In this document: in pieces, positions 1 to 64,000 of the stretch
Position numbering within the stretch: the stretch's first letter is position 1
Layout of the letters: the number at the start of each line of letters is the position of its first letter
Origin: Acidobacteriaceae bacterium
GTDB taxonomy: Bacteria > Acidobacteriota > Terriglobia > Terriglobales > Acidobacteriaceae
DNA length: 64,000 nt
Assembly: GCA_028283655.1 (NCBI GenBank)
Contig: JAPWKE010000001.1
Location: 89,082-153,081 of the forward strand
Reading direction: 5' to 3'
Position numbers and translations under genes: made by a program
The notes under the pieces: model-generated
What the model was told of the DNA's origin: nothing
Seen by the model: only the letters and a program-made list of their open reading frames with translations
Database searches by the model: none

Positions 1-1
1 C

Positions 2-1783
2 GCGCCCAAGACGCCGCTGCAGAAGAAGTACGGCGACTACTTTGCCTCCTGCATGAACACCGAGAAGATTGACTCGCTCGGCATCAAGCCCCTCGATCCT
101 CAATTCGCCCAGATCGACGCTCTGAAGAGCGTTGCCGGTCTCAGCGAGCTGAACGCTCACCTCGTGAACACCCACGGCCGCGCCTTCTTCTTCAACGTTG
201 GCGTTGGGCAGGATCAGAAGGACAGCTCGCAACAGATTCTGATGACCGGTCAGGGCGGCCTCTCGCTTCCCGACCGCGACTACTACCTGAACGATGATGC
301 TCGCTCAACGGCTCTCCGTGCGAAGTACGTCGAGCACATCAAGAAGATGTTCGTACTCGCCGGCGACAAGCCCGAGGTTGCGGCCAAGGAAGCTGACGAC
401 GTTCTCCGCATCGAAACCGAACTGGCCAAGGGCTCGATGGCTCGCGTCGAAATGCGTGACCCGGCCAAGCGTTATCACATCATGACCATCGCCGAAGCCG
501 AGGCGCAGTCGCCTGTCTACAACTGGGAGAAGTTTCTGGTCGGCATCAACATGGCACAGGCGAAGACGATGAACGTTTCTTCGCCCGGCTACGTCACGAC
601 CGTGCAGCAGGTGCTCACCACCGAGCCCCTTCCCGCCCTGAAGGCGTACATGCGTTGGCACGTTCTGCACGGCGCTGCGGCTGATCTTTCCAAGCCGTTT
701 GAAGACGAGAACTTTGACTTCTTCCACCGCACGCTGGCTGGACAGAAGGAGCCTGAAGCTCGCTGGAAGCGTTGCGTACAGGAAACCGACGGCGCGCTCG
801 GCGAAGCCGTTGGCCAGGATTGGGTAAAGCAGTACTTCCCGCCCGCAGCCAAGGACAACATGGAGCACCTGATCAAGGCGCTCGAAGCTTCCATGTCGGT
901 GGACATCGACCACCTCGACTGGATGAGCTCGGACACCAAGGTGCAGGCACACGACAAGCTGAACGCGATCGTCGACAAGATCGGCTATCCGCAGCACTGG
1001 CGCGACTACTCCTCGGTCGTCGTCAAGCGTGATGACTTTGTCGGCAACGAGACGCGTGTTGGCGTCTTCGAAGACCGCCGCAACCTCAATAAGTTCGGCA
1101 AGCCGGTGGACACGACCGAGTGGGGCATGACGCCTCCGACGGTCAATGCCTACTACTCGCCCTCGCAGAACAACATCAACTTCCCGGCCGGCATTCTGCA
1201 GCCTCCCTTCTATGACCACTCGCTCGATGCAGCCGTAAACTTCGGCGGTATCGGCGTGGTGATCGGCCACGAAATGACTCACGGCTTTGACGATCAGGGC
1301 GCCAAGTATGACCTGCACGGCAATGTTCGCCAGTGGTGGACCGAAGAGGACAAGACGAAGTTCGAAACCCGCACCAGCTGCCTCGCAGATGAGTACTCGG
1401 GCTTCGAAGTCGCTCCTGACCAGAAGCTGAACGGCCGTCTGACGCTCGGCGAGAACACCGCTGATAACGGTGGCCTCCGTATCTCCTTCCAGGCGATGGA
1501 GAAGACGATCGCGGAGAACAAGGAAAAGGCGTTGCCTGGCTACGTCGACGGCAAGCGCGACGGCTACACAGCCGAGCAGCGCTTCTTCCTCGCCTTCGGT
1601 CAGGTCTGGTGCGAAAACTCGACCGAACAGAGCCGCCGCATGGCTGCCAAGGTCGATCCGCACTCGGCTGGCCAGTGGCGTACGAACGGTTCCGTGCAGA
1701 ACTTTGACGAGTTCGGCAAGGCGTTTGGCTGCAAGGTGGGCTCGCCCATGCGTCCCGCAAACGGTGGCTGCCGCGTCTGGTAA
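2..1783 (+). CDS. M13 family zinc endopeptidase (neprilysin/PepO-like), 5' partial
   Basis: The reading frame is open from base 2, so the ATG at 53 is internal and the true start lies upstream of the window; 593 residues are visible. M13 enzymes are zinc metalloendopeptidases that cut peptides, here probably outside the cytoplasm. The zinc motif HEMTH is at visible residues 423-427 (bases 1268-1282) and the third ligand lies in GENTADNGGL (Glu near visible residue 484). The substrate-binding NAYYSP motif and the family-typical C-terminal CRVW ending are also present, so the catalytic domain is complete at its 3' end. It is followed by a strong hairpin terminator, so it probably ends its own transcript. 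The signal peptide is not visible. Confidence 0.95.
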   Translation, partial: APKTPLQKKYGDYFASCMNTEKIDSLGIKPLDPQFAQIDALKSVAGLSELNAHLVNTHGRAFFFNVGVGQDQKDSSQQILMTGQGGLSLPDRDYYLNDDARSTALRAKYVEHIKKMFVLAGDKPEVAAKEADDVLRIETELAKGSMARVEMRDPAKRYHIMTIAEAEAQSPVYNWEKFLVGINMAQAKTMNVSSPGYVTTVQQVLTTEPLPALKAYMRWHVLHGAAADLSKPFEDENFDFFHRTLAGQKEPEARWKRCVQETDGALGEAVGQDWVKQYFPPAAKDNMEHLIKALEASMSVDIDHLDWMSSDTKVQAHDKLNAIVDKIGYPQHWRDYSSVVVKRDDFVGNETRVGVFEDRRNLNKFGKPVDTTEWGMTPPTVNAYYSPSQNNINFPAGILQPPFYDHSLDAAVNFGGIGVVIGHEMTHGFDDQGAKYDLHGNVRQWWTEEDKTKFETRTSCLADEYSGFEVAPDQKLNGRLTLGENTADNGGLRISFQAMEKTIAENKEKALPGYVDGKRDGYTAEQRFFLAFGQVWCENSTEQSRRMAAKVDPHSAGQWRTNGSVQNFDEFGKAFGCKVGSPMRPANGGCRVW

Positions 1784-1799
1784 GCCGCTGAATCCACAA

Positions 1800-1840
1800 C
1801 CGAGACCGTCCGGAACTCCCGGCGGTCTCGGTTTTTCTTT
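1800..1840 (+). terminator. Rho-independent terminator of the M13 gene
   Basis: A 9-bp perfect GC-rich stem (1800-1808 with 1823-1831) is followed by TTTTTCTTTT, 17 nt after the stop codon. Confidence 0.85.
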
Positions 1841-1859
1841 TGCTTCTGACCTTTGAAAA

Positions 1860-1889
1860 TTGGCAGAAAACCCTTACCGCATCTACAAT
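1860..1889 (+). promoter_or_regulatory. Sigma-70-type promoter for propeller lipoprotein 1
   Basis: TTGGCA (1860-1865) and TACAAT (1884-1889) each match consensus at 5 of 6 positions, with an 18-nt spacer. This predicts a leader of about 85 nt, which contains a short hairpin (GTGCCCG/CGGGCAC, about 1940-1956) before the SD AAGGAAG. Confidence 0.55.
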
Positions 1890-1981
1890 CGGATGTAGGT
1901 TTGTACTCCTCCCCGAGCAAGGTTTCCCCGGGCTCTCTGTGCCCGATACGGGCACTTGGCACGGGTGATTGAAGGAAGCGC

Positions 1982-3226
1982 ATGAAGTTGAGTTTGTCTG
2001 GCCGTTTTGCATTGGCTCTGTTCGCAACACTGACGCTGGGCCTTGGCATGACGGGTTGCGGTGGTGGTACTGTCGCATTTCTGTGGGTCCTGGGTCAGCA
2101 ATATAACCAGGTCGCCTCGTTCAAGGTGGATGATTACACCGGCAACCTGACGCAGACTCCGCATCAGCCGTTTACTTCGGGTGGAAGCACTCCCGTCGCT
2201 ATTCAGGTGAAGACCGGCGGACGTTACGTCTACGTGTTGAACCAGGGCACTCTGCCTGCTGATTGCACCGCAGACACCGTAGCCTGCCAGGAGCACTGGA
2301 CCAACGGCAACGTCAGCGTCTTCTCTGTCGGTGGCGATGGTGTCCTCACCTTCCAGCAGAGCTACGTGACGCAGGGCTTCAAGGGCAAGTGGATGGCATT
2401 CGACTCCACGGGCAACTACCTCTACGTTCTCGATCAGTACTCGCCTTCCGGCGACGGCAACGGTTCTGTCACGGCTTACTCGGTAGACAGCTCTTCCGGC
2501 CGCCTGTACCTCGTGCAGAACACGCAGTCGGTAGCCAACGGTGCAGCCGCGTCGACCTACTTTGAGGTTGGCAGCTCTTCCCTCCAGATCCCGACACCGT
2601 TCAAGATGATGTCGACGGGCTCGTGCCTCTTCATCAACAACAACAACACGATCCTGCCGTACACGTTCTCGAGCGGACAGCTGGTTGTTGCTACTAACGG
2701 TGCGGTTCAGCTCTCTTCGGCGAATATCTCGTCGATCGGTGGCAACAGCACGCTGATGAGCATCACGGACTCGACCGCAAACACGGTTGCCCTGTACTCG
2801 ATCTCGTCCACCTGCTCGCTGACCGCGATCAACGGCGGTACGTTCAGCATGGCAGCGCTGGGTACCGCGAACCCGCAGTACTCGATCATCGACAGCTCAG
2901 GCAAGTACCTCTATGTCCTGAACCAGTCGACGACCTCGACCCTGCCGACGATCACGTACAGCTCGATCATGGGCTTCACGATCAACCAGACCAACAGCCA
3001 GCTTCAGGCTATCGCTGGTGCACCCTGGTCCGTGGGTTCGAATCCGACCTGCCTGGTAGAAGATCCGACCAACCAGTACCTCTACACGTCGGATCACGAC
3101 ACTGGAACCGTAACGGGCAAGGTGATCGATACCACAACGGGTATCATCTCCGCTCTCACTCGTGGCTCGACCTTTACAGCCACCGGTCAGGCCCAGTGCC
3201 TCGCAATCTCCGGTTCGGTTGACTAA
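1982..3226 (+). CDS. YncE/lactonase-like beta-propeller lipoprotein 1
   Basis: 414 residues. The N-terminus is a lipoprotein signal with the lipidation Cys in GMTGC, followed by repeated short blade motifs of the type GRYVYVLN, GNYLYVLD, GKYLYVLN and NQYLYTSD. This spacing is typical of seven-bladed propellers of the lactonase/YncE class. No catalytic residues can be assigned; in Acidobacteria such proteins are abundant and usually of unknown function, so enzymatic lactonase activity should not be assumed. The start is supported by the SD GAAGGAAG. It is followed by a paralogous gene in the same direction. Cell location is expected to be membrane-anchored, periplasmic or outer membrane. Confidence 0.8.
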   Translation: MKLSLSGRFALALFATLTLGLGMTGCGGGTVAFLWVLGQQYNQVASFKVDDYTGNLTQTPHQPFTSGGSTPVAIQVKTGGRYVYVLNQGTLPADCTADTVACQEHWTNGNVSVFSVGGDGVLTFQQSYVTQGFKGKWMAFDSTGNYLYVLDQYSPSGDGNGSVTAYSVDSSSGRLYLVQNTQSVANGAAASTYFEVGSSSLQIPTPFKMMSTGSCLFINNNNTILPYTFSSGQLVVATNGAVQLSSANISSIGGNSTLMSITDSTANTVALYSISSTCSLTAINGGTFSMAALGTANPQYSIIDSSGKYLYVLNQSTTSTLPTITYSSIMGFTINQTNSQLQAIAGAPWSVGSNPTCLVEDPTNQYLYTSDHDTGTVTGKVIDTTTGIISALTRGSTFTATGQAQCLAISGSVD

Positions 3227-3341
3227 CGTAAATCGTTTCAAAATCAACGCCACGGTCTCTAAACAAGGCCGTGGCGAGACACAAAACTCGCCGGATTCCT
3301 CGTCCGGCCTACTTCATCTCAAGCAACACGCAAGGAAGCAC

Positions 3342-4562
3342 ATGAAGTTCTCCAAGCTGGGCCAGACCGTGATGACTGCCGGGCTTTCGCTCGCGATGAC
3401 CCTCGGCCTTTCCGCCTGCAGCCGCGATTACATCGCCGCCTATGTCTATGCGCCCTCGGCTTCCAACGGAACCATCGGGGCCTACGCTGTCGATTACCAG
3501 AGCGGCATCCTCACCCAGATCTCTGGCTCGCCCTTCGCCTCGCAGCTGACGAACCCGACCCGCGCGATCGCTTCGCCGGACGGCAAGTCGCTCTACGTGG
3601 TTGGCGGAAGCCAGAACTCACAGGTGGAGGCTTTCTCCATCGGTACGGACGGCAAGCTGTATGGCTTGAACACGGTCAACCTGGCTTCGGGTGCTACGTA
3701 TCCGGCGGGCAGCGCGATCGACTCCACCGGCAAGTTCCTCTACGTGACATACACGTATCAGAACGGCTACGGTCCCCAGTCGCTCGGTTCCGGTGGCGTC
3801 AGCATCTTCCCGATCGACACCACGACCGGCAAGCTGGGCACGCCGACGAACCTGAACCTGACCCCTTCGGTCAGCGGTTCGATCGTGAACCCGATAGGCA
3901 TTACCGTTACGATTCCTGTTTCAACCACCGGCAACAACGTGTATGTCTACATCACGGCTCAACAGAGCACGCCGACGGCAGGCATCACGTACGAGTACCA
4001 GATGAATACGACGACCGGCGCTCTTACGCCGCTCGCTACTCCGACGATCTCGTCTGGTGTGAATCCGTCGTTCGTCATCGCGGAGCCCTCTTCGCGCTAC
4101 GTTTACGTAGCGGATAAGACCTCGAACCAGATCGTGGGCTTCCAACTCGCCAGCACAGGCGTTCTCAGCACGTTGTCTTCCAGTCCGTTCACCACGGGTC
4201 TGTACCCGGTGTCGATGACCATCGACCCGCGTGGCAAGTATCTTTACGCGGTTAACTACAACGCAAACACGGTATCCGGCTTCACCATCAATCATATTGA
4301 TGGTTCGCTGGGTGGCATCGCGGCAGTGGGTAGCTTCTCTACCTCCACCGGCCCGAACTGTGTGACGGTTGATCCTTCCGTCGGTAACTACCTCTACACC
4401 TCGAACTACCTGGATAACTCGATCTCGGGTGCCCAGCTTCGCAGTGAAGACGGTACGCTCACCGCAGTCGCGAACACGCCGTTCACCGGTGTTACCGAGC
4501 CTAGCTGCATTACCTCGGTTGCGAACGGTAGCCACGCTGACTCCTACGTCTACCCGAAATGA
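3342..4562 (+). CDS. YncE/lactonase-like beta-propeller lipoprotein 2
   Basis: 406 residues from the ATG at 3342, chosen because it has an AAGGAAG SD almost identical to that of the preceding paralogue and gives a clean lipoprotein signal ending LGLSAC; the frame stays open upstream, but that part is not signal-like. Blade repeats include GKSLYVVG, GKFLYVTY, SRYVYVAD, GKYLYAVN and GNYLYTSN. It is the closest neighbour and probable duplicate of propeller lipoprotein 1, 115 bp downstream of it. Function is unknown; a scaffold or binding propeller is as likely as an enzyme. Confidence 0.8.
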   Translation: MKFSKLGQTVMTAGLSLAMTLGLSACSRDYIAAYVYAPSASNGTIGAYAVDYQSGILTQISGSPFASQLTNPTRAIASPDGKSLYVVGGSQNSQVEAFSIGTDGKLYGLNTVNLASGATYPAGSAIDSTGKFLYVTYTYQNGYGPQSLGSGGVSIFPIDTTTGKLGTPTNLNLTPSVSGSIVNPIGITVTIPVSTTGNNVYVYITAQQSTPTAGITYEYQMNTTTGALTPLATPTISSGVNPSFVIAEPSSRYVYVADKTSNQIVGFQLASTGVLSTLSSSPFTTGLYPVSMTIDPRGKYLYAVNYNANTVSGFTINHIDGSLGGIAAVGSFSTSTGPNCVTVDPSVGNYLYTSNYLDNSISGAQLRSEDGTLTAVANTPFTGVTEPSCITSVANGSHADSYVYPK

Positions 4563-4585
4563 TCGGTGTAGCTTAGCTGAAACCT

Positions 4586-4620
4586 CGAAACGGCCTGCGC
4601 AAGCAGGCCGTTTCGCTTTC
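4586..4620 (+). terminator. Rho-independent terminator after propeller lipoprotein 2
   Basis: A 13-bp perfect stem (4586-4598 with 4603-4615) with GCAA loop is followed by a short pyrimidine tail CTTTC. Confidence 0.75.
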
Positions 4621-4636
4621 TCGGTACACTCTCTTT

Positions 4637-5464
4637 ATGCACTCGAATGCCTTCACCCTCGGACCGATCCAGGTTGGTTCTCCGAAGCTCTTCCTCATCG
4701 CCGGCCCCTGTGTCCTCGAAAGCGAACAGCACGCCCGCACCCTCGGCGCTTCCATTGCGCGTATCGCCTCGGATCTCGGCCTTCCGTACGTCTTCAAGGC
4801 CTCGTACGATAAGGCCAATCGCACCTCGATCAGTTCGTTCCGAGGTCCCGGGCTTATCGAGGGCTGCCGCATCCTGCGTGCTGTTGGGCAGGAACTCGGC
4901 GTGCCGGTGCTCACCGATATCCATACGCCCGAGCAGGCCACGCAGGCCTCGGAGGAGCTTGGCGATGTTGAGGCGCTGCTCCAAATCCCGGCGTTCCTCT
5001 GCCGCCAGACCGATCTGCTGATCGCCGCGGCGGAAACCGGCCGTGCGATCAACATCAAGAAGGGGCAGTTCGTCGCTCCCAGCGATATGAAGCACGCTGT
5101 TCAGAAGGTTGTCGACAGCGGGAACACGCGCGTTTCCCTCACGGAACGTGGTGCCAGCTTTGGCTACAACAACCTCGTCGTCGACATGCGCTCGCTGCCG
5201 ATCATGCGTGGCTATGCTCCGGTCATCTTCGACGGAACGCACTCCGTGCAGACGCCTTCGGGCAACAACGGTACCTCTGGCGGTCAGCCCGAGTTCATCC
5301 CCGTACTGGCGAAGGCTGCGGTGGCTGCGGGTGTCGACGGCCTCTTTCTCGAGGTGCACGAGAACCCGGCTGCGGCGAAGTCCGACGGAGCGAACGCGCT
5401 GCATCTGAACAACCTGAAGCCTCTGCTCGAAACGCTGCTGGCGATTCATGCCGCAGCCAAATAG
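4637..5464 (+). CDS. kdsA: 3-deoxy-D-manno-octulosonate 8-phosphate synthase (KdsA), metal-dependent type
   Basis: 275 residues. Condenses phosphoenolpyruvate with arabinose 5-phosphate to Kdo-8-phosphate, the committed step to Kdo for lipopolysaccharide, in the cytoplasm. Landmarks are [28 protein letters not shown] and [15 protein letters not shown]. The metal-ligand position is Cys25 in IAGPCVLES; Aquifex-type metal-dependent enzymes have Cys here while E. coli KdsA has Asn, so this is predicted to be a metal-dependent (class II) enzyme. There is no SD; a TACACT hexamer ends 6 nt before the ATG, suggesting a leaderless or very short-leader transcript. It indicates an LPS-bearing diderm. 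Confidence 0.96.
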
Positions 5465-5490
5465 CCGCTACGCGATCAGTACCGCAGGAA

Positions 5491-5522
5491 AAGGCCCAGC
5501 CATCACCGGCTGGGCCTTTCGC
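5491..5522 (+). terminator. Terminator after kdsA
   Basis: Stem GGCCCAGCC / GGCTGGGCC around ATCACC, followed by TTTC. It could also serve the convergent gene on the minus strand. Confidence 0.75.
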
Positions 5523-5606
5523 GTTCCTTGATATTCACTTTTCTTCAGATCTCGTGGCGAAACTTCGCGACCTTGGCGTCGTGGCCTTTTCTTTCTTCGG
5601 CCAGCC

Positions 5607-6137
5607 TTACTTCGTTCCCACGACGATGGCTGTCAGCTTTGGCAACTGCTGATTCCAGTTGTCATAAACGTTCTCCACGATTAAGCGAAAATCCGCTCCA
5701 GCCCCCGGGGCCAGCGGAGCCATGCTCACGGGAACCGCATCCACTTCGGGTTCGCGCATCCGGATAATCTGCATGTCTTCTGTTTTAACTTCGGGCGGCA
5801 TGTTGGCATCGTTGCCAAAGAGCACCTGCACGGTAATCCCGTTCACCGTCTGCGGACCTTTGTTCGTTACATGGCCGTCGAGGTAGAGCACCTTGCCGCC
5901 AGCCATCGTGTCCGACTGGCTCATCTTCAGGTCGGTGACTTCCAGATTGGTCGCGTAGGCTGCTGCGGGTTGCGGCTTGCTTGGGTCAAAGGCTGGTCCG
6001 TGCCGCCGTCCCAGCAGCACGAGGACGGCCACCAGAATCACCACGGCTACGGCCGCAATCGCTACAGCGGTGGTCGGAAATGTACGATCTTCAGGACGGG
6101 AGTTGGGCTTGGCAAACATCGCGCTCATGCCGACCAT
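5607..6137 (-). CDS. Membrane-anchored hypothetical protein (DUF2393-like)
   Basis: 176 residues from the first ATG. One N-terminal transmembrane segment (about residues 22-42, rich in A/V/I/L) is followed by an extracytoplasmic beta-rich domain with motifs such as LDGHVTNKG and PLAPGADF-like turns. This resembles the DUF2393/FxLYD type of acidobacterial membrane proteins; that match is from memory of the family pattern and is tentative. Start is uncertain: ATGs at 6137, 6128 and 6119 are in frame, none has a good SD, and a TAGAAT hexamer lies 7 nt before the ATG at 6128. It lies 15 bp downstream of the DnaC-like gene and may be co-transcribed. Confidence 0.6.
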   Translation of the reverse strand: MVGMSAMFAKPNSRPEDRTFPTTAVAIAAVAVVILVAVLVLLGRRHGPAFDPSKPQPAAAYATNLEVTDLKMSQSDTMAGGKVLYLDGHVTNKGPQTVNGITVQVLFGNDANMPPEVKTEDMQIIRMREPEVDAVPVSMAPLAPGAGADFRLIVENVYDNWNQQLPKLTAIVVGTK

Positions 6138-6152
6138 TCTAGCGGGAATGCC

Positions 6153-6905
6153 CTAGGCAAAGGTGGCGCGCTTCACCGTCTGACGGAAGTCGTGGCCGGT
6201 CATCTCGACCACCACGCACATCTCCTGCAGGCGCGAACGCATGCGTTCGCCGATGCGGTCGCCGAGCGACTCCTCACGCATCACGTTGCGGGTCGCGTTC
6301 AGTTCTGAGCCGAGCGGCCCCTGGTTCGCGTAGTTCGTGGTGATGATGGTGGTGCGGCGGTCGTTGTAGCGGGTGTTCAGGATGTGGGCGACCGTGTCCC
6401 AGACCCAGTCGGTCGGCTTGTTGGCACCGAGTTCGTCCAGCACCAGCACTTCGGCTTCAAACACGGGCTGCAGAATCTCCAACTCTGTGACATCGACCGA
6501 GCGGTTGTAGCTGTTCTGCACCTGCTTGAGGAGGTCGCGGTAGTCGAAAAACAGGCCTCGCGCGCCGCGTTCGGCGATCAACGCCTGCAGCATCCCGACG
6601 GCGAGATGGGTCTTGCCTACTCCGATCGAACCGGTCAGGAGCAAGCCGTTGCCGCCTGTTTCAAAGGGGTAGGCCTTCACGAAGTTGCGTGCCTGCACCA
6701 TCGCGGCGTTCAGCGAGCGGTTGCCGAGTGTTTCATAGCTTTCCAGCGTGCAGTGCGCGTACCGCTGGGGAATTCGAGCAGCTTCGACCATGCGCGCAGC
6801 CTTGCGGGTTGCGCGGCAAACACACTGTTCGGCCATGCGGATGCCGTTGGGGCGTTCCACCACGCGCATTCCAGCGCCTTCGCAAATCGGGCAAAGCTCT
6901 TCCAT
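6153..6905 (-). CDS. DnaC/IstB-like AAA+ ATPase (putative helicase loader)
   Basis: 250 residues. The ATG at 6905 is chosen because AGGAGG lies 6 nt upstream; the frame is open further upstream but without a start signal. The N-terminus has a zinc-finger-like CPIC ... CVC cluster, followed by an AAA+ core with Walker A GSIGVGKTHLA and Walker B VLVLDELGA, then a sensor stretch TIITTNY and an arginine-rich C-terminus. Family members load the replicative helicase (DnaC/DnaI) or act with transposases (IstB). No transposase is adjacent, so a replication or recombination role is more likely. Divergent from rpmE. Confidence 0.85.
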   Translation of the reverse strand: MEELCPICEGAGMRVVERPNGIRMAEQCVCRATRKAARMVEAARIPQRYAHCTLESYETLGNRSLNAAMVQARNFVKAYPFETGGNGLLLTGSIGVGKTHLAVGMLQALIAERGARGLFFDYRDLLKQVQNSYNRSVDVTELEILQPVFEAEVLVLDELGANKPTDWVWDTVAHILNTRYNDRRTTIITTNYANQGPLGSELNATRNVMREESLGDRIGERMRSRLQEMCVVVEMTGHDFRQTVKRATFA

Positions 6906-7024
6906 CGCCCTCCTAGTATCTCCCGCAACGGGCTCCGCGCAAAACGAAAGCCTACGCAGGAAAAGAAGGCCGAGCGCCGGGAGGCGGGAGAGGCTCCGCC
7001 GCCGCTCCAAAAGGTAGCGGCTCT

Positions 7025-7052
7025 TTGGCCGAGGAGCCCGTGATGGTAAACT
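7025..7052 (+). promoter_or_regulatory. Candidate promoter for rpmE
   Basis: TTGGCC (7025-7030), 16-nt spacer, TAAACT (7047-7052), each matching consensus at 4 of 6. It would give a leader of about 120 nt. Confidence 0.4.
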
Positions 7053-7059
7053 AATGGAA

Positions 7060-7178
7060 GCGCCTATAGCCCTGGGAGTCAGGGCCCAAGCACCGAGCGC
7101 GACAGGAAACCGATGTCCAGGCACTGTGACCTGCGGCAAGCGGACCGTTCTCGGGCAGGAGAGCTAAAGGAAAACACA
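7060..7178 (+). promoter_or_regulatory. Structured 5' leader of rpmE (candidate autoregulatory RNA)
   Basis: The leader contains three short hairpins: GCCCTG/CAGGGC (about 7069-7085), GACA/TGTC (7101-7117) and CCTGC/GCAGG (7130-7159). The last sits just before the SD. L31 leaders that control their own translation are known in other phyla; here only potential structure is seen, with no covariation evidence. Confidence 0.3.
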
Positions 7179-7415
7179 ATGCCTAAGCAGGGAATTCACC
7201 CTCAGTACGACGAAACCACCGTGCGCTGCGCGTGCGGCAACAACTTCCAGACCCGTTCCACGCACAAGGGCGACATCGTTCTTGAAATCTGCTCCGCCTG
7301 CCACCCCTTCTTCACCGGCAAGCAGAAGCTCGTGGACACCGCCGGCCGTATCGACCGCTTCCGCCGCAAGTTTGCTGCAACCGAAGCCAAGAAGGCCGAA
7401 GCCGCCGCGAAGTAA
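7179..7415 (+). CDS. rpmE: 50S ribosomal protein L31 (zinc-binding C+ type)
   Basis: 78 residues. Large-subunit protein involved in subunit bridging. The zinc ligands Cys17, Cys19 (RCACG) and Cys38, Cys41 (CSACH) are present, so this is the zinc-containing form. The conserved HPFFTGKQK and GRIDRFRRK segments are clear, and the protein has a short Ala/Lys-rich C-terminal tail. Start set at the ATG with SD AAAGGA 6-7 nt upstream. It is monocistronic, with its own candidate promoter, long leader and terminator. Confidence 0.97.
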
Positions 7416-7440
7416 CTCGGCAGCAAAACCAACACCAGCG

Positions 7441-7467
7441 AAGGCCTCCGCAGCGCGGGGGCCTTTT
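7441..7467 (+). terminator. Terminator after rpmE
   Basis: Stem AGGCC...GGCCT with a GC-rich inner part, followed by TTTT, 25 nt after the stop. Confidence 0.7.
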
Positions 7468-7485
7468 GCTTATAGGCTTGTCCGT

Positions 7486-8568
7486 ATGTCCTTCGAACGG
7501 CATCTTCCTTATAATGATCTTCCAGAACTGCCGCCTGCGGTAGATCTGGAGTCTGTAGCGATTCTGAAGCACGTGATTGCGGCTTCTCGCGCGCTTGAGA
7601 GGCTGCGCGGCACGTCGGCTCGTTTGCCGAACCCGCGTGTGCTTATTAACGGAATCGTCCTGCAGGAAGCGCGTCTTTCGTCCGAAGTCGAAAATATTGT
7701 CACAACGAATGATGAGCTTTATCGTGCAGCTGCGGCAGCGGACGGAGCTACGGATCCAGCGACCAAGGAGGTGCTCCGCTATCGAGAGGCTCTTTGGTAT
7801 GGATTCGACCAAATCAGTAAGCGCCCATTGTCTCCAAGTCTCTTCGTAGAGCTTGTGGGGATCATCCGCCAAACCTCTGCCGGTGTCCGCAGTACTCCAG
7901 GGACGAACCTCAAGTCTTCGCTGGGGGAGGTTATTTATACGCCTCCTGAAGGGGATACCCTGCTGCAGGCGAAGCTGACAAACCTGACCGACTACATCCA
8001 TGCGGAGGATATGGTTGAGCCGCTGGTAAAGCTTGCGGTCATGCACTATCAGTTTGAAGCGATTCACCCATTTACGGATGGCAATGGACGTACGGGCCGC
8101 ATTCTGAACATCCTTTATCTGGTGCAAAAGGGGCTGCTTGATCTTCCCGTGCTCTATCTATCGCATTACATTCTTCGTAATAAGGCCGCATACTATGCGG
8201 GGTTGCGAGGGGTAACGGAGCAAGGTGACTGGAACTCCTGGGTAATCTTCACGCTCAAGGCGGTCGAAGAAACCTCGCAGGAGACCTGCAGACTGATCGA
8301 GACGCTCCTTCGCCTCATGGACGAGGCCAGGGTGCTATTCCGCGCCAGCTATCCAAATGCCTATAGCAAAGATCTTATTGAAGCGATCTTCAGTAATCCC
8401 TATTGCCGAATTCGATTCATCGAGCAAGCTTTGGATGTAAGCCGCCCAACAGCTTCGGGATATTTGCAAAAGCTAAGAGAGCTAGGTCTTTTGCACGAGA
8501 TCCGAGTTGGCCGTGACGTCTACTATGTAAACGAAAAGATGTTGGCGGCTTTGAATACGTCGCGGTAG
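7486..8568 (+). CDS. Fic family AMP/nucleotidyl-transferase with C-terminal winged helix
   Basis: 360 residues. Fic enzymes usually transfer AMP from ATP to a protein hydroxyl. The complete active-site motif HPFTDGNGRTGR starts at His194. An N-terminal Fic_N region carries the class II autoinhibitory signature S65xxxE69-N70 (in SSEVENIVTT), so the enzyme is probably held inactive until the inhibitory helix moves. The C-terminal 70 residues (SRPTASGYLQKLRELGLL...) look like a winged-helix DNA-binding domain. Codons are visibly AT-richer than those of rpmE and dusB, consistent with horizontal acquisition. SD is weak. The gene is followed by an inverted repeat that could be an operator or terminator. 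No antitoxin gene is adjacent. Confidence 0.92.
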   Translation: MSFERHLPYNDLPELPPAVDLESVAILKHVIAASRALERLRGTSARLPNPRVLINGIVLQEARLSSEVENIVTTNDELYRAAAAADGATDPATKEVLRYREALWYGFDQISKRPLSPSLFVELVGIIRQTSAGVRSTPGTNLKSSLGEVIYTPPEGDTLLQAKLTNLTDYIHAEDMVEPLVKLAVMHYQFEAIHPFTDGNGRTGRILNILYLVQKGLLDLPVLYLSHYILRNKAAYYAGLRGVTEQGDWNSWVIFTLKAVEETSQETCRLIETLLRLMDEARVLFRASYPNAYSKDLIEAIFSNPYCRIRFIEQALDVSRPTASGYLQKLRELGLLHEIRVGRDVYYVNEKMLAALNTSR

Positions 8569-8569
8569 C

Positions 8570-8618
8570 TTTCTTTACATATCCTCGGAACATGTAAAGA
8601 AATTTCAATTTTCTTTAC
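8570..8618. repeat. Inverted and direct TTTCTTTAC motifs between fic and dusB
   Basis: TTTCTTTACAT (8570-8580) is the perfect inverse of ATGTAAAGAAA (8592-8602) across an 11-nt loop, and the TTTCTTTAC core recurs at about 8610-8618. It sits in an AT-rich gap right after fic and upstream of dusB. It could be a terminator of fic or a binding site. Confidence 0.5.
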
Positions 8619-8650
8619 GCATTATTTGAAAGTGTCAAAAGGTTTGACGA

Positions 8651-9919
8651 ATGGGAAACGACGAAAAATACTGGAGAAACAAGTTTTCACCGGCACAAAA
8701 CCCGGCATCTCCCGAAACGAATGTTCCTGCTGAGTTCACCATCGGCAATGTCCGCATTGCGCCCGCGACCGTGCTCGCGCCGATGGCGGGTGTCACGGAC
8801 ACGATCTTCCGTCGCTTCATCAAGAACGCTTCGATGTTTGCGGCGAACACCTCGTCGGCTGACGTCGATCAGACGACCTCCAATGAGCGCTCAGGTTGCG
8901 GGCTCATTATGACCGAGTTCACCTCGGCGGATGGCTTGTCGCGAATGCGCGAGACCAAGCGCAAGCGCTACCTGACGTATTACGACGACGAGCATCCGAT
9001 CTCGGCGCAGATCTTCGGCTCCAATCCTGAGACGCTCGCGGAAAGCGCCCTCATCTGCCAGGATGCAGGCTTCGACATCATCGACCTGAACCTGGGCTGC
9101 CCGGCGAAACGTGTCGTGGCATGCAACGGTGGCTCCGGCCTGCTGCGCGACCTGCCGCTGATTCAAAAGATCTTCGAGCGTGTTCGCGGGAACGTGACGA
9201 TCCCGTTCACCGTGAAGTTCCGCATGGGCTGGAACGAGTCCAGCATCGTCTGCGTGGAGCTTGCGAAAATGGCGGAAGATTGTGGTCTGAACGCCGTCGC
9301 GCTGCATGCTCGTACGCGCGAGCAGGGTTACGCCGGCGAAGCGCGTTGGGAGTGGATCGCCTCCGTGAAGGATGCGGTGAAGATTCCCGTTATCGGTAAT
9401 GGTGACATTCGTACGCCGGAAGATGCGGCGGCGATGGTGGAAGCGACGAAGTGCGATGCCGTGATGATCGGCCGCGCGGCGCCTGCCAATCCGTGGATCT
9501 TCCGCCAGATTGCGGAGTACACCGCGAACGGCACCTACACGAAGCCCACCGAGGCTGATCGCTACCGCATGATTCGCGACTACTTCGAGCGGTTGATGGA
9601 AGAGCTTGACGAGCATCCGCAGTTTGAAGGCCTTGCCGAAACCGACGCCGAGAAGAAGCAGCGTAAGGTGCATGAGAGTGCGCAGCGAGACGCGATTGGC
9701 AGGATGAAGCAGTTTGCCTCATGGTTCACGCACGGCGTACCTGGCGGCGGAACACTGCGTCGCGAAATCTTCGAATCCAAGCGTGCGGCCGAGGTTGTCG
9801 ACAAGATCGACGCCTTCTTCGCCGAGCGTGATCGTTTGGGCAAGTTGAACAGCACGACCGAGGCCGCGGCTGTAGAGGCTGATGCCGAACTCGATGCCAC
9901 GCCCGCAGCCTGGGGCTGA
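8651..9919 (+). CDS. dusB: tRNA-dihydrouridine synthase (DusB-like)
   Basis: 422 residues. Flavin-dependent reduction of specific uridines to dihydrouridine in tRNA. The TIM-barrel start VLAPMAGVTD (FMN binding), the NLGCPAKRV motif with catalytic Cys150, KFRMGW, ALHARTREQGYAG, VIGNGDIRTPEDA and MIGRAAPANPWIF are all present and in the usual order. It is longer than E. coli DusB (about 320) because of an insertion after the first helix (about residues 55-75) and a C-terminal extension rich in Glu/Ala. Start supported by AAAAGG 8 nt upstream. Assignment to DusB rather than another Dus subgroup is by general resemblance. Confidence 0.9.
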   Translation: MGNDEKYWRNKFSPAQNPASPETNVPAEFTIGNVRIAPATVLAPMAGVTDTIFRRFIKNASMFAANTSSADVDQTTSNERSGCGLIMTEFTSADGLSRMRETKRKRYLTYYDDEHPISAQIFGSNPETLAESALICQDAGFDIIDLNLGCPAKRVVACNGGSGLLRDLPLIQKIFERVRGNVTIPFTVKFRMGWNESSIVCVELAKMAEDCGLNAVALHARTREQGYAGEARWEWIASVKDAVKIPVIGNGDIRTPEDAAAMVEATKCDAVMIGRAAPANPWIFRQIAEYTANGTYTKPTEADRYRMIRDYFERLMEELDEHPQFEGLAETDAEKKQRKVHESAQRDAIGRMKQFASWFTHGVPGGGTLRREIFESKRAAEVVDKIDAFFAERDRLGKLNSTTEAAAVEADAELDATPAAWG

Positions 9920-9992
9920 GTTCTTTCGCAACAGGCAAAGTAAACGCGCTACACTCGCATCGAACCCCGTTTGAAAGGTTTTGCCGCTCGCT

Positions 9993-10520
9993 ATGACTTC
10001 ACGCCGCCTCTCCGCTGTCGCCGCCCTCACCTGTTCGCTTGTGCTCGTTGCCGGGTGCAAGAAAAAAGCTCCTGAGACGATCTCGGTTACGCCGAAGTCT
10101 GAGGTTGTGCCGCAGCAGTTCCTTGGCACGTGGCCTGCGGTCAGCAATACCGCGATGGCCATCACCGGCGACGTCACCGTCGGCTCGACCACCATGCGTA
10201 TCGGCGAGCGCGTCGTGGTGATTGACGGCGCTCATGCTCTTGCTGCGCCGGATACGGCGGCTCTCGCGGGCTTCAACACGGTGCAGGGTGCGCCCATCGC
10301 TGCGTTCCTGGCGAAGGTGCCGATCCCGGCGAGCACAACGATGCTCGGCGGCAACTCGCTTTGCGGCAACCGCGATGCGACGTGGATCGCAGGTGTTCTG
10401 GGAAGCGGTGCCCAGCTTGGCCTCGTTGTCTTCAGCGGCGCACAGGCTCCGGTCCTTTCGGTCGATGCGCTGAAGACTTCGCACGACGTGTGTGCCAGCT
10501 TCAGCTACTCCAAGCAGTAG
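9993..10520 (+). CDS. Hypothetical lipoprotein
   Basis: 175 residues from the ATG at 9993, which gives a lipoprotein signal (RRLSAVAALTCSLVLVAGC). A TTG at 9981 is in frame but only 2 nt from the AAAGG and is not preferred. After the lipidation Cys and a KKK stretch the mature part is Ala/Val/Gly-rich with no recognised domain. It is set between dusB and a convergent aldo/keto reductase, and shares a bidirectional terminator with the latter. Confidence 0.65.
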   Translation: MTSRRLSAVAALTCSLVLVAGCKKKAPETISVTPKSEVVPQQFLGTWPAVSNTAMAITGDVTVGSTTMRIGERVVVIDGAHALAAPDTAALAGFNTVQGAPIAAFLAKVPIPASTTMLGGNSLCGNRDATWIAGVLGSGAQLGLVVFSGAQAPVLSVDALKTSHDVCASFSYSKQ

Positions 10521-10544
10521 CCACGGCCAGAATCATAAGAACCA

Positions 10545-10589
10545 AAAGCGAACGCCGCAGAACTCAATGAGTTCTGCGGCGTTCGCTTT
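10545..10589. terminator. Bidirectional terminator, 21-bp perfect stem
   Basis: 10545-10565 is the exact inverse complement of 10569-10589 with a 3-nt centre; ends are AAAG/CTTT, giving a short T tract on both strands between convergent genes. Confidence 0.85.
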
Positions 10590-10603
10590 GTCTTGCTGCT
10601 TGT

Positions 10604-11452
10604 TTATCCCTTGGTGGCTGCTTCAACTTCTGCCCACTCGGCTTCGCTGAGCGTGATCTCCTGAGACTTCACGTTCTCTTCGAGGTGCTGAACGGACGTG
10701 GTGCCGGGGATGGGGAGGATGACCGGTGAGCGTTGCAGCAACCACGCCAGCGAAAGCTGCGAGACCGTCGCGTCATGTTGCTTTGCGAAGGTGTCGAGCT
10801 TGCCGCCGGGTTGTGCCAGCTTGCCGGAAGCGACAGGGAACCACGGGATGAAGGCGATGTTGTGCTTCTCGCAGTACTCCAGCACGGCTTCGCTCTTGCG
10901 CGTCGTCAGGTTGTACTCGTTCTGTACGCTGACGACGTCAACGATCTTGCGTGCCTTTTCGATCTCTTCGACGGAGACTTCACTCAGGCCTACATGACGG
11001 ATTTTGCCTTCGTCCTGCAGCTTTTTCGCTGCGCCGAGCGACTCTTCAAGCGGTGTTTTCGGGTCGATGCGATGAAGCTGCCAGAGATCGAGGCGTTCCA
11101 CCTTCAACCAGCGCAGGCTCATGTGAACCTGCTGCGTCAGATACTCCGCACGGCCCACCGGATGCCACTGCATCGGGCCGGTGCGGGTAAGGCCTGCCTT
11201 CGTGGCGACCACCACGCCGGGCTTATAGGGAGCGAGTGCATCGCCGATCAGCGGTTCACTTACGGTCGGGCCGTATGCGTCTGCGGTATCGATGAAGTTC
11301 ACGCCCAGTTCGACGGCGTGGCGCAGTACTTTCTTTGCTCCTTCAGGATCTTTCGGCGGGCCCCAGATCCCTTCGCCGGTGATGCGCATTGCGCCGTAAC
11401 CAAGGCGATTGATCTCCAGATCGCCGCCAAGTCGAAATGTCTTCGCTGCCAT
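10604..11452 (-). CDS. Aldo/keto reductase
   Basis: 282 residues, NADPH-dependent carbonyl oxidoreductase with a TIM barrel. The catalytic tetrad is present: Asp55 and Tyr60 (FIDTADAYG), Lys85 (ATKAG) and His127 (QLHRID). The C-terminal [15 protein letters not shown] cofactor segment is typical of the YajO/oxidoreductase subfamily. The ATG at 11452 has AAGGAG 9 nt upstream; the frame is open further upstream without signals. The substrate cannot be inferred. Confidence 0.93.
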
Positions 11453-11512
11453 AAGCTGAAACTCCTTGCTTGGTTGGATGAGTCTTTGACGGTACGGTTG
11501 CGGCAAACTCTT

Positions 11513-13384
11513 TCACCGTACCGAAGAGCTTGAACTCGCACTGCTGCGCCGCCACACCACGCGCACGTTCTCGCGCCAGCGTTCGTCCACGGCGAGCAGT
11601 TGCCACTCGACCTGCGGCGACAGATAACGCAGAACGATCTCAGTCGCAGGATGAACGTGCAGTGCGGGAGCGACGAGGAATAGCCGCGGGTTCTCCGGCG
11701 ATAGCTGCGCTCCGGGGAAGTAGCCGTGCCGCTGAAACTCGCCGACGCCACTCTGCATGTCCACGGGCAAACGATGCTGCGCGCGCACCCGTATCCAGTA
11801 GTCGAGTCCCTGTAGCGCGAAGTGCATATCTTCGCTGGCCTTTAGCTCCAGCACTGCGAGCCGACCGTCCGCTGTGACGCCGAGCAGGTCCAGCATCCCA
11901 CGATCTCCTGCGCCCGCAATCGCAGGCACCTGGGAGTAAACCCAGCGTGCGTCGAAGTGCGGGATGATGCGGCGATCACGCTCCGCACGCGCCTGCCACG
12001 CAAGCTCTCGCGGAGCCGGCGTGAAGCGGTTGCCGATGTTGTCGTCATCGTTCGCATCGGGGACACGCTTTCCCTGTGCCGCGGAGGGCTGCGGCGCGAG
12101 GCCGCGCGTGAGCGGCGCCAGCGTTTCACGCAGCACCGATTCGAGCCAACGCTCTGGCGCTGCGCGGTACAGCGGGTCCTGCGCCGGGTTGCTCGGCCCA
12201 CGTCGTCGCAACCCGGGCTGGGCGCGGCTGTGTGCGGCCTCAGCCTGTGGCGCGATCCTCGGAGTCATCGCGCGGCGCTGCGAGAAGTCCGCCTGCGAAG
12301 GCGCGGCACGACGTCGTGCGAAGAGGTCTGCGACAAGCTCTGCAATCTTTGCGCGAGTGGCTTCGGAAAGTACGGTCTCTTCAGCTCCTGCGCCGAAGCT
12401 GAGCTCGACGGCATGAGAAAACCCTTGTGCTGCCACACGTACGCGGGCGCGCGCGAACTCCAGCCCATGCAGCAGGAAGGCAAGCTCGGTCGACGAGCGA
12501 AGATGCTCCTCCACTCGTTGATTTTCGCCTGCGGGCAGCAGGGATTTCACCGTCTCTATCGCGTCGGCAAAGCGTTCCCGTGCACGTATCTCATCGGGAC
12601 GGTGGATGAGCCGCATCGCCACGTTGCCAACGTCTTCGGGATCGAGTGGTGTCAGCGTTTCGCTGGCTTCGTCCAACTCCCAGAGCTCCCACTCCGCTGC
12701 TTGATTGAGCCACGCCATGCGGGTTTGTGTAAGCTGCCCCGCGCCACGGGGAACGATGACGCGCAGGCCGCGATACGATCGCTTGCCCGCAAGCTGCTCG
12801 CGGCAGTGCTGTAGCCAAAGGATGCCGACGGTGAGCACGCCGTCGACGGTGCTTATACTTTCACTTTCTCCCACGCCGACGACAGCCCACGCCTGTGTGC
12901 CTTCGCTCATCCATCCACGCGCATAGCCCGGGCCGAACGAGCGCTCGAGGTCCATCGCGGAGCGGAAGCCGTCGCTCTTCGCTGGCGCAAACTCTCGCTG
13001 TAGCACGCGCTCCAGCTTCGCGGCATACTTCGTTCGGACGGAGGCCCTCGCCGTGGGCGCTTTGCGTTCTACACGCGCGGTCAACTCCAGCAGCTTCGTT
13101 CCTTCGCGTCCCAGCCGAGCGGACGCCAGACGCAGGCGGCCTGCACGCTCTTCGACTGAGACGATCGCGCGCGCCAGGTTGCGCTCGGCGTTCCACGCCT
13201 GTAGCGTGCAGCGCCCATGCTCTTCTTTGGCGGTGATGGTGGCATCAGGCAGTTGGAAGAGGACCTTGCCCTCTTCGAGCAAGGCAGCCTCTTCATGTTG
13301 TTCCAGGAACGCCTGCACGATGGCTGCGATGGACGCAGGCGTGGTGACAGTACTCTCCGCGGAAGGAACTCGGGGCGGCGGCAT
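11513..13384 (-). CDS. Large hypothetical protein with nuclease-like C-terminal domain
   Basis: 623 residues from the ATG at 13384, 16 nt after the DinB stop codon. No SD is seen, so translational coupling to the DinB gene is likely. The first two thirds are Arg/Ala-rich and not recognised. Near the C-terminus (about residues 515-560) the pattern LDLLGVTADGRLAVLELKAS followed by a long helix resembles the D-x(n)-(D/E)-x-K core of PD-(D/E)XK nucleases. This is motif reading only; the rest of the active site is unproven, and other families also have ExK strands. It overlaps no other gene and continues 60 bp short of the aldo/keto reductase start. Confidence 0.6.
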   Translation of the reverse strand: MPPPRVPSAESTVTTPASIAAIVQAFLEQHEEAALLEEGKVLFQLPDATITAKEEHGRCTLQAWNAERNLARAIVSVEERAGRLRLASARLGREGTKLLELTARVERKAPTARASVRTKYAAKLERVLQREFAPAKSDGFRSAMDLERSFGPGYARGWMSEGTQAWAVVGVGESESISTVDGVLTVGILWLQHCREQLAGKRSYRGLRVIVPRGAGQLTQTRMAWLNQAAEWELWELDEASETLTPLDPEDVGNVAMRLIHRPDEIRARERFADAIETVKSLLPAGENQRVEEHLRSSTELAFLLHGLEFARARVRVAAQGFSHAVELSFGAGAEETVLSEATRAKIAELVADLFARRRAAPSQADFSQRRAMTPRIAPQAEAAHSRAQPGLRRRGPSNPAQDPLYRAAPERWLESVLRETLAPLTRGLAPQPSAAQGKRVPDANDDDNIGNRFTPAPRELAWQARAERDRRIIPHFDARWVYSQVPAIAGAGDRGMLDLLGVTADGRLAVLELKASEDMHFALQGLDYWIRVRAQHRLPVDMQSGVGEFQRHGYFPGAQLSPENPRLFLVAPALHVHPATEIVLRYLSPQVEWQLLAVDERWRENVRVVWRRSSASSSSSVR

Positions 13385-13400
13385 ACTCGCTACGCTATCA

Positions 13401-13934
13401 TCACCATCCGCGTTCTGTGCGCAGGTGCGTGATGTGCGCCAGATGGTGTCGCGAGTGCCACTCGTACGTTGCCAGCAGAACCTCGAGCGACATGCGTCCG
13501 CGCTCCGGGTGCAGGATGCCGCGCGTTGTCCACTGGTCCTCGTGTACGTGGGCAAAGAGCATCTCCCACCGCGCGTGCAGCGCTTCAATCAGCTCGAGCG
13601 ACCACTCGACCGGCGAGTCGTAGTCGGCCTGCTTTGCCCATGCGGACTCGTCATAGGCAAAGACCTCCGGCCAGTCTTCTGAGAGCGCTTTGCGTACGCG
13701 GGTCAGGCCGCCCATGTGCGCGTCGGCCACATGATGTACGACCTGCCGCAGCGTCCAGCCGCCTTCGCGATACGGCGTGTTGAGTTGCTCTTCGCTCAAG
13801 TCATCGACCGCCGCACGCATCTGTTCCGGCATCTCGGCAATGGTGTTCAGGGCCATCTCGCGCTCTTCGGCGGACATGCTTTCGGGGCGTACAAACCGGC
13901 CTACCGGATACCGTGGATCGCGTGCTTCGCTCAT
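13401..13934 (-). CDS. DinB/YfiT family metal-dependent hydrolase or thiol transferase
   Basis: 177 residues. DinB-like four-helix bundles use a His triad to bind a metal; the YfiT/BstA subgroup acts on thiol conjugates. The motifs VVHHVADAH and HSRHHLAHI supply the expected histidines, and the opening DPRYPVGRF is characteristic of the YfiT subgroup. The ATG at 13934 gives the family-typical N-terminus. Whether this organism makes bacillithiol is not shown, so the substrate is open. Immediately upstream of the 623-residue gene, probably in one transcript. Confidence 0.85.
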   Translation of the reverse strand: MSEARDPRYPVGRFVRPESMSAEEREMALNTIAEMPEQMRAAVDDLSEEQLNTPYREGGWTLRQVVHHVADAHMGGLTRVRKALSEDWPEVFAYDESAWAKQADYDSPVEWSLELIEALHARWEMLFAHVHEDQWTTRGILHPERGRMSLEVLLATYEWHSRHHLAHITHLRTERGW

Positions 13935-14034
13935 CGCTGTTGTCTCATCTCTGTGTTGCTCGCGCACCAGTCTATCGCTGCTCCGGTAACTTGCGTCCAC
14001 AACCTTCCGTTGGCTCGCGCTACTCTAATCAACG

Positions 14035-14970
14035 ATGACCATGCGCTCCTCTGCTCTCGTCGTTTTCGCTGCCTCGCTTTCGCTGCTCGCCGGATGCTCC
14101 CGTGCTGCGGCGCCGAAGGAAGATGCAGGGGAGGTGGCGTGGGACCAGTCCACCTCGTCCACGGCGAAAGCCGTGCCCGTAACGAGCGAGTCGGCAACGA
14201 CCAGCGCCAACCCGAATCTTGGCTTTGACCGCAACGACTACCCTGGCGATGACACGATGGCCGCGATGCGGAAGCAGTTTGGCTTTACCGGTTTCTGGAT
14301 CAACAACCCGCCGGGTGCGACGTCGAACAACTGGCACGGCAAGCGCACGTTGCTGCGCGGGCAGGGCTGGGGCTTCCTTGTGCTCTTTAATGGCCGTCTC
14401 GACGCCGAGATCCTGAAATCGCAGAAGAAGGGAACTGCGGCTGCGGAACTTGGTCGCAAAGACGCCTCTGCCGCGGTAGCTGCCGCGAAGGTGGAAGGTT
14501 TTCCTGCGGGAACGATCCTTTTTCTCGACCAGGAAGAAGGAGGGCGCTTGCTCGACGAGCAGGCCGCTTATTTGTTGGCCTGGACGGAGGGTGTCGCGAC
14601 CTCCGGCTACAAGCCCGGCGTGTACGCCAGCGCACAGCCTGTTTCGGACGAACCCGGCACGACAATCGACACGGTGCGGGACATCCGCACGCGCGTGAAA
14701 GCGCAGCATCTCCATGAAATAGCGATGTTTGCGGCTCAGGACCAGTGTCCGCCCGCCCCCGGCTGCACCGCTGCGGCGAAGCCGCTTTCGGCCGCCGGGG
14801 AGCCCGATCTGATCGCTTGGCAGTACGCCCAATCGCCGCGCAGGCCGGAGATTACACGCTCCTGCGCGCAGACCTATGCGGCCGACGGAAACTGCTACGC
14901 CAAGGGCTTTCCGGGAGTCTTTCTCGACATGGATATCGCTTCTTCGCCCGACCCATCGCACGGCCGTTAA
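14035..14970 (+). CDS. Lipoprotein with DUF1906-like (glycoside-hydrolase-like TIM-barrel) domain
   Basis: 311 residues. Lipoprotein signal ending SLLAGC, then a low-complexity Ser/Thr linker, then a domain opening with GFDRNDYPGDD and containing GFTGFWINNPP, FLDQEEGG and PGVYAS-like elements. This resembles the DUF1906/Rv2525c-like barrel related to GH25 lysozymes, in which an acidic pair at strand ends is typical. Activity on peptidoglycan is possible but unproven. There is no SD; TACTCT lies 8 nt upstream of the ATG. Confidence 0.65.
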   Translation: MTMRSSALVVFAASLSLLAGCSRAAAPKEDAGEVAWDQSTSSTAKAVPVTSESATTSANPNLGFDRNDYPGDDTMAAMRKQFGFTGFWINNPPGATSNNWHGKRTLLRGQGWGFLVLFNGRLDAEILKSQKKGTAAAELGRKDASAAVAAAKVEGFPAGTILFLDQEEGGRLLDEQAAYLLAWTEGVATSGYKPGVYASAQPVSDEPGTTIDTVRDIRTRVKAQHLHEIAMFAAQDQCPPAPGCTAAAKPLSAAGEPDLIAWQYAQSPRRPEITRSCAQTYAADGNCYAKGFPGVFLDMDIASSPDPSHGR

Positions 14971-14992
14971 GGTCCGGGCAAACGCACACGTT

Positions 14993-14998
14993 TACAAT
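14993..14998 (+). promoter_or_regulatory. -10-like hexamer 5 nt before tldD
   Basis: TACAAT directly precedes the ATG by 5 nt and there is no SD, which fits a leaderless start. No good -35 is visible at 16-18 nt. Confidence 0.35.
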
Positions 14999-15003
14999 GG
15001 ATT

Positions 15004-16488
15004 ATGGCCGCTGCACCACGCCCTGTTCCATTTGAGACTCTCGACCACAAGCGCTACTTCTTTGAAAAGCTTGGTCTGACTGAGCGTCTGCTCGAACGCT
15101 GCCTTGGGGAAGCTCTTTCCGCAGGCGGTGAGTTCGCCGATCTTTACTTCGAAGCCGTCACGTCCACCTCGCTGGGCATGGACGAAGGCATCATCAAGAC
15201 CGCGTCGCAGGGCATCAGCGTCGGGTGCGGCGTACGTGTGCTCAGCGGAGAGCGAACCGGCTTCGCGTACACGGATGACCTCTCTGCCGATCGCCTGTTG
15301 AAGGCAGCGCGTACCGCAGCGCTTATCGCGAACGGCCCGCAAACGCAACGTGTGCAAGGTTTTACTGAAGCGATTACGCCGCAGCTCTATCCTGTCGCAG
15401 GCTGGAGTGCGGACGCCGACATCGCAGCCAAAATCAAGCTCATCGAACGCGCTGACAAAGCCGCGCGTGAGTTCGATTCGCGTATTGTGCAGGTTCGTGC
15501 AGGTCTCAACGACGAGCTGCGCCGCATCCTCATCGCGGCGTCTGACGGCACCTTCGCCTCTGACACGCAGCCGCTGGCCCGTTTCAACGTCTTCGTCATC
15601 GCACGCGACACCAAGAGCGATTCCGGTGAGCAGAACACGGCGCGCGGCACCTCTGGCGGCGGTGGACGAGTCACGCTCGAGCACTTCGACCTCGATGGCA
15701 AGACGCCTGAGCACTTCGCCCGCGAGGCCGCCCGCACCGCGTTGCTGCAACTGAATGCCGTTGCTGCTCCTGCTGGCGACATGGAAGTGGTGCTCGGCCC
15801 GGGATGGCCCGGCGTCCTGCTGCATGAGGCGGTGGGGCATGGGCTGGAAGCGGACTTCAACCGCAAGAAAACGTCGGCGTTTGCAGGACTTATCGGGCAG
15901 CAGGTTGCCTCGTCGAAGGTCACGGTCGTCGATAACGGCACGATCGCTGGCCGTCGTGGCTCGCTGAACATTGACGATGAAGGCAACGCTACGCAGGAGA
16001 CGGTGCTGATTGAGAACGGCATCCTGCGCGGCTACCTTAGCGACAAACTCTCCTCGCGCCTGATGGGGATGCCGAACACCGGCTCTGGGCGTCGCGAAAG
16101 CTACCAGGCCATCCCCATGCCGCGCATGACGAACACCTACATGCTCAACGGCGAGGACGATCCGACAGACATTCTGCGCAGTGTGAAGCGTGGGCTCTAC
16201 GCGGTGAACTTCGGCGGTGGGCAGGTGGACATCACCAACGGCAAATTTGTCTTCACGGCAAGCGAGGCCTACCTGATCGAAGACGGCAAGGTGACCGCGC
16301 CGGTCAAGGGCGCAACGCTGGTGGGCAACGGCCCGGAGGCGTTGAAGTACGTCTCGATGGTCGGCAACGACCTGGCACTCGACGAAGGCATCGGCACCTG
16401 CGGCAAAGCAGGGCAGAGTGTCCCCGTAGGCGTCGGGATGCCCACAATCAAGCTTGATCGGATGACGGTAGGCGGCACGGGCCGCTGA
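15004..16488 (+). CDS. tldD: TldD metallopeptidase subunit
   Basis: 494 residues. TldD is the catalytic zinc subunit of the TldD/TldE heterodimer, which degrades unfolded peptides and matures some peptide natural products. The metal motif HEAVGH starts at His274 within HEAVGHGLEADFNRK, and the C-terminal GGGQVDITNGKFVFTASEAY and GNDLALDEGIGTCGK blocks are diagnostic. Length matches the family (about 480). Its partner gene is 428 bp downstream with a small gene between them. The start has no SD and a TACAAT hexamer 5 nt upstream. Confidence 0.95.
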   Translation: MAAAPRPVPFETLDHKRYFFEKLGLTERLLERCLGEALSAGGEFADLYFEAVTSTSLGMDEGIIKTASQGISVGCGVRVLSGERTGFAYTDDLSADRLLKAARTAALIANGPQTQRVQGFTEAITPQLYPVAGWSADADIAAKIKLIERADKAAREFDSRIVQVRAGLNDELRRILIAASDGTFASDTQPLARFNVFVIARDTKSDSGEQNTARGTSGGGGRVTLEHFDLDGKTPEHFAREAARTALLQLNAVAAPAGDMEVVLGPGWPGVLLHEAVGHGLEADFNRKKTSAFAGLIGQQVASSKVTVVDNGTIAGRRGSLNIDDEGNATQETVLIENGILRGYLSDKLSSRLMGMPNTGSGRRESYQAIPMPRMTNTYMLNGEDDPTDILRSVKRGLYAVNFGGGQVDITNGKFVFTASEAYLIEDGKVTAPVKGATLVGNGPEALKYVSMVGNDLALDEGIGTCGKAGQSVPVGVGMPTIKLDRMTVGGTGR

Positions 16489-16574
16489 TGCGGGCATCCA
16501 ACTAATAAGTTTCTGCAAGTCCTCAGACAAGATTCATTCATGTACCTGAACCGCACCAGGAAACGAGATTTTCT

Positions 16575-16898
16575 ATGCCGACCAAATCAACTCTCACTCC
16601 CGAGAAGCTGTACGAATGTGAAGTCAAGCGCCGTCGTCTGCGTGCTTCCGGCTCTGGTTTTGAACCGTTCTGGAAGGTAAAGACGATCGCCGACGCGATC
16701 ATGGATGGCGACACCGAGTTCCGCTGCAAGGACTGCCACGGCGCTGTGAAGCTGCATAAGCGCAACATGGCTGCCGGTATGACCCTGCACGTTGAGCACC
16801 GCGTGCGTATGGACTCCGAGTACTGCGCGCTGGGCGCACACTTCCAGAACGCTACGGATGGCCGCGCCACCCGCCTGTCCTCTGCACCTGTTGTCTAA
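16575..16898 (+). CDS. Small putative zinc-binding protein between tldD and tldE
   Basis: 107 residues, basic N-terminal half. A Cys-x2-Cys motif (FRCKDCHG) followed by KLHKR, LHVEHR and EYCALGAHF gives a possible Cys/His zinc site. I do not recognise a named family. Its position 86 bp after tldD and 17 bp before tldE, in the same direction, suggests co-expression with the protease pair. It could be an inserted cargo gene or a functional partner. Confidence 0.6.
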   Translation: MPTKSTLTPEKLYECEVKRRRLRASGSGFEPFWKVKTIADAIMDGDTEFRCKDCHGAVKLHKRNMAAGMTLHVEHRVRMDSEYCALGAHFQNATDGRATRLSSAPVV

Positions 16899-16915
16899 AC
16901 CGTAGGAGTTGGTCG

Positions 16916-18346
16916 TTGTCGTCTCTTGAATCCACGTCTGCCGTCGAGCTTTCGCATCTGACGGAAGAAGCCGTGGCGCTTGCTTTGAAAGCGGGCGCCA
17001 CCGATGCGGAGGCCGTCGCCTTTGAAGGCGATGAGTTCTCAGTCAACGTCCGTCTTGGACAGGTAGAACAGCTTACCGAATCGGGCTCGCGCGCGATCGG
17101 CATTCGAGTCTTCTTCGAAGCCGAAGGTGGCCAGCGTACGGCGTCCGTGTCTACGTCGGATCTGTCCGCAGATAGCCTTCGTACGGTGGTTGAAAACGCT
17201 GTGCAGTTGGCTCGGGTGACGGGCGTCGATCCGTTCGCAGGTCTGCCGGAGCGTGAAGCCTTTGGCTCGCTCGAGGCTGACTCGCTGGCGCTCTACTTTG
17301 AGGACGTTGATTCGCTTCCACCTGCTGAGCGCATCGAGATCGCTCGTCGCTGCGAAGCGGCGTCGATGGCGTACGACGCACGCATTCAGAACAGCAAAGG
17401 CGCAGACTTTGACCTCAGCACCTCGCGTCGTGTGATGACGAACTCACGCGGCTTTCAGGGGCAGTATCGGCGCTCGTACTGTGGCTTTTCGACGGTGCCG
17501 ATTGCGCAGGATGAAACCAGCGGAATGCAGACGGGTTCCTGGTACTCCTCGTCGCGGACGCCGCGTCTACTGGAAGACCCTGAAGCGATTGGTCAGATCG
17601 CCGCACAGCGTGCGCTTCGGCGGCTCGGTGCTCGTCGTGTTCCCACGCAGCAGTGTCCTGTGGTCTTCTCTTCCGACGTTTCGCGCGGGTTGATGGCAAA
17701 CCTGCTGAACGCAGCCGATGGCGATGCGATTTACCGCAACGCCTCCATGTTTGCGGGCAAACTTGGCGAGCAGGTTGCCGGCGAAAATATCACGATGATC
17801 GACGACGGCACGATGGTCTTCGATCACACCGACCCTAAGACAGGCGAAGCTCTGCGGGTGGGCGGCTACGGCACGTCTCCTTTTGATGGTGACGGACTTG
17901 CCTCGCGCCGTTCCGTCGTCATCGAGCGCGGCGTTCTCAAAGAGTTGATGCTCAACACCTACACCGCTCGCAAGCTGAACATGCAGACGACGGCGAAGGC
18001 CTCGCGTGGTCTGGCGGGCGCTCCGGGCATTGGTGGCGGCAACTACTTTCTCGAACCCGGGAGCATGACGCCGGAAGAGCTCATCGCCGACATTCCGAAC
18101 GGCCTCTACGTGCTAAGCACGATGGGCTTTGGCACGAACCTCGTCACAGGGGATTACTCGCAGGGCGTCTCCGGTCTGTGGATCGAGAACGGCGAACTTG
18201 CGTATCCCGTGGAAGAGATCACCATTGCGGGCAACATGAAGGACATGTTCCGCAACGTCTCGGCTATTGCCAACGACCTTCACTTCCGCGGCTCTGGCGC
18301 TGTGCCTACCGTACGCATTGAGGGCATGACCATCGCGGGCAGCTAA
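16916..18346 (+). CDS. pmbA: TldE/PmbA protease subunit
   Basis: 476 residues. Partner of TldD; the family lacks the HExxxH zinc motif, as here, so its absence is expected. Recognisable blocks are LALKAGATDAEA, RAIGIRVF, FSSDVSRGLMANLL, GLASRRSVVIERG, SRGLAGAPGIGGGNYF and GLWIENGELAYPVEEITIAG. The start is a TTG at 16916, set by AGGAG (16904-16908) 7 nt upstream; there is no in-frame ATG near it. It follows the small CxxC gene by 17 bp and is presumably in the same operon as tldD. Confidence 0.95.
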   Translation: MSSLESTSAVELSHLTEEAVALALKAGATDAEAVAFEGDEFSVNVRLGQVEQLTESGSRAIGIRVFFEAEGGQRTASVSTSDLSADSLRTVVENAVQLARVTGVDPFAGLPEREAFGSLEADSLALYFEDVDSLPPAERIEIARRCEAASMAYDARIQNSKGADFDLSTSRRVMTNSRGFQGQYRRSYCGFSTVPIAQDETSGMQTGSWYSSSRTPRLLEDPEAIGQIAAQRALRRLGARRVPTQQCPVVFSSDVSRGLMANLLNAADGDAIYRNASMFAGKLGEQVAGENITMIDDGTMVFDHTDPKTGEALRVGGYGTSPFDGDGLASRRSVVIERGVLKELMLNTYTARKLNMQTTAKASRGLAGAPGIGGGNYFLEPGSMTPEELIADIPNGLYVLSTMGFGTNLVTGDYSQGVSGLWIENGELAYPVEEITIAGNMKDMFRNVSAIANDLHFRGSGAVPTVRIEGMTIAGS

Positions 18347-18353
18347 CTTCGTG

Positions 18354-18381
18354 TTGCCGCCGCGCAGGTCGCGGGTACACT
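18354..18381 (+). promoter_or_regulatory. Promoter of the M61 protease gene, leaderless type
   Basis: TTGCCG (18354-18359), 16-nt spacer, TACACT (18376-18381); the ATG follows 6 nt later. The transcript would begin at or next to the start codon. Confidence 0.45.
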
Positions 18382-18387
18382 ACGGCC

Positions 18388-20277
18388 ATGCGATTCCTTC
18401 CTCTCGCCATCATCTCTACTGCACTTATGGCTGCTTCGGCAGCAGCGCAAACCGCGCCGATCACGCTGTCTGTCGACCTGACCGATGCTCCGCGCCGCAT
18501 TCTCCACGCTACGGAAATTATGCCGGTCACGCCCGGTGCGTTGACGCTGCTGTTTCCGAAGTGGATCCCCGGCGAGCATGGTCCGACTGGTCCCATCGAT
18601 CAGAACGCGGGCCTGATTATCACCACCGAAACGGGTGAGCGCGTGAAGTGGGAGCGTGATGACGTCGATATGTTCGCGTATCACCTGACCGTGCCCACGG
18701 GCGCAACGAAGCTCACCATCAAGCTCGACTTCCTCGCCACGGCCTCTGCGCAGGGCTTCTCGGCGGGTGCATCCACGTCGGCAAACCTCGCGCTGCTTAG
18801 CTGGAACTCTGTGCTGCTCTATCCCGCAGGTATGAAGGCTGCGGACGTCTCGTTCACGCCTTCCCTCCGCATTCCCGATGGTTGGAAGTTCGGCACAGCG
18901 CTGGAGATGGCCGCCAAGCCCGACGCCACCACCACGGACTTCAAGACCGTTACGCTGGAGCAGTTGATCGACTCTCCGGTGCTTGCTGGCCGCTGGTTTC
19001 GCGAGATTCATCTAGCGTCGGACGTTTCGCCGCAGCACTTTCTTGACCTGGCTGGCGATGGCCCGGAAGACCTTGCACTTTCGGACGAGCATATCGAGAA
19101 CTTCAATCGTCTCGTGCATGAAACGGGTGCGCTTTATAAGTCACGCCACTATCACTCGTACCATTTCCTCGTAACGCTCTCTGACCAGGTGGCACACTTC
19201 GGCCTGGAGCATCATCAGTCGTCGGACGATCGCGTCAGCCACTCGACCTTCTCGAACGATCAGCAGTTCATCATGAACGGCCTTCTGCTGCCGCATGAGT
19301 TTACTCACTCGTGGAATGGCAAGTATCGCCGGCCGGCAGGCCTCGCCACGGGCGACTATTACTCGCCGATGAAAGGCGAACTACTGTGGGTTTACGAAGG
19401 CCTTACCGAGTACCTCGGCGATGTTCTCGCCGCACGCTCCGGCATCTGGTCGCCGGAGATATACATCGCTCGCCTCGCCACGGTGGACGGCTACCTGAAC
19501 GACACGCGTACCGGCCGCAAGTGGCGAGATCTGCAGGACACCGCTACCGCCGCGCAGGTTCTCTACTCCGCAGGAGGACCGTACGACAACTACCGCCGCA
19601 ACGTGGACTACTACGACGAAGGCGAGCTGCTGTGGCTTGAGGCGGACCTGCTCATCCGCGAGAAGACCGGCGGCAAGAAGAGCCTCAATGACTTTGCAGC
19701 TCTCTTCGAAGGCTTCGGGGGCAACACCGGGCCGAAGGTCGTGCCGTACACCTTTGACGATGTCGTGAAGGGCCTGAACACGGTCGTTCCGTATGACTGG
19801 GCGACGTTCCTGCACACGCGTCTCGACTCTAACGACTTCCGCGCACCGGAGCAGAAGGGCATCGACTCGCTCTCTGGGTATAAGCTCGGCTACTCGGACA
19901 AGCCGAACTACTGGACGCAGTTGTACGAGAGCGAAGGCAGCCTGGACGCCCGCTACTCGCTCGGCCTTTATGTTGGAAGCTCCGGAACGCTGTCGGATGT
20001 GATCCTCGACAGCCCCGGCTTCAAGGCAGGTCTTGCTCCCGGCTTCCACATCGTCGCTGTCAACGGCCGTGCGTTCAGTTCTGCGCTGCTGCGCACGGCG
20101 ATTCAGGATGCGAAGGGCAAGGGCCCGGCGATTGAGTTGATCGTGGAGAACACGGGTTACTACAAGATGGTTCGCCTCGACTATCACGATGGCGAACGCT
20201 ATCCGTCGCTGGAACGAGTGGATGGCACGCCCTCTCGTCTTGACGACATCCTGAAGCCCATGACGCCGGCGAAGTAA
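18388..20277 (+). CDS. M61 family (glycyl aminopeptidase-like) exported peptidase with PDZ domain
   Basis: 629 residues. A Sec signal (ending AAAQ, about residue 20) precedes the M61 N-terminal beta domain, then the catalytic domain with HEFTH at 303-307 and the downstream Glu in VYEGLTEYLGD. A PDZ-like domain occupies the last ~110 residues (SLGLYVGSSGTLSDVILDSP, APGFHIVAVNGR). M61 enzymes cleave N-terminal residues from peptides and are common in Acidobacteria. There is no SD and the upstream TACACT box suggests leaderless expression. Convergent with the YihY gene. Confidence 0.93.
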   Translation: MRFLPLAIISTALMAASAAAQTAPITLSVDLTDAPRRILHATEIMPVTPGALTLLFPKWIPGEHGPTGPIDQNAGLIITTETGERVKWERDDVDMFAYHLTVPTGATKLTIKLDFLATASAQGFSAGASTSANLALLSWNSVLLYPAGMKAADVSFTPSLRIPDGWKFGTALEMAAKPDATTTDFKTVTLEQLIDSPVLAGRWFREIHLASDVSPQHFLDLAGDGPEDLALSDEHIENFNRLVHETGALYKSRHYHSYHFLVTLSDQVAHFGLEHHQSSDDRVSHSTFSNDQQFIMNGLLLPHEFTHSWNGKYRRPAGLATGDYYSPMKGELLWVYEGLTEYLGDVLAARSGIWSPEIYIARLATVDGYLNDTRTGRKWRDLQDTATAAQVLYSAGGPYDNYRRNVDYYDEGELLWLEADLLIREKTGGKKSLNDFAALFEGFGGNTGPKVVPYTFDDVVKGLNTVVPYDWATFLHTRLDSNDFRAPEQKGIDSLSGYKLGYSDKPNYWTQLYESEGSLDARYSLGLYVGSSGTLSDVILDSPGFKAGLAPGFHIVAVNGRAFSSALLRTAIQDAKGKGPAIELIVENTGYYKMVRLDYHDGERYPSLERVDGTPSRLDDILKPMTPAK

Positions 20278-20300
20278 CTCGCAAGCCACACCGCAAATGC

Positions 20301-20332
20301 CACGAGGGGAGCCGATATCGGCTCCCCTCGTG
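20301..20332. terminator. Bidirectional terminator, perfect 32-bp palindrome
   Basis: 16-bp arms with no spacer, between the convergent M61 and YihY genes. T tracts are poor on both sides, so efficiency is uncertain. Confidence 0.65.
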
Positions 20333-20348
20333 ACGTTGTTGTGAAGGC

Positions 20349-21395
20349 TCAGGCTATCTGGCCTGCTTCCATGGTGTCCGCAGACAATGGCAGTTCGCCC
20401 TTCGAAGCTAGCTCTCGCTCGGCCATGCTGGCCTGAATCTCGCTGTTCACTTCAGCGCCAAGCAGCAGCGTTAACCCGGTGACATAGAACCATGTGAGCA
20501 GGATGATCACCGCGCCCAGCGAACCGTACGTCAGCGAGTAGCTGTTGAAGAAGTGCAGATAGACGCGCAGTCCCATCGACGCCAGCACCCAGGTCAGGAT
20601 ACCGATGGTGGAACCCGGCGTCAGCCAGTGCCAACGCTTGTTCTTCAGGTCCGGTGCGAAGTAGTAGATCGTGCCGAAGAGCAGCATCAACAGCGAAATC
20701 GAGATGATCCATGAAAGCGTATGCAGCAGGATGGAAAACACCACGCCGATCCAATGGTGTGTGACAAAGTATGCCAGCAGCCAGCGCGATCCATAGTCGC
20801 CGGAGAAGAGCACCGTGAGGTTCAGTGTGACGATAGCGCTGAGCAGCGCCGTGACCAGAATCGCAGAGCCACGAGCCTTCCAGTACGGCCTTGACTCCTT
20901 CACCTTGTAGACGGTGTTCATGCCGTCCTGTATTGCAGAGAAGCCTACGGACGCTGACCAAAGCGCCGCAGCAATACCCAGCACGACCTTGCCGCCGGTA
21001 GAGGCCATCGCCGTTTGTTTGAAGGTCTCAATGACGATGTTGTACGCCGACGGCGGCACAATCAACGCAAGATAGTTCAGCAGATTCACGTAGATCTCGG
21101 AAGCATGTTGCGCGGCTAGACCGAGAATCGAACTTGCGCTGATCAGGGTTGGAAAGAGCGCAAAGAGGAAGTAGTAGCCAAGCTCTGCGGCGCGCGAGAG
21201 CAGGTTGTCGTCCAGAAAGGAGCGTCCAATCTGCGTGCTGATTTTGCGAAGGCTGAGTCCTTTGAGGTCCCACAGGCTCTGTAGCGGTGAGTGTGACACA
21301 TGCTCCCACACACGCATCAAAAACGGATCGGCCGGGCGATGATCGCGGCTGTTGATCCGTTCGACGACGTTGCTCTTTTCGGGGGCTTCACTCAC
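20349..21395 (-). CDS. YihY/BrkB family inner-membrane protein
   Basis: 348 residues. Multi-pass membrane protein of the former 'ribonuclease BN' family, whose real function is unclear. Six or so hydrophobic segments are visible, with the family hallmarks AAELGYYFLFALFPTLI, FGTIYYFAPD, PGSTIGILTWVLASMGLRVYLHFFNSYS and YGSLGAVIILLTWFYVTGL. Start set at the GTG 21395 with AGGAG about 10 nt upstream; the frame is open to 21482 but without a start signal, so the N-terminus is moderately certain. Confidence 0.9.
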   Translation of the reverse strand: MSEAPEKSNVVERINSRDHRPADPFLMRVWEHVSHSPLQSLWDLKGLSLRKISTQIGRSFLDDNLLSRAAELGYYFLFALFPTLISASSILGLAAQHASEIYVNLLNYLALIVPPSAYNIVIETFKQTAMASTGGKVVLGIAAALWSASVGFSAIQDGMNTVYKVKESRPYWKARGSAILVTALLSAIVTLNLTVLFSGDYGSRWLLAYFVTHHWIGVVFSILLHTLSWIISISLLMLLFGTIYYFAPDLKNKRWHWLTPGSTIGILTWVLASMGLRVYLHFFNSYSLTYGSLGAVIILLTWFYVTGLTLLLGAEVNSEIQASMAERELASKGELPLSADTMEAGQIA

Positions 21396-21536
21396 CGATG
21401 GGCGCTCCTGCAGATTCCTCTCGTGTACACACTCTCTTGTGATGCCTCGAGAGCACCCGAGCGTTGACAGACGCGGGAACAAAACGGATGCGATCTCTCA
21501 CGTCATCAACAACATCGCCATTGTCTGCGGTGTGAT

Positions 21537-22211
21537 TTACTTTGCGTTATGTTGCGTCGGTGGAGCACTGCCTGCAGCGGTGCCATCCACTGATCCCGGA
21601 GCTCCCTCGGTATTCTGCGGAGCCATCGTGGCGGCGACGGCGGCATTGCTTACATGGAAGAGCAGCGTCGCTCCTGCTGCCAGCCCTGCGTCTGTGCCCA
21701 GTGCTGGCGTTGCATCTGGAAGATCACGCTTGCCGGGTCTGCCGCGATACGTCAACACGTTAGTGCTGATGTCGACGCCGCCCACGCTCACCGCTTCGAG
21801 CGAAAACTCACCCGTAGCAATCAGCTTTCCAGCAGGCGCTGTGGCGATGACTGAAATCTCAACTGGAGTTCCTGGTTGAAAGACGCCCAGCGAAGTTTTC
21901 ATGGGAGCTTTTAGCTTTGCGTGTACGGTGTCCCCGTTCTTCAAGCGTCCCGAATCGATGGCCCGTTCCAGCGTGACGGCCACAGCCGTTCCAGGAGCTA
22001 CGCGAGCTCCCGATTTCATCCCCGCTACGCTGCCATGAGCAGGGCTGGCGAGTGCGCTGGAGTCGGTCGCTGCAGGCAGCGCTTTTTTCGTGGGCAGAGG
22101 GCTTGCCTGCGCGCTTGAATCTGTGGCGGGAGCGCTTTGGAACGTCTGCGCCTGAACACATACGCTCGCGAACATCCCCACCGTGACGAACATCCAGGCA
22201 TAACGTCGCAT
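21537..22211 (-). CDS. Exported hypothetical protein, low-complexity
   Basis: 224 residues from the ATG at 22211 (GAGGGAACG upstream). Signal peptide ending VCVQAQ, then a repeated Ala/Ser/Pro stretch, then a beta-rich part (GTAVAVTLERAIDSGRLKNGDTVHAKL...) that resembles the flagellar P-ring/TrbI-like or 'LysM-less' beta domains seen in other acidobacterial secreted proteins, without a firm match. C-terminal tail is Gly/Ala/Pro-rich. Divergent from the polysaccharide deacetylase, with 139 bp between starts. Confidence 0.6.
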   Translation of the reverse strand: MRRYAWMFVTVGMFASVCVQAQTFQSAPATDSSAQASPLPTKKALPAATDSSALASPAHGSVAGMKSGARVAPGTAVAVTLERAIDSGRLKNGDTVHAKLKAPMKTSLGVFQPGTPVEISVIATAPAGKLIATGEFSLEAVSVGGVDISTNVLTYRGRPGKRDLPDATPALGTDAGLAAGATLLFHVSNAAVAATMAPQNTEGAPGSVDGTAAGSAPPTQHNAK

Positions 22212-22350
22212 CGTTCCCTCACTAGACAACTGCTGCACTACGTTGAGATGACTCCAGCAGGGCGCTTTGTTGCTCAGGCTCTCTCATCTTCTGCCTTTGG
22301 CCAGATCTTCGAGCGTCAGACCGGTGCTTTTGTTCGATACTGGAAGTGCA

Positions 22351-23082
22351 ATGTCCAGCCCGCTTCTCATCGCGTCGACCGTCGCCACAGCCGCTGTTGC
22401 TGCAGTATCGGTTGCCACTTACGCCACGCTCAGTCCGGGCTCGCAGCTTTGCGGACGCACCCTCATTGCGGGCAATGATCCTTCGCAGATTGCACTCACC
22501 TTCGACGATGGTCCGAACCCAGCCATCACGCCTGCTCTGCTCGACCTTCTCGCGGAGCACAACGTACGTGCGACGTTCTTTGCTATCGGTCGCTTCGTTC
22601 GCTCCGAGCCCGAACTTCTGCGCCGAGTTCATGCTGCAGGGCACATCGTCGGCAACCATACAGAGACGCACCCGTGGCTCGCGTGGCAAAGCAACCGCCG
22701 CATCGCCGAGGAACTGCGCGCCTGCAATCAGGCGATTGAAGATGTGCTCGGCGCGCCGGTACGCTTCTTTCGTCCACCACACGGTGCACGCCGCACTTTT
22801 GTACTGCGCACGGCTCGTGAGCTTGGGCTCACGACGGTGCAGTGGAACTGCATGGGGAAAGATTGGATGAAGATCTCTGCCGAACAGATCGTGCGCAACC
22901 TGCAGTCCGGGATCTCGCGTGCAGAGCGCAACGGCCACGGAGCCAACCTGTTGTTGCACGACGGCTCCGACACGGGGCTCGGTGCAGACCGTCACGCTAC
23001 GGTTGCGGCAGTAAGAACGCTCCTGCAAATACTGCCTAAGCGCGGCAAGCATTTTGTTACCGTCGACAAATATCTTCAGTAA
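22351..23082 (+). CDS. Polysaccharide deacetylase (NodB/CE4 family)
   Basis: 243 residues. Removes N- or O-acetyl groups from cell-wall or capsular sugars using a metal. CE4 motifs in order: TFDDGPNP (catalytic Asp52, metal Asp53), GNHTETHPWL (metal histidines), FFRPPHGAR, and a late NLLLHDG. An N-terminal hydrophobic segment (about residues 5-27) acts as signal anchor, so the enzyme is likely periplasmic. ATG at 22351 with GGAAG 5 nt upstream. Confidence 0.92.
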   Translation: MSSPLLIASTVATAAVAAVSVATYATLSPGSQLCGRTLIAGNDPSQIALTFDDGPNPAITPALLDLLAEHNVRATFFAIGRFVRSEPELLRRVHAAGHIVGNHTETHPWLAWQSNRRIAEELRACNQAIEDVLGAPVRFFRPPHGARRTFVLRTARELGLTTVQWNCMGKDWMKISAEQIVRNLQSGISRAERNGHGANLLLHDGSDTGLGADRHATVAAVRTLLQILPKRGKHFVTVDKYLQ

Positions 23083-23118
23083 CTCTCTTGATGGAATCTT
23101 TCATCCGTGTTGTAATCG

Positions 23119-23318
23119 CCTAACGATGAACAATTTCATGACAACCATGCATTGTTGTTGCGCTCTGTCACTCGACATCGAGCGCCTGATGCTTTGTTGT
23201 GCCTAACGATTTCTTTATCTAGAGATCTTTGAGCAAACCCGGCATATAGCCGGGTTTTGTTTTGGGCGCTCCCCTCACAATTCGATTGCCTCACCACGCC
23301 TGACGCTGCGTCGTTAGG
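23119..23318. repeat. Three copies of CCTAACGA upstream of the TonB receptor
   Basis: CCTAACGA at 23119-23126 and 23202-23209, and its inverse TCGTTAGG at 23311-23318, flank a terminator in the 255-bp gap. A role as operator is conjecture; an 8-mer can recur by chance. Confidence 0.3.
23235..23262 (+). terminator. Terminator upstream of the TonB receptor
   Basis: Stem AACCCGGC/GCCGGGTT (23236-23243 with 23249-23256) followed by TTGTTTT. It may end the deacetylase transcript, or act as an attenuator for the receptor operon if transcription starts upstream. Confidence 0.75.
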
Positions 23319-23337
23319 TAAGAAAGGTCGTACCTCA

Positions 23338-26300
23338 GTGCGCGTTCGCGTCGCTGTGCTTGCACTCCTGTCTCTCTTTGCCACTACGCTCCTTGCTCAA
23401 AGTTCCGGAACTGGAACACTTTCAGGCGAGGTTACCGATAACTCCGGCGCAGCTATTGTTCATGCTGCCGTTGTCGCTATCTCAACAACAACCGGCGCTC
23501 GCTCTTCCGCGTTCTCTGACGCACGAGGCAACTTTCGCCTACCTGCTCTTCGTGCGGACCTTTATCGCGTAGAAGCTACAGCGCCTGGCTTCAGTCGTCT
23601 CGTGCAAACAAACGTGCATCTCGATGCTGATGCGATTAGCTCGGTTACGCTCAAGCTCTCCGTTGGCGCGACGACAGATTCTGTCACCGTCAGCAGTACG
23701 CCTCCTGCGATCAATACCGAAAGCGGTTCTCTCGATACGCTTGTTACGGGCACGCAGCTTCGCGAGCTTGCATTGAATGGTCGCAACTTCACGCAGTTCC
23801 TCACGCTTGGTCCTGGTGTTAGCAGTTCGCAGTCCGGGCAACGTCTCGGCGTTGGGCAGGAGGGCAATCCGCTCACTTCAATCAACGGTGGCCGCATCAA
23901 CTCCAATGCGTTTACTTACGATGGCATCCTCGCCATGGATACAGGCGGCAACCGTGGCCTGAACCTCTTTCCACCGATGGAAGCCATTCAGGAAGTGCAG
24001 ATCCACAAGAGTAACTTCACTGCAGACATCGGCTCTTACGGCTATAGCCTTGTAAACGTTATTACTCGTTCAGGAGGTGATAAGTATCACGGCGACTTGT
24101 ATGAAGTCTTTGCGAACGATGGGTTGAACGCACGCAATTACTTCAACACGACAAAGCCACCACTGAAAGACAACAACTTCGGTTATGACGTCGGAGGTCG
24201 TCTTCTTCCCACGTCTCACAGTCGCTTTGGGGAGAACCTGTTCTTCTTCTGGTCGGAGGCGTTTGACCGCCGCTCCGGTCCAGAGCTCACCAGCTTTACC
24301 TCTGCACCGCAGAGTACGTTCACTGCAGTAACACCGACCGCAGCACAGCGTGCAGGAGACTTCTCTGCACTCTCTACGCAGCTCATCAATCCCGCCACGG
24401 GGTTGGCCTATACGAATAATCAGGTCACGAATATTGACCCGAATGCCGCGCTGCTCGCCAGCCAATACTTTCCGCTACCGAATGCTTCGGGTGCGTCGAA
24501 CTACGTCGTAAGCCCCAAGAGCCAGACTCGCTGGCGCGAAGAACTGATTCGCGTAGACGCTCTTCTCTCCGCGCGAGACAGTGTCATGCTGCGCTATGCG
24601 CACGATGCCTGGAGCCAGCAACAAGCGATTCTGAAGCCATCGAATCAGTCGTTCCCAACTATCGGTGGTTACTTCGCGAAGCCCGGTCAGAACGCTGTTC
24701 TTCAGTGGACACACACGATCTCGCCATCACTTCTTAATCAGGCAATGTTCGGCTACTCGCGCAACCAAATCACGCAAACGCCGAACAGCTCAGGCGCACG
24801 CTCTTCAAGCCTCAGCATTCCGAGCCTCTACAACGCGAACACGTACAACCTGATCCCAACTATTTCCATCAGCGGTTACTCAGCGATCGGCGCACAGGGG
24901 CTGACAAATAACACGAATAACGTGTACACCTGGCGCGATGACCTCACCGCTCAGGTCCACAGCCACGCTATCAAAACCGGCGTGAATATTCTTCGCATTC
25001 AGAAGTTCGATCGCTTTCCCTATGCGGGGCAGGCCGGCTCGTTTAGCTTTACCGGTGCGTACACTGGCAACGCTCTTGCCGATTTCCTTACGGGCTATGC
25101 CTATAGCTATGTCGAGCAAAGCAACGTGCCGAATACCTATCTCTTCTCGAACATGTATGAAGGTTATGTTCAGGATGATTGGAAAGTAACACGCAACTTC
25201 ACCGTCAACCTTGGTGTTCGCGATACCGTCTTTCAGGGCGCACCAAACGGATACGACAAGTACGATCACATCTCTGACTTCGTTCCCTCGCTCTATATTG
25301 CGGCGAACGCTCCTTCTCTAACGTCGACGGGCGCACTTGTTTCGGGCACGGGTGACTCTTTGAATGGCATCATCACACCTTCGAGTTTGAAGGGACTAAG
25401 CCTTCCACGTTCCCTGACTCCTGCGCGCAATCAGATAGGCCCACGCATTGGTTTCGCGTGGTCGCCCTTCGGCTCGCCGCTCACCAGCGTTCGTGGTGGT
25501 TATGGCATCTTCTATCACTGGGACAATGACAACCACGAGAACCTGAGTGCGAATACACCGTTCTCTCAGTCGGCCACCATCTACAACACAACACTTACTG
25601 GTTTCACCAACGGAACCCAAACATTGTTCCCGCCCACGATTGCAGCGTTTGATACTCGCAAGCTGTATCCCACTGTCAGTCAGTACTCACTCACCGTGGA
25701 GCGTCAGCTCCCGTTTGCAACTGTTGCCACACTGAGCTACGTCGGCAATACGGCTCGACATCTCGACCAGACGCCTAACATCAACCAGGCTGCACCGAAC
25801 GCAGCTGTGGCCGCAGGGACGGTGAACGTCAATACCGTTCGCCCATACAAGGGATACGCTGCAATTAACTACGATGTTCGCTCAGCATCGGCGAACTATA
25901 ACTCGCTGCAATCGTCCATTCGCCATCGCTTCCAGAATGGTTTGTTCTTTGAAGCTTCCTACACCTGGTCGAAATCTCTGGGTGCTCTGGTCGGTCAGAA
26001 CCAGTTCGTTAACGAAAGCGGACCGACAAGCTACGACCGTCGACACAGCTTCACAGCGAACTATATCTACGATCTTCCGTTCTTCCGCGGCCGTCGAGAT
26101 TTGCTTGCCTACGCACTCGGTGGCTGGGAGGTAAGTGGTGTCACAAGCCTTCAGAGCGGCCTTCCCGTTACGGCAACTATCTCCGCTGATCGTGCCGGTG
26201 TTGGAAACACAAGCCAGCGCCCCAACGTTGCGGGAACGGTGACCTACAAGCATGGCAACGTGAACAATTACTTCTCCACGACAAACTTTACGCAACCCAC

Positions 26301-26565
26301 GCTCGGCACATTTGGAAATTTAGGACTCAACACGATTCGCCTTCCAGGCCTCGATAGTACTCAGTTCAGCGTGGCGAAGAAAGGTTCTTTCAACATCACG
26401 AGCCAGCACGTGGTTACGGCGAAGTTTGAAGCGCAGCTCTTCAATGCGTTCAATCACCCGTCGTTCAACGGCGCTGGAACAACGGTTGGAGCCACTACCT
26501 TCGGCACGCTTACCTCGGCGTTGGACCCGCGCAACATTACCTTCCGTCTCAAGTTCTCTTTTTAA
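23338..26565 (+). CDS. TonB-dependent receptor with carboxypeptidase-regulatory-like domain (Oar-like)
   Basis: 1075 residues from the GTG at 23338, chosen because it gives a compact signal peptide (ending TTLLAQ) and follows AAAGG. Residues ~25-110 form a CarboxypepD_reg-like domain (GTLSGEVTDNSGAAIVHAAV), followed by a plug domain (LRELALNGRNFTQFLTLGPGV) and a long beta-barrel ending in RLKFSF with a C-terminal aromatic. Oar-like receptors are the hallmark expanded family of Acidobacteria and probably import oligosaccharides or act in adhesion. The sulfatase 37 bp downstream suggests a sulfated substrate. Outer membrane. Confidence 0.9.
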   Translation: MRVRVAVLALLSLFATTLLAQSSGTGTLSGEVTDNSGAAIVHAAVVAISTTTGARSSAFSDARGNFRLPALRADLYRVEATAPGFSRLVQTNVHLDADAISSVTLKLSVGATTDSVTVSSTPPAINTESGSLDTLVTGTQLRELALNGRNFTQFLTLGPGVSSSQSGQRLGVGQEGNPLTSINGGRINSNAFTYDGILAMDTGGNRGLNLFPPMEAIQEVQIHKSNFTADIGSYGYSLVNVITRSGGDKYHGDLYEVFANDGLNARNYFNTTKPPLKDNNFGYDVGGRLLPTSHSRFGENLFFFWSEAFDRRSGPELTSFTSAPQSTFTAVTPTAAQRAGDFSALSTQLINPATGLAYTNNQVTNIDPNAALLASQYFPLPNASGASNYVVSPKSQTRWREELIRVDALLSARDSVMLRYAHDAWSQQQAILKPSNQSFPTIGGYFAKPGQNAVLQWTHTISPSLLNQAMFGYSRNQITQTPNSSGARSSSLSIPSLYNANTYNLIPTISISGYSAIGAQGLTNNTNNVYTWRDDLTAQVHSHAIKTGVNILRIQKFDRFPYAGQAGSFSFTGAYTGNALADFLTGYAYSYVEQSNVPNTYLFSNMYEGYVQDDWKVTRNFTVNLGVRDTVFQGAPNGYDKYDHISDFVPSLYIAANAPSLTSTGALVSGTGDSLNGIITPSSLKGLSLPRSLTPARNQIGPRIGFAWSPFGSPLTSVRGGYGIFYHWDNDNHENLSANTPFSQSATIYNTTLTGFTNGTQTLFPPTIAAFDTRKLYPTVSQYSLTVERQLPFATVATLSYVGNTARHLDQTPNINQAAPNAAVAAGTVNVNTVRPYKGYAAINYDVRSASANYNSLQSSIRHRFQNGLFFEASYTWSKSLGALVGQNQFVNESGPTSYDRRHSFTANYIYDLPFFRGRRDLLAYALGGWEVSGVTSLQSGLPVTATISADRAGVGNTSQRPNVAGTVTYKHGNVNNYFSTTNFTQPTLGTFGNLGLNTIRLPGLDSTQFSVAKKGSFNITSQHVVTAKFEAQLFNAFNHPSFNGAGTTVGATTFGTLTSALDPRNITFRLKFSF

Positions 26566-26602
26566 CTCCGGCAAGCGCTGTCACCACAAGGAGAAATATC
26601 TG

Positions 26603-28108
26603 ATGTCTAAGTTGAACGACCTTTCCCTCTCTTCCATCGAATCCTCCACGCCTACGCGACGTGAGTTTCTGCAAGGTTCACTTGCTGCAGTCGGTTCCAC
26701 GCTGGCTTCGGGCAGCAGTCTTGCCGCGCTTGCTCCGCAGAGTAAGCGTAAGCGACCGAACCTCGTCTTTTTTCTCGGAGAAGGACAGCGTGCCGATGCG
26801 CTCTCCATCGCTGGCAATAAGATTCTTCAGACACCGCATCACGATCGCATCGGTCACGAGGGCATTCGTTTTGAGAATGCTTTCTGCACCAATGCGCTAT
26901 GCGCTCCGGCGCGGGCTACGGCCCTCACGGGGCTCTACTCTCGCACCAACGGTGCACTCGACAACACGCGCCCGCAAGAGCCAATGGACAAGGACATTCC
27001 ACTCTTTACTGAGCTTCTGCACGAAGTAGGTTACGAGGTCGCAATCCTTGGCAAGATCCACGTCCGCAATGGTGTTGAAGATCGCTACTGGGATTACTAC
27101 TTCGGTCACAACAGCCCCGGTAATGACTACGCCAATCCTGTCTTCAAAGAGGGGCGCAAAGGGCAAATCGGTGAGCCGCGACGTTACAAGGGCGTCTACC
27201 CTGACGACCTTACCGTCGATCGCGCCCTCTCGTGGCTGGAAGAAGATCGCGGAGACAAACCCTTCTGCCTTCTCGTCTGGTTTGTCGCCCCGCATGAGCC
27301 GTTCTTCCGCGCACGTCGTCACTTCGATCTCTACCGCAATACCGTGATTCCTAAGCCTGCAACATTTGATGACGACCTCAAGGGATATCCCGGCAAGCCA
27401 AAGGGCTTTGTTGACGCCGAGAATAAACTCGGCACGACGTCGTCACATGTTGCCTGCGGATCACACGAGGGAGTGGTGAAGGATTACTACGCAGGCCTTG
27501 TTGCCGTGGACGAAAACATCGGACGCATCACGTCGTATCTGGAGAAGAAGAATATTCTCGACGAGACGGCGATCGTACAAACTTCGGACCACGGATACTT
27601 CCTCGGCGAGTTTCGTCTCTTTGACAAGCGCCTCATGCATGAACCGTCGATTCGTGTTCCGCTACAGATTCGTTACCCGGAGCGCATCCCTGCAGGCACG
27701 GTGCGCAGCGAGCAGGTGCTCGATATCGACCTCGCTCCTACCTTCCTCGACCTCGCAGGTGTTCCCATCCCCGCACACATGCAGGGCAAGAGCGTTTTGC
27801 CCTTGGCGAAGAGGGCAGACCCCGAGTTTCGCAAGGAGTGGTACTACGAGTACTTTGAGTGGCCTAATCCTGAGGCTGTTCGCCCTCATCGCGGCCTGCG
27901 CACAGAGCGTTACAAGCTCATCCACTACGTCTCTGACCCGCAGGAGTTTGAGCTTTACGATCTGCAGGCCGACCCGGGCGAAACCACAAACCTTTACGGA
28001 AGACCTGAACTCGCGGATCTGCAAAAGGATTTGTTCGCGCGTCTCGATGCACTGCAGAAGAAGATTCCTGCTTCCTCCAGCGTCGAGGCGCAGAAGACAT
28101 CCGCATGA
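26603..28108 (+). CDS. Tat-exported sulfatase
   Basis: 501 residues, ATG with AAGGAG 9 nt upstream. N-terminal twin-arginine signal (TRREFLQGSLAAVGS). The sulfatase signature is Cys100-Ala-Pro-Ala-Arg104 (LCAPARATALTG), where the Cys is converted to formylglycine by a separate enzyme; the early metal-binding region reads VFFLGEGQRADALS instead of the usual DDxR, so the first metal Asp pair is partly replaced. Downstream blocks QTSDHGYFLGE and YELYDLQADPGETTNLY-type ending are typical. Forms an operon with the TonB receptor; probably desulfates an imported or surface polysaccharide. Substrate unknown. Confidence 0.9.
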   Translation: MSKLNDLSLSSIESSTPTRREFLQGSLAAVGSTLASGSSLAALAPQSKRKRPNLVFFLGEGQRADALSIAGNKILQTPHHDRIGHEGIRFENAFCTNALCAPARATALTGLYSRTNGALDNTRPQEPMDKDIPLFTELLHEVGYEVAILGKIHVRNGVEDRYWDYYFGHNSPGNDYANPVFKEGRKGQIGEPRRYKGVYPDDLTVDRALSWLEEDRGDKPFCLLVWFVAPHEPFFRARRHFDLYRNTVIPKPATFDDDLKGYPGKPKGFVDAENKLGTTSSHVACGSHEGVVKDYYAGLVAVDENIGRITSYLEKKNILDETAIVQTSDHGYFLGEFRLFDKRLMHEPSIRVPLQIRYPERIPAGTVRSEQVLDIDLAPTFLDLAGVPIPAHMQGKSVLPLAKRADPEFRKEWYYEYFEWPNPEAVRPHRGLRTERYKLIHYVSDPQEFELYDLQADPGETTNLYGRPELADLQKDLFARLDALQKKIPASSSVEAQKTSA

Positions 28109-28200
28109 GCATAAACAAAGGCTGTTGCAGTCCTACGCGTATCTAGGATGGAGCGGCAAAGCCTGTCGCTCCATCCACCGTGTCTTCTTCTGTTGCCTCC

Positions 28201-28236
28201 ACCACCGGCATGCTTTCGCTCGCCGGTGGTTCTTTT
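28201..28236 (+). terminator. Terminator of the receptor-sulfatase operon
   Basis: 9-bp stem ACCACCGGC/GCCGGTGGT (28201-28209 with 28222-28230) followed by TCTTTT. Confidence 0.75.
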
Positions 28237-28321
28237 CGCATGGGGGCGATCTGACAGTGGCTCTGCTTGAAACGCAGGCTTCAGCGGCGTCTTGCTCTTT
28301 TTTGATTGTTAAAGAGGGAGA

Positions 28322-28398
28322 TGGTGCACCCGAGAAGATTCGAACTTCTGACCTACAGCTTCGGAGGCTGCCGCTCTATCCAGCTGAGCTACGGGTGC
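28322..28398 (-). tRNA. tRNA-Arg (anticodon CCG)
   Basis: Cloverleaf on the minus strand: acceptor GCACCCG/CGGGTGC, D-arm GCTC...GAGC, anticodon arm with loop CTCCGAA (anticodon CCG), T-loop TTCGAAT, discriminator A and an encoded CCA (28322-28324). Reads CGG codons. It stands alone between the sulfatase terminator and a DUF2911 gene; no integrase or att duplication is visible. Confidence 0.95.
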
Positions 28399-28486
28399 AC
28401 TTTGCAAAAATCCAGCGTCTGGCCACCTGCTACTGCGCCACACACTCAGTCTTTAGCGTAGCATGAGCCTGATGTCAGGAGCCTGT

Positions 28487-29086
28487 ATGACCCTTCGCAC
28501 GTCCCGCCTCCTTACCGTCCTCGCGACGGCCGCCCTCACCGCAACCGCCGCCGCGTACGCTCAAGATGCGGCAAAGCCTTGTCCGAATGCGCTTGTCGCT
28601 GACCATGGCAAGGCTGCTCCCGGAAAGCCGCTCGCCTCACCCGCTGGTGCGGCTGTGACGATGCTTGGCGGCAAGAAGCTGCTGATCAAGTACAACTCCC
28701 CCAGCGTGCGCTGCCGCACGGTCATGGGCGGACTTGTCCCCTACGGCAAGCCCTGGCGTCTGGGTGCGAACGCCGCGACGACCCTTGTTGCCGATGGTCC
28801 GTTGAAGATCGGTACGCTTTCGGTTCCAGCAGGAACGTACACTCTCTACGCTCTGCCCGAAGCTCCTGGCACACCGTGGCAGCTCATCGTGAACAAGCAG
28901 ACCGGCCAGTGGGGAACGGTTTACGACGAGAAGCAGGACCTGGGACGTACGCCGATGAAGTACAAGGCACTTCCTGCTCCGCAGGAAGTCATGACGCTCA
29001 GCTTCGAAGGCGTCAAAGGCAAGAAGGCTGAACTCCACATGAAGTGGGAAGGTACGGATGTCTCCGTGCCGGTTGTGGCTGAGTAA
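28487..29086 (+). CDS. DUF2911 domain exported protein
   Basis: 199 residues from the ATG at 28487 with AGGAG 5 nt upstream. Signal peptide ending AAAYAQ. The mature part matches the DUF2911 pattern: VMGGLVPYGKPWRLGANAATTL, SVPAGTYTLYALP, WQLIVNKQTGQWGT and a beta-sandwich end. The family is common in Bacteroidota and Acidobacteriota and has no established function. It is convergent with the GxxExxY gene across a long inverted repeat. Confidence 0.88.
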   Translation: MTLRTSRLLTVLATAALTATAAAYAQDAAKPCPNALVADHGKAAPGKPLASPAGAAVTMLGGKKLLIKYNSPSVRCRTVMGGLVPYGKPWRLGANAATTLVADGPLKIGTLSVPAGTYTLYALPEAPGTPWQLIVNKQTGQWGTVYDEKQDLGRTPMKYKALPAPQEVMTLSFEGVKGKKAELHMKWEGTDVSVPVVAE

Positions 29087-29091
29087 GAAGT

Positions 29092-29248
29092 AAAAGCGAA
29101 CACAGAGATCACGGTGCAGCACAGAGATACACGGAGACGTCCGTGCTTCCATCTGGCATTGAGATTTTGCGGAGTTCATTGACACGCAGTAGAGGGCCGA
29201 TTTCTCCGTGCTCCACTGTGTTCCTCAGTGAACTCCGTGTTCGCTTTT
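29092..29248. repeat. Long imperfect inverted repeat (46-nt arms) between convergent genes
   Basis: 29092-29137 and 29203-29248 are inverse complements at 36 of 46 positions, starting AAAAGCGAACAC and ending GTGTTCGCTTTT, around a 65-nt loop. The arms are rich in CACAGAG/CACGGAG words and resemble sequence in the hisF-hisA gap. The right arm overlaps the last codons of the GxxExxY gene. It may act as a bidirectional terminator or be a REP-like mobile repeat. Confidence 0.7.
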
Positions 29249-29632
29249 ATAGCCATTGATCACCCGCGCTGTACCGTCTTTCAGACGAATCGAATGAAAG
29301 TTCAGCACGTAGCCTAACTCGCGTCCAGAGAGCCGCAGATACGAGAGCAACTGAGCCCGGTGCTCATCGCAAATACCAGACACCGCTTTGATCTCCAGAA
29401 TGATGGCGTCATTTACCAGCACGTCGAGGCGGTAGCCCACTTCGAGCCGAACTCCGTCATAGACGAGCGGCACCGGAACCTCAAGTTGGACGTGCATGCC
29501 TGCCTTACGCAGCTCATGAGCGAGGCACGCTTTGTAGGTGCTCTCCAGCAAACCTGGCCCTAACGCAGAATGAACTCGCAGGGCGCACTCAAGAATCCTT
29601 GTGCCCAGCGAGTTCAATTCGTTCCGATTCAT
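29225..29632 (-). CDS. GxxExxY protein (PD-(D/E)XK nuclease-like fold)
   Basis: 135 residues from the ATG at 29632, 10 nt after the gcvPB stop codon; an upstream in-frame ATG at 29662 precedes AAGGAG and is therefore unlikely to be the start, but spacing from that SD to 29632 is long (about 16 nt), so the start is not firm. The name motif is seen in GPGLLESTY and the nuclease-type acidic/Lys pattern in YRLDVLVNDAIILEIKAV. The family is widespread, often beside repeats, and its biological role is not established. Its 3' end runs into the inverted repeat. Confidence 0.85.
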   Translation of the reverse strand: MNRNELNSLGTRILECALRVHSALGPGLLESTYKACLAHELRKAGMHVQLEVPVPLVYDGVRLEVGYRLDVLVNDAIILEIKAVSGICDEHRAQLLSYLRLSGRELGYVLNFHSIRLKDGTARVINGYKSEHGVH

Positions 29633-29642
29633 TCGGGCTAGC

Positions 29643-31187
29643 TTACCACTCCTTCGCAGCACTCTCCGGCGTCAGCGACGTTGCCGCTACTGGAGCCTTC
29701 CAGCGCAGCACCGGCTTACGAGCAGCCGTGGTTTCATCCAGCCGCTGCAGGCGAGTCGTATGCGGCGCCGTCTTCACCAGCTCAGGATTCTCCTCGGCCT
29801 CACGCGCAATCTGCTGCAGCGCATCGATCAGAAGATCAATCTCTTCCTTCGACTCCGACTCTGTCGGCTCGATCATCATCGCGCCCTGCACGACCAGCGG
29901 GAAGCTGACGGTGTACGCGTGGAAGCCGTAGTCGATCAGGCGCTTGCCCATGTCGCCGGTCTTCACACCGTTCTTCGCCTGCAGCTTATCGCTGAAGACG
30001 ACTTCGTGCATCGACGGCGCGTCATACGGCAGTTCGAACGTATCCTTCAGCTTTGCGCGAATGTAGTTCGCATTCAGCACGGCGTCTTCGGTCGTCTGGC
30101 GCAGGCCATCCGGGCCGTTGGCCAGAATGTACGCGAGAGCGCGGATGAACATGCCGAAGTTGCCGTACCACGCACGCACACGTCCCACGGTTTGTGGACG
30201 GTTGTACTCGAGGCCGAGCAGGCCGTTCTCGCGCTCAACAACTACAGGCGTCGGCAGGAACGGCTCAAGGATTTTCTTGCACGCCACAGGGCCCGAGCCC
30301 GGACCACCACCACCGTGCGGGGTAGAGAAGGTCTTGTGCAGGTTCAGGTGCATCACGTCGGCGCCGAAGTCGCCCGGACGTGTCTTGCCGCACAGCGCGT
30401 TCATGTTCGCGCCATCCATATAGAGCAACGCGCCCTTCGCGTGCAGAATGTCGGCGATCTTGTGAATGTCTTCTTCGAAGACACCGATCGTGGACGGATT
30501 CGTCAGCATCAGCGCAGCCACGTTCTCGTCGACAGCTTTCGCCAGCGCTTCGAGGTCCACCATGCCGCGTGCGTTCGACTTCAGGTTGGCGATCTGGTAG
30601 CCGCAAACCGCAGCCGTCGCCGGGTTCGTGCCGTGCGCCGAGTCCGGGATCAGGATCTTCGTCCGTGGGTTGCCGTTCGCCGTGTGGTACGCCTTCGCCA
30701 GCAGGATGCCGGTGAACTCACCATGCGCGCCGGCTGCCGGCTGCAGCGTAATCGCGTCCATGCCGGTGATCTCGATCAGTGCGTCCGAGAGCATCTTCAT
30801 GATGCCCAGCGCACCCTGCGAAAGTTCTTCCGGCTGATACGGATGCGCTTCGGCCAAACCTTCCAGTCGAGCAACCAGCTCATTGATACGGCCGTTGTAC
30901 TTCATCGTGCACGAGCCCAGCGGATACATGCCGAGGTCGATCGCATAGTTCCACGTTGAAAGCCGCGTGAAGTGGCGAACGATCTCAATCTCGCTCAACT
31001 CCGGCATCACGCCCAGGTCTTCACGAGCCTGCGTGCCCAGCAGGGAAGCGGCGTCCACCGCGGGAACATCCAGCTCCGCCAGGCGATAGCCCTTCTTGCC
31101 CGGGGACGACTTCTCGAAGATCAGGTCTTCGTTCTGGTTAACGTGCGTGCTTACCTTGCGGGTAGTACCGACGAACTTCTCCGACAT
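29643..31187 (-). CDS. gcvPB: Glycine dehydrogenase (decarboxylating) subunit 2, P-protein
   Basis: 514 residues. PLP subunit of the split P-protein: decarboxylates glycine and transfers aminomethyl to the lipoyl arm of GcvH. The PLP lysine is in LNLHKTFSTPHGGGGPGSGP; other blocks are YPLGSCTMKYN, LQPAAGAHGEFTG, DSAHGTNPATAA and VGRVRAWYGNFG. ATG at 31187 with GAGGAG 8 nt upstream. It is separated from subunit 1 (gcvPA) by 3 kb and seven genes, unlike the usual adjacent arrangement. Confidence 0.96.
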   Translation of the reverse strand: MSEKFVGTTRKVSTHVNQNEDLIFEKSSPGKKGYRLAELDVPAVDAASLLGTQAREDLGVMPELSEIEIVRHFTRLSTWNYAIDLGMYPLGSCTMKYNGRINELVARLEGLAEAHPYQPEELSQGALGIMKMLSDALIEITGMDAITLQPAAGAHGEFTGILLAKAYHTANGNPRTKILIPDSAHGTNPATAAVCGYQIANLKSNARGMVDLEALAKAVDENVAALMLTNPSTIGVFEEDIHKIADILHAKGALLYMDGANMNALCGKTRPGDFGADVMHLNLHKTFSTPHGGGGPGSGPVACKKILEPFLPTPVVVERENGLLGLEYNRPQTVGRVRAWYGNFGMFIRALAYILANGPDGLRQTTEDAVLNANYIRAKLKDTFELPYDAPSMHEVVFSDKLQAKNGVKTGDMGKRLIDYGFHAYTVSFPLVVQGAMMIEPTESESKEEIDLLIDALQQIAREAEENPELVKTAPHTTRLQRLDETTAARKPVLRWKAPVAATSLTPESAAKEW

Positions 31188-31549
31188 GCAGAAAACTCCT
31201 CGCGCCCTCGGCTGCAAACACCACGATTCGCGGTGGCATTCGCGCACAGACGCTACCTCAAGCTTCTCATAGTCGACCCCGTTTTCGAGGGGCTGAGCGC
31301 GTTGGAAAACCTCACTTTGCGCGAACACCGGTGAGGAAAATTTCCATCCCATCATGCGGTTTTCCGTCTCGCTGAGTGACAAATCAGGTTCCCATAGAAA
31401 TTTCCGTACGATCTTCTTCCGTTCTTCGCCATCAGCAGGCATCCACTGTCATCAGGCACACCGTCTGCCCCGCCGAGGAGATTGCGCTTTTTGCTCTCGC
31501 TCTCTTTGGGCTTTTTCTCTTCAAGACCCCACAACTCGGAGCCATTTTT
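31188..31549. other. Non-coding gap between gcvPB and the kinase-like gene
   Basis: 362 bp between divergent genes. It must hold both promoters, but no convincing promoter pair, riboswitch or RNA is seen. I looked for a glycine riboswitch here and did not find one. Confidence 0.5.
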
Positions 31550-32479
31550 ATGCACCTATGGACGGAGTACGAGGGCAAAACCGTAAACGGCGACTACACC
31601 CTGGGCAGACTCCTGCGCTCAGAAGGTCGTAACGGATTTTTTGCCACCGCCGACAAGAAAGGCCAGCAGGCCGTTATCCGGCTTACTGAAGCCCACTTCG
31701 ACGAAGATCAGCAACTCGCCCGCTGGCGACAGGTCTCCGTCCTCAAGCAGCCACACCTTATCGGCATCGACAACGTCGGCCGGGCAGACCTCGACGGCGT
31801 TTCGCTGACCTTCGCTCTGATGGAAAGCGACGACGCCAACCTCGAAGAAGTGTTGAAGGAGCGTCCGCTTACGACCGCTGAAGCGCTGCAGGTAGCGCGT
31901 GCCGTTACCGAGGCTCTGCAGTCACTCCACGCCAGCGGCCTCGTGCACGAACACATCGAGCCAGCCAACGTGATGGCCGTCGGTGAAGTCGTCAAGCTGC
32001 GCAGCGACTGCGTCCGCGAGTGCGTCGCCGACGGCGAGTTCCGCACACAGGAAGGCTGCGCCGAACTTCGTCGCAAGGACGTGAATGCGCTGGCCGTTCT
32101 GCTGCTGCGCTGCCTCACGCTCGACTCCGAAATCCGCCCCGGCGCCCCGCTGCCTGAGCCGTTCTATCGCATCCTCCCGGGCGCCCTCGCCGGTACACTT
32201 TCGCTCGACCAGATCAGCGCGATCCTCGGGCCGTCGGACGAGGCTAAGGCAAAGGCGGAAGCCCTCGCTGCGGAACGTGCGGCCAGCGCCAAAGCGGCAC
32301 AGGAAGAGGCTCAAATCATTGCAGAAAAGACTGCCGAGCCTGTGGTCGCGAAGCCGACAGTAGCCAGTGCACCTGCGCCCAAAGCCGCAACTCCCGTTCC
32401 CGCGGCTGCCGCTGTACGCAACACCGGCAGCCGCGGAGCCCTCACCGGCTATGCCGCCGAACTTCCGCCCGCGCAATGA
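31550..32479 (+). CDS. Protein-kinase-like protein, probably a pseudokinase
   Basis: 309 residues from the ATG at 31550 (GGAG 9 nt upstream). The N-terminal 230 residues follow a Ser/Thr-kinase layout (GDYTLGRLLRSEGRNGFF glycine-loop region, then N- and C-lobe), but all three catalytic landmarks are changed: the VAIK lysine is Arg (AVIRL), HRDLKPxN reads HEHIEPANV, and the DFG region reads LRSDC. It should therefore not phosphorylate by the usual mechanism. The C-terminal 80 residues are an Ala/Glu helix then an Ala/Pro linker. A membrane SPOR protein is encoded 46 bp downstream in another frame; the two may form one functional unit. Confidence 0.75.
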   Translation: MHLWTEYEGKTVNGDYTLGRLLRSEGRNGFFATADKKGQQAVIRLTEAHFDEDQQLARWRQVSVLKQPHLIGIDNVGRADLDGVSLTFALMESDDANLEEVLKERPLTTAEALQVARAVTEALQSLHASGLVHEHIEPANVMAVGEVVKLRSDCVRECVADGEFRTQEGCAELRRKDVNALAVLLLRCLTLDSEIRPGAPLPEPFYRILPGALAGTLSLDQISAILGPSDEAKAKAEALAAERAASAKAAQEEAQIIAEKTAEPVVAKPTVASAPAPKAATPVPAAAAVRNTGSRGALTGYAAELPPAQ

Positions 32480-32525
32480 ACATCTCGGTCGCTCGCGCGG
32501 CGAGCAGCCAGCGCAGGACAAGCGG

Positions 32526-32936
32526 ATGATCGTTTGGGGAGCCTGCGGAGTCGCTCTTCTGGTGCTCCTCTTCGCGCTCTGGCACATGTTCTCCGGGTCC
32601 AGCAAGCCGAAGCCTGCAGCACAAACCGCTGCAGCGGTGGTTCCTGCTGCTCCGACGGCGGCAGCAGCCTCTCAGCCCGCGCCGGTCGTCGTTCCTGTCG
32701 CCCACGGCTGGCACGTCATCGCCTACACCTACAACCACGCCGGTCAGGCGCAGGCGAAAGCCGACAGCATTGCACGTAAGCACGGCAACCTCAACCCGCA
32801 GGTCTTCAGCCCCACCAGCCACGGGCCGTACCTTGTCGCGCTGGGCGGCGTGATGAGCGAAGCCGAAGCGAAGGCCACGCTGCAACGCGCACGTCGCTCC
32901 GGTATGCCGCGCGACGCGTTCATGCGCAACTACTAA
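32526..32936 (+). CDS. Membrane-anchored SPOR-domain protein
   Basis: 136 residues from the ATG at 32526, which has AGGA 7 nt upstream and begins directly with a transmembrane segment (IVWGACGVALLVLLFALWHMF). An Ala/Pro linker leads to a C-terminal SPOR domain (HGWHVIAYTYNHAGQAQAKADS ... YLVALGGVMSEAEAKATLQRAR is its extent, residues ~75-130), which in other proteins binds denuded septal peptidoglycan. The frame is open upstream to 32367, overlapping the kinase-like gene, so a start at 32451 or a fused kinase-TM-SPOR protein split by a frameshift is also possible. Confidence 0.75.
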   Translation: MIVWGACGVALLVLLFALWHMFSGSSKPKPAAQTAAAVVPAAPTAAAASQPAPVVVPVAHGWHVIAYTYNHAGQAQAKADSIARKHGNLNPQVFSPTSHGPYLVALGGVMSEAEAKATLQRARRSGMPRDAFMRNY

Positions 32937-32959
32937 CCAGCGTCAAAGACCCGGCACAA

Positions 32960-33011
32960 GTAGCAACGAAGAAGCGGACTCTCTACAGAGAGTCCGCTTC
33001 TTCGTTGCTAC
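32960..33011. terminator. Bidirectional terminator, 25-bp perfect stem
   Basis: 32960-32984 is the exact inverse complement of 32987-33011 with a 2-nt centre, between the convergent SPOR gene and the gcvPA-downstream cluster. Confidence 0.75.
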
Positions 33012-33023
33012 CCAATCCCAAAC

Positions 33024-33218
33024 TCAAATCTTCCGGCGTTTTGTGCTGAAGCGCTGCCATAGAGTCCATAACGAAAGCAGCGCAAGCGCAGCCTCCGACG
33101 CGCGCCGCCAGGGACTTCGATGCGGCAGATACATCGCCGCAATCCAGCAGGCAATGAGCGCAGCACCGAACAGCTGCGCGCCGACCAACCGTAACTCCGC
33201 CCTGGCTCGTCCTGTCAT
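33024..33218 (-). CDS. Small membrane protein (64 aa)
   Basis: Two hydrophobic segments (about residues 12-30 and 41-54) separated by a basic turn, with a strongly basic C-terminus. Its ATG overlaps the stop of the upstream gene (ATGA), so it is translationally coupled. Last gene of the gcvH-gcvPA transcript. No family recognised. Confidence 0.6.
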   Translation of the reverse strand: MTGRARAELRLVGAQLFGAALIACWIAAMYLPHRSPWRRASEAALALLSLWTLWQRFSTKRRKI

Positions 33219-33436
33219 CGTTTCTTCTGTTGAGCGTTGTAGGCTCGTCGAATCTGAAAGTTAAAGGCCAGCGCCGTCACCGGTATCAGCACGAACGCCG
33301 CCACCAGAAACACCTTCTCCGGCACCGACTTCACCAGCACAAACAGCACGAGTAGCAATCCGCCAAAGATCGCCGCCGCATCGCGCAACATGCGCTTGCG
33401 GAAGGCGGGAGTCATCATGCGGCGAGGAGCTGCCAC
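33215..33436 (-). CDS. Small membrane protein (73 aa)
   Basis: Starts at a GTG directly after the upstream TAA, with a strong SD GGAGGAG 6 nt before it. Basic N-terminus, then two transmembrane segments (about residues 20-38 and 43-60) and a basic C-terminal tail. No family recognised. Part of a tightly packed four-gene run behind gcvPA. Confidence 0.65.
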   Translation of the reverse strand: MAAPRRMMTPAFRKRMLRDAAAIFGGLLLVLFVLVKSVPEKVFLVAAFVLIPVTALAFNFQIRRAYNAQQKKR

Positions 33437-33799
33437 TTAGAACTCCTCCGCATCGTTCCCTGAACCATCTTCCGAATAGCTTCCGGCCTCTGGTCCATCG
33501 AGATCTTCTTCCCGAAGGCTGAGCGCAATCACGGTGCTCGACTCGAACTCTATGGTCAACGCCTCAAACTCTTCGAGCGAGGCCTTCGCCACCGTCTCGC
33601 CGATCTGTGCGCAGATACCGTTGCGATACTCTGGCTCACCGTAAGCGAGGGAGAAGTCGCTGAGCAGCAGATGCGGCCAGGTGTAGAGCGTCAGCATCGG
33701 GCCCTCGGAGCCGGGAGCGTCTGCAAAGCGAAGGCGCAGGTAGTCGCCGACGAACTCGACGGCGGTTAGTTCTTGCCCTTCGATAGCGCTGATGTCCAT
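33437..33799 (-). CDS. Hypothetical acidic protein (120 aa)
   Basis: ATG immediately follows the upstream stop (TAA then ATG), indicating coupling. Soluble, beta-rich in the first 95 residues (ELTAVEFVGDYLRLRF, LTLYTWPHLL), with a highly acidic C-terminal tail (SYSEDGSGNDAEEF). No transmembrane segment. No family recognised; the small acidic beta fold could be a binding or immunity-type protein, but nothing around it supports that. Confidence 0.65.
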   Translation of the reverse strand: MDISAIEGQELTAVEFVGDYLRLRFADAPGSEGPMLTLYTWPHLLLSDFSLAYGEPEYRNGICAQIGETVAKASLEEFEALTIEFESSTVIALSLREEDLDGPEAGSYSEDGSGNDAEEF

Positions 33800-34315
33800 T
33801 TACTCAAACCTCTTGGGGTTGTAATAGTACGTGCGCTCGGAAGGCTGCGTCGAATCTTCTCCCGGAGCGACTACGCGATCCAGCACGCGTGTTCGATTGA
33901 ATCGTAGCTTCGCGATGTAGGCCACGGACGCATCGCCGCCATGGATCGTCAAAGAGTATCCCTTGCCGACTCGCTGAAGCGAGAGCGAGACCATATCGCC
34001 GAGATCCGCATAGGCGGAGTACGGGAGCAGGATGGACTGTCCGTTGACCGCGATCTGCAGAGAATCGGTGAGCAGGCAGGGAACCCGGCCACCGGTGCAG
34101 GGCATGTTGCGCTGAAGGTCGAACTCGTCGGTCGACTCAGGAGCCTTCGTCTCATGCGTGCGAACCGTTACGGTAGCACCGTGGGACAAACTCCCAAGCG
34201 TTACGCGCGTCTCTCCATTGGCTTTCACCTGTGCGGAGGACTTCGCCTGTGCGTGAGTCAGCGCTGTTGTAGCAAGCGCGAGCATCAGCACAGGTGTCCT
34301 CAGCAGAAGTGCCAC
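33800..34315 (-). CDS. Exported hypothetical protein (171 aa)
   Basis: Start is a GTG at 34315 that overlaps the gcvPA stop codon by one base (TAGTG), with GGAGG 7 nt upstream; this gives a clean signal peptide (RTPVLMLALATTALTHAQ). The mature part has beta-strand character with two Cys (CTGGRVPC) that may form a disulfide. No family recognised. Translational coupling to gcvPA is clear from sequence, though a functional link to glycine cleavage is not obvious. Confidence 0.7.
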   Translation of the reverse strand: MALLLRTPVLMLALATTALTHAQAKSSAQVKANGETRVTLGSLSHGATVTVRTHETKAPESTDEFDLQRNMPCTGGRVPCLLTDSLQIAVNGQSILLPYSAYADLGDMVSLSLQRVGKGYSLTIHGGDASVAYIAKLRFNRTRVLDRVVAPGEDSTQPSERTYYYNPKRFE

Positions 34316-35670
34316 TAGAGAGCCTCCGTCACCGCATCCATCTGGGCCTTCGTCGTCAGCTCTGTGGCGCACCACAGCGAGGCGCCCTCTCCCAGCTCCG
34401 GATACCACTTCGCCAGCGACAGCCCGCCGATGATCTGCTTGTCCAGCAGCTTCGCATTCGCTGCCTCTGCAGACGAGGGAAGGGCCACGGCAAACTCATT
34501 GAAGCTCGGTCCGCTGAACAGCTTCTTCGCTCCGGCCTTCTCCAGCGCCGAACGCAGATACGCCGCCTTCGCCAGGTTCTGCTCTGCGAGTTCCTTCAGG
34601 CCTTCCTTGCCGTAGACGGTGAGGTAGATCGTCACCATCAGCGATACCAGGGCCTGGTTCGTGCAGATGTTCGAAGTCGCCTTCTCGCGGCGGATATGCT
34701 GCTCGCGCGTCGACAGCGTCAGCACAAAGCCACGCTTGCCGTTGGAATCCTTCGTCTCACCGCAAAGACGGCCCGGCATCTGGCGCAGGAACTTCTCCTT
34801 GCACGCGAGCACGCCGCAGTACGGTCCGCCGAAGCCCACCGCCACACCAAAGCTCTGCGCTTCCAGCGAAACGATGTCGGCTTCGACCGGCGGCTTCACA
34901 ATGCCCAGCGAGAGCGCTTCGGCGATCGAAACGATCAGCAGCGCACCCTTCTTGTGAGCAATCTCCGCAATCGCAGCAACGTCTTCCACTGTGCCGAAGA
35001 AGTTCGGCGACTGGATCAGCACGCAGGCCGTATCGTCGCCGATAGCTGCTTCCAGCGCCGCCAGGTCAACGCGTCCGGTCTCGCGGACGTACTCCACTTC
35101 CGAAACAGGAATGCCCTGATGCTGCACCGTCGTCGTCAGCACCTCGCGGTACTCCGGGTGAACGGTACGGGCCACCACCGCGCCCGAGCGGCCGGTTACG
35201 CGCACAGCCATCATCACGGCCTCGGCGCATCCGGTCGAGCCGTCATACATCGACGCGTTGGCAATCTCCATGCCCGTCAGCTCGCAGATCATCGTCTGGA
35301 ACTCGAACGTCGCCTGCAACGTTCCCTGCGCGATCTCCGGCTGATAGGGCGTATAGCTGGTCAGAAACTCACCACGCTGCACCAGCGAGTCGATCACTAC
35401 CGGGCGATAGTGCCGATACGCACCTGCGCCGAGGAAGCTCGAATAGAGTGCTCCGGGCTTCGCTTCGCTGATCTCGCCGCTAGCCACATTGGCGGCAAAC
35501 GCCTTAAAGCGGTCGAGCACTTCGCTCTCCGAGTGCTGGCGAGGAATATTCAGATCGCCTGTCAGGCGATACTCCGCCGGTACGCTCTCAAACAACGAAT
35601 CGATCGACGGCACACCGATCGCTTCGAGCATTTCGAGACGGTCAGCAGGGGATTTGGGAAGATAGCGCAT
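34315..35670 (-). CDS. gcvPA: Glycine dehydrogenase (decarboxylating) subunit 1, P-protein
   Basis: 451 residues, the N-terminal half of the split P-protein; works with GcvPB on glycine in the cytoplasm. The start [15 protein letters not shown] and blocks [24 protein letters not shown] and [23 protein letters not shown] are diagnostic. SD is weak. It is in a run gcvH - small membrane gene - gcvPA followed by four coupled small genes. Confidence 0.96.
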
Positions 35671-35700
35671 TCGAGTCTGCCTGTTCGTGTGGCGCTCTCG

Positions 35701-35913
35701 CTAAAGAACGCCGAAAAATTTTAGAGCTCCGCCGGCCATGAACAACAGGCCGACGGCAAAAATAATCACTCGTGCCCATGGTTCAACGGTGGGCTGTTCG
35801 ACCTTGGCGTGCTCCATACCCTTGTGTCCACGGCCCCCAGCAAGCCAGCCGCAGAGGAGAAGAACCGCGCCCATCAGGATGAAGTCAACGCAGTAAAACG
35901 CGTTCTCTGTCAT
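35701..35913 (-). CDS. Small membrane protein between gcvH and gcvPA (70 aa)
   Basis: Two transmembrane segments (about residues 8-25 and 47-66) with a charged loop (GRGHKGMEHAKVEQ). It starts 9 bp after the gcvH stop and ends 30 bp before gcvPA, so it is embedded in the operon. No SD, no recognised family. Confidence 0.6.
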   Translation of the reverse strand: MTENAFYCVDFILMGAVLLLCGWLAGGRGHKGMEHAKVEQPTVEPWARVIIFAVGLLFMAGGALKFFGVL

Positions 35914-35922
35914 CGTTTCGGC

Positions 35923-36312
35923 TTAGTGACCGGTTTCTTCCGCTACGAACTTCTCATAGTCCTCTGCGCTCAGCAGCGCATTGGCCTCGTCCGTGTTGGT
36001 GACCGCCAGCTTGATCAGCCAGGTAGCATTCGCGTCCGTGTTGATCGTCTCCGGCGCCGAGTTCAACGCCTCGTTGATCTCCGTTACCGTGCCCGTCACC
36101 GGGGAGTACAGATCGCTGACAGCCTTCACGCTCTCCACCGAACCGAACGTCGATCCGGCCTCAATCTCCTGGCCAACCTTGGGCAGTTCGACAAAAACAA
36201 TGTCGCCCAGCGAGCTCTGAGCGTAGTCAGTGATACCGATGGTTCCGGTCTCGCCCTCGAGGGCAAGCCACTCGTGCGACTTGGCATAACGATAGTTTGC
36301 GGGATAGCTCAT
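35923..36312 (-). CDS. gcvH: Glycine cleavage system H protein
   Basis: 129 residues; carries the lipoyl group that shuttles aminomethyl between P, T and L proteins. Lipoylation site is Lys63 in SVESVKAVSDLYSPV. The N-terminus YRYAKSHEWLALEG and DIVFVELPKVGQ are typical. No SD; TAGAAT (36324-36319) ends 6 nt before the ATG, suggesting a leaderless start. Confidence 0.97.
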   Translation of the reverse strand: MSYPANYRYAKSHEWLALEGETGTIGITDYAQSSLGDIVFVELPKVGQEIEAGSTFGSVESVKAVSDLYSPVTGTVTEINEALNSAPETINTDANATWLIKLAVTNTDEANALLSAEDYEKFVAEETGH

Positions 36313-36318
36313 TCGCCC

Positions 36319-36324
36319 ATTCTA
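36319..36324 (-). promoter_or_regulatory. -10-like hexamer 6 nt before gcvH
   Basis: TAGAAT on the minus strand followed by 6 nt and the ATG; no SD and no clear -35. Confidence 0.35.
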
Positions 36325-36446
36325 TTCTGGCCGCCGGGGGAGAAAAATGTCGGTTCGGCGATTACCGCTGAATCTTTTGCTTCGATATCGAATCATACGT
36401 AGTGAAAGCATTCGGGCCGACCGCCCACCAAGGAGGCATCACCGCC

Positions 36447-37424
36447 ATGAAACCCATCGTTGGACTCCACCACGTCACCGCCATTGCATCTGATCCGCAG
36501 CAGAACCTCGACTTCTACACCGAAGTTCTCGGACTCCGCCTGGTCAAGCGCACCGTCAACTTCGACGACCCCGGCACCTACCACTTTTACTTTGGCGACG
36601 ACATTGGAACCCCCGGCACGGTGCTGACCTTCTTCCCCTGGCCGCACGCTCGCCGCGGCTCGGCAGGCGCTGGCGAGGTCACGCACACCGCCTTCAGCAT
36701 TCCCGCAGCTTCGGTCGACTACTGGCATGAGCGCCTGACGGAGAAGGGAATCCTCGTCGAACGCACAGGCAAGCGCTTCAACGGAGCCGAAGAGGTGTTG
36801 ACGCTGGCTGACCCCGACGGCATGAAGCTAGAGCTCGTCGCTCACAACGACGTGCCGAACCTCACACCGCCACGCTACGCCGACGTCCCGGCCGAGCACG
36901 CGATCCGTGGTTTCTTCGGCGTCACCATGCTTGAACGCGAACTTCCGGCGACGGAAAAAGCGCTCAACCTGCTCGGTCTGACGAAGACCGCAGAGGAGGG
37001 AAGCCGCATCCGCTTCCGTTCTCCTGACGGCACCGTTCTGGGCAACCAGATCGACGTCGTCGTCGACCCCAACGCAGGCTACGGACACTCCGGCGCAGGC
37101 AGCGTGCACCACATCGCTTTCCGCGCTTCGGACGACTCCTCCGAGGCCGAGTGGCAGCAGAAGATCGGCACCGAGCTGAGCGTCACGCCCATTCTCGACC
37201 GCCAGTACTTCCACTCGATCTACTTCCGCGAGCCCGGCGGCGTGCTCTTTGAGCTTGCCACCGACACGCCCGGCTTCCTCTACGACGAGCCCGTCGAAAA
37301 GCTCGGCGAAGCGCTCAAGCTGCCCTCGTGGATCGAGCCGCAGCGCGAGCTGGTCGAGGCCCGCGTACTTCCGATCACCATGTCGCAGTCCAGCGCGACC
37401 GTTACCGAGAAAGCAGGCGAGTAA
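36447..37424 (+). CDS. Ring-cleaving dioxygenase / glyoxalase-fold protein (MhqO-like)
   Basis: 325 residues, two VOC (glyoxalase/extradiol) modules. Blocks: GLHHVTAIASDPQQNLDFYTEVLGLRLVKRT-type opening (residues 6-36), FSIPAASVDYW, LADPDGMKLELV, SVHHIAFR and EPGGVLFELATDTPGF. The His/His/Glu metal ligands are consistent with the MhqO/MhqA family that handles hydroquinones and catechols. ATG at 36447 with AAGGAGG 10 nt upstream. First gene of a three-gene coupled operon with a hydrolase and a MarR regulator. Confidence 0.9.
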   Translation: MKPIVGLHHVTAIASDPQQNLDFYTEVLGLRLVKRTVNFDDPGTYHFYFGDDIGTPGTVLTFFPWPHARRGSAGAGEVTHTAFSIPAASVDYWHERLTEKGILVERTGKRFNGAEEVLTLADPDGMKLELVAHNDVPNLTPPRYADVPAEHAIRGFFGVTMLERELPATEKALNLLGLTKTAEEGSRIRFRSPDGTVLGNQIDVVVDPNAGYGHSGAGSVHHIAFRASDDSSEAEWQQKIGTELSVTPILDRQYFHSIYFREPGGVLFELATDTPGFLYDEPVEKLGEALKLPSWIEPQRELVEARVLPITMSQSSATVTEKAGE

Positions 37425-38068
37425 TGACGAACCAGAACCCTCACGCCAGCACGCCGGTCCTCCACGCCGGCGTGCCCCTGGCCGAAGCTCGCGGTGCGGT
37501 CGTGCTGTTGCACGGTCGCGGCGGCTCCGCGCAGGACATCCTCTCGCTCAGCTCGCCGCTGCATCGCGAAGGCCTCGCTTATCTTGCGCCACAGGCTGCC
37601 GGAAGCACCTGGTATCCGACGTCCTTCATGGCGCCACGGGAAGCGAACGAGCCGTTCGTCACCTCGGCGCTGGCGAAGGTCGAAAGCGTCGTCGCGGAAA
37701 TGGAAGCTGCAGGCATCAGCCGCGACCGCATTGTGATCGCAGGCTTCTCGCAGGGAGCCTGCCTGACGACGGAGTTCGTCGCCTCGCATCCTGCTCGCTA
37801 CGCTGGGCTGATCGCTTTCACTGGCGGCCTCATCGGCCCCCCGGAAGCGGACCTAACTCACGCGGGCTCGCTCGTCGGCACGCCTGCGCTGTTGCTCTCC
37901 GGCGACCCCGACCCGCACGTCCCCTGGACGCGTGTGGAGGCCTCCGCTGCCGAACTCCGCCGCATGGGGGCTGATGTGTTGACGCGTCGCTACCCCGGCC
38001 GTCCGCACACCATCACGGGCGAAGAGATCGACCACGCGCGCCGTCTGCTCGAAGCGGCCTTCGCATGA
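37424..38068 (+). CDS. Alpha/beta hydrolase (carboxylesterase/phospholipase, MhqD-like)
   Basis: 214 residues. Nucleophile elbow GFSQGA with catalytic Ser, oxyanion region VVLLHGRGGSAQD, later Asp in LLLSGDPDPHVPW and His in GRPHTI. The ATG overlaps the preceding stop (TAATG). Same family and same gene order as the MhqD hydrolase of quinone-resistance systems, which supports joint action on quinone or hydroquinone adducts; the actual substrate is not determined. Confidence 0.9.
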   Translation: MTNQNPHASTPVLHAGVPLAEARGAVVLLHGRGGSAQDILSLSSPLHREGLAYLAPQAAGSTWYPTSFMAPREANEPFVTSALAKVESVVAEMEAAGISRDRIVIAGFSQGACLTTEFVASHPARYAGLIAFTGGLIGPPEADLTHAGSLVGTPALLLSGDPDPHVPWTRVEASAAELRRMGADVLTRRYPGRPHTITGEEIDHARRLLEAAFA

Positions 38069-38553
38069 GTGCAGATAGGATGACGAGCATGGCGAACGAA
38101 CCTGCAAACGAAGCAACCAGCGCGGCCCTCTGGCTGGTCATGGCGCGAGCCTATCGCGCCATGGCCTCCTTCGTGGAGCACTCCGTCGCTGCGCTCGGCA
38201 TCGGCCTCTCGGACTTCATGATCCTCGAAGCCCTGCTGCACAAAGGCCCGATGACGATGTCCGCACTCTGCGACGCCGTGCTGCTCGCCCGCCCGTCGAT
38301 GACCTCGGCGATCGACCGGCTCGAAGAACTGAAGCTCGTCCAGCGCATCTTCTCCAAGGAAGATCGGCGTGCCCGCACGGTCGAACTCACCGTCGCAGGC
38401 GCGGCGCAGATCAAGCGCCTCTACGCTCGGCACCTCCGCGACCTCGATGAAGTGATGAAGGACACCACAGCTGCCGAGCGCGCCGAAGTCCGCCGCGTGC
38501 TCAAGACCGTCGGCCTGGCTGCACAAGCCAGCACCCCAACGACGTCCCGCTAA
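38065..38553 (+). CDS. MarR family transcriptional regulator
   Basis: 162 residues. Winged-helix core: LSDFMILEALLHKGPMTMSALCDAVLLARPSMTSAIDRLEELKLVQRIFSKEDRRARTVELT is its extent (about residues 48-112), with the DRR wing motif. ATGA overlap with the hydrolase gene shows coupling. Two Cys-poor features: only one Cys (near residue 68) is available if it senses quinones by thiol chemistry as MhqR-type regulators may. Likely autoregulates this operon (inference from position). Confidence 0.9.
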   Translation: MSADRMTSMANEPANEATSAALWLVMARAYRAMASFVEHSVAALGIGLSDFMILEALLHKGPMTMSALCDAVLLARPSMTSAIDRLEELKLVQRIFSKEDRRARTVELTVAGAAQIKRLYARHLRDLDEVMKDTTAAERAEVRRVLKTVGLAAQASTPTTSR

Positions 38554-38568
38554 CCCTCAGGAGATCCC

Positions 38569-39279
38569 ATGCGCCCGTTCCGCTCTGCAGCTCTGCTTGC
38601 TGCTGTTTTCGTGTCTCTCTCGCTGACCACGTCCGCGCAAACGCCGAAAGGCGCACGCCTCCCAGTGAAGGGCTCGGCGATCCCCGTTGATGTCCTCGTC
38701 GAAAGCCCGGCGGACGCTCCCGGCGATCTGCAGATCATCTGCCTCTTCGAAGCAGGCGGCGAAGAGCCGTTTCAGGCCTCGCTTGCCGAACTCGACACCA
38801 GGCTCGGCGGCGTCCTTTCTTCTCTGCGTTACGGCAACGCGTTCCGTGGCACGTTTGGCGAAACGCTCCTGATCACGCCCAAACCCGGCGCGATGGCCGC
38901 AAAGCGTCTCCTGCTCGTCGGGCTCGGCGATCGTGACGGCTTCACCGCCGCTCGCGAAGACTTCATCGGTGAGGTGGTCTATACCGAAAGCAATCGCCTC
39001 GGCGCGACCGCCCCAACCTTCGCTCCAACGGTGCTCGACGGCGGGAAGAAGGGCATCCACACCGGCGACGTCGCCAAGGCTTTCCTGCAAGGCTTCGAAC
39101 GCACACGCGCCCTTCAGGAAGATCTCTACAACGCTGGCCACACCGTCAAGCCGGTGGTCGCGAAGCTCACCTTCCTTGCAGGTACTGCGCACGCGGTCGA
39201 CACGCAACACGGCCTTGAAGCTGCGCTGCAGTATGACGTCCGCATGATCAAGATGGAGCACGCAAAGGCCAGCAAGTAG
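38569..39279 (+). CDS. Exported protein resembling the N-terminal domain of M17 leucyl aminopeptidase
   Basis: 236 residues with SD AGGAG and a signal peptide (ending TSAQ). The segment AKRLLLVGLGDRDGFTAAR plus downstream helices matches the non-catalytic macro-fold N-domain of M17 peptidases; the catalytic C-domain (NTDAEGR) is absent. It cannot be a peptidase as it stands. It lies 15 bp after the MarR gene and may be in the same transcript. Confidence 0.7.
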   Translation: MRPFRSAALLAAVFVSLSLTTSAQTPKGARLPVKGSAIPVDVLVESPADAPGDLQIICLFEAGGEEPFQASLAELDTRLGGVLSSLRYGNAFRGTFGETLLITPKPGAMAAKRLLLVGLGDRDGFTAAREDFIGEVVYTESNRLGATAPTFAPTVLDGGKKGIHTGDVAKAFLQGFERTRALQEDLYNAGHTVKPVVAKLTFLAGTAHAVDTQHGLEAALQYDVRMIKMEHAKASK

Positions 39280-39300
39280 TAATCCTTCGCGGCGGCTTTG

Positions 39301-39762
39301 CTATGGCCTCAGTCGTCGGCGCGAAAACACATCGTCGAAGTGGAACGAGTACTGGCTGACAGGTATTTTTCGCTCCGCACCAGATGTATCGCGCACGGTA
39401 AAGCTGCCGGTGACACTCAGGTCGCTCGTCGTAGATGTAGTTCGCTCCACATGCAAAGCAATGGCCCGAACAGAAGCTTCGTCCAGGCCATTGCACTTTG
39501 CGAGACATTGAAGTTCGACGCTTGCCGTCGTCGCGTTGGGGCTGTCGACGGTCGCTGTCCATCCCAGTGGAAGGTTTGCCAGCGATTGAAAGTGCGCGCC
39601 ATGCACCTCAAGATGCGCAGCGATCATGCGGTCGCCTTTGGCGAACTGGTTCTTCTCCAGCACCACCTCTGCTTGATTCCTTGAAACAATCTGAGCTCTC
39701 GACTCAGAAAGCGAACCAGCAAGCAGCAATGCAACGACCGCAATCCTCTGTGCGTAGCGCAA
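39301..39762 (-). CDS. Exported hypothetical protein (153 aa)
   Basis: Starts at a TTG with GAGG 6 nt upstream, giving a signal peptide (RIAVVALLLAGSLSESRAQ). Mature part is beta-rich with one Cys pair (LQCLAKC). No family recognised. 12 bp downstream of gcvT, so possibly co-transcribed. Confidence 0.6.
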   Translation of the reverse strand: MRYAQRIAVVALLLAGSLSESRAQIVSRNQAEVVLEKNQFAKGDRMIAAHLEVHGAHFQSLANLPLGWTATVDSPNATTASVELQCLAKCNGLDEASVRAIALHVERTTSTTSDLSVTGSFTVRDTSGAERKIPVSQYSFHFDDVFSRRRLRP

Positions 39763-39774
39763 GCACCACCTCGT

Positions 39775-40947
39775 TTAGCTCAGCGGAGCCGTTACAACCG
39801 GCGCAGCCGCCTTCGGCTTCTTGTAGAACGGCGTCGGCACCACCACCGCCTTCACCGGCTGATTGCGAATCTCGACAAACACTTCCTTGCCGACCTCCGC
39901 GAACTCCACCGGAACATACGCCAGCGCGATGTTCTTCTTCAGGAAGACCGCAGGCGATCCGCTCGTCACTTCGCCGATCACCAGCCCTTCAGCCGATTTC
40001 ACCGGGTAGCCATCACGGGCGATACCGCGCTCGACTACTTCGAGCCCAACCAGTTTGCGCTTCGGCCCGCCCTCCTCCTGCACCTTCAGCAGCGCCTCGC
40101 GGCCCACAAAGTCCGTGCCCTTGTCGAGCTTGCAGTAGCGTCCCAGGTTGGCCTCGAAGACGTTGATCGTGTCCGAAATCTCGTGGCCGTAGAGCGCCAT
40201 CGCAGACTCCAGGCGCAGTGTGTTGCGCGCGCCCAGACCGCACGGCTGAATGCCGAACTCCGCACCAGCGGCCAGCACTTCCTGCCACACGCGGGCCGAG
40301 GTCGGCTCATCGCTCGGCACATAAATCTCGAAGCCGTCTTCACCTGTGTAGCCCGTGCGTGCAATCAGCGTGTTGTGGCAGCCGCACACCGTGCCCCAGG
40401 TGAACCAGTAGTTCTTGATCTCGCTCAGATCCTTGCCGGTCAGCTTCTGCAGCGTGTCCTTGGCGCGGGGTCCCTGAATCGCAATCTGCGTGTAGTAGTC
40501 GCTCACGTCGGTGACGTGTACACCGCTCATGCCGCCGATCACCGACCGCACCCACTTCACGTCCTTCTCGCGCGTGCCGGCGTTGATGACGATCAGAAAG
40601 TCGTTCTCGCCCAGCTTGTGCAGCACCACGTCGTCGACGAAAGTGCCGTCCGGCGTCAGCATCGCGGAGTAATGCGCCTGCCCGATCTGCAGCTTGCTGG
40701 CATCGTTCATCAGCAGCTTCTGCACGGCGGCCAGCGAGTTCGGTCCACGCAGTTGAATGTCGCCCATGTGCGACACATCGAAGATGCCCACGCGTTCACG
40801 CACGGCCATATGTTCTTCAATCAGGCCGCTGTACTGCACCGGCATGTCCCAGCCGCCGAAGTCGACCATGCGGGCCTTGTGCCCGAGGTGCGTCGAGTGA
40901 AGGGAAGTCTTACGAAGCGGAAGGGCGTTTGCGAGCGTAGTGTCCAT
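39775..40947 (-). CDS. gcvT: Aminomethyltransferase (glycine cleavage T protein)
   Basis: 390 residues; transfers the methylene to tetrahydrofolate and releases ammonia. Blocks [28 protein letters not shown]-type folate region replaced by [31 protein letters not shown] and [20 protein letters not shown] are typical. ATG at 40947; TACACT lies 9 nt upstream. No glycine riboswitch was seen in its 150-bp leader region. It is 3.5 kb from gcvH. Confidence 0.95.
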
Positions 40948-41052
40948 AACGCTTTCAGTGTATCCGGCAATGCGCATCGCGCCGTACCTTCGCCAAAACG
41001 GGGAAGAATGCCATGGAAGAAGGAACGGTAGGTCAGGGCTTAGCCCTGACAG

Positions 41053-41076
41053 AAAAGAGCCGGTACGCTCGGGCTC
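41053..41076 (-). terminator. Terminator downstream of the 153-aa membrane gene
   Basis: On the minus strand GAGCC...GGCTC is followed by TTTTCT. A further 8-bp hairpin (GTCAGGGC/GCCCTGAC, 41032-41050) follows. Confidence 0.6.
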
Positions 41077-41097
41077 TAGCCCCTGCGGTATTTGGAG

Positions 41098-41559
41098 TCA
41101 GCCGCGCCGCGCCCGTACGAAACTCGACACTGCAAAGTACGCAAACAACGCGAACAGAGCGACGTGCAGCACCAGTCGTCCGCGATCACCGGCCAGCCCA
41201 CTGCCTCCGGCCCACGCGCCGCGCAGCTTCCATGCCCCTTGCACGATGAAGACAGCCACCACGGCGAAGAAGGTTCCGGTCACTTCCAGCCACAGGCCTC
41301 GCGAAAATTTCTTCACCGGCGCGAACATGCCCTTCGCCGCACCCTTGCCTCCGGCAATTGCGGCCTGCCGCACCTGCGCTTTGGCCTCGTTCACCGCACG
41401 ATGAGCATCCGCAGCTTTCGCCACCACTTCCTGCACGCGCGGCCCGGCATTTTTCGTCCGGGGATCGGGAGACGCCGCAGCGTCGGCCGCGTCCATCAGC
41501 GACTTCGCTGCGGCACGCGCTCCACTGCCTATCGCCCGTCCAAATCGAACCTTGTCCAT
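41098..41559 (-). CDS. Hypothetical membrane protein (153 aa)
   Basis: Ala-rich amphipathic N-terminal half (about residues 10-75, possible coiled coil) followed by two transmembrane segments (about 92-110 and 130-146). No family recognised. It follows ppk2 by 24 bp on the same strand. Confidence 0.6.
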   Translation of the reverse strand: MDKVRFGRAIGSGARAAAKSLMDAADAAASPDPRTKNAGPRVQEVVAKAADAHRAVNEAKAQVRQAAIAGGKGAAKGMFAPVKKFSRGLWLEVTGTFFAVVAVFIVQGAWKLRGAWAGGSGLAGDRGRLVLHVALFALFAYFAVSSFVRARRG

Positions 41560-41583
41560 CGGCTCAAGTGTAAGCCAGTCGGC

Positions 41584-42459
41584 CTACTTGCCGGACGACG
41601 CCTTTGCCGCGCGCAGCTTCACTTCCTGCGCTACCTTCTCCGGTTTCTGCTTCTTCAGATCCAGCCCCTCGGGGTTGAACTCCGGCGCGGGCATCTGCAT
41701 CTTCAACCCGTCCAGGGCGTCCACCAGCACCGTGGAGATCGCCATATCGCGATACCACTTGTGATCTGCGGGGATAACGAACCACGGCGCATGTTTTTTC
41801 GACGTCTGGCGCAGGAGGTCCTGATACGCCTCCTGGTAGTCGTCCCAGAAAAGACGCTCCGCAAAGTCCGATGGTGAAAGCTTCCAATGTTTGCTCGGCG
41901 TGTCAATTCTGGCCTGCAAGCGCTCCGTCTGTTCCTTCTGCGAGATGTGCAGGAAAAACTTCAAAACGACCGTGCCATTGTCTGCCAGCATCTTCTCCCA
42001 GTCGTTGATCGCGTTCATCCGCTCGTGGACCGTGCTTTTGTCGATCGCGCCGTGCACGCGCGGTGACAGAACATCCTCATAGTGCGAGCGATTGAAGATC
42101 TCGATCATGCCGCGCGGGGGCGTCTGCAGATGGCAGCGCCACAGGAAGTCATGCCGTAACTCCAGCGATGTCGGCACTTTAAAGGAAGCCACATTGCATC
42201 CCTGCGGATTGATGCCTGAAAAGATGTGGCGAATCGTGCCGTCTTTGCCCGCCGTATCCATGCCCTGCAGCACAATCAGCACCGACTTATGTTGCGTGGC
42301 GTAGAGCTTTTCCTGAAGGTCTTCAAGCTTGTCGCGGTTCTTTGCCGTCAACAACTTGGCCGCAGCCTCGTCTTTTACGCCGTGATGCGTTTTTGTCTGC
42401 ACATCCGCAAGCTTCAGTTTGCTGCCAGGCTGCACGAGGAACGGAGATTTCAGTTTCAT
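41584..42459 (-). CDS. ppk2: Polyphosphate kinase 2 family protein
   Basis: 291 residues from the ATG at 42459 (a GTG at 42489 is an alternative). PPK2 enzymes transfer phosphate between polyphosphate and nucleotides. Walker A GMDTAGKDGTIRH begins at Gly66, followed by GCNVASFKVPTSLELRHDFLWR and the lid/Walker B FNRSHYEDVL motif. C-terminal WFVIPADHKWYRD is conserved. It belongs to the single-domain polyphosphate:nucleotide phosphotransferase group; whether AMP or NDP is the acceptor cannot be read here. Confidence 0.93.
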   Translation of the reverse strand: MKLKSPFLVQPGSKLKLADVQTKTHHGVKDEAAAKLLTAKNRDKLEDLQEKLYATQHKSVLIVLQGMDTAGKDGTIRHIFSGINPQGCNVASFKVPTSLELRHDFLWRCHLQTPPRGMIEIFNRSHYEDVLSPRVHGAIDKSTVHERMNAINDWEKMLADNGTVVLKFFLHISQKEQTERLQARIDTPSKHWKLSPSDFAERLFWDDYQEAYQDLLRQTSKKHAPWFVIPADHKWYRDMAISTVLVDALDGLKMQMPAPEFNPEGLDLKKQKPEKVAQEVKLRAAKASSGK

Positions 42460-42555
42460 GAATCTTGAGATGCCAAATCCGAGAGCCACGATGCGATTGT
42501 GAAACGATTCAAGAGCGTATTTGAAGCCCGGATTTTTTCTCTTTCCGAGCCTCCA

Positions 42556-42606
42556 AACGAAAAGAGGCGAGCCACGCCTGACAGAACGTCAGTCGCATCT
42601 CGCCTC
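42556..42606 (-). terminator. Terminator after tatA
   Basis: 8-bp stem GAGGCGAG/CTCGCCTC (42599-42606 with 42564-42571) enclosing a second hairpin CTGAC/GTCAG, followed on the minus strand by TTTTCGTTT. Confidence 0.7.
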
Positions 42607-42632
42607 GTTAAATCTTTTCCGTGCCGTTGCGG

Positions 42633-42860
42633 TTAGGCTACGGGCTTGGTGGTCTCGTCTGCTTTGGGCGTCACGGTGTGCGCGCTTTCGGCGGGCTTCG
42701 CGGCGTTTACTTCATCGCTGACGCCTTTGACGCCTTCCTTGAAGCCGCGCAGGCCTTCGCCGAGTCCCTTGCCCAGTTCCGGCAGTTTCTTGCCGCCAAA
42801 CAGCACGATGGCCACGATGGCCAGAACGATCAGATGTGTGGGCGTGAAAAGTTCACCCAT
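42633..42860 (-). CDS. tatA: Sec-independent protein translocase TatA/E
   Basis: 75 residues. One N-terminal membrane helix (HLIVLAIVAIVLFGGKKLPELG) with the canonical FGxxKLPELG hinge and an amphipathic helix, then a disordered tail. ATG at 42860 with AGGAGG 8 nt upstream. TatB/TatC are not nearby. Tat substrates in this window include the sulfatase and the phospholipase C. Confidence 0.94.
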   Translation of the reverse strand: MGELFTPTHLIVLAIVAIVLFGGKKLPELGKGLGEGLRGFKEGVKGVSDEVNAAKPAESAHTVTPKADETTKPVA

Positions 42861-43013
42861 GGTGAAGCCTCCTGCGGCCGGAACTCCGACCATCAACGTC
42901 TAATATTGTCGCACGTTCCCCTCGTATGATGCGCCCAACGCCCCAATCGGCGTTATATCCTGAAAGCAGAAGAGGCGGGCCGTTCCTCCAGGGCGAGCGC
43001 GCATTAGAGGACG

Positions 43014-43793
43014 ATGGGTTTTTCACGTTTTGCGTTTCGATTTGCAGCCGGTGTACTCGCCGCTGCTGCCAGCTTCTCTGCCGCTACCGCTCACGCGCAG
43101 GTAGCCGCTCCCGGCACTGCTCCCATGCGGGCCAAGACCGTAGCTCCGCTCACGGCCTATACCGGTCCGCGCTACGACAATCGCTGGGAAGCCTACGGCG
43201 GTCTGCTGTACATGAACGGCCAGGCTGGTCAGAACCTTCCGCGTAAGTATTCGATGGGCGGCATGGAACTGATGGGCACCTACTGGCTTGGTTCCGCTCC
43301 GGTGAAGAAGTGGGGCGTCATTGCTGACTACCGCTTCGGCGCAGGCACCACGCAGACTGGTCTTGCCGGTGCGACGTATGGCTTGAACCGCGTTCTCGTC
43401 ATGCAGCACATCGTCTCTGGCGGCGTGCAGTGGCGTGGACCGCGTAACCGTTATGCGGCGATTGATTTGCACGCACTCGCAGGCGCCGCGCACGGCATCT
43501 ACGACTACGCGCCGACGCACTTCCCGGGCTACCCGACTACTCTGCCTCTGGCAACCTGCCCGGCGCAGATTTCGTCTACGAAGACCGCCAGCCTCGGCAT
43601 GTACTGCAACAGCACCACGCCGTGGGGCGCTGCAGGCGGTTCTATCGACTTCAACCAAAGTGGCAAGGTCGCTATCCGCGTTCAGCCCGACATCACTTTT
43701 GAGCACTACGGCACCGAAACCCGCGAGTTCTTCTCGGTTTCGGTCGGTGCGATTTACCGCTTTGGCGGGAAGTCGGACGCGAAGAAGAAGTAA
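43014..43793 (+). CDS. Outer-membrane beta-barrel-like exported protein
   Basis: 259 residues. Signal peptide ending ATAHAQ; mature part has alternating aromatic/Gly strands (WEAYGGLLYMNG, WGVIADYRFGAG, VSGGVQWRG, EFFSVSVGAIYRFGG), consistent with an eight-strand-type barrel, plus a long loop with two Cys (LATCPAQ ... GMYCNST). No specific family recognised. Confidence 0.65.
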   Translation: MGFSRFAFRFAAGVLAAAASFSAATAHAQVAAPGTAPMRAKTVAPLTAYTGPRYDNRWEAYGGLLYMNGQAGQNLPRKYSMGGMELMGTYWLGSAPVKKWGVIADYRFGAGTTQTGLAGATYGLNRVLVMQHIVSGGVQWRGPRNRYAAIDLHALAGAAHGIYDYAPTHFPGYPTTLPLATCPAQISSTKTASLGMYCNSTTPWGAAGGSIDFNQSGKVAIRVQPDITFEHYGTETREFFSVSVGAIYRFGGKSDAKKK

Positions 43794-43851
43794 AGGCGAG
43801 GGGGCGGGTACAGGGTTCAGTAGACCTGTACCCTACTACCGCGAAATGATT

Positions 43852-43884
43852 ACGGCCACCTCACACGAGGTGGCCGTTCGTTAT
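43852..43884. terminator. Hairpin terminator between the barrel gene and glgC
   Basis: 11-bp stem ACGGCCACCTC/GAGGTGGCCGT followed by TCGTTATT; a weaker hairpin (GGGTACAGG/CCTGTACCC, about 43805-43833) precedes it. Convergent arrangement. Confidence 0.65.
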
Positions 43885-43909
43885 TCGCTACACCCTAAGC
43901 CATGCACGC

Positions 43910-45166
43910 CTAGAAGTTCTGCGAGAGGAACTCAGGGCTTACGGGGTTTTCATAGACCGAGTAATCGCGCGTGACTACGGTGAGGCCGGATTCGGTGACG
44001 AAGTAGTTCTTGCGGTCTTCTACCGGGTCGTAGCCGATCACCGTGCCGTCCGGGATGTGAACGTCGCGGTCGATGATTGCGTGGCGAATACGGCAGTGAC
44101 GACCGATGTTCACATGCGAGAAGATGACCGAGCTGTCTACGTCGGCGTAGCTGTTCACGCGGACATCATGGTTCAGCACCGAGTTCCGCACGACTGCGCC
44201 CGAAACAATCGAACCTGCACTCACAATCGAGTTGATCGCCATGCCCGTACGTCCCGGTTCACCGAAGACGAACTTCGCCGGAGGATACTGGTACGCGCGT
44301 GAGCGCATCGGCCATGCCTTGTCGTAGAGGTTGAAGACGGGAGCTACGGCTGCGACGTCCATATTCGCTTCGTAGTACGCATCGAGCGTACCCACGTCGC
44401 GCCAGTAGAGCGCGTGCTGCTTGTTCTCGTCCACGAAGTTGTACGCCTGCAGCTTGTAGCGGCCCAGCAGGTTTGGCAGAATGTTGTGGCCGAAGTCGTG
44501 CTTCGAGTTCGGGTCTTCCGCGTCCTTCATCAACTCGGGCAGCAGCACGTCCGTATTGAAGAGGTAGATGCCCATCGACACGTCCACCATGTCAGGGTTG
44601 AAGGGCGAGCGGATCTTGGTCTCCTTCGGCTTTTCGACAAAGCCGCGGACCTCGCCATTCTTCGCTACGTCCACTACGCCGAAGGCGGAAACCTCGTCCG
44701 GCGTTACGGGCAGCGTGGCGATCGTCACGTCTGCGCCGGTCTGGATGTGCTGCTCCAGCATGAGAGCGTAGTTCATCTTGTAGATGTGGTCGCCGGAGAG
44801 AATCAGAACGTACTTCGGCTCTTCGGAACCGATCGAGTAGATGTTCTGAAAGACAGCGTCGGCCGTGCCCTGGTACCAGCTCTTGGAGACGCGCTGCATC
44901 GGCGGAATGATCTCGATGAACTCGCCCAACTCACCGGCAACGACCGTTCCCCAGCCTTCGCGGATGTGCCGGTTCAGGCTCAGCGCCTTGTATTGCGTCA
45001 GGATGTATACATGGCGCAGATCGCTGTTGATGCAGTTCGAAAGCGTAATGTCGATGATGCGATATTGACCGGCAAACGGGACGGCGGGCTTGGCGCGATC
45101 GCGTGTCAGTGGGAAAAGTCTTTCGCCGGCTCCGCCAGCAAGCAGCACGCCAAGTGTATCTCTCAT
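43910..45166 (-). CDS. glgC: Glucose-1-phosphate adenylyltransferase
   Basis: 418 residues. Makes ADP-glucose for glycogen synthesis. Blocks: VLLAGGAGERLFPLTRDRAKPAVPFAG-type nucleotide site (residues 8-34), NCINSDLRHVYILTQYKALSLNRHI, GTADAVFQN, ILSGDHIYKMNY, FVEKP and a left-handed beta-helix C-domain (VNSYADVDSSVIFSHVNIGR). ATG at 45166. No other glg gene is in the window. Confidence 0.96.
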   Translation of the reverse strand: MRDTLGVLLAGGAGERLFPLTRDRAKPAVPFAGQYRIIDITLSNCINSDLRHVYILTQYKALSLNRHIREGWGTVVAGELGEFIEIIPPMQRVSKSWYQGTADAVFQNIYSIGSEEPKYVLILSGDHIYKMNYALMLEQHIQTGADVTIATLPVTPDEVSAFGVVDVAKNGEVRGFVEKPKETKIRSPFNPDMVDVSMGIYLFNTDVLLPELMKDAEDPNSKHDFGHNILPNLLGRYKLQAYNFVDENKQHALYWRDVGTLDAYYEANMDVAAVAPVFNLYDKAWPMRSRAYQYPPAKFVFGEPGRTGMAINSIVSAGSIVSGAVVRNSVLNHDVRVNSYADVDSSVIFSHVNIGRHCRIRHAIIDRDVHIPDGTVIGYDPVEDRKNYFVTESGLTVVTRDYSVYENPVSPEFLSQNF

Positions 45167-45369
45167 AGTTGCCACAACCTGCACTTCCAGAATTTCAAAA
45201 CCTGTTTGATAGGACGCAGAATACTCCAGTGACGGTGCCTCTGTTTGTGAGGCTTGTCACAAAAACTTTCGGGCCTATTGCTTCATCAGTAATCAATGCT
45301 TGCGTGAATGAATGCATCACGTTTCGTGACGCCATCAAGACACGCATCTGCGCTTCAGTACAGCACGAA

Positions 45370-45401
45370 AAATCAAAGAGGCCCTCGAAAGGGCCTCTTT
45401 G
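45370..45401 (-). terminator. Terminator of the 111-aa acidic gene
   Basis: 12-bp perfect stem (45374-45385 with 45390-45401) followed on the minus strand by ATTTTTCG. Confidence 0.8.
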
Positions 45402-45414
45402 GAAAACTTGTCAG

Positions 45415-45750
45415 CTACGCCTGCGGTGAGTCGTCATCCGGCTCTGCGTTGTCCGTGTCGCTCTTGCCTGTGTTCTCTTCGGTCGTAATCCGAAGACTTT
45501 TCAGGAACGTGATGTCGTTACGCGTGAACGGACCATCTTCGGCAGGCACATTGCCTTCTTCGCCATCGACTTCCGAGGCGTCCTCTTCTTCCACTTCGTT
45601 CAGACCGATCGTGGCTTCCAGCATCAGGAGGACATCGAATCCCTGCTCCCGAATTTCCTTCACCACGCCTGCGATGTCTTCGCTCTCTGCCACCGATTCG
45701 TGGATCGCTTCGCCAAGCTTCTGGATGAGATCTTTGACCTGTTGATTCAC
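45415..45750 (-). CDS. Hypothetical acidic protein (111 aa)
   Basis: Start is a GTG at 45750 set by a near-perfect SD GGAGGTG 5 nt upstream; the frame is open another 40 codons upstream with no start signal. The first 60 residues are helical (VKDLIQKLGEAIHESVAESE, GVVKEIREQGFDVLLML), the rest strongly acidic. No family recognised. Small, monocistronic, with its own terminator. Confidence 0.65.
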   Translation of the reverse strand: MNQQVKDLIQKLGEAIHESVAESEDIAGVVKEIREQGFDVLLMLEATIGLNEVEEEDASEVDGEEGNVPAEDGPFTRNDITFLKSLRITTEENTGKSDTDNAEPDDDSPQA

Positions 45751-45999
45751 TCGCACCTCCGTCTCCGAGACCTTGCGCTTTATGGGCCGCTTGTCGGGTC
45801 TTCTCTCCCAGCGGTTACAAAGCAACAGCGAACAGCGGAGAGAACGGCAACTGCGGTGACTCTGCTTCATAGACTACGCCCGGCCACCTTTCGGCTCAAG
45901 CCCCTAACGGTCTTTCGTGCCTGTGCAAAAGGCGGAGGAAATTCGGTGCGGATCGCCGTGGAATCCTGCCGGGCTTGCGCTGGGCGAGCCCATGTGTGG

Positions 46000-46137
46000 C
46001 TAAACGCTTGTATGGTGGTCGGCCCATGCGGCCTCCAACTGATGCGCCATTTCAATCACCGGGCGCTTGCGGTTGGTCAGCAAAAGTACACCGGCTGCTG
46101 CGGCAAACACTCCTACAATGCTCCAAACTGTCTTCAC
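46000..46137 (-). CDS. Very small single-pass membrane protein (45 aa)
   Basis: GTG start at 46137 with AAGGAG about 9 nt upstream and a TAG stop at 46002-46000. The product is an N-terminal membrane segment (VWSIVGVFAAAAGVLLL), a basic stop-transfer NRKR, and a soluble helix ending HHTSV. No homologue recalled. Supported by SD, hydropathy and start position only. Confidence 0.55.
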   Translation of the reverse strand: MKTVWSIVGVFAAAAGVLLLTNRKRPVIEMAHQLEAAWADHHTSV

Positions 46138-46246
46138 GGGTGGATCTCCTTTGAGCGTCTGGGACGAGTCCTCACGTCCTTGAAGTTGATTGGATGCAAG
46201 GGGCTCCTGACAGGTGGTCGGGGCTGCGTACGCTCACGCGGAGGCG

Positions 46247-47107
46247 TTAAAGGCTGACTAGTACGACCGCTGCCAGCGCGACCAGCATGCCCAGCCACTG
46301 CTTGCGCGCGGGACGCTCTTTGAGCACCGCCGCTGCGAGCAGAATCGTCCCGGCAGGGTAGAGCGATCCCAGCACCGCGGTGACGTCCAGCCTGCCCAGG
46401 CGAGTGGCTTCGACGAAGCAAAGATTGCCGGTGGTGTCGAGTACAGCGACGCCTGCGACCCATCCCCACGCGGCCCCGGAGAGCTTGGGAAGCACAGCCT
46501 GTCCCGGCTGCTTTGCGCGTACGAGCAGCCAGAGTATGCCGCAGGTGAGGATGCTGGCGGCGCGGGCCAGTGCCATCGACTCCCAGACTCCGAGCGGGTT
46601 CGATAGTCGAAGCGCGGTGAAGTAGAGCCCGAAGCCCAGGCCTCCCACGACGGCGAGCGGCATGGTTCCGGGTGCGTCATGGTGATTGCCGGTGGCGATG
46701 GTCCAGATGGCGATGGCTGCCAGAGCGAAGCCCGCGAGTCGGAGAACGCCCGGCGCGCCGTCGAGCACGGCGGAGACGGCGGCAGGGATTGCGGCGGCAA
46801 GAAGGCCGCTCACGGCGGCGGAAGGACCCATCTCTCCACGCGCCAGCGCCATGTAAAACGCCGTGACCGAGACGCCTGCGAGAACGCCCGCAGCGATCGC
46901 CCAGAGAGCGGCGGCTCCCGTTGGCCGGGGGGCGCCGGTGAGCCAGCTGACGAGTACGAGAAGCACGAGGCTGCTGAGGTTTGCCAGCATAATGACGCGC
47001 AGCGCCGCGGCGACGGAGCCGCCCGAGCCTTTGGTGCCCATGCCGCCGGAGAAATCGCCTCCGCCCCAAGCAACAGCGGCCGCCAGGGCGACCGCTGCGC
47101 ATTGCAT
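46247..47107 (-). CDS. EamA/DMT superfamily transporter
   Basis: 286 residues from the ATG at 47107; a TTG at 47128 overlapping the upstream stop (TTGA) is an alternative that would add 7 residues. Ten predicted membrane segments in two EamA halves, with typical WGGGDFSGG opening, TAFYMALARGEMG, and the second-half GNLCFVEATRLGRLDVTAVLGSLYP followed by LKERPARKQWLG. Substrate unknown; family members export or import small metabolites. Confidence 0.9.
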   Translation of the reverse strand: MQCAAVALAAAVAWGGGDFSGGMGTKGSGGSVAAALRVIMLANLSSLVLLVLVSWLTGAPRPTGAAALWAIAAGVLAGVSVTAFYMALARGEMGPSAAVSGLLAAAIPAAVSAVLDGAPGVLRLAGFALAAIAIWTIATGNHHDAPGTMPLAVVGGLGFGLYFTALRLSNPLGVWESMALARAASILTCGILWLLVRAKQPGQAVLPKLSGAAWGWVAGVAVLDTTGNLCFVEATRLGRLDVTAVLGSLYPAGTILLAAAVLKERPARKQWLGMLVALAAVVLVSL

Positions 47108-47124
47108 TGTTTGTGTTTCTGCGA

Positions 47125-48546
47125 TCAACGCTTTGGTGCTGGAGCGGTGCTCTGGATAGCGCGGGCCTGTTCGTCCGCCGAAGGGTAGTAGCCGTCCTTG
47201 GCGATGACGGTCAGGTTCGGGCGCATGACGCGAACTTCCACCTTGCGGAAGCGGCCGTCGAGCACAGGCTCATGCGAGTAGTAGCCCACGGTGTACTGTG
47301 TGCGAACCTGCTCGGTGATCTTGGCGAAGCTTTGTTGAATGCCGCGTGGGCGGAACTCGGGGTCGACCTGACCGCCGGTCGCTGCAGCGTAGCGGGGAAG
47401 CACGTCGTCCCGCATGGTCAGGGGCAGATGCACGCGGTCGAGGAAGCCCATGCCCGGAAGGGAGGCGTCGCCCACCAGCGTGCCGTAGACGGCAACCTTG
47501 TTGGTCTGCAGGTACTTGATGACGTCCTTTTCCTTGGCCTGCGAACCGTACTCCTTACCGTCGGAGATCACGAAGACGATGCGGCGGCGACCACGGCCTG
47601 CTGTGGCGGTCTGCTTGGCTGCGGTCAGGATGGCGTCGTTCAGGGTGTGGAACTCGCGCTCGGGCTTGTCAAAGCCGTGGCGCATGGCCGAGCTGTCGGT
47701 GTTGGGGTCAACGCCGTGATTGTTCTTCACGGTGGTCTGCGCCATGGGGCCGCCGAGCGGCATGATGGGGTCGCGGCCCTTGGCCTTGGCCTGCTCCAGC
47801 ATCTGGCCCAGACGAGCGCTCTGTGCGGCGGTGAACTTGCCGTTGCCGAGCAGCTTCACGTTGTTGTTGTAGGTGAAGACGGCGACTTCATCGTAGGGGG
47901 TGAAGGATTCCTGCAATGCGCGGAGAGAGTCGTTGATCTTCTCCATCGTCTGCTGCGGAACGCTCTGGTCGACGACGACGGCGACCGAAAGCGGGAACGG
48001 GTCGGTCGTGAAGACCTTCATCTGCTGGCGGAGGCCGTTCTCATAGACACGAACGTCGCGCCAGGTGAGGCCCGGGACCAACTGGCCGTGCGAGTCCTTG
48101 ACTGTGAACGGGATTTCGACGAAGTTGACCTGAATGCGCAGGGGCTTGAACGCTTCTTCGCCCTGTCCGGCTGCAGGAAGTTCGGGTTTGGGACCGTCGT
48201 CCTGGGTCTGTGCGGTGGGGGTGGGGGCTGCGGGCACCGGCTGCTGCATGTCCGCGGTTACGGGCTCGCCGTCTGCGGGCATCGCGTCGGCGAGGGGTTT
48301 TGCAGGCTGTACCGGTGCTGGTGGAGCGTCCGGCAGCGCAGAGGCGGTCGGCACGATCGTGTTGAGCTTCGGAAGCGTCTGGGGCTTCGGCCCATCCGGC
48401 AACGGCTGCTGTTGCGTGCTTGCCGCCGGAACTGTGGTGGAGGTCTGCTGTCCGTCCTGCATACCCTGGCTGAACGCCGCGCTCGCCACCATACCCGCCG
48501 CGATCATCGCCGCGCTTACACCCAATGTTTTGCTGCCCAACCGCAT
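47125..48546 (-). CDS. Exported VWFA-related acidobacterial domain protein (473 aa)
   Basis: ATG at 48546 with GAGGAACGA upstream. Signal peptide (to about residue 27) then a long Ala/Pro/Gln-rich linker (about 30-120), an N-terminal beta segment (RIQVNFVEIPFTVKD), and a VWA fold in which the MIDAS start reads VVDQSVPQQT rather than DxSxS, so metal binding is questionable. It ends with FRKVEVRVMRPNLTVIAKDGYYPS, a signature of the acidobacterial family. Divergent from a second VWA gene; function unknown. Confidence 0.85.
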   Translation of the reverse strand: MRLGSKTLGVSAAMIAAGMVASAAFSQGMQDGQQTSTTVPAASTQQQPLPDGPKPQTLPKLNTIVPTASALPDAPPAPVQPAKPLADAMPADGEPVTADMQQPVPAAPTPTAQTQDDGPKPELPAAGQGEEAFKPLRIQVNFVEIPFTVKDSHGQLVPGLTWRDVRVYENGLRQQMKVFTTDPFPLSVAVVVDQSVPQQTMEKINDSLRALQESFTPYDEVAVFTYNNNVKLLGNGKFTAAQSARLGQMLEQAKAKGRDPIMPLGGPMAQTTVKNNHGVDPNTDSSAMRHGFDKPEREFHTLNDAILTAAKQTATAGRGRRRIVFVISDGKEYGSQAKEKDVIKYLQTNKVAVYGTLVGDASLPGMGFLDRVHLPLTMRDDVLPRYAAATGGQVDPEFRPRGIQQSFAKITEQVRTQYTVGYYSHEPVLDGRFRKVEVRVMRPNLTVIAKDGYYPSADEQARAIQSTAPAPKR

Positions 48547-48733
48547 TCGTTCCTCTTCCCTGGCCTTGGCAGAACTTCGCCACAACTAGCCCATTTGAGA
48601 CTATCAGCCGCGCATCTCCTGCACCAGCATAGTTTGCCGCTGGCAGATGCCTCACACTCTGTCAGACGCATCTGCCCCACCGACCGTTGCGCTGGGCGTC
48701 GCCTAAACATGCTCTGACGTCGTCTAATACGGT

Positions 48734-49786
48734 ATGCGCCTCCGCAGCCTCTTTCTTGCCTCCGTCCTGCTTCCCGCCGCCGCGCTGGCCGCGCACGCCC
48801 AGGAATCGACCTCGCCGGACGCCCCGCCGCCGCCTTCGAACGTGAAGGCTCCTGACGTGGTCGAACTGCCCGAAGGTCAGACGCTGCAGGTGAACGTCAA
48901 CCTGGTGAACGTGTACTTCTCCGCCCGGGACAAGAACGGCTTCGTCTCCGGGTTGACGATGAACGACTGCCAGATCGCGGAAGACAACGCTCCGCAAACG
49001 CTGAAACGGCTGACGCAGGAGAAGAACCTGCCGCTGACCATCGGGATTCTGCTCGACACTTCCGGCTCGCAGGAGCACGTTCTGCCGCTGGAGCAGGACT
49101 CGGGAGCGCGCTTTCTGCGCGAGGTGCTGCAGAAGAAGGACGAGGCGTTCCTGATCTCCTTCGACGTGAACGTAGACCTGCTGGCGGACTTCACCAACAG
49201 CCCGAATGAGTTGAAGCGCGCCATCGACAAGGCGAGCATCAACTCGGCGAGTTCGTCGGCGGGCATTCCGGGCATTGGCGGTGGGCCGTTCCCCACCGGA
49301 AACCCGCGCGGTACGCTGCTCTACGACGCGGTATATCTGGGTGCGCATGACAAGCTGCAGGCGCAGACCGGCCGCAAGGTCATGATCATTCTCACCGACG
49401 GGCAGGACCAGGGCTCGCAGGAGACGATCAAGACCGCGATTGAAGCCGCGCAGAAGTCGAACACGATCGTTTATCCGATCCTGATCGCTGACCGCGCCGG
49501 TTATGCTGCTGCGGGGATGATCTACACCGGCTCCGGCCAGATGGACCAGCTCGCCCGGGAAACAGGTGGACGCGTGATCAACGTGGGCAACAATGGCCGC
49601 AAACTGGAAGATGCTTTCGACCAGATCCAGGACGAACTCCGCACGCAGTACCTCGCCAGCTATACGCCGACAAACAAGAAGGCCGACGGCAAGTTCCGCA
49701 AGGTGGAGATGGATTGCGGCAAGGGCATCAAGGTGCAGGCCCGCAAAGGGTATTATGCGATCGCTGGGGATGGAGCTGAGGAGTAG
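48734..49786 (+). CDS. Exported VWFA-related acidobacterial domain protein (350 aa)
   Basis: Signal peptide ending AAHAQ, then the shared beta segment LQVNVNLVNVYFSARDKNG and a VWA domain with an intact MIDAS start LLDTSGSQ and a later TDGQDQGSQ. Ends FRKVEMDCGKGIKVQARKGYYA as in the neighbour. Compared with the neighbour it has the canonical DxSGS. No SD; TCTAAT lies 5 nt before the ATG. The two genes are divergent paralogues. Confidence 0.88.
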   Translation: MRLRSLFLASVLLPAAALAAHAQESTSPDAPPPPSNVKAPDVVELPEGQTLQVNVNLVNVYFSARDKNGFVSGLTMNDCQIAEDNAPQTLKRLTQEKNLPLTIGILLDTSGSQEHVLPLEQDSGARFLREVLQKKDEAFLISFDVNVDLLADFTNSPNELKRAIDKASINSASSSAGIPGIGGGPFPTGNPRGTLLYDAVYLGAHDKLQAQTGRKVMIILTDGQDQGSQETIKTAIEAAQKSNTIVYPILIADRAGYAAAGMIYTGSGQMDQLARETGGRVINVGNNGRKLEDAFDQIQDELRTQYLASYTPTNKKADGKFRKVEMDCGKGIKVQARKGYYAIAGDGAEE

Positions 49787-49793
49787 GGAGCTT

Positions 49794-49818
49794 CAGTTGT
49801 CAGTTGTCAGTTGTCAGT
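49794..49818. repeat. Tandem heptamer repeat (CAGTTGT) x3.6
   Basis: Three full CAGTTGT units plus CAGT, 8 bp after the VWA stop codon. Confidence 0.85.
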
Positions 49819-49827
49819 GAGAAGTGA

Positions 49828-49855
49828 GAGGCCCGGATTTAGTCCGGGCCTCTTG
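49828..49855 (+). terminator. Hairpin after the 350-aa VWA gene
   Basis: 10-bp stem GAGGCCCGGA/TCCGGGCCTC (49828-49837 with 49843-49852) with only a short T tail. Confidence 0.6.
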
Positions 49856-49867
49856 CTGTATGCGATT

Positions 49868-49934
49868 CACTAACCACTAACCACTAACCACTAACCACTA
49901 ACCACTAACGACTAACGACTAACGACTAACGACT
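49868..49934. repeat. Tandem heptamer repeat (CACTAAC)6(GACTAAC)3
   Basis: Six CACTAAC units then three GACTAAC units plus GACT, with no interruptions. It sits between the VWA hairpin and the phosphodiesterase stop codon. The switch of the first base after unit six suggests expansion in two phases. Confidence 0.95.
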
Positions 49935-49951
49935 CGCAACTCTCAACACCA

Positions 49952-51277
49952 CTACTTCACATTCACCGGCTTCAGCTTCGCGTCCGGCAGCTTCACGCCG
50001 ATGAGTTCGGCGAGCGTGGGAGCGATCTGGCGCATGTCGATGACGCCGACGTCCTTGCCCTTGGCGATGCCGTCGCCCTTGACCATGAACGTCGAGCGCA
50101 GAGCAGGACGGTCCGACAGGTAACCGTGCGTTCCCGTGTGCGGAGCAGGGGTGACGAGGGGGCCGAAGAAGTTTGCGCCCTCCGAGTAGGTGTCCTTGAA
50201 GTCGATGAGGAAGGATGCGGGCGGGAAGCCGCCACGCTTGGCGATCTCATCCTGCGTGAGCACGCGCTCGATACCGTTCGCGGGGTCTGCCTTCAGCTTT
50301 GCGAGCATCGCAGCAACCTGCGCCGTCACAGCCGGATCGTTGTTCTTCACGACGATGGTGGCGATGCCGCCCGAAGGCCACATGGCAGCGGTCCAGCTCT
50401 CGACCTTCGGATGCTTGCGCTGCTTCTTCGCAGGTGCGAGCTTTACGAAGCCGTTTTCTACCATGGCCACGTTCAGGTTGACGTGGTGCTCGACCGGCAG
50501 GAAGCCGTGGTCGCTGACGATGACGATGCGCGTGTGCGGATTCGCTTTGCGGGCTGCCTCTTCAATCTCGCGAACGTCGCCGTCGATCTTCTCCAGCTCG
50601 GCGTTGGCTTCGGCGCTGAACGGACCATGCTCATGCTCCTGATGGTCGAGCAGGACGAGGTGCACCATCATCAGTTGCGGATGCCACTTGCTAAGGATGC
50701 CGACGGCCTCGCGTGTGCGGAACTCGTCGGTGTTTTCCGGTGCAGGCAGGCCGAGCTGCGCGAGGATGTCGCTGGGGTTGTAGGGCGACTGGGGCGACAG
50801 GTCGGTGCGTTCAGACTGTGCGCCTTCTGCGATGTTGTAGTCGATCGGAGCGCCGATCGTTACCGGCCAGCTCACGCTGCCGGTCTTCAGGCCAGCGGCG
50901 TCGGCGGCGGTGTAGAGCGTGGGCACCTTGATGTCGTGGAAGTCCCAGTACCACTGCCCCGGATGCTCTTCCATGGGGTCGAAAGTGGTGTTGTTGAAGA
51001 CGCCGTGCTGCGCGGGCCAGACGCCGGTGACGATGGTCGTGTGGCTGGGGTAGGTGACGGTGGGAACGACACCCTGCACGCCATCGGCGTAGGTACCCTG
51101 CTTGAGGAACGAGCGCAGCTCAGGAATTTTGAGGCCGTGGTCATCGGCCTTCGTTACATACTCCGGCTTCATGCCGTCAATCGAGATTAGAACCAGCGAC
51201 TCCGGCTTCTGCGCGACACCCGAAAGCGTGGCGAGACCGAGACCGCACGTTACAAATGCGCGCAGAAATGTCTTCAT
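49952..51277 (-). CDS. Exported alkaline-phosphatase-superfamily phosphodiesterase (NPP type)
   Basis: 441 residues; ATG at 51277 with GAGGAT 7 nt upstream. Signal peptide to about residue 22. The two-metal site follows the nucleotide pyrophosphatase/phosphodiesterase pattern: Asp34 (SIDGMKPEY), catalytic Thr75 in PTVTYPSHTTIVTG, then LDHQEHEHGP, VSDHGFLPVEHHVN and a late His in HTGTHGYLSDRP. Likely hydrolyses phosphodiester bonds of nucleotides or lipids in the periplasm. Confidence 0.9.
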   Translation of the reverse strand: MKTFLRAFVTCGLGLATLSGVAQKPESLVLISIDGMKPEYVTKADDHGLKIPELRSFLKQGTYADGVQGVVPTVTYPSHTTIVTGVWPAQHGVFNNTTFDPMEEHPGQWYWDFHDIKVPTLYTAADAAGLKTGSVSWPVTIGAPIDYNIAEGAQSERTDLSPQSPYNPSDILAQLGLPAPENTDEFRTREAVGILSKWHPQLMMVHLVLLDHQEHEHGPFSAEANAELEKIDGDVREIEEAARKANPHTRIVIVSDHGFLPVEHHVNLNVAMVENGFVKLAPAKKQRKHPKVESWTAAMWPSGGIATIVVKNNDPAVTAQVAAMLAKLKADPANGIERVLTQDEIAKRGGFPPASFLIDFKDTYSEGANFFGPLVTPAPHTGTHGYLSDRPALRSTFMVKGDGIAKGKDVGVIDMRQIAPTLAELIGVKLPDAKLKPVNVK

Positions 51278-51373
51278 ACCGGTGATCCTCGCATAGCATT
51301 TTTGCATTTCCGTGAATGCTCGGGCTATTGGCGTTTTGCCGCGGTGTCACGTTCTGTTTATCGCGCAGACACG

Positions 51374-51400
51374 AATGCCTCGGGGGTGTCCCGAGGCATT
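51374..51400 (-). terminator. Hairpin downstream of hisA
   Basis: 11-bp perfect stem (51374-51384 with 51390-51400) 24 nt after the hisA stop; no good U tract, but it is the only candidate for the end of the his operon. Confidence 0.5.
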
Positions 51401-51423
51401 TGCCTTGTTCTGTTGGTGGCTGC

Positions 51424-52125
51424 TTAGGCGTCCATCGCGCCTGAGTACACCGCCATGCCGGCAACGGCATCGACGCCCATCGCGTCCAGCGAGTCCACTT
51501 CGGCCTGCTCCTTGATGCCACCGGCGACGATCAACTGCTTCGCCGTGGTGGAGCGCAGGATGGCCGCTACGTCCATGGGGAAACCGCTCATCGTGCCTTC
51601 GGTGTCGACGTGGGTGTAGAGGAACGCTGCGCAGGAGTCTTCCAGCCAGGTGACGGCCTCTTCGGGCGTCAGCGAGACGGTTTCCTTCCATCCGCGAACG
51701 GCGACGTTGCCGCCCTTGGTGTCCACGGAGAAGCAGAGCACGTCTTCGCCAAGCTCCTTCTTCAGGCTCTCGGCAAACTCCAGCTTGATGAGCTTGTGGC
51801 GACGCTTCTCGCCTTCTTCGGCAGCACCGAAGAGCGAGGAGCCAAAGATCACGCGCTTTGCGCCAGCATCGAGCAGCTTCTTCGCGTCGTCTGCAGTCTT
51901 CAGGCCGCCGCCCACCTGCACGGGCAGGCGCTTGGCGATCATCTCGACGAGTTCGCGGTTGTCACCCTGCCGCATCGCGGCGTCTAGGTCGATCAACTGC
52001 ACCATCGGGTACTTCGAGAAACGCTCGATCCAGTAATCAAAATCATCAAACGAGAGCTTGAGCTTTTCGCCCTGCACCAACTGGACGATCTTCCCGCCCA
52101 TCAAATCAATCGAAGGAATCAGCAT
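51424..52125 (-). CDS. hisA: Phosphoribosylformimino-AICAR ribotide isomerase (HisA)
   Basis: 233 residues, (beta-alpha)8 barrel; opens ribose of ProFAR in histidine synthesis. Catalytic Asp7 (MLIPSIDLMGGK) and Asp135 (CFSVDTKGGNVAVRGW) are placed as expected, with VQVGGGLKTADDAKKLL and IVAGGIKEQAEV phosphate-binding loops. It has an unusual charged helix (EEGEKRRHKLIKLE) around residue 105-118. Last gene of the operon, 153 bp after hisF. Confidence 0.93.
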   Translation of the reverse strand: MLIPSIDLMGGKIVQLVQGEKLKLSFDDFDYWIERFSKYPMVQLIDLDAAMRQGDNRELVEMIAKRLPVQVGGGLKTADDAKKLLDAGAKRVIFGSSLFGAAEEGEKRRHKLIKLEFAESLKKELGEDVLCFSVDTKGGNVAVRGWKETVSLTPEEAVTWLEDSCAAFLYTHVDTEGTMSGFPMDVAAILRSTTAKQLIVAGGIKEQAEVDSLDAMGVDAVAGMAVYSGAMDA

Positions 52126-52176
52126 GGCTTTAGTATCTCAGGCGTCGCTTACTTTTCGTGTCTGGGCAAAATACAA

Positions 52177-52272
52177 AAGGAGCACATTCTCTGTGCTCCT
52201 CTGTGTTTCACCGTGGCCGCGGTGTTCGCTACTTTCGTGGCGAGCCTTAGCGTAGTGGCGTTTTCTTTTTGC
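52177..52272. repeat. Intergenic repeat copy A (hisF-hisA gap)
   Basis: The stretch GTGTTCGCT..TTTCGTGGCGA..TTAGCGTAGTGGCGTTTTC at 52222-52265 recurs with few changes in the hisH-hisF gap. Its 5' part (TCTCTGTGCTCCTCTGTGT) resembles the right arm of the long inverted repeat at 29203-29248. A hairpin AGGAGCACA/TGTGCTCCT lies just before it (about 52179-52200). Confidence 0.65.
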
Positions 52273-52278
52273 CTGCGC

Positions 52279-53049
52279 TCAGCAAGGCAGCCTCATCGGC
52301 ACACCGCTCTTGGCTACTTCAGCCTTCAACGCGCGTGAGTCCGTAATGCCGAAGTGGAAGATGCTCGCCGCCAGAGCGGCATCGGCCTTGCCGCGCGTGA
52401 ACACATCGGCAAAGTGCGCTGCATTTCCCGCACCGCCAGAGGCGATTACGGGAATCTGCACCGCTTCGCTGACCGCTGCGGTGAGTTCGCAGTCGAAGCC
52501 GTTGCGCATGCCGTCGGTGTCCATGCTCGTCAGAAGAATCTCGCCAGCGCCACGTTGCTCGGCCTCCTGGGCCCACTCGACGACGCGCCGTCCGGTTGGT
52601 TTGCGTCCGCCGCTTACGAAGACTTCCGCTTCATGCGGATCTTTGCCTTCGCGCCGCGCATCGATTGCCACGATCACGGCCTGCGCACCAAAACTGCCGC
52701 CGATCTCGCCGATTAGCTCCGGCCGCACAATCGCGCTGGAGTTGATCGAGACCTTGTCCGCACCTGCGTTGAAGACCGCCGCAGCATCCTCTGCAGAGCG
52801 AATGCCTCCGCCCACGGTGAACGGCACGAATAGCTTCTCTGCCGTGCGCTTCACTGTGTCGAGCAGTGTTCCGCGGCCTTCATGCGTTGCGGTAATGTCG
52901 AGCAGCACGATCTCGTCGGCTCCGGCAGCGGCATGGCGGTGTGCTAACTCCGCCGGATCACCCGCGTCGATGATGTCCACAAACTGGATGCCTTTGACGA
53001 CGCGTCCACCACGCACGTCCAGGCAAGCGATCACTCGTTTCGTCAGCAA
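52279..53049 (-). CDS. hisF: Imidazole glycerol phosphate synthase subunit HisF
   Basis: 256 residues from the TTG at 53049; this start has GGAG 7 nt upstream and places the catalytic pair exactly at the canonical Asp11 ([10 protein letters not shown]) and Asp130 ([11 protein letters not shown]). Upstream open frame lacks start signals. HisF uses ammonia from HisH to close the imidazole ring and release AICAR. Blocks [13 protein letters not shown] and VIASGGAGN are typical. Confidence 0.97.
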
Positions 53050-53058
53050 AGTTCTTCT

Positions 53059-53148
53059 CCGCGTTTCTCTGTGCGCCTCAGCGTCCACCGTGTTCGCTTT
53101 TCGTGGCGAATCCTGGTGTCTTTAGCGTCGTGGCGTTCTCTTTTCGTG
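53059..53148. repeat. Intergenic repeat copy B (hisH-hisF gap)
   Basis: Shares GTGTTCGCTTTTCGTGGCGA (53090-53109) and TTTAGCGTCGTGGCGTTCTC (53121-53140) with copy A. It fills almost the whole 112-bp gap between hisH and hisF. Confidence 0.65.
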
Positions 53149-53161
53149 ACGCCAAGTTTAC

Positions 53162-53773
53162 TTACAACTCAAGAAAGTTCTTCAGTACTTTCAGCCCGGT
53201 CTCTGCGCTCTTCTCCGGATGAAACTGGACGCCCATTACGTTGTCGCGTTCGACTGCAGCCGTAAACTCGCCACCGTAAGAAGTCGTCGCCGCAGTATCA
53301 GCGCTCACCGGAGCGCGCCACGAGTGCGTGTAGTACACAAAGCTCCCCGACTCAACGCCCTTGAACAGCTTAGAGTCTGGGTGAATATTCTCCAGAGAGT
53401 TCCATCCCACGTGCGGGGACTTCAGCTCCGCGCCCTCGAAGGTGGCAGGGAAGTGCTCGCACTTCGCGCTGAAGTGGCATAAGCCTTCCGTGGCTTCGGC
53501 CTCGGTCGAGCCTTCGTAGAGCCACTGCAGTCCCACGCAAATGCCGAGAAACGGCGTGGCTTTGGCGATCGCCTCGCGCGTCGCTTCGGTCAGCTTCAGA
53601 TCGTGCAGCAACTGCGTCGCCCGAAAGTGTCCTACGCCAGGCAGCACAATCTTGTCCGCGCGCAGCACGTCTTCCGGAGCCTGCGTGACGACGATGTCCT
53701 CTGCGCCGAGAAACTTCAGCGTCTTCACCACGCTGGTCAGATTGCCCGCTTTGTAATCAATGACTGCGATCAT
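53162..53773 (-). CDS. hisH: Imidazole glycerol phosphate synthase glutaminase subunit HisH
   Basis: 203 residues. Class I glutaminase giving ammonia to HisF. Triad Cys79 (FLGICVGLQW), His185 and Glu187 (FHPEKS); oxyanion loop PGVGHF. Its ATG starts immediately after the TAG of the DUF2164 gene with no gap. Confidence 0.97.
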   Translation of the reverse strand: MIAVIDYKAGNLTSVVKTLKFLGAEDIVVTQAPEDVLRADKIVLPGVGHFRATQLLHDLKLTEATREAIAKATPFLGICVGLQWLYEGSTEAEATEGLCHFSAKCEHFPATFEGAELKSPHVGWNSLENIHPDSKLFKGVESGSFVYYTHSWRAPVSADTAATTSYGGEFTAAVERDNVMGVQFHPEKSAETGLKVLKNFLEL

Positions 53774-54040
53774 CTACCGTCGCCTCTTCTGCTTTGCCCA
53801 GTATCCAAACTCATCCACATAGAGTTCCCCGTCGAGATCGGCAACTCTCTGCTGTATGCGCGTCGAGGCATCCGAGACCGCCTTGTTGTACACCGCAGGC
53901 GCAATTTCTTCGAGAAAGAAATCCAGTAGCATGCCAGCAGGTAAATCACCGATCGGCTCCGGCATATGTTCTTCGAAGTAACGCTTCAGCGAAGCAATCG
54001 CTTCTGTCCGCTTCGCTTTATCCAGTTCAATCTCTGCCAT
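53774..54040 (-). CDS. DUF2164 family protein
   Basis: 88 residues. Clear DUF2164 pattern: IELDKAKRTEAIASLKRYFEE, IGDLPAGMLLDFFLEEIAPAVYN, RVADLDGELYVDEFGYW. Function unknown; small helical proteins. It sits between hisB and hisH, abutting hisH with zero spacing, so it must be co-translated with the his genes. ATG at 54040 preferred over 54043 for SD distance (GAGG 6 nt). Confidence 0.85.
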   Translation of the reverse strand: MAEIELDKAKRTEAIASLKRYFEEHMPEPIGDLPAGMLLDFFLEEIAPAVYNKAVSDASTRIQQRVADLDGELYVDEFGYWAKQKRRR

Positions 54041-54067
54041 CATCGCCTCACTAACTTCTAACCAGAG

Positions 54068-54703
54068 CTACAGCAAGCCCTTCGTGCTCGGCAGCAGATC
54101 CTTCATGCGCTCATCCTTTGAGCAGGCACCGCGCATCGCGCGTGCAAACGCCTTGAAGATTGCCTCGATCTTGTGATGGTTGTTGCGGCCGTACATCGTC
54201 TTCACATGCACGTTCGCTTTCGCGCCGCGGGCAAAGCCGTCGAAGAAGTCCGGCACAAGCTCTGTGACTAGATCGCCGACCACGGGAGCGGTGAGCTGGT
54301 CGTCGACCACACAAGCCACGCGGCCCGAAAGGTCTACAGCAGAAACTGCCAGGGTCTCATCCATCGTCATGACGAAGTAGCCCGCGCGCATGATGCCACG
54401 CTTGTCGCCCAGAGCTTCGGCAAACGCCTCGCCCAGCGCGATACCGACGTCTTCGACCGTGTGGTGTTGGTCGACATCGAGGTCGCCAATGCACTTCAAC
54501 TCGAGGTCGAAGCCGCCATGCTTGGCGAAGCTTTCGAGCATGTGGTCGAAGAAGCGGATGCCCGTGGAGACCTTGTACGTGCCCAGGCCATCTACATTGA
54601 GACGCAGGTTGATGTCGGTCTCGAGTGTCTTGCGGTTGACTATTCCTACACGCTCTCCATCATTGGTCTGCGTGGTGCCGATCTCTTCGAGCATGTCGCT
54701 CAT
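54068..54703 (-). CDS. hisB: Imidazoleglycerol-phosphate dehydratase (HisB)
   Basis: 211 residues, monofunctional (no phosphatase domain). Mn-binding repeats [13 protein letters not shown] and [14 protein letters not shown] plus [13 protein letters not shown] are diagnostic. ATG at 54703 with AAGGAG 7 nt upstream and ATGA overlap with the upstream small membrane gene. Histidinol-phosphatase is therefore elsewhere. Confidence 0.97.
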
Positions 54704-54888
54704 CGTTCTGTCTCCTTCAACTTAGTGAACAATACAATCGCGTAGATAAGTGTGCAGAGCATGACGGCTATCCAGAGTGCTACCAGTATGTGATGCCCGC
54801 GCAGCAGCACCGGGCCACCGCTCATGCAGGCCACTCCTGCGCAGAGCAGGACGACTTTGCGGCGCTGTGGCGTCAGTTGCTTACTCAT
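54700..54888 (-). CDS. Small membrane protein inside the his operon (62 aa)
   Basis: Two transmembrane segments (about residues 13-29 and 34-54) after a basic N-terminus. It overlaps hisC by 8 nt and hisB by 4 nt, so it is embedded and translationally coupled. No family recognised; no reason from chemistry to expect it in histidine synthesis. Confidence 0.65.
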
Positions 54889-56122
54889 ACTCGCGCTCTT
54901 CGCCGCTTGCGCGGCCCTGCGAACTCACGCTCTCTGCCGTGGTCCACTGCATCTCATCGAAGACTGCGCGTAAAGCGTTCAAGCCCTTCGTGACCTGCTC
55001 GCTGATGCCGACGGTGATGCGCACGTAACCATCGCAGCCGGGATCGGCGGAGCGGTCGCGCAGCAGTACGCCGTGTTCGCGCATGCGCGTCACGACTTCC
55101 TTGTGGCGTGGGCCGATGTCCATCAGCACGAAGTTCGACGCGCTCGGCCAGGTATGCACACCCCACGACTGTAACGATTGCTGGATGCGCTCGCGGCCTG
55201 CGTGGATCTCCTTCACATACCAGTTGAGGTACTCCTCATCAGCCAGCGCCTCGGGCAGCACTTCGAGTGCGACGCCGTTGACGTTATATGGCGAGGCAAC
55301 TTTCTTCAGGAAGTTGATCAGGCGAGCGTCGCCGACCATCATGCCGAGGCGAAGGTTCGCGAGGCCGTAGGCTTTCGAGAACGTGCGGCCGATGATGATG
55401 TTCTTGACGCGTGGCACGTCAGCCATGACGGTCTCGCCGAAGAAGTGGAAGTACGCTTCGTCGACGAAGATGACCGCTTGCGGTGCGGCGGCAGCGATGG
55501 CGAGGATGTGCTCGCGGCTGACGGTGGCACCGGTAGGGTTGTTCGGTGTGGCGAGCAGCACCATCTTGGTCTTCGGTGTGATCGCGGCCATCATGCGCTC
55601 GAACGGGAAGCTGAGGTCGTCGCCCGACTGCACGCGCACGATGTTCTGGGTCTGTATGCTGCAACTCACGTCGTACATGAAGAAGCTTGGTGTGTTGATC
55701 ACCACTTCATCGTTGGCTTCAAGAAACGCGCAGGCCAGCAGGTGAATGCCTTCGTCCACGCCGTTGGTCAGCAGGACCTCGTCTGGCTGCAACCCGAAAT
55801 GCTTCGCCGCTTCGGCTTCGCCATGCCCACGCTCGGGGTAGATGGTGAGGCCTTCTGCGGTGAGTTTCTGCAGGCGAGCGAAGACACGCGGGCTGGGCGC
55901 GACAGTGTTCTCGTTGAAGTCGAGGCGCAGCAGGTCGCGGCTCGCCAGCGGCGGATGATACTCCGGCATGGAGAGCACGTTGGGGCGCGGCTGTACTTCC
56001 GCAGCGCGGGGCAGGTGGCTCAGGCTATGCAGCAACTCGTGCGCATCGTGACCGCCTTCGGCACGAAGTTCATCGAGCAACGATTGCGGGATTCCGCCCG
56101 CCAGCTTCGACGCCACACTCAT
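54881..56122 (-). CDS. hisC: Histidinol-phosphate aminotransferase (HisC)
   Basis: 413 residues, PLP enzyme. LRLDFNENTVAPSP substrate arm, TNGVDEGIHLLACAF, ATPNNPTGA, DEAYFHFFG, and PLP Lys in IGRTFSKAYGLANLRLG. An N-terminal extension of about 50 residues (LLDELRAEGGHDAHELLHSL) precedes the fold and makes it longer than usual (about 360). ATGA overlap with hisD. Confidence 0.95.
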   Translation of the reverse strand: MSVASKLAGGIPQSLLDELRAEGGHDAHELLHSLSHLPRAAEVQPRPNVLSMPEYHPPLASRDLLRLDFNENTVAPSPRVFARLQKLTAEGLTIYPERGHGEAEAAKHFGLQPDEVLLTNGVDEGIHLLACAFLEANDEVVINTPSFFMYDVSCSIQTQNIVRVQSGDDLSFPFERMMAAITPKTKMVLLATPNNPTGATVSREHILAIAAAAPQAVIFVDEAYFHFFGETVMADVPRVKNIIIGRTFSKAYGLANLRLGMMVGDARLINFLKKVASPYNVNGVALEVLPEALADEEYLNWYVKEIHAGRERIQQSLQSWGVHTWPSASNFVLMDIGPRHKEVVTRMREHGVLLRDRSADPGCDGYVRITVGISEQVTKGLNALRAVFDEMQWTTAESVSSQGRASGEEREYE

Positions 56123-57381
56123 CGCATCTTCACCCGCACGCTCTCGGCGTGTCCCTTCAAGCCTTCTGCTTCAGCCAGCGCGATCGTGTGCGGGCCGACC
56201 TCGCGCAATCCGTCGCGCGTGTACTGCTGCACGGTGATCACCTTGACGAAGTCCATCACGCTCAACCCGCCGCGCAGACGCCCGTTGCGTCCGGTGGGCA
56301 GCACGTGGTTTGGACCGGAAATGTAATCACCCATCGATTGCGGGGTGAAGTGTCCGATAAACACCGAGCCTGCGTTCTTCACCCAGCGCAGATCGCTTCC
56401 AGCATCGACGGTGAGATGCTCGGGTGCGAGACGGTTGGTCAGAGACTGCGCTTCTTCCACTGTTCCGGTCACAAAGGCATAGCCTTGTGCGGCCAGCGAA
56501 ATCTTCGCGAGCTCATTGTCTGCAGCCTGCTTGTCCGTTTCTGCAGCGACTGCTTCTGCGAGTTCAAGCTTGCTCGTAATCAAGATCGGCAACGCTTCGG
56601 GATCATGCTCTGCCTGCGCCACGAGATCGGCAGCGATGCCGGCAGCATCGCCCACTTCGCTCGTTACAACGATCTCGGTGGGGCCTGCAGGCATGTCGAT
56701 GCCCGTGTCTTCACGAGACACAGCCTGCTTGGCCGCTGTCACGTACAGATTGCCAGGCCCAACGATCTTGTCCACGGCCGCAATAGTTGCCGTGCCATAG
56801 GCCATCGCCGCAATCGCCTGCGCTCCGCCCACACGATAGAACTCGGTCACGCCTGCAAGATAGCCAGCCGCAAGCGTCTCCTTCGCAGGCTTGGGCGAGC
56901 ACACCACGATGCGCTCCACGCCAGCCACCTGCGCCGGAGTGGTCGTCATCAGCAGCGTCGAGGGCAGGGGATAGCGTCCACCCGGAACGTAACAACCCAC
57001 CGCGCCCAGCGGACGAATGACCTGTCCGACTTCCATGCCGTCGCTCGGCTTGAAGCTCCATGCGCGCGGCAACTGCCGCTCGGCAAAGGCGCGAATGTTG
57101 GCCTGAGCCAGCTTCATCGCCGCCTTCAGCTCTTCGCTGGTCTCGTCCCACGCCGCCTGCATCTCTTCGCGAGTCACCAGCAACGGCTGCTCGTCGGTCA
57201 AGCCATCAAACTTCGCCGCATACTCGCGCGTCGCTTCATCGCCGCGTGTGCGTACCGCTTCCAGGATTTCGCGCACAACGCCATCGACCTTCGCCGTGTT
57301 CGTTGCGCCGCGCATCTCCAACTCGCGAATCACCGCTTCAGTCGCCGCTGCACTTTCGCCGGTCGTCTTCAGAATCTTCAT
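56119..57381 (-). CDS. hisD: Histidinol dehydrogenase (HisD)
   Basis: 420 residues; two-step NAD-dependent oxidation of histidinol to histidine with zinc. Blocks: PLGAVGCYVPGGRYPLPST, VGGAQAIAAMAYGTATI, VDKIVGPGNLYVTAAKQAV, DMPAGPTEIVV, DLVAQAEHDPEA (zinc ligand region) and SGPNHVLPTGRNGRLRGGLSV. Starts 18 bp after a membrane gene. Confidence 0.97.
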   Translation of the reverse strand: MKILKTTGESAAATEAVIRELEMRGATNTAKVDGVVREILEAVRTRGDEATREYAAKFDGLTDEQPLLVTREEMQAAWDETSEELKAAMKLAQANIRAFAERQLPRAWSFKPSDGMEVGQVIRPLGAVGCYVPGGRYPLPSTLLMTTTPAQVAGVERIVVCSPKPAKETLAAGYLAGVTEFYRVGGAQAIAAMAYGTATIAAVDKIVGPGNLYVTAAKQAVSREDTGIDMPAGPTEIVVTSEVGDAAGIAADLVAQAEHDPEALPILITSKLELAEAVAAETDKQAADNELAKISLAAQGYAFVTGTVEEAQSLTNRLAPEHLTVDAGSDLRWVKNAGSVFIGHFTPQSMGDYISGPNHVLPTGRNGRLRGGLSVMDFVKVITVQQYTRDGLREVGPHTIALAEAEGLKGHAESVRVKMR

Positions 57382-57399
57382 TGCTTTCTCTCGCTTCGT

Positions 57400-57897
57400 T
57401 TAGAACCGGCGCTTGCCCTTGTTTGCACCCGGGGGCATATAGCCCGTCGGCATCTGCATTCCCTGGCGGCCTGGCGAACGCATCTGCGCGTCCATCGCAC
57501 GGCGCTCAATGCGTGAGCCTGTCACGACAGCACGCTTTGCGGACTCCTGACTGGCCGGATAAATTTTCTTCGGGTTCTTCGGATCGATCACCACAGGGAT
57601 GCGCGAGCCTGCACTCATCCGCGAGCGTGCATCCACACGCGTTCGCAGCGAGACTTCTCGCGGCGCAGGATCACCCGGCGCCTGCAGGCGCAGCGTCACC
57701 TTGTTCAGGTCGCCCTGGGCCTTGCCAAACATCTTTACCGGCTCGATCGATACCAGCGTGGCGTAGACCACGACACCCGTCGCATCCACTTGCTTCTGAC
57801 GACCGCGCTCCCACAGAAAGCGCAGGATGGTAATCAGCGCCCCCACGACAACAACCGCCAGAATGACGTACCCAACAATCGCAAACGTCAGCTTCAT
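57400..57897 (-). CDS. Membrane protein of unknown function in the his operon (165 aa)
   Basis: ATG at 57897 with AAGGTGA 5 nt upstream. One N-terminal transmembrane segment (VGYVILAVVVVGALITIL), then a soluble beta domain (VYATLVSIEPVKMFGK, PVVIDPKNPKKIYP) reminiscent of DUF3592-like proteins that carry a 'VxYDPxNP' motif, and a Gly/Met/Pro-rich basic tail. Between hisG and hisD. Function unknown. Confidence 0.65.
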   Translation of the reverse strand: MKLTFAIVGYVILAVVVVGALITILRFLWERGRQKQVDATGVVVYATLVSIEPVKMFGKAQGDLNKVTLRLQAPGDPAPREVSLRTRVDARSRMSAGSRIPVVIDPKNPKKIYPASQESAKRAVVTGSRIERRAMDAQMRSPGRQGMQMPTGYMPPGANKGKRRF

Positions 57898-57999
57898 TGA
57901 TTCACCTTCAAAAACGAGATACAAACTTCGAAACACAGGATGCGAATGTGGTTCGAGAGGCGCTCTTTCGAATCATGCCTCTCGAGCCTCGCCTCTTCT

Positions 58000-58878
58000 T
58001 TACAGAACAACCTTGCTCAGCGGGAACTCAACAATTCCCGTGCCGCCCGCTTCCTTCAGCTTCGGCACAATGTCGCGCACCGTGCTCTGCTCCAGAATCG
58101 TGTTTACGGCCACCCAATTCTTGTCGCGCAGTTCGGAGACGGTCGGCGAGTTCAACGCCGGCAGCACGTCGAGCACGGCATCGAGGTTCGCCTTCTCGAC
58201 GTTCAGCATCAGGCCTACCTGGTCCTGAGCGGCCATCGCGCCGTTCAACATCAGGCTCAGCGTCTCAATCTTCTTGCGCTTCCAATCGTCCTGCCATGCG
58301 GTCTTGTTCGCGATGAGCTGCGTCTCGGACTCCATCAGCACTTCGATAATGCGCAGGCGGTTCGCACGCAGCGAGCTTCCTGTTTCGGTCACTTCGACGA
58401 TTGCATCTGCGAGCATCGGGGGCTTTACTTCGGTCGCGCCCCAGCTGAACTCCACCGTCACGGGAATATTGCGCTCGGCGAAGTAGCGCTTCGAGAACTC
58501 CACGAGCTCCGTAGCAATCGTCTTGCCTGCCAGGTCTTCCGGCTTCTGGTAGGGAGAATCTTCCGGCACCGCCAGCACCCACTTCACCTTGGTGCGGCTC
58601 GCCTTGGAGTACGTCAACGACGTGACTCGCTCAACGTCTGCAAGGTTCTCGAGAACCCAGTCGTTGCCCGTCAGGCCAGCGTCCAGTGCGCCATGCTCCA
58701 CGTAGCGAGCCATCTCCTGCGCGCGTACCAGCATGCACTCGATCTCGGTATCGTCGATCGTCGGGAAGTACGAGCGTCCGCTCGCATAAATGTTCCAGCC
58801 TGCGCGTGCGAACAGCGCCAGCGTCGCTTCCTGCAGACTGCCCTTCGGAATTCCCAGCTTCAGCTTCTTCGTTGCCAT
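58000..58878 (-). CDS. hisG: ATP phosphoribosyltransferase, long form (HisG)
   Basis: 292 residues; first step of histidine synthesis and normally feedback-inhibited by histidine. [43 protein letters not shown] and the [17 protein letters not shown] loop are present. The last ~80 residues ([20 protein letters not shown] to the end) form the ACT-like regulatory domain, so it is the hisZ-independent long form. ATG at 58878 with AAGGACG upstream. Confidence 0.96.
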
Positions 58879-58922
58879 CTCTCGTCCTTTATCTCTACTC
58901 GTTACGTTCCAATGTCTACGCT

Positions 58923-59258
58923 CTAACGAGCGATCGGCTTCGTGAAGCAGCTCACGGTACCTTCGTGGCATACCAGCCCATCGCCTTCCACGTCCACGCG
59001 GAAGAGCAGGGCATCGTTGTCGCAGTCGGTCGCTGCGGAGACGATCTTCAGCCGGTTGCCGCTGGTCTCGCCCTTCATCCACAGCTTCGAACGGGTACGC
59101 GACCAGAACGTTACAAACCCGGTCTCCAGCGTCTTCTTCCAGCTCTCTTCGTTCAGAAAGCCCAGCATCAGCACTTCGCCGGTCTTGGCATCCTGTACGA
59201 TCCCTGCCACCATGCCGCCATCTTTTTCAAAGTTGATTGTCGGTACTGCCGTCGTCAT
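58923..59258 (-). CDS. hisI: Phosphoribosyl-AMP cyclohydrolase (HisI)
   Basis: 111 residues: cyclohydrolase domain only, no HisE domain. Metal ligands in [11 protein letters not shown] and [10 protein letters not shown], with [18 protein letters not shown]. Start at 59258 (or the adjacent ATG at 59261) with AAAGGAC. First structural gene of the operon, 50 bp after the attenuator terminator. A separate hisE is expected elsewhere in the genome. Confidence 0.96.
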
Positions 59259-59307
59259 CATTTGTCCTTTTGCCGCCACCGTTTTTGAACCCATCCCGCC
59301 GCGCAGC

Positions 59308-59344
59308 AAAAAGCCCGCTCGCTTAGGATTCGCGGAGGCGGGCT
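59308..59344 (-). terminator. his operon attenuator (terminator)
   Basis: On the minus strand, AGCCCGC (59344-59338) pairs with GCGGGCT (59318-59312), immediately followed by TTTTT (59312-59308). It lies between the His-rich leader ORF and hisI, where it can only make sense as a conditional terminator. The 5' arm GCCCGC could instead pair with GTGGGC at 59418-59413 right after the His codons (6 bp with one wobble), extended by CCG (59350-59348) with CGG (59409-59407). Confidence 0.75.
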
Positions 59345-59383
59345 GCTCGGTGTGTGTTGCTAAACCTGTCGGGAGCTCTGCAT

Positions 59384-59467
59384 TTACTTTGCCGTGCCGG
59401 ACAGGACCGATCGCCCACTCATATGGTGGTGATGGAGATGACCGTGATGGCGCTGCACAAAGCTCAT
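59384..59467 (-). CDS. hisL: His operon leader peptide (27 aa, seven His)
   Basis: ATG at 59467-59465, TAA at 59386-59384. AAGG (59478-59475) lies 7 nt upstream. Residues 7-15 read HHGHLHHHH, that is seven histidines in nine codons (five CAT/CAC in tight runs), in a gene-poor 300-bp leader directly upstream of hisI. Such density is unexpected by chance. Translation of this ORF would pause when charged tRNA-His is scarce, as in the classical enterobacterial his leader. The rest of the peptide (SGRSVLSGTAK) is unremarkable. A stem CCTGTC/GACAGG (59405-59400 with 59370-59365) spans its stop codon. Confidence 0.8.
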   Translation of the reverse strand: MSFVQRHHGHLHHHHMSGRSVLSGTAK

Positions 59468-59480
59468 ATATCTACCTTCT

Positions 59481-59510
59481 ACGCTACGTTCTAAGGCCGG
59501 ATTATGTCAA
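59481..59510 (-). promoter_or_regulatory. Candidate his operon promoter
   Basis: A perfect -35 TTGACA (59510-59505), 18-nt spacer, and a poor -10 TAGCGT (59486-59481). It would start RNA near 59474, at or just after the leader SD, so either the leader peptide is nearly leaderless or the -10 assignment is wrong. Confidence 0.35.
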
Positions 59511-59518
59511 CGTCTGTC

Positions 59519-59546
59519 GGCCGGGAGCGATCCGCCGCTCCCGGCC
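59519..59546 (-). terminator. Hairpin after the phospholipase C gene
   Basis: 11-bp perfect GC-rich stem (59519-59529 with 59536-59546) 13 nt after the stop; no U tract. Confidence 0.5.
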
Positions 59547-59558
59547 GCTTTCGCGAAC

Positions 59559-62084
59559 TTAGACCGTAACGCCGCCCATGACCGGATCCGTAAAGCTCGA
59601 GCGCCCGGTTTCCACGCGGCCTGCAAAGCGCGTGCTGACCGTCTCGCCCTTTACGCTGACGGTGTAGTCATACCAGCCGTGATGTCTGGAGGCGTTCAGA
59701 GGGACCGCCAGCTTCGCGCCCGGCTCCAGCTTCAGCTCATGCCGCTGCTTGCTGTAAGCGTTCTCTGCCACCACGACGTTCACCGCCCTGGTGGAGTCGT
59801 TGCGCAACTGCGCCAGTACGTTGCCGGTAATCGTGCCGCTTGTGCGTTCGTATACGCAGTGCGCTACCACGGGGGAGAGCGTTCCCTGCGCCTGGAACGA
59901 GCGGAAGAATCCGTTTGGCGCGTGGACTTCGATGTCCACCTTGCCGTCGCGGAACATCTCGACGGGGATACCTTCCTGCATGGTGTCTCCCGGCTTCACG
60001 ACAAACGTTGCCACCGCCATGTTCTGGTTGTTCGCGCCGCGCTCGATCACACCGGCCGCGCGCTTGGTGTTGCGGATGTACACGTTGAACGGAGCGCCGT
60101 TGCTGCGCTCACCATGCACGCCTCCGCCAGCGCGGAAGGCCAGCCGGAAGATCTTGCCGTCCGGCGAAAGGCCGCCCTCGCAGTAAAGCTCATACGGCAG
60201 AGCGTTCGAAGGACGAATGCCCGGCTCCTGCCGCGAAGCGTTCGGATACGTCGCGCGGTTCGCATTGTAGGCAGACATCTGCTGCGGCGTCAGCTTCAGA
60301 TAATTCGACGGCACTTCCTTGTAACGCGCCTTCTGAATGCTTTCGACATACTCGTTGCGGTCCAGGAACGGCAGCTTGGCTTCGGTGTTGTCCGCGGGGC
60401 GGAAGCACGAGGTCAGATCGCCGCAGATCGCTCGGCGGAACTGGCTCATGTTCTCCTCATGCACCTTTTTGCCGAACTTCTTCTCCACGAACGCCTCAAT
60501 CAACTGCAGTGAAGACGTGTGATCGCAAAGCTCCGAGTTGACCCAGCCACCGCGACTCCACGGAGACGCCACGACCATCGGCACGCGAAAACCCAGGCCG
60601 ATCGGCCCGCTGCGCGCGTTGTGCTTCGGTACGCCCTGCGCTAGCTCATCCGGCGAGTAGGAGTACTCCAGCGCTACGTCGATCCCTTCGGACGCGCGTC
60701 CGGTCGCCTTGTTCTGCGGGTCCGGCGCCACGTAGGACGGGCCATGGTCAAAGTAGCCGTCATTCTCGTCGTACGTCAGGATGAAGATCGTCTTCTTCCA
60801 GACCTCAGCGTTGCTGGTCAGAATATCCATCGCCTCTGAGACGAACCACGCGCCGTACCAGGGGTGCGCCGGGTGGTCGGAGAACTTGCCCGGCGGCACC
60901 AGCCAGGAAACCGTTGGCAGCGTGCCTTCCTTCACATCCTCGCGGAACTGATAGAGCACGTCACCCTTGGGTACATTCATGCTGCGATTGTGTCCGTCGT
61001 CTTCAAACGCAATCGGCTCCAGCGAGTGGTAGTTCTCGTCGCCCACGTTTGTTACAAATGCGCGCATGTGCAGTTCCTGCTGCGCTTCGGGCAACTGCGT
61101 CAGCGATCCGCCGTGCTCCAACTGGTCCTGCAGAGCCTTCAATGCATCGTGCTTCTGACTTAGCGCGGCTTCGTGATCGCTCTTCATCGTTGCGTCCACG
61201 GTCTCGCCTTGAAGCTGCGCAATGTCTGCCTTCAACGCGTCGATCTGTGACTGCAGCTTCTTCGTGCTGGCGTTGGTCAGATTCACGTTGTAGCAACCAA
61301 AGTGCTCCAGCACATTGCCCACGTTGCAAAGCCACTCATGCTCTTCATGCGGCAGCGCGGCGACGTTTACTTCGTTCTGGTACACGTTCCAGGTCACGCC
61401 TGCTTCGCTCAGCCGCTCAGGAAAGGTCTTCCACTTCAGCTTGCTGTGGTACTGGTCGTTTCGCATGAAGACGGCCGAGTTTGCCTTCTGTTCATCGCGA
61501 ATCGTCCCGGTCCACAGCATCGAGCGGTTCGGTGTCGTGCTCGACATTACGGAACAGTAATGTTGATCGCAGACCGTAAACGCATCGGCCATCGCAAAGT
61601 AGAACGGAATGTCCTCGCGTGTGTAGTGGCCCATTGTGATCGGCACATCGTGATAGTCCACGTTGCTCGAACGCTTCGCATCGATCCACGCATTGTGGTG
61701 CCCGTGGTTCCAGGCGTCGACCTGGGAGTTGCGCGAGTGGGGAATCGACCCCATCCACGTAATCTTGGTGTCGCGAATATCCAGACGCCACGGGATATAG
61801 GTGTCGCCGTTCGCGTTCGTCTGCATAAAGATGGAGTTGTCGTTCGCCTGCCGGATCGCACGCGGGTCGTTGAAGCCGCGCACTCCCTGGAGTGTTCCGA
61901 ACGCATGGTCGAACGAGCGGTTCTCCTGCATCAACACCACGATATGTTCGGCATCGGCCCACGTTGTTCCGGGGTCTGGCGCAATCGCGAACGCCTTGCG
62001 CACTGAGAGCGGAATGCCGCCTGCAAAGCCTGTGGCTCCTGCGATCATTGCTGCCGATTTAAGAAAATTACGCCGTGATTGCAT
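59559..62084 (-). CDS. Phospholipase C, phosphocholine-specific type, Tat-exported
   Basis: 841 residues. Twin-arginine signal (SRRNFLKSAAMIAGATGFAGG). Phosphoesterase core: EHIVVLMQENRSFDHAFGTL, DQHYCSVMSSTTPNRSMLWTG, VSWLVPPGKFSDHPAHP, LTYDENDGYFDHG and GFRVPMVVASPWSRGGWV; two C-terminal DUF756-type beta domains follow (about residues 600-840). An insertion of about 60 residues (about 270-330: STKKLQSQIDALKADIAQL and following) is predicted coiled coil and is not a usual part of the fold. Family enzymes hydrolyse phosphatidylcholine or related lipids; true substrate unproven. Start at 62084 lacks a good SD. Confidence 0.92.
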   Translation of the reverse strand: MQSRRNFLKSAAMIAGATGFAGGIPLSVRKAFAIAPDPGTTWADAEHIVVLMQENRSFDHAFGTLQGVRGFNDPRAIRQANDNSIFMQTNANGDTYIPWRLDIRDTKITWMGSIPHSRNSQVDAWNHGHHNAWIDAKRSSNVDYHDVPITMGHYTREDIPFYFAMADAFTVCDQHYCSVMSSTTPNRSMLWTGTIRDEQKANSAVFMRNDQYHSKLKWKTFPERLSEAGVTWNVYQNEVNVAALPHEEHEWLCNVGNVLEHFGCYNVNLTNASTKKLQSQIDALKADIAQLQGETVDATMKSDHEAALSQKHDALKALQDQLEHGGSLTQLPEAQQELHMRAFVTNVGDENYHSLEPIAFEDDGHNRSMNVPKGDVLYQFREDVKEGTLPTVSWLVPPGKFSDHPAHPWYGAWFVSEAMDILTSNAEVWKKTIFILTYDENDGYFDHGPSYVAPDPQNKATGRASEGIDVALEYSYSPDELAQGVPKHNARSGPIGLGFRVPMVVASPWSRGGWVNSELCDHTSSLQLIEAFVEKKFGKKVHEENMSQFRRAICGDLTSCFRPADNTEAKLPFLDRNEYVESIQKARYKEVPSNYLKLTPQQMSAYNANRATYPNASRQEPGIRPSNALPYELYCEGGLSPDGKIFRLAFRAGGGVHGERSNGAPFNVYIRNTKRAAGVIERGANNQNMAVATFVVKPGDTMQEGIPVEMFRDGKVDIEVHAPNGFFRSFQAQGTLSPVVAHCVYERTSGTITGNVLAQLRNDSTRAVNVVVAENAYSKQRHELKLEPGAKLAVPLNASRHHGWYDYTVSVKGETVSTRFAGRVETGRSSFTDPVMGGVTV

Positions 62085-62505
62085 CTTTCGTTCCGCCCTG
62101 TTCCCGCATTCGTTGCGAAGTGTCGATGCCCCCAACGGTAGCGCGTGATTATTACAGTCAAGCTACACCGCACCGTGTATCACCCGTGTCGTGTTCGCAT
62201 ATCACCCGTGTTTTCCCCACAAAATCGCACTCTGTCATAGATTATTCGCATTCCATTTACTGTCCTGTTGCGATTACGGAGACGCCTCTCCCATAAGCTT
62301 CAGGCATCGCAATCTGAATCGCGGGACGAGAATCGCACCAGGCCTTCAGCCTGCTGACACTATCGACCGTCTGCGAAAAATTACACGCGCCTGGTTTTGC
62401 TGAGTAACAAAAGGCCACCTGCTGCTTCCGCAGCGGGCACGCCCTTGCTCGGCCTTGGCCCGGCGAATCTACGCGCTGCGCAAACCCGCGCAGAGGAGTC
62501 TGTAC
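62085..62505. other. Divergent intergenic region with hairpins
   Basis: 421 bp. It contains ATCACCCGTGT twice (about 62178-62188 and 62200-62212), an 8-bp hairpin CCTGCTGC/GCAGCGGG (about 62418-62437) and a 6-bp hairpin CTGCGC/GCGCAG (62476-62493) that touches the SD of the next gene. No known riboswitch class could be matched. Confidence 0.4.
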
Positions 62506-64000
62506 GTGAAGCGTTTCAAGCTCAGCCCTGTCGACCTCGTGCACCGATTTATCGGTCTCGCACTCTTCGCTCTCATTGCGCTTCTCCCGCTCGTGGCGCA
62601 CGCCTCTGCCGGCAACAACAACCTCAAGATCGTCGCTTACTATGGCGCGGGCAACCTCTCCAAGTCGGAGTACGGCCGCGATACGATCCTCCTCTTCAAT
62701 CCAACGCAGGCCCCCATCGCGATGAACGGCTGGAGCATCCAGACCGGCAGCACCAGCGGCGCGTTCACCTCCGCGATCTATCAGCTACCCAATGTCACAA
62801 TTCCTGCGGGCGGTTATTACGCTATTGCTGCCAGCGGCGCCAGCTATACCTCGGGCTCGGCCTGCACGGGCGTGAACTGCAATACGAACTACGCCTACGA
62901 CTACGAACTCAAGACGATCGAAGGCACCGCCACCGCGACAGACAATATCCTCGCCAGCACGGCGACGACCATCGCACTGGCGAATACAACTTCGCCGCTC
63001 GGTAGCTGCCCCACCACCTCCACGGGACTCGTCGACATGCTCGGCGTCGGTGCGGTCGATGGCAGCGCGGTTGTTACCTGCTGGGCAGGTGGCGGTTCCG
63101 CTCCTTACACACCTTCTTCGCTTAACGGTGCGACCACCAGCATTCACAGCGTGGTCTACGCTTACGGCACGGTCCGCAAAAACCGTTGCATCGATACGTT
63201 CAACAATGCAGCGGACTACCAGCTCGGCTACATCGACTTCGAGAACTCCGCGTCGACACCGAAGCCTTGCCCCACAGGCAATCAGCTTACGGTTTCTGCA
63301 GCGCAGGCTGTCCCAAGCAAACTTACGCTGAACACTGCCTCCTTGATCACGGCAAACGTAACGCCTGCTACCTCGCCCGCAAGCACAGGGCTGACGGTCA
63401 CCGCCGACCTCACGAACCTCGGCCTCTCGGCCACCACGCAGCTCTACGACGACGGCACACACGGCGACATCACCGCCAACGACGGCGTCTACTCTGCCAC
63501 GATCACGCCGACCAAAGGCACTGGTGAAGTCCTCGGCCTCATCGTCACCGCGACCGACACCCAGGGTGACACCGCTACCAGCAGCATCCCGGCTTCCGTT
63601 GGTGGCAACGTCCCCGGCCCTGGCAACAATAACCTGCGCATCGTGGCCTGGTACGGTGCGGGCAACCTCTCCGGCTCGCAGTACGCTCGCGATACGGTCA
63701 TCCTCTTCAACCCCACGCAGGCGGCTATCGCGATGAATAGCTGGTCGCTGCAGACGGGCAGCACCACTGGTTCTTTCACCACCGTCTACCAGTTACCCAA
63801 CACAACGATCCCTGCGGGCGGATACTACGCCATTGCAGGTAGTGGTACGGGCTATATCTCCAGCAGCGGTTGCAGCTCCACGGACTGCCAGGCAGCCTAT
63901 GCCTACGACTATCAGCTCAAGACGCAGGAGGGCACCGCGACCACCACCGACAACGATCTTTCGAGCACCGCTGTCAGCGTTGCCCTGGTCGATCAGCAGA
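62506..64000 (+). CDS. Secreted lamin-tail-domain repeat protein, 3' partial
   Basis: The frame from the GTG at 62506 stays open to the window end (498 codons), so the gene continues. SD AGAGGAG lies 7 nt upstream. Signal peptide GLALFALIALLPLVAHASA. Two long repeats begin NNNLKIVAYYGAGNL (from 62614) and NNNLRIVAWYGAGNL (from 63625), 337 codons apart; each has the lamin-tail-like pattern DTxxLFNPTQxxIAMNxWS ... IPAGGYYAIA. Between them lies an Ig-like segment (LYDDGTHGDITANDGVYSATIT) of the 'choice-of-anchor X' type. Likely an extracellular adhesive or nuclease-associated surface protein; no enzyme domain is visible so far. Confidence 0.85.
   Translation, partial: MKRFKLSPVDLVHRFIGLALFALIALLPLVAHASAGNNNLKIVAYYGAGNLSKSEYGRDTILLFNPTQAPIAMNGWSIQTGSTSGAFTSAIYQLPNVTIPAGGYYAIAASGASYTSGSACTGVNCNTNYAYDYELKTIEGTATATDNILASTATTIALANTTSPLGSCPTTSTGLVDMLGVGAVDGSAVVTCWAGGGSAPYTPSSLNGATTSIHSVVYAYGTVRKNRCIDTFNNAADYQLGYIDFENSASTPKPCPTGNQLTVSAAQAVPSKLTLNTASLITANVTPATSPASTGLTVTADLTNLGLSATTQLYDDGTHGDITANDGVYSATITPTKGTGEVLGLIVTATDTQGDTATSSIPASVGGNVPGPGNNNLRIVAWYGAGNLSGSQYARDTVILFNPTQAAIAMNSWSLQTGSTTGSFTTVYQLPNTTIPAGGYYAIAGSGTGYISSSGCSSTDCQAAYAYDYQLKTQEGTATTTDNDLSSTAVSVALVDQQ

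Follow-up and report, generated by a model that had tools for sequence, protein, structure and literature searches.

The window, a stretch of 64,000 nucleotides from an Acidobacteriaceae bacterium (contig JAPWKE010000001.1), carries a histidine biosynthesis operon on its minus strand, with hisI (ATG at 59261 or 59258, preceded by AAAGGA) as its first gene and the remaining genes in the order given in Table 1. We read the aminotransferase as hisC by context, and the glutamine amidotransferase and the two PF00977 proteins are presumably hisH and hisF plus hisA, respectively, on the basis of context. Two additional ORFs are interspersed among these genes, one without any Pfam or NCBIfam match (57400-57936, between hisG and hisD) and one for a DUF2164 protein (53774-54043, between hisB and hisH). 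A gene matching TIGR03396, phosphocholine-specific phospholipase C, lies upstream (59559-62135) on the same strand as the leader described here, with 91 nt between its end and the leader ATG.

An initial annotation of this region had described a 27-codon ORF with seven His codons in nine upstream of hisI, and direct reading (59467-59384, minus strand) confirms it: the His codons are numbers 7, 8, 10 and 12-15, and the run reads CAT CAC GGT CAT CTC CAT CAC CAC CAT. This exact seven-His pattern has a single occurrence in the 4.27-Mb genome to which the window belongs. Likewise present is the GC-rich stem with a U5 tail that had been reported after the leader stop and before hisI, with arms AGCCCGC (59344-59338) and GCGGGCT (59318-59312) and a five-T run (59312-59308); it begins 39 nt from the leader stop codon, where 40 had been claimed.

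Table 1. Features of the his leader region and operon, in window coordinates
Feature	Coordinates	Strand	Evidence
-35 element TTGACA of predicted promoter	59505..59510	-	Sole strict match in window; TTGACA in 84/98 and TTGACT in 12/98 loci
-10 element TAGCGT	59481..59486	-	18-nt spacer; 13 nt to leader ATG
Leader ORF, 27 codons plus TAA, MSFVQRHHGHLHHHHMSGRSVLSGTAK	59384..59467	-	Direct reading; His-rich ORF in 98/98 distinct homologous loci
Protector hairpin (1:2)	59410..59433	-	Window fold; equivalent family helix covaries, but in a register that the window does not share
Antiterminator strand (segment 2), GAGTGGGC	59413..59420	-	Partner of 59343-59335 when folded with a stalled ribosome
Segment 3: terminator 5' arm and loop start, antiterminator partner, one bulged C	59335..59343	-	Window fold; family antiterminator
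Intrinsic terminator AGCCCGC...GCGGGCT TTTT	59308..59344	-	Direct reading; T-tailed hairpin in 98/98 loci
hisI, phosphoribosyl-AMP cyclohydrolase, first operon gene	58923..59261	-	PF01502 (3e-30); NF000768 over cut-off
hisG, ORF without family hit, hisD, aminotransferase, hisB, DUF2164 ORF, glutamine amidotransferase, two PF00977 proteins, in order	51424..58878	-	Pfam

Conservation of the leader and its promoter

The main comparative set consists of 110 hisI upstream loci, reduced to 98 distinct ones by dropping 12 identical upstream sequences. These derive from the best 30 of 51 hisI matches among 61 relatives' genomes and from the best 80 of at least 350 confirmed loci in a scan of genome contigs, and they represent the closest relatives by HisI among the matches listed rather than a random sample. 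Terriglobus roseus and a Granulicella strain are represented among the loci from the contig scan. A hisI match was absent in 10 of the 61 relatives (e.g., G031 and G037), some of them with nearly complete genomes; these may be histidine auxotrophs or carry a divergent hisI.

The initial annotation had proposed a search for His-rich ORFs followed by U-tailed hairpins upstream of hisI in other Acidobacteriota, and both were found in every one of the 98 distinct regions; a lack of conserved His codons or terminator in relatives, the outcome named as speaking against attenuation, did not occur. All 98 leaders contain 5 to 8 His in nine codons (5 in 8 loci, 6 in 22, 7 in 53 and 8 in 15), and the T-tailed hairpin lies 20-53 nt past the leader stop, with 91% of the cells of its core stem paired across the 98-locus alignment. 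As controls, at least five His in nine codons were observed in 0/837 other 450-nt tiles of the window (both strands), in 1/793 random other stretches of the relatives' loci and in 1/980 shuffled leaders. The leader start was first picked as TTG in nine loci and as GTG in five, with the nearest ATG preferred for the promoter work, and in 11/98 loci several starts are candidates. Between the leader stop and the terminator (alignment columns 179-184) we noticed by eye a recurrent AGGATC or GAGATC, for which no pairing partner could be established.

With respect to transcription initiation, a predicted promoter stands directly before the leader, with TTGACA in 84 and TTGACT in 12 of the 98 loci, followed after 17 or 18 nt by a -10 hexamer that is mostly TAnnnT. 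The form TTGAC(A/T)-N17/18-TAnnnT has one match on both strands of the 64-kb window, namely the his-leader promoter, which suggests that the genome has few sites of this strict form. The gap between the -10 element and the leader start is 6-10 nt in 86/98 loci (mode 8, 47 loci) versus 5.5% in shuffles, which points to a leader that is probably leaderless or nearly so, with a predicted family 5' UTR of none to a few nucleotides. The gap measures 13 nt in the window, 13 nt in L002 and 12 nt in L017. In the window, the usual -10 to +1 spacing places the predicted start near 59474, giving a predicted 5' UTR of about 7 nt.

One element of the initial annotation falls away here: the AGAAGG at 59480-59475, taken as the Shine-Dalgarno sequence of the leader, sits between the -10 element and the predicted start and is probably not transcribed, since with this promoter the 5' UTR would be very short or missing. 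Shine-Dalgarno-like words of at least 4 nt precede 19/98 leaders versus 86/98 hisI genes (for hisI, the best of several in-frame starts was used). In PMC3160421, leaderless genes are recognized by a TAnnnT that precedes the start codon by about 10-12 nt, together with the absence of a Shine-Dalgarno sequence; compared with this, the first T of the -10 hexamer lies mostly at 14 before the leader start in the 98 loci.

The promoter also bears on whether the hairpin could simply be the terminator of the upstream phospholipase gene, with the leader ORF being spurious. That gene's orientation and its proximity to the leader are what such an arrangement would look like, but the strong predicted promoter sits between the two, the hairpin keeps its position behind the leader ORF in 98/98 loci, and the antiterminator covaries (see below), so that we regard this explanation as barely credible.

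Helices of the leader RNA

In the window, folding with a stalled ribosome yields an antiterminator (2:3) in which GAG (59420-59418) pairs with CTC (59337-59335) and TGGGC (59417-59413) with GCCCG (59343-59339). The pairing of the terminator 5' arm (59343-59338) with GTGGGC (59418-59413) that had been proposed for this region was thus found in substance, with its outermost pair displaced by the bulge. Stacked on this helix in the fold are TCGGT (59410-59406) with ACCGA (59351-59347) and CCTGTC (59405-59400) with GACAGG (59370-59365). In some clades, inspection by eye had suggested a conserved hairpin at the leader stop (TGGCC/GGCCA, with CCTGTC/GACAGG as the window's version), which is unsupported over the 98 loci (mean z -0.3, 25/98 below -1); we treat the CCTGTC/GACAGG hairpin as part of the window's own fold only.

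Across the family, RNAalifold, run unprompted on the 98-row alignment, returns the antiterminator rather than the terminator as consensus, as a helix between the codons just past the His run and the terminator 5' arm. Extended to 11 pairs, this family antiterminator has 88.1% of its cells paired, versus 83.2% when partners are shuffled and 30-45% when the arms are slid, and 57 cells are changed on both sides, versus 22 in shuffles and 45 for a slide of +1. Double changes fall on five of the antiterminator pairs, a number that is not unusual, as 92/500 shuffles reach it. The key pairs alternate between 113-213 UA (43) and CG (34), 114-212 CG (56), UG (23) and UA (8), and 115-210 GC (58), GU (29) and AU (7). 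On a hisI tree, these three pairs show 8, 5 and 3 double changes that keep the pairing and 13, 6 and 1 broken pairs, respectively; the tree is one rough FastTree from about 300 nt, with one parsimony reconstruction. Furthermore, the antiterminator duplex energy is better than that of shuffles (mean z -1.86, 79/98 below -1), and arms taken from other loci pair nearly as well (cognate -25.0 versus noncognate -22.8 kcal/mol).

The window, L002 and L017 depart from the family register, and the window pairing is a shifted register; the plain duplex test for the antiterminator is not significant in these three (z +1.29, +0.83 and +0.89). An antiterminator that is mutually exclusive with the terminator and carries compensatory changes is found for the family, whereas the shifted register of the window's subclade is without such support.

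A third helix, absent from the initial annotation, is built from the His codons themselves. In the window, this protector (1:2) pairs ATC (59433-59431) with GAT (59412-59410) and CCAC (59429-59426) with GTGG (59418-59415), its 5' arm sitting within His codons 12-14. In its family equivalent, the end-of-run His codon (columns 94-96) and the two bases that follow pair with the beginning of the antiterminator strand; this corresponds to the 1:2 protector of the classic model, here made of sensor codons. We observe 94.1% of its cells paired, versus 82.8% shuffled and 10-61% slid, with 71 cells changed on both sides versus 13 in shuffles. The pair of columns 96 and 110, i.e., the wobble base of the His codon and its partner, undergoes 22 inferred changes on the hisI tree, 8 two-sided and 14 one-sided, and is never broken; neighboring protector pairs do break (10 times for columns 98-108, 8 times for 95-111, and 4 and 3 times for others). 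All 34 rows with A as the wobble partner have CAT at this codon, whereas CAC makes up 104/234 of their remaining His codons; when the partner is G, the codon is CAC in 32 rows and CAT in 26 (counts that ignore relatedness and leave out 6/98 rows with no CA or a gap there).

This silent covariation of a His codon suggests that one stretch of RNA is selected both as sensor and as structure, and it weighs on the alternative that the locus encodes a functional, His-rich (metal-binding) micropeptide, or a peptide or terminated RNA acting in trans, with the terminator merely ending a small gene. Conservation of the His run would suit such a product, and the leader peptide and attenuator RNA of Sinorhizobium meliloti do act in trans (PMC7298713). 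Against this, the wobble base that covaries with its RNA partner is silent in the peptide, and the peptide outside the His run differs by clade (SVLAAVSG versus MPADCHGL) although most of the pairing persists. We consider a peptide or trans-acting function improbable.

The initial annotation had also suggested folding the leader RNA with and without a ribosome at the His codons, and here the outcome depends on the model: the window switches in the full-length model and does not in the snapshot taken before the terminator 3' arm emerges. With a ribosome placed at each codon (footprint sizes being assumed in all fold models), the full-length terminator probability of the window stays at 0.93-0.96 except when the A site is at codons 10, 11, 12 and 13, where it is 0.75, 0.39, 0.33 and 0.48, and adding 30 nt of upstream sequence lowers it to 0.11-0.12 for codons 12 and 13. 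Stalling at His codons 7, 8, 14 and 15 is without effect on the terminator in the full-length model. In the snapshot, the window antiterminator has a probability of 0.94-0.99 alike for free RNA, for a ribosome at the stop codon and for a stall at codons 7-13; since these states are not separated, the in silico switch of the window is seen in the full-length model only.

Similar variation is observed across the 98 loci. Stalling cuts termination by more than 0.3 in only 31/98 at full-length equilibrium, and in the snapshot the antiterminator exceeds its stop-codon value by more than 0.3 in 56/98 and moves in the wrong direction in 15. A shift of more than 0.3 appears in at least one model in 69/98 loci and in both in 18/98. 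Kinetics, which are not part of these models, probably matter for the switch.

Distribution across Acidobacteriota

A second set comprised 80 further upstream regions (62 of hisI and 18 of hisG). Upstream regions were covered for all 51 hisI matches from the 61 relatives' genomes, for 45 of 98 further matched genomes (3 overlapping the earlier set) and, for hisG, for 18 of 99 genomes with a match. An ORF with at least four His in nine codons was present in 47/80, including 13/13 regions in the window's family, 10/10 in another family of the order, 5/10 at class level, 9/27 elsewhere in the phylum, 10/18 hisG regions and 0/2 of the last hisI regions. By eye, about ten of 22 hisI regions without a leader follow an apparent hisF end, so that the operon starts elsewhere in these cases. 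The set is partly dependent, as the leader of L119 is identical to that of L072 and 13 of the 47 leaders come from the window's family.

Among these 47 leaders the hairpin is found in 42, and the antiterminator duplex has a mean z of -1.83 (28/42 below -1); outside the window's family, the corresponding values are -1.61 and 16/29. The -10 to start gap is 6-10 nt in 31/47 second-set leaders, and in 18/34 of those outside the window's family. The leaders span 20 families by the tool's labels (counting f1), with the hairpin missing or doubtful in five; within hisG regions, the terminator was not found for the leaders of G198, G077 and G146 and was doubtful in G134 and G095. Candidate leaders of this kind are thus seen before hisI or hisG in roughly 20 families, in some of them weakly.

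Two kinds of hisG-first operons deserve separate mention. L178, L179 and L187 have a His-rich leader ORF without a detected intrinsic terminator, and control there might act through Rho or on translation. Upstream of hisG in G100 and G122 (L182 and L183), CCGGGTGA occurs with TCACCCGG, sequences unrelated to those of the window; here the leader's stop codon lies within the antiterminator strand (CCGGGTGA), which makes the design more compact.

We also asked whether attenuation is general in the window's group, on the examples of leuA and trpE. No consistent Leu or Trp leader was found in 12 loci of each gene from 13 close-relative genomes, the best candidates being stretches of eight codons with 4 Leu or with 3 Trp, in two loci each.

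Proposed mechanism and comparison with known systems

We propose, with a probability of about 0.9, that the leader controls the his operon by ribosome-mediated transcription attenuation, with charged tRNA-His as the signal sensed. The initial annotation had suggested that this logic operates here, and the comparative data support it through conservation in 98/98 loci, the RNAalifold antiterminator and compensatory changes recurring on the hisI tree. RNA polymerase would start at or just before the leader ORF, with a ribosome following. When histidyl-tRNA is plentiful, the ribosome would clear the His codons, letting the His-codon strand re-pair with the antiterminator strand (1:2), upon which the terminator (3:4) would form and transcription would end before hisI. 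Under a shortage of histidyl-tRNA, the ribosome would instead stall in the His run and cover strand 1; the freed strand 2 could then pair with the terminator 5' arm (2:3), and polymerase would read into hisI and the rest of the operon. The DNA itself displays the ORF and its His run, the terminator, the promoter, their conservation, and the compensatory changes in the family 1:2 and 2:3 helices; translation of the leader, stalling, the direction of regulation and the transcription start are inferred.

A broader reading, towards which we lean only slightly, is that of a phylum-wide his attenuator whose leader peptide is made from leaderless or nearly leaderless RNA. Transcription would start at or within a few nucleotides of the leader AUG, so that ribosome entry would be coupled to the timing of the polymerase from the very beginning of the RNA; the His codons would act both as sensor and as the arm that shuts the antiterminator. 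This architecture would be kept with unrelated sequences in hisI-first and hisG-first operons and be absent at leuA and trpE of close relatives.

Control by a T-box, a riboswitch or a histidine-responsive repressor, with the His ORF being incidental, has precedent in other phyla, where his genes are under the control of T-boxes and of the HisR repressor (PMC9413887). Rfam gave no T-box, His_leader or other leader family over the window at gathering score, and no meaningful leader, His_leader or T-box match in a permissive scan (E up to 10) of 59230-59620; moreover, a His run in 98/98 loci is hard to call incidental. We consider such control very improbable, even more so than a micropeptide. 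As tested by the window scans, the window leader is outside the Rfam His_leader family (presumably RF00514).

The statement in the initial annotation that his attenuation is known from Enterobacteria is too narrow, since His leader peptides are also reported in other Gammaproteobacteria and in Firmicutes. A survey of Actinobacteria reports no conserved RNA element before his operons (PMC1262725), and a leader-gene survey has Acidobacteria among its phyla (PMC4833913). In the literature searched, whose scope left outside most subscription papers and the leader-gene tables of PMC4833913, we found no description of a his attenuator in Acidobacteriota.

The Acidobacteriota leader resembles the enterobacterial his attenuator in having a His-codon run in a short leader ORF, a terminator before the first his gene and a mutually exclusive antiterminator; in the enterobacterial type, a stalled ribosome leads to read-through, as summarized in PMC9413887. 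It differs in that the window is without an Rfam match, in that the first gene is hisI (hisG in other families) and in that most loci have no clear Shine-Dalgarno sequence before the leader. A further contrast, with the E. coli layout, is the three-segment layout in which the His codons form the protector 5' arm.

The same short ORF with consecutive His codons, terminator and antiterminator is described for the Firmicutes attenuators of hisZ, hisS* and his operons (PMC2965389 and PMC9413887), where three to five His codons stand in a row (PMC9413887), versus 5-8 in nine here, a comparison by description only. With respect to the start, the closest likeness is to the trpL-trpE(G) attenuator of the alphaproteobacterium Sinorhizobium meliloti, whose leader peptide is leaderless, its AUG being the RNA 5' end (PMC7298713 and PMC10117765); that system uses Trp codons and was shown by experiment, whereas the Acidobacteriota start is predicted and the gap in the window is longer.

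The putative mechanism is, in its class, that of the textbook his attenuator, apparently widespread in the phylum, and its probable leaderless start is its most distinctive trait. It gives a regulator whose signal and target operon are both defined and for which the comparative support is strong; the apparent leaderless start offers a testable model of coupling without a Shine-Dalgarno sequence. It would also extend his leader-peptide attenuation beyond the Proteobacteria and Firmicutes of the literature found.
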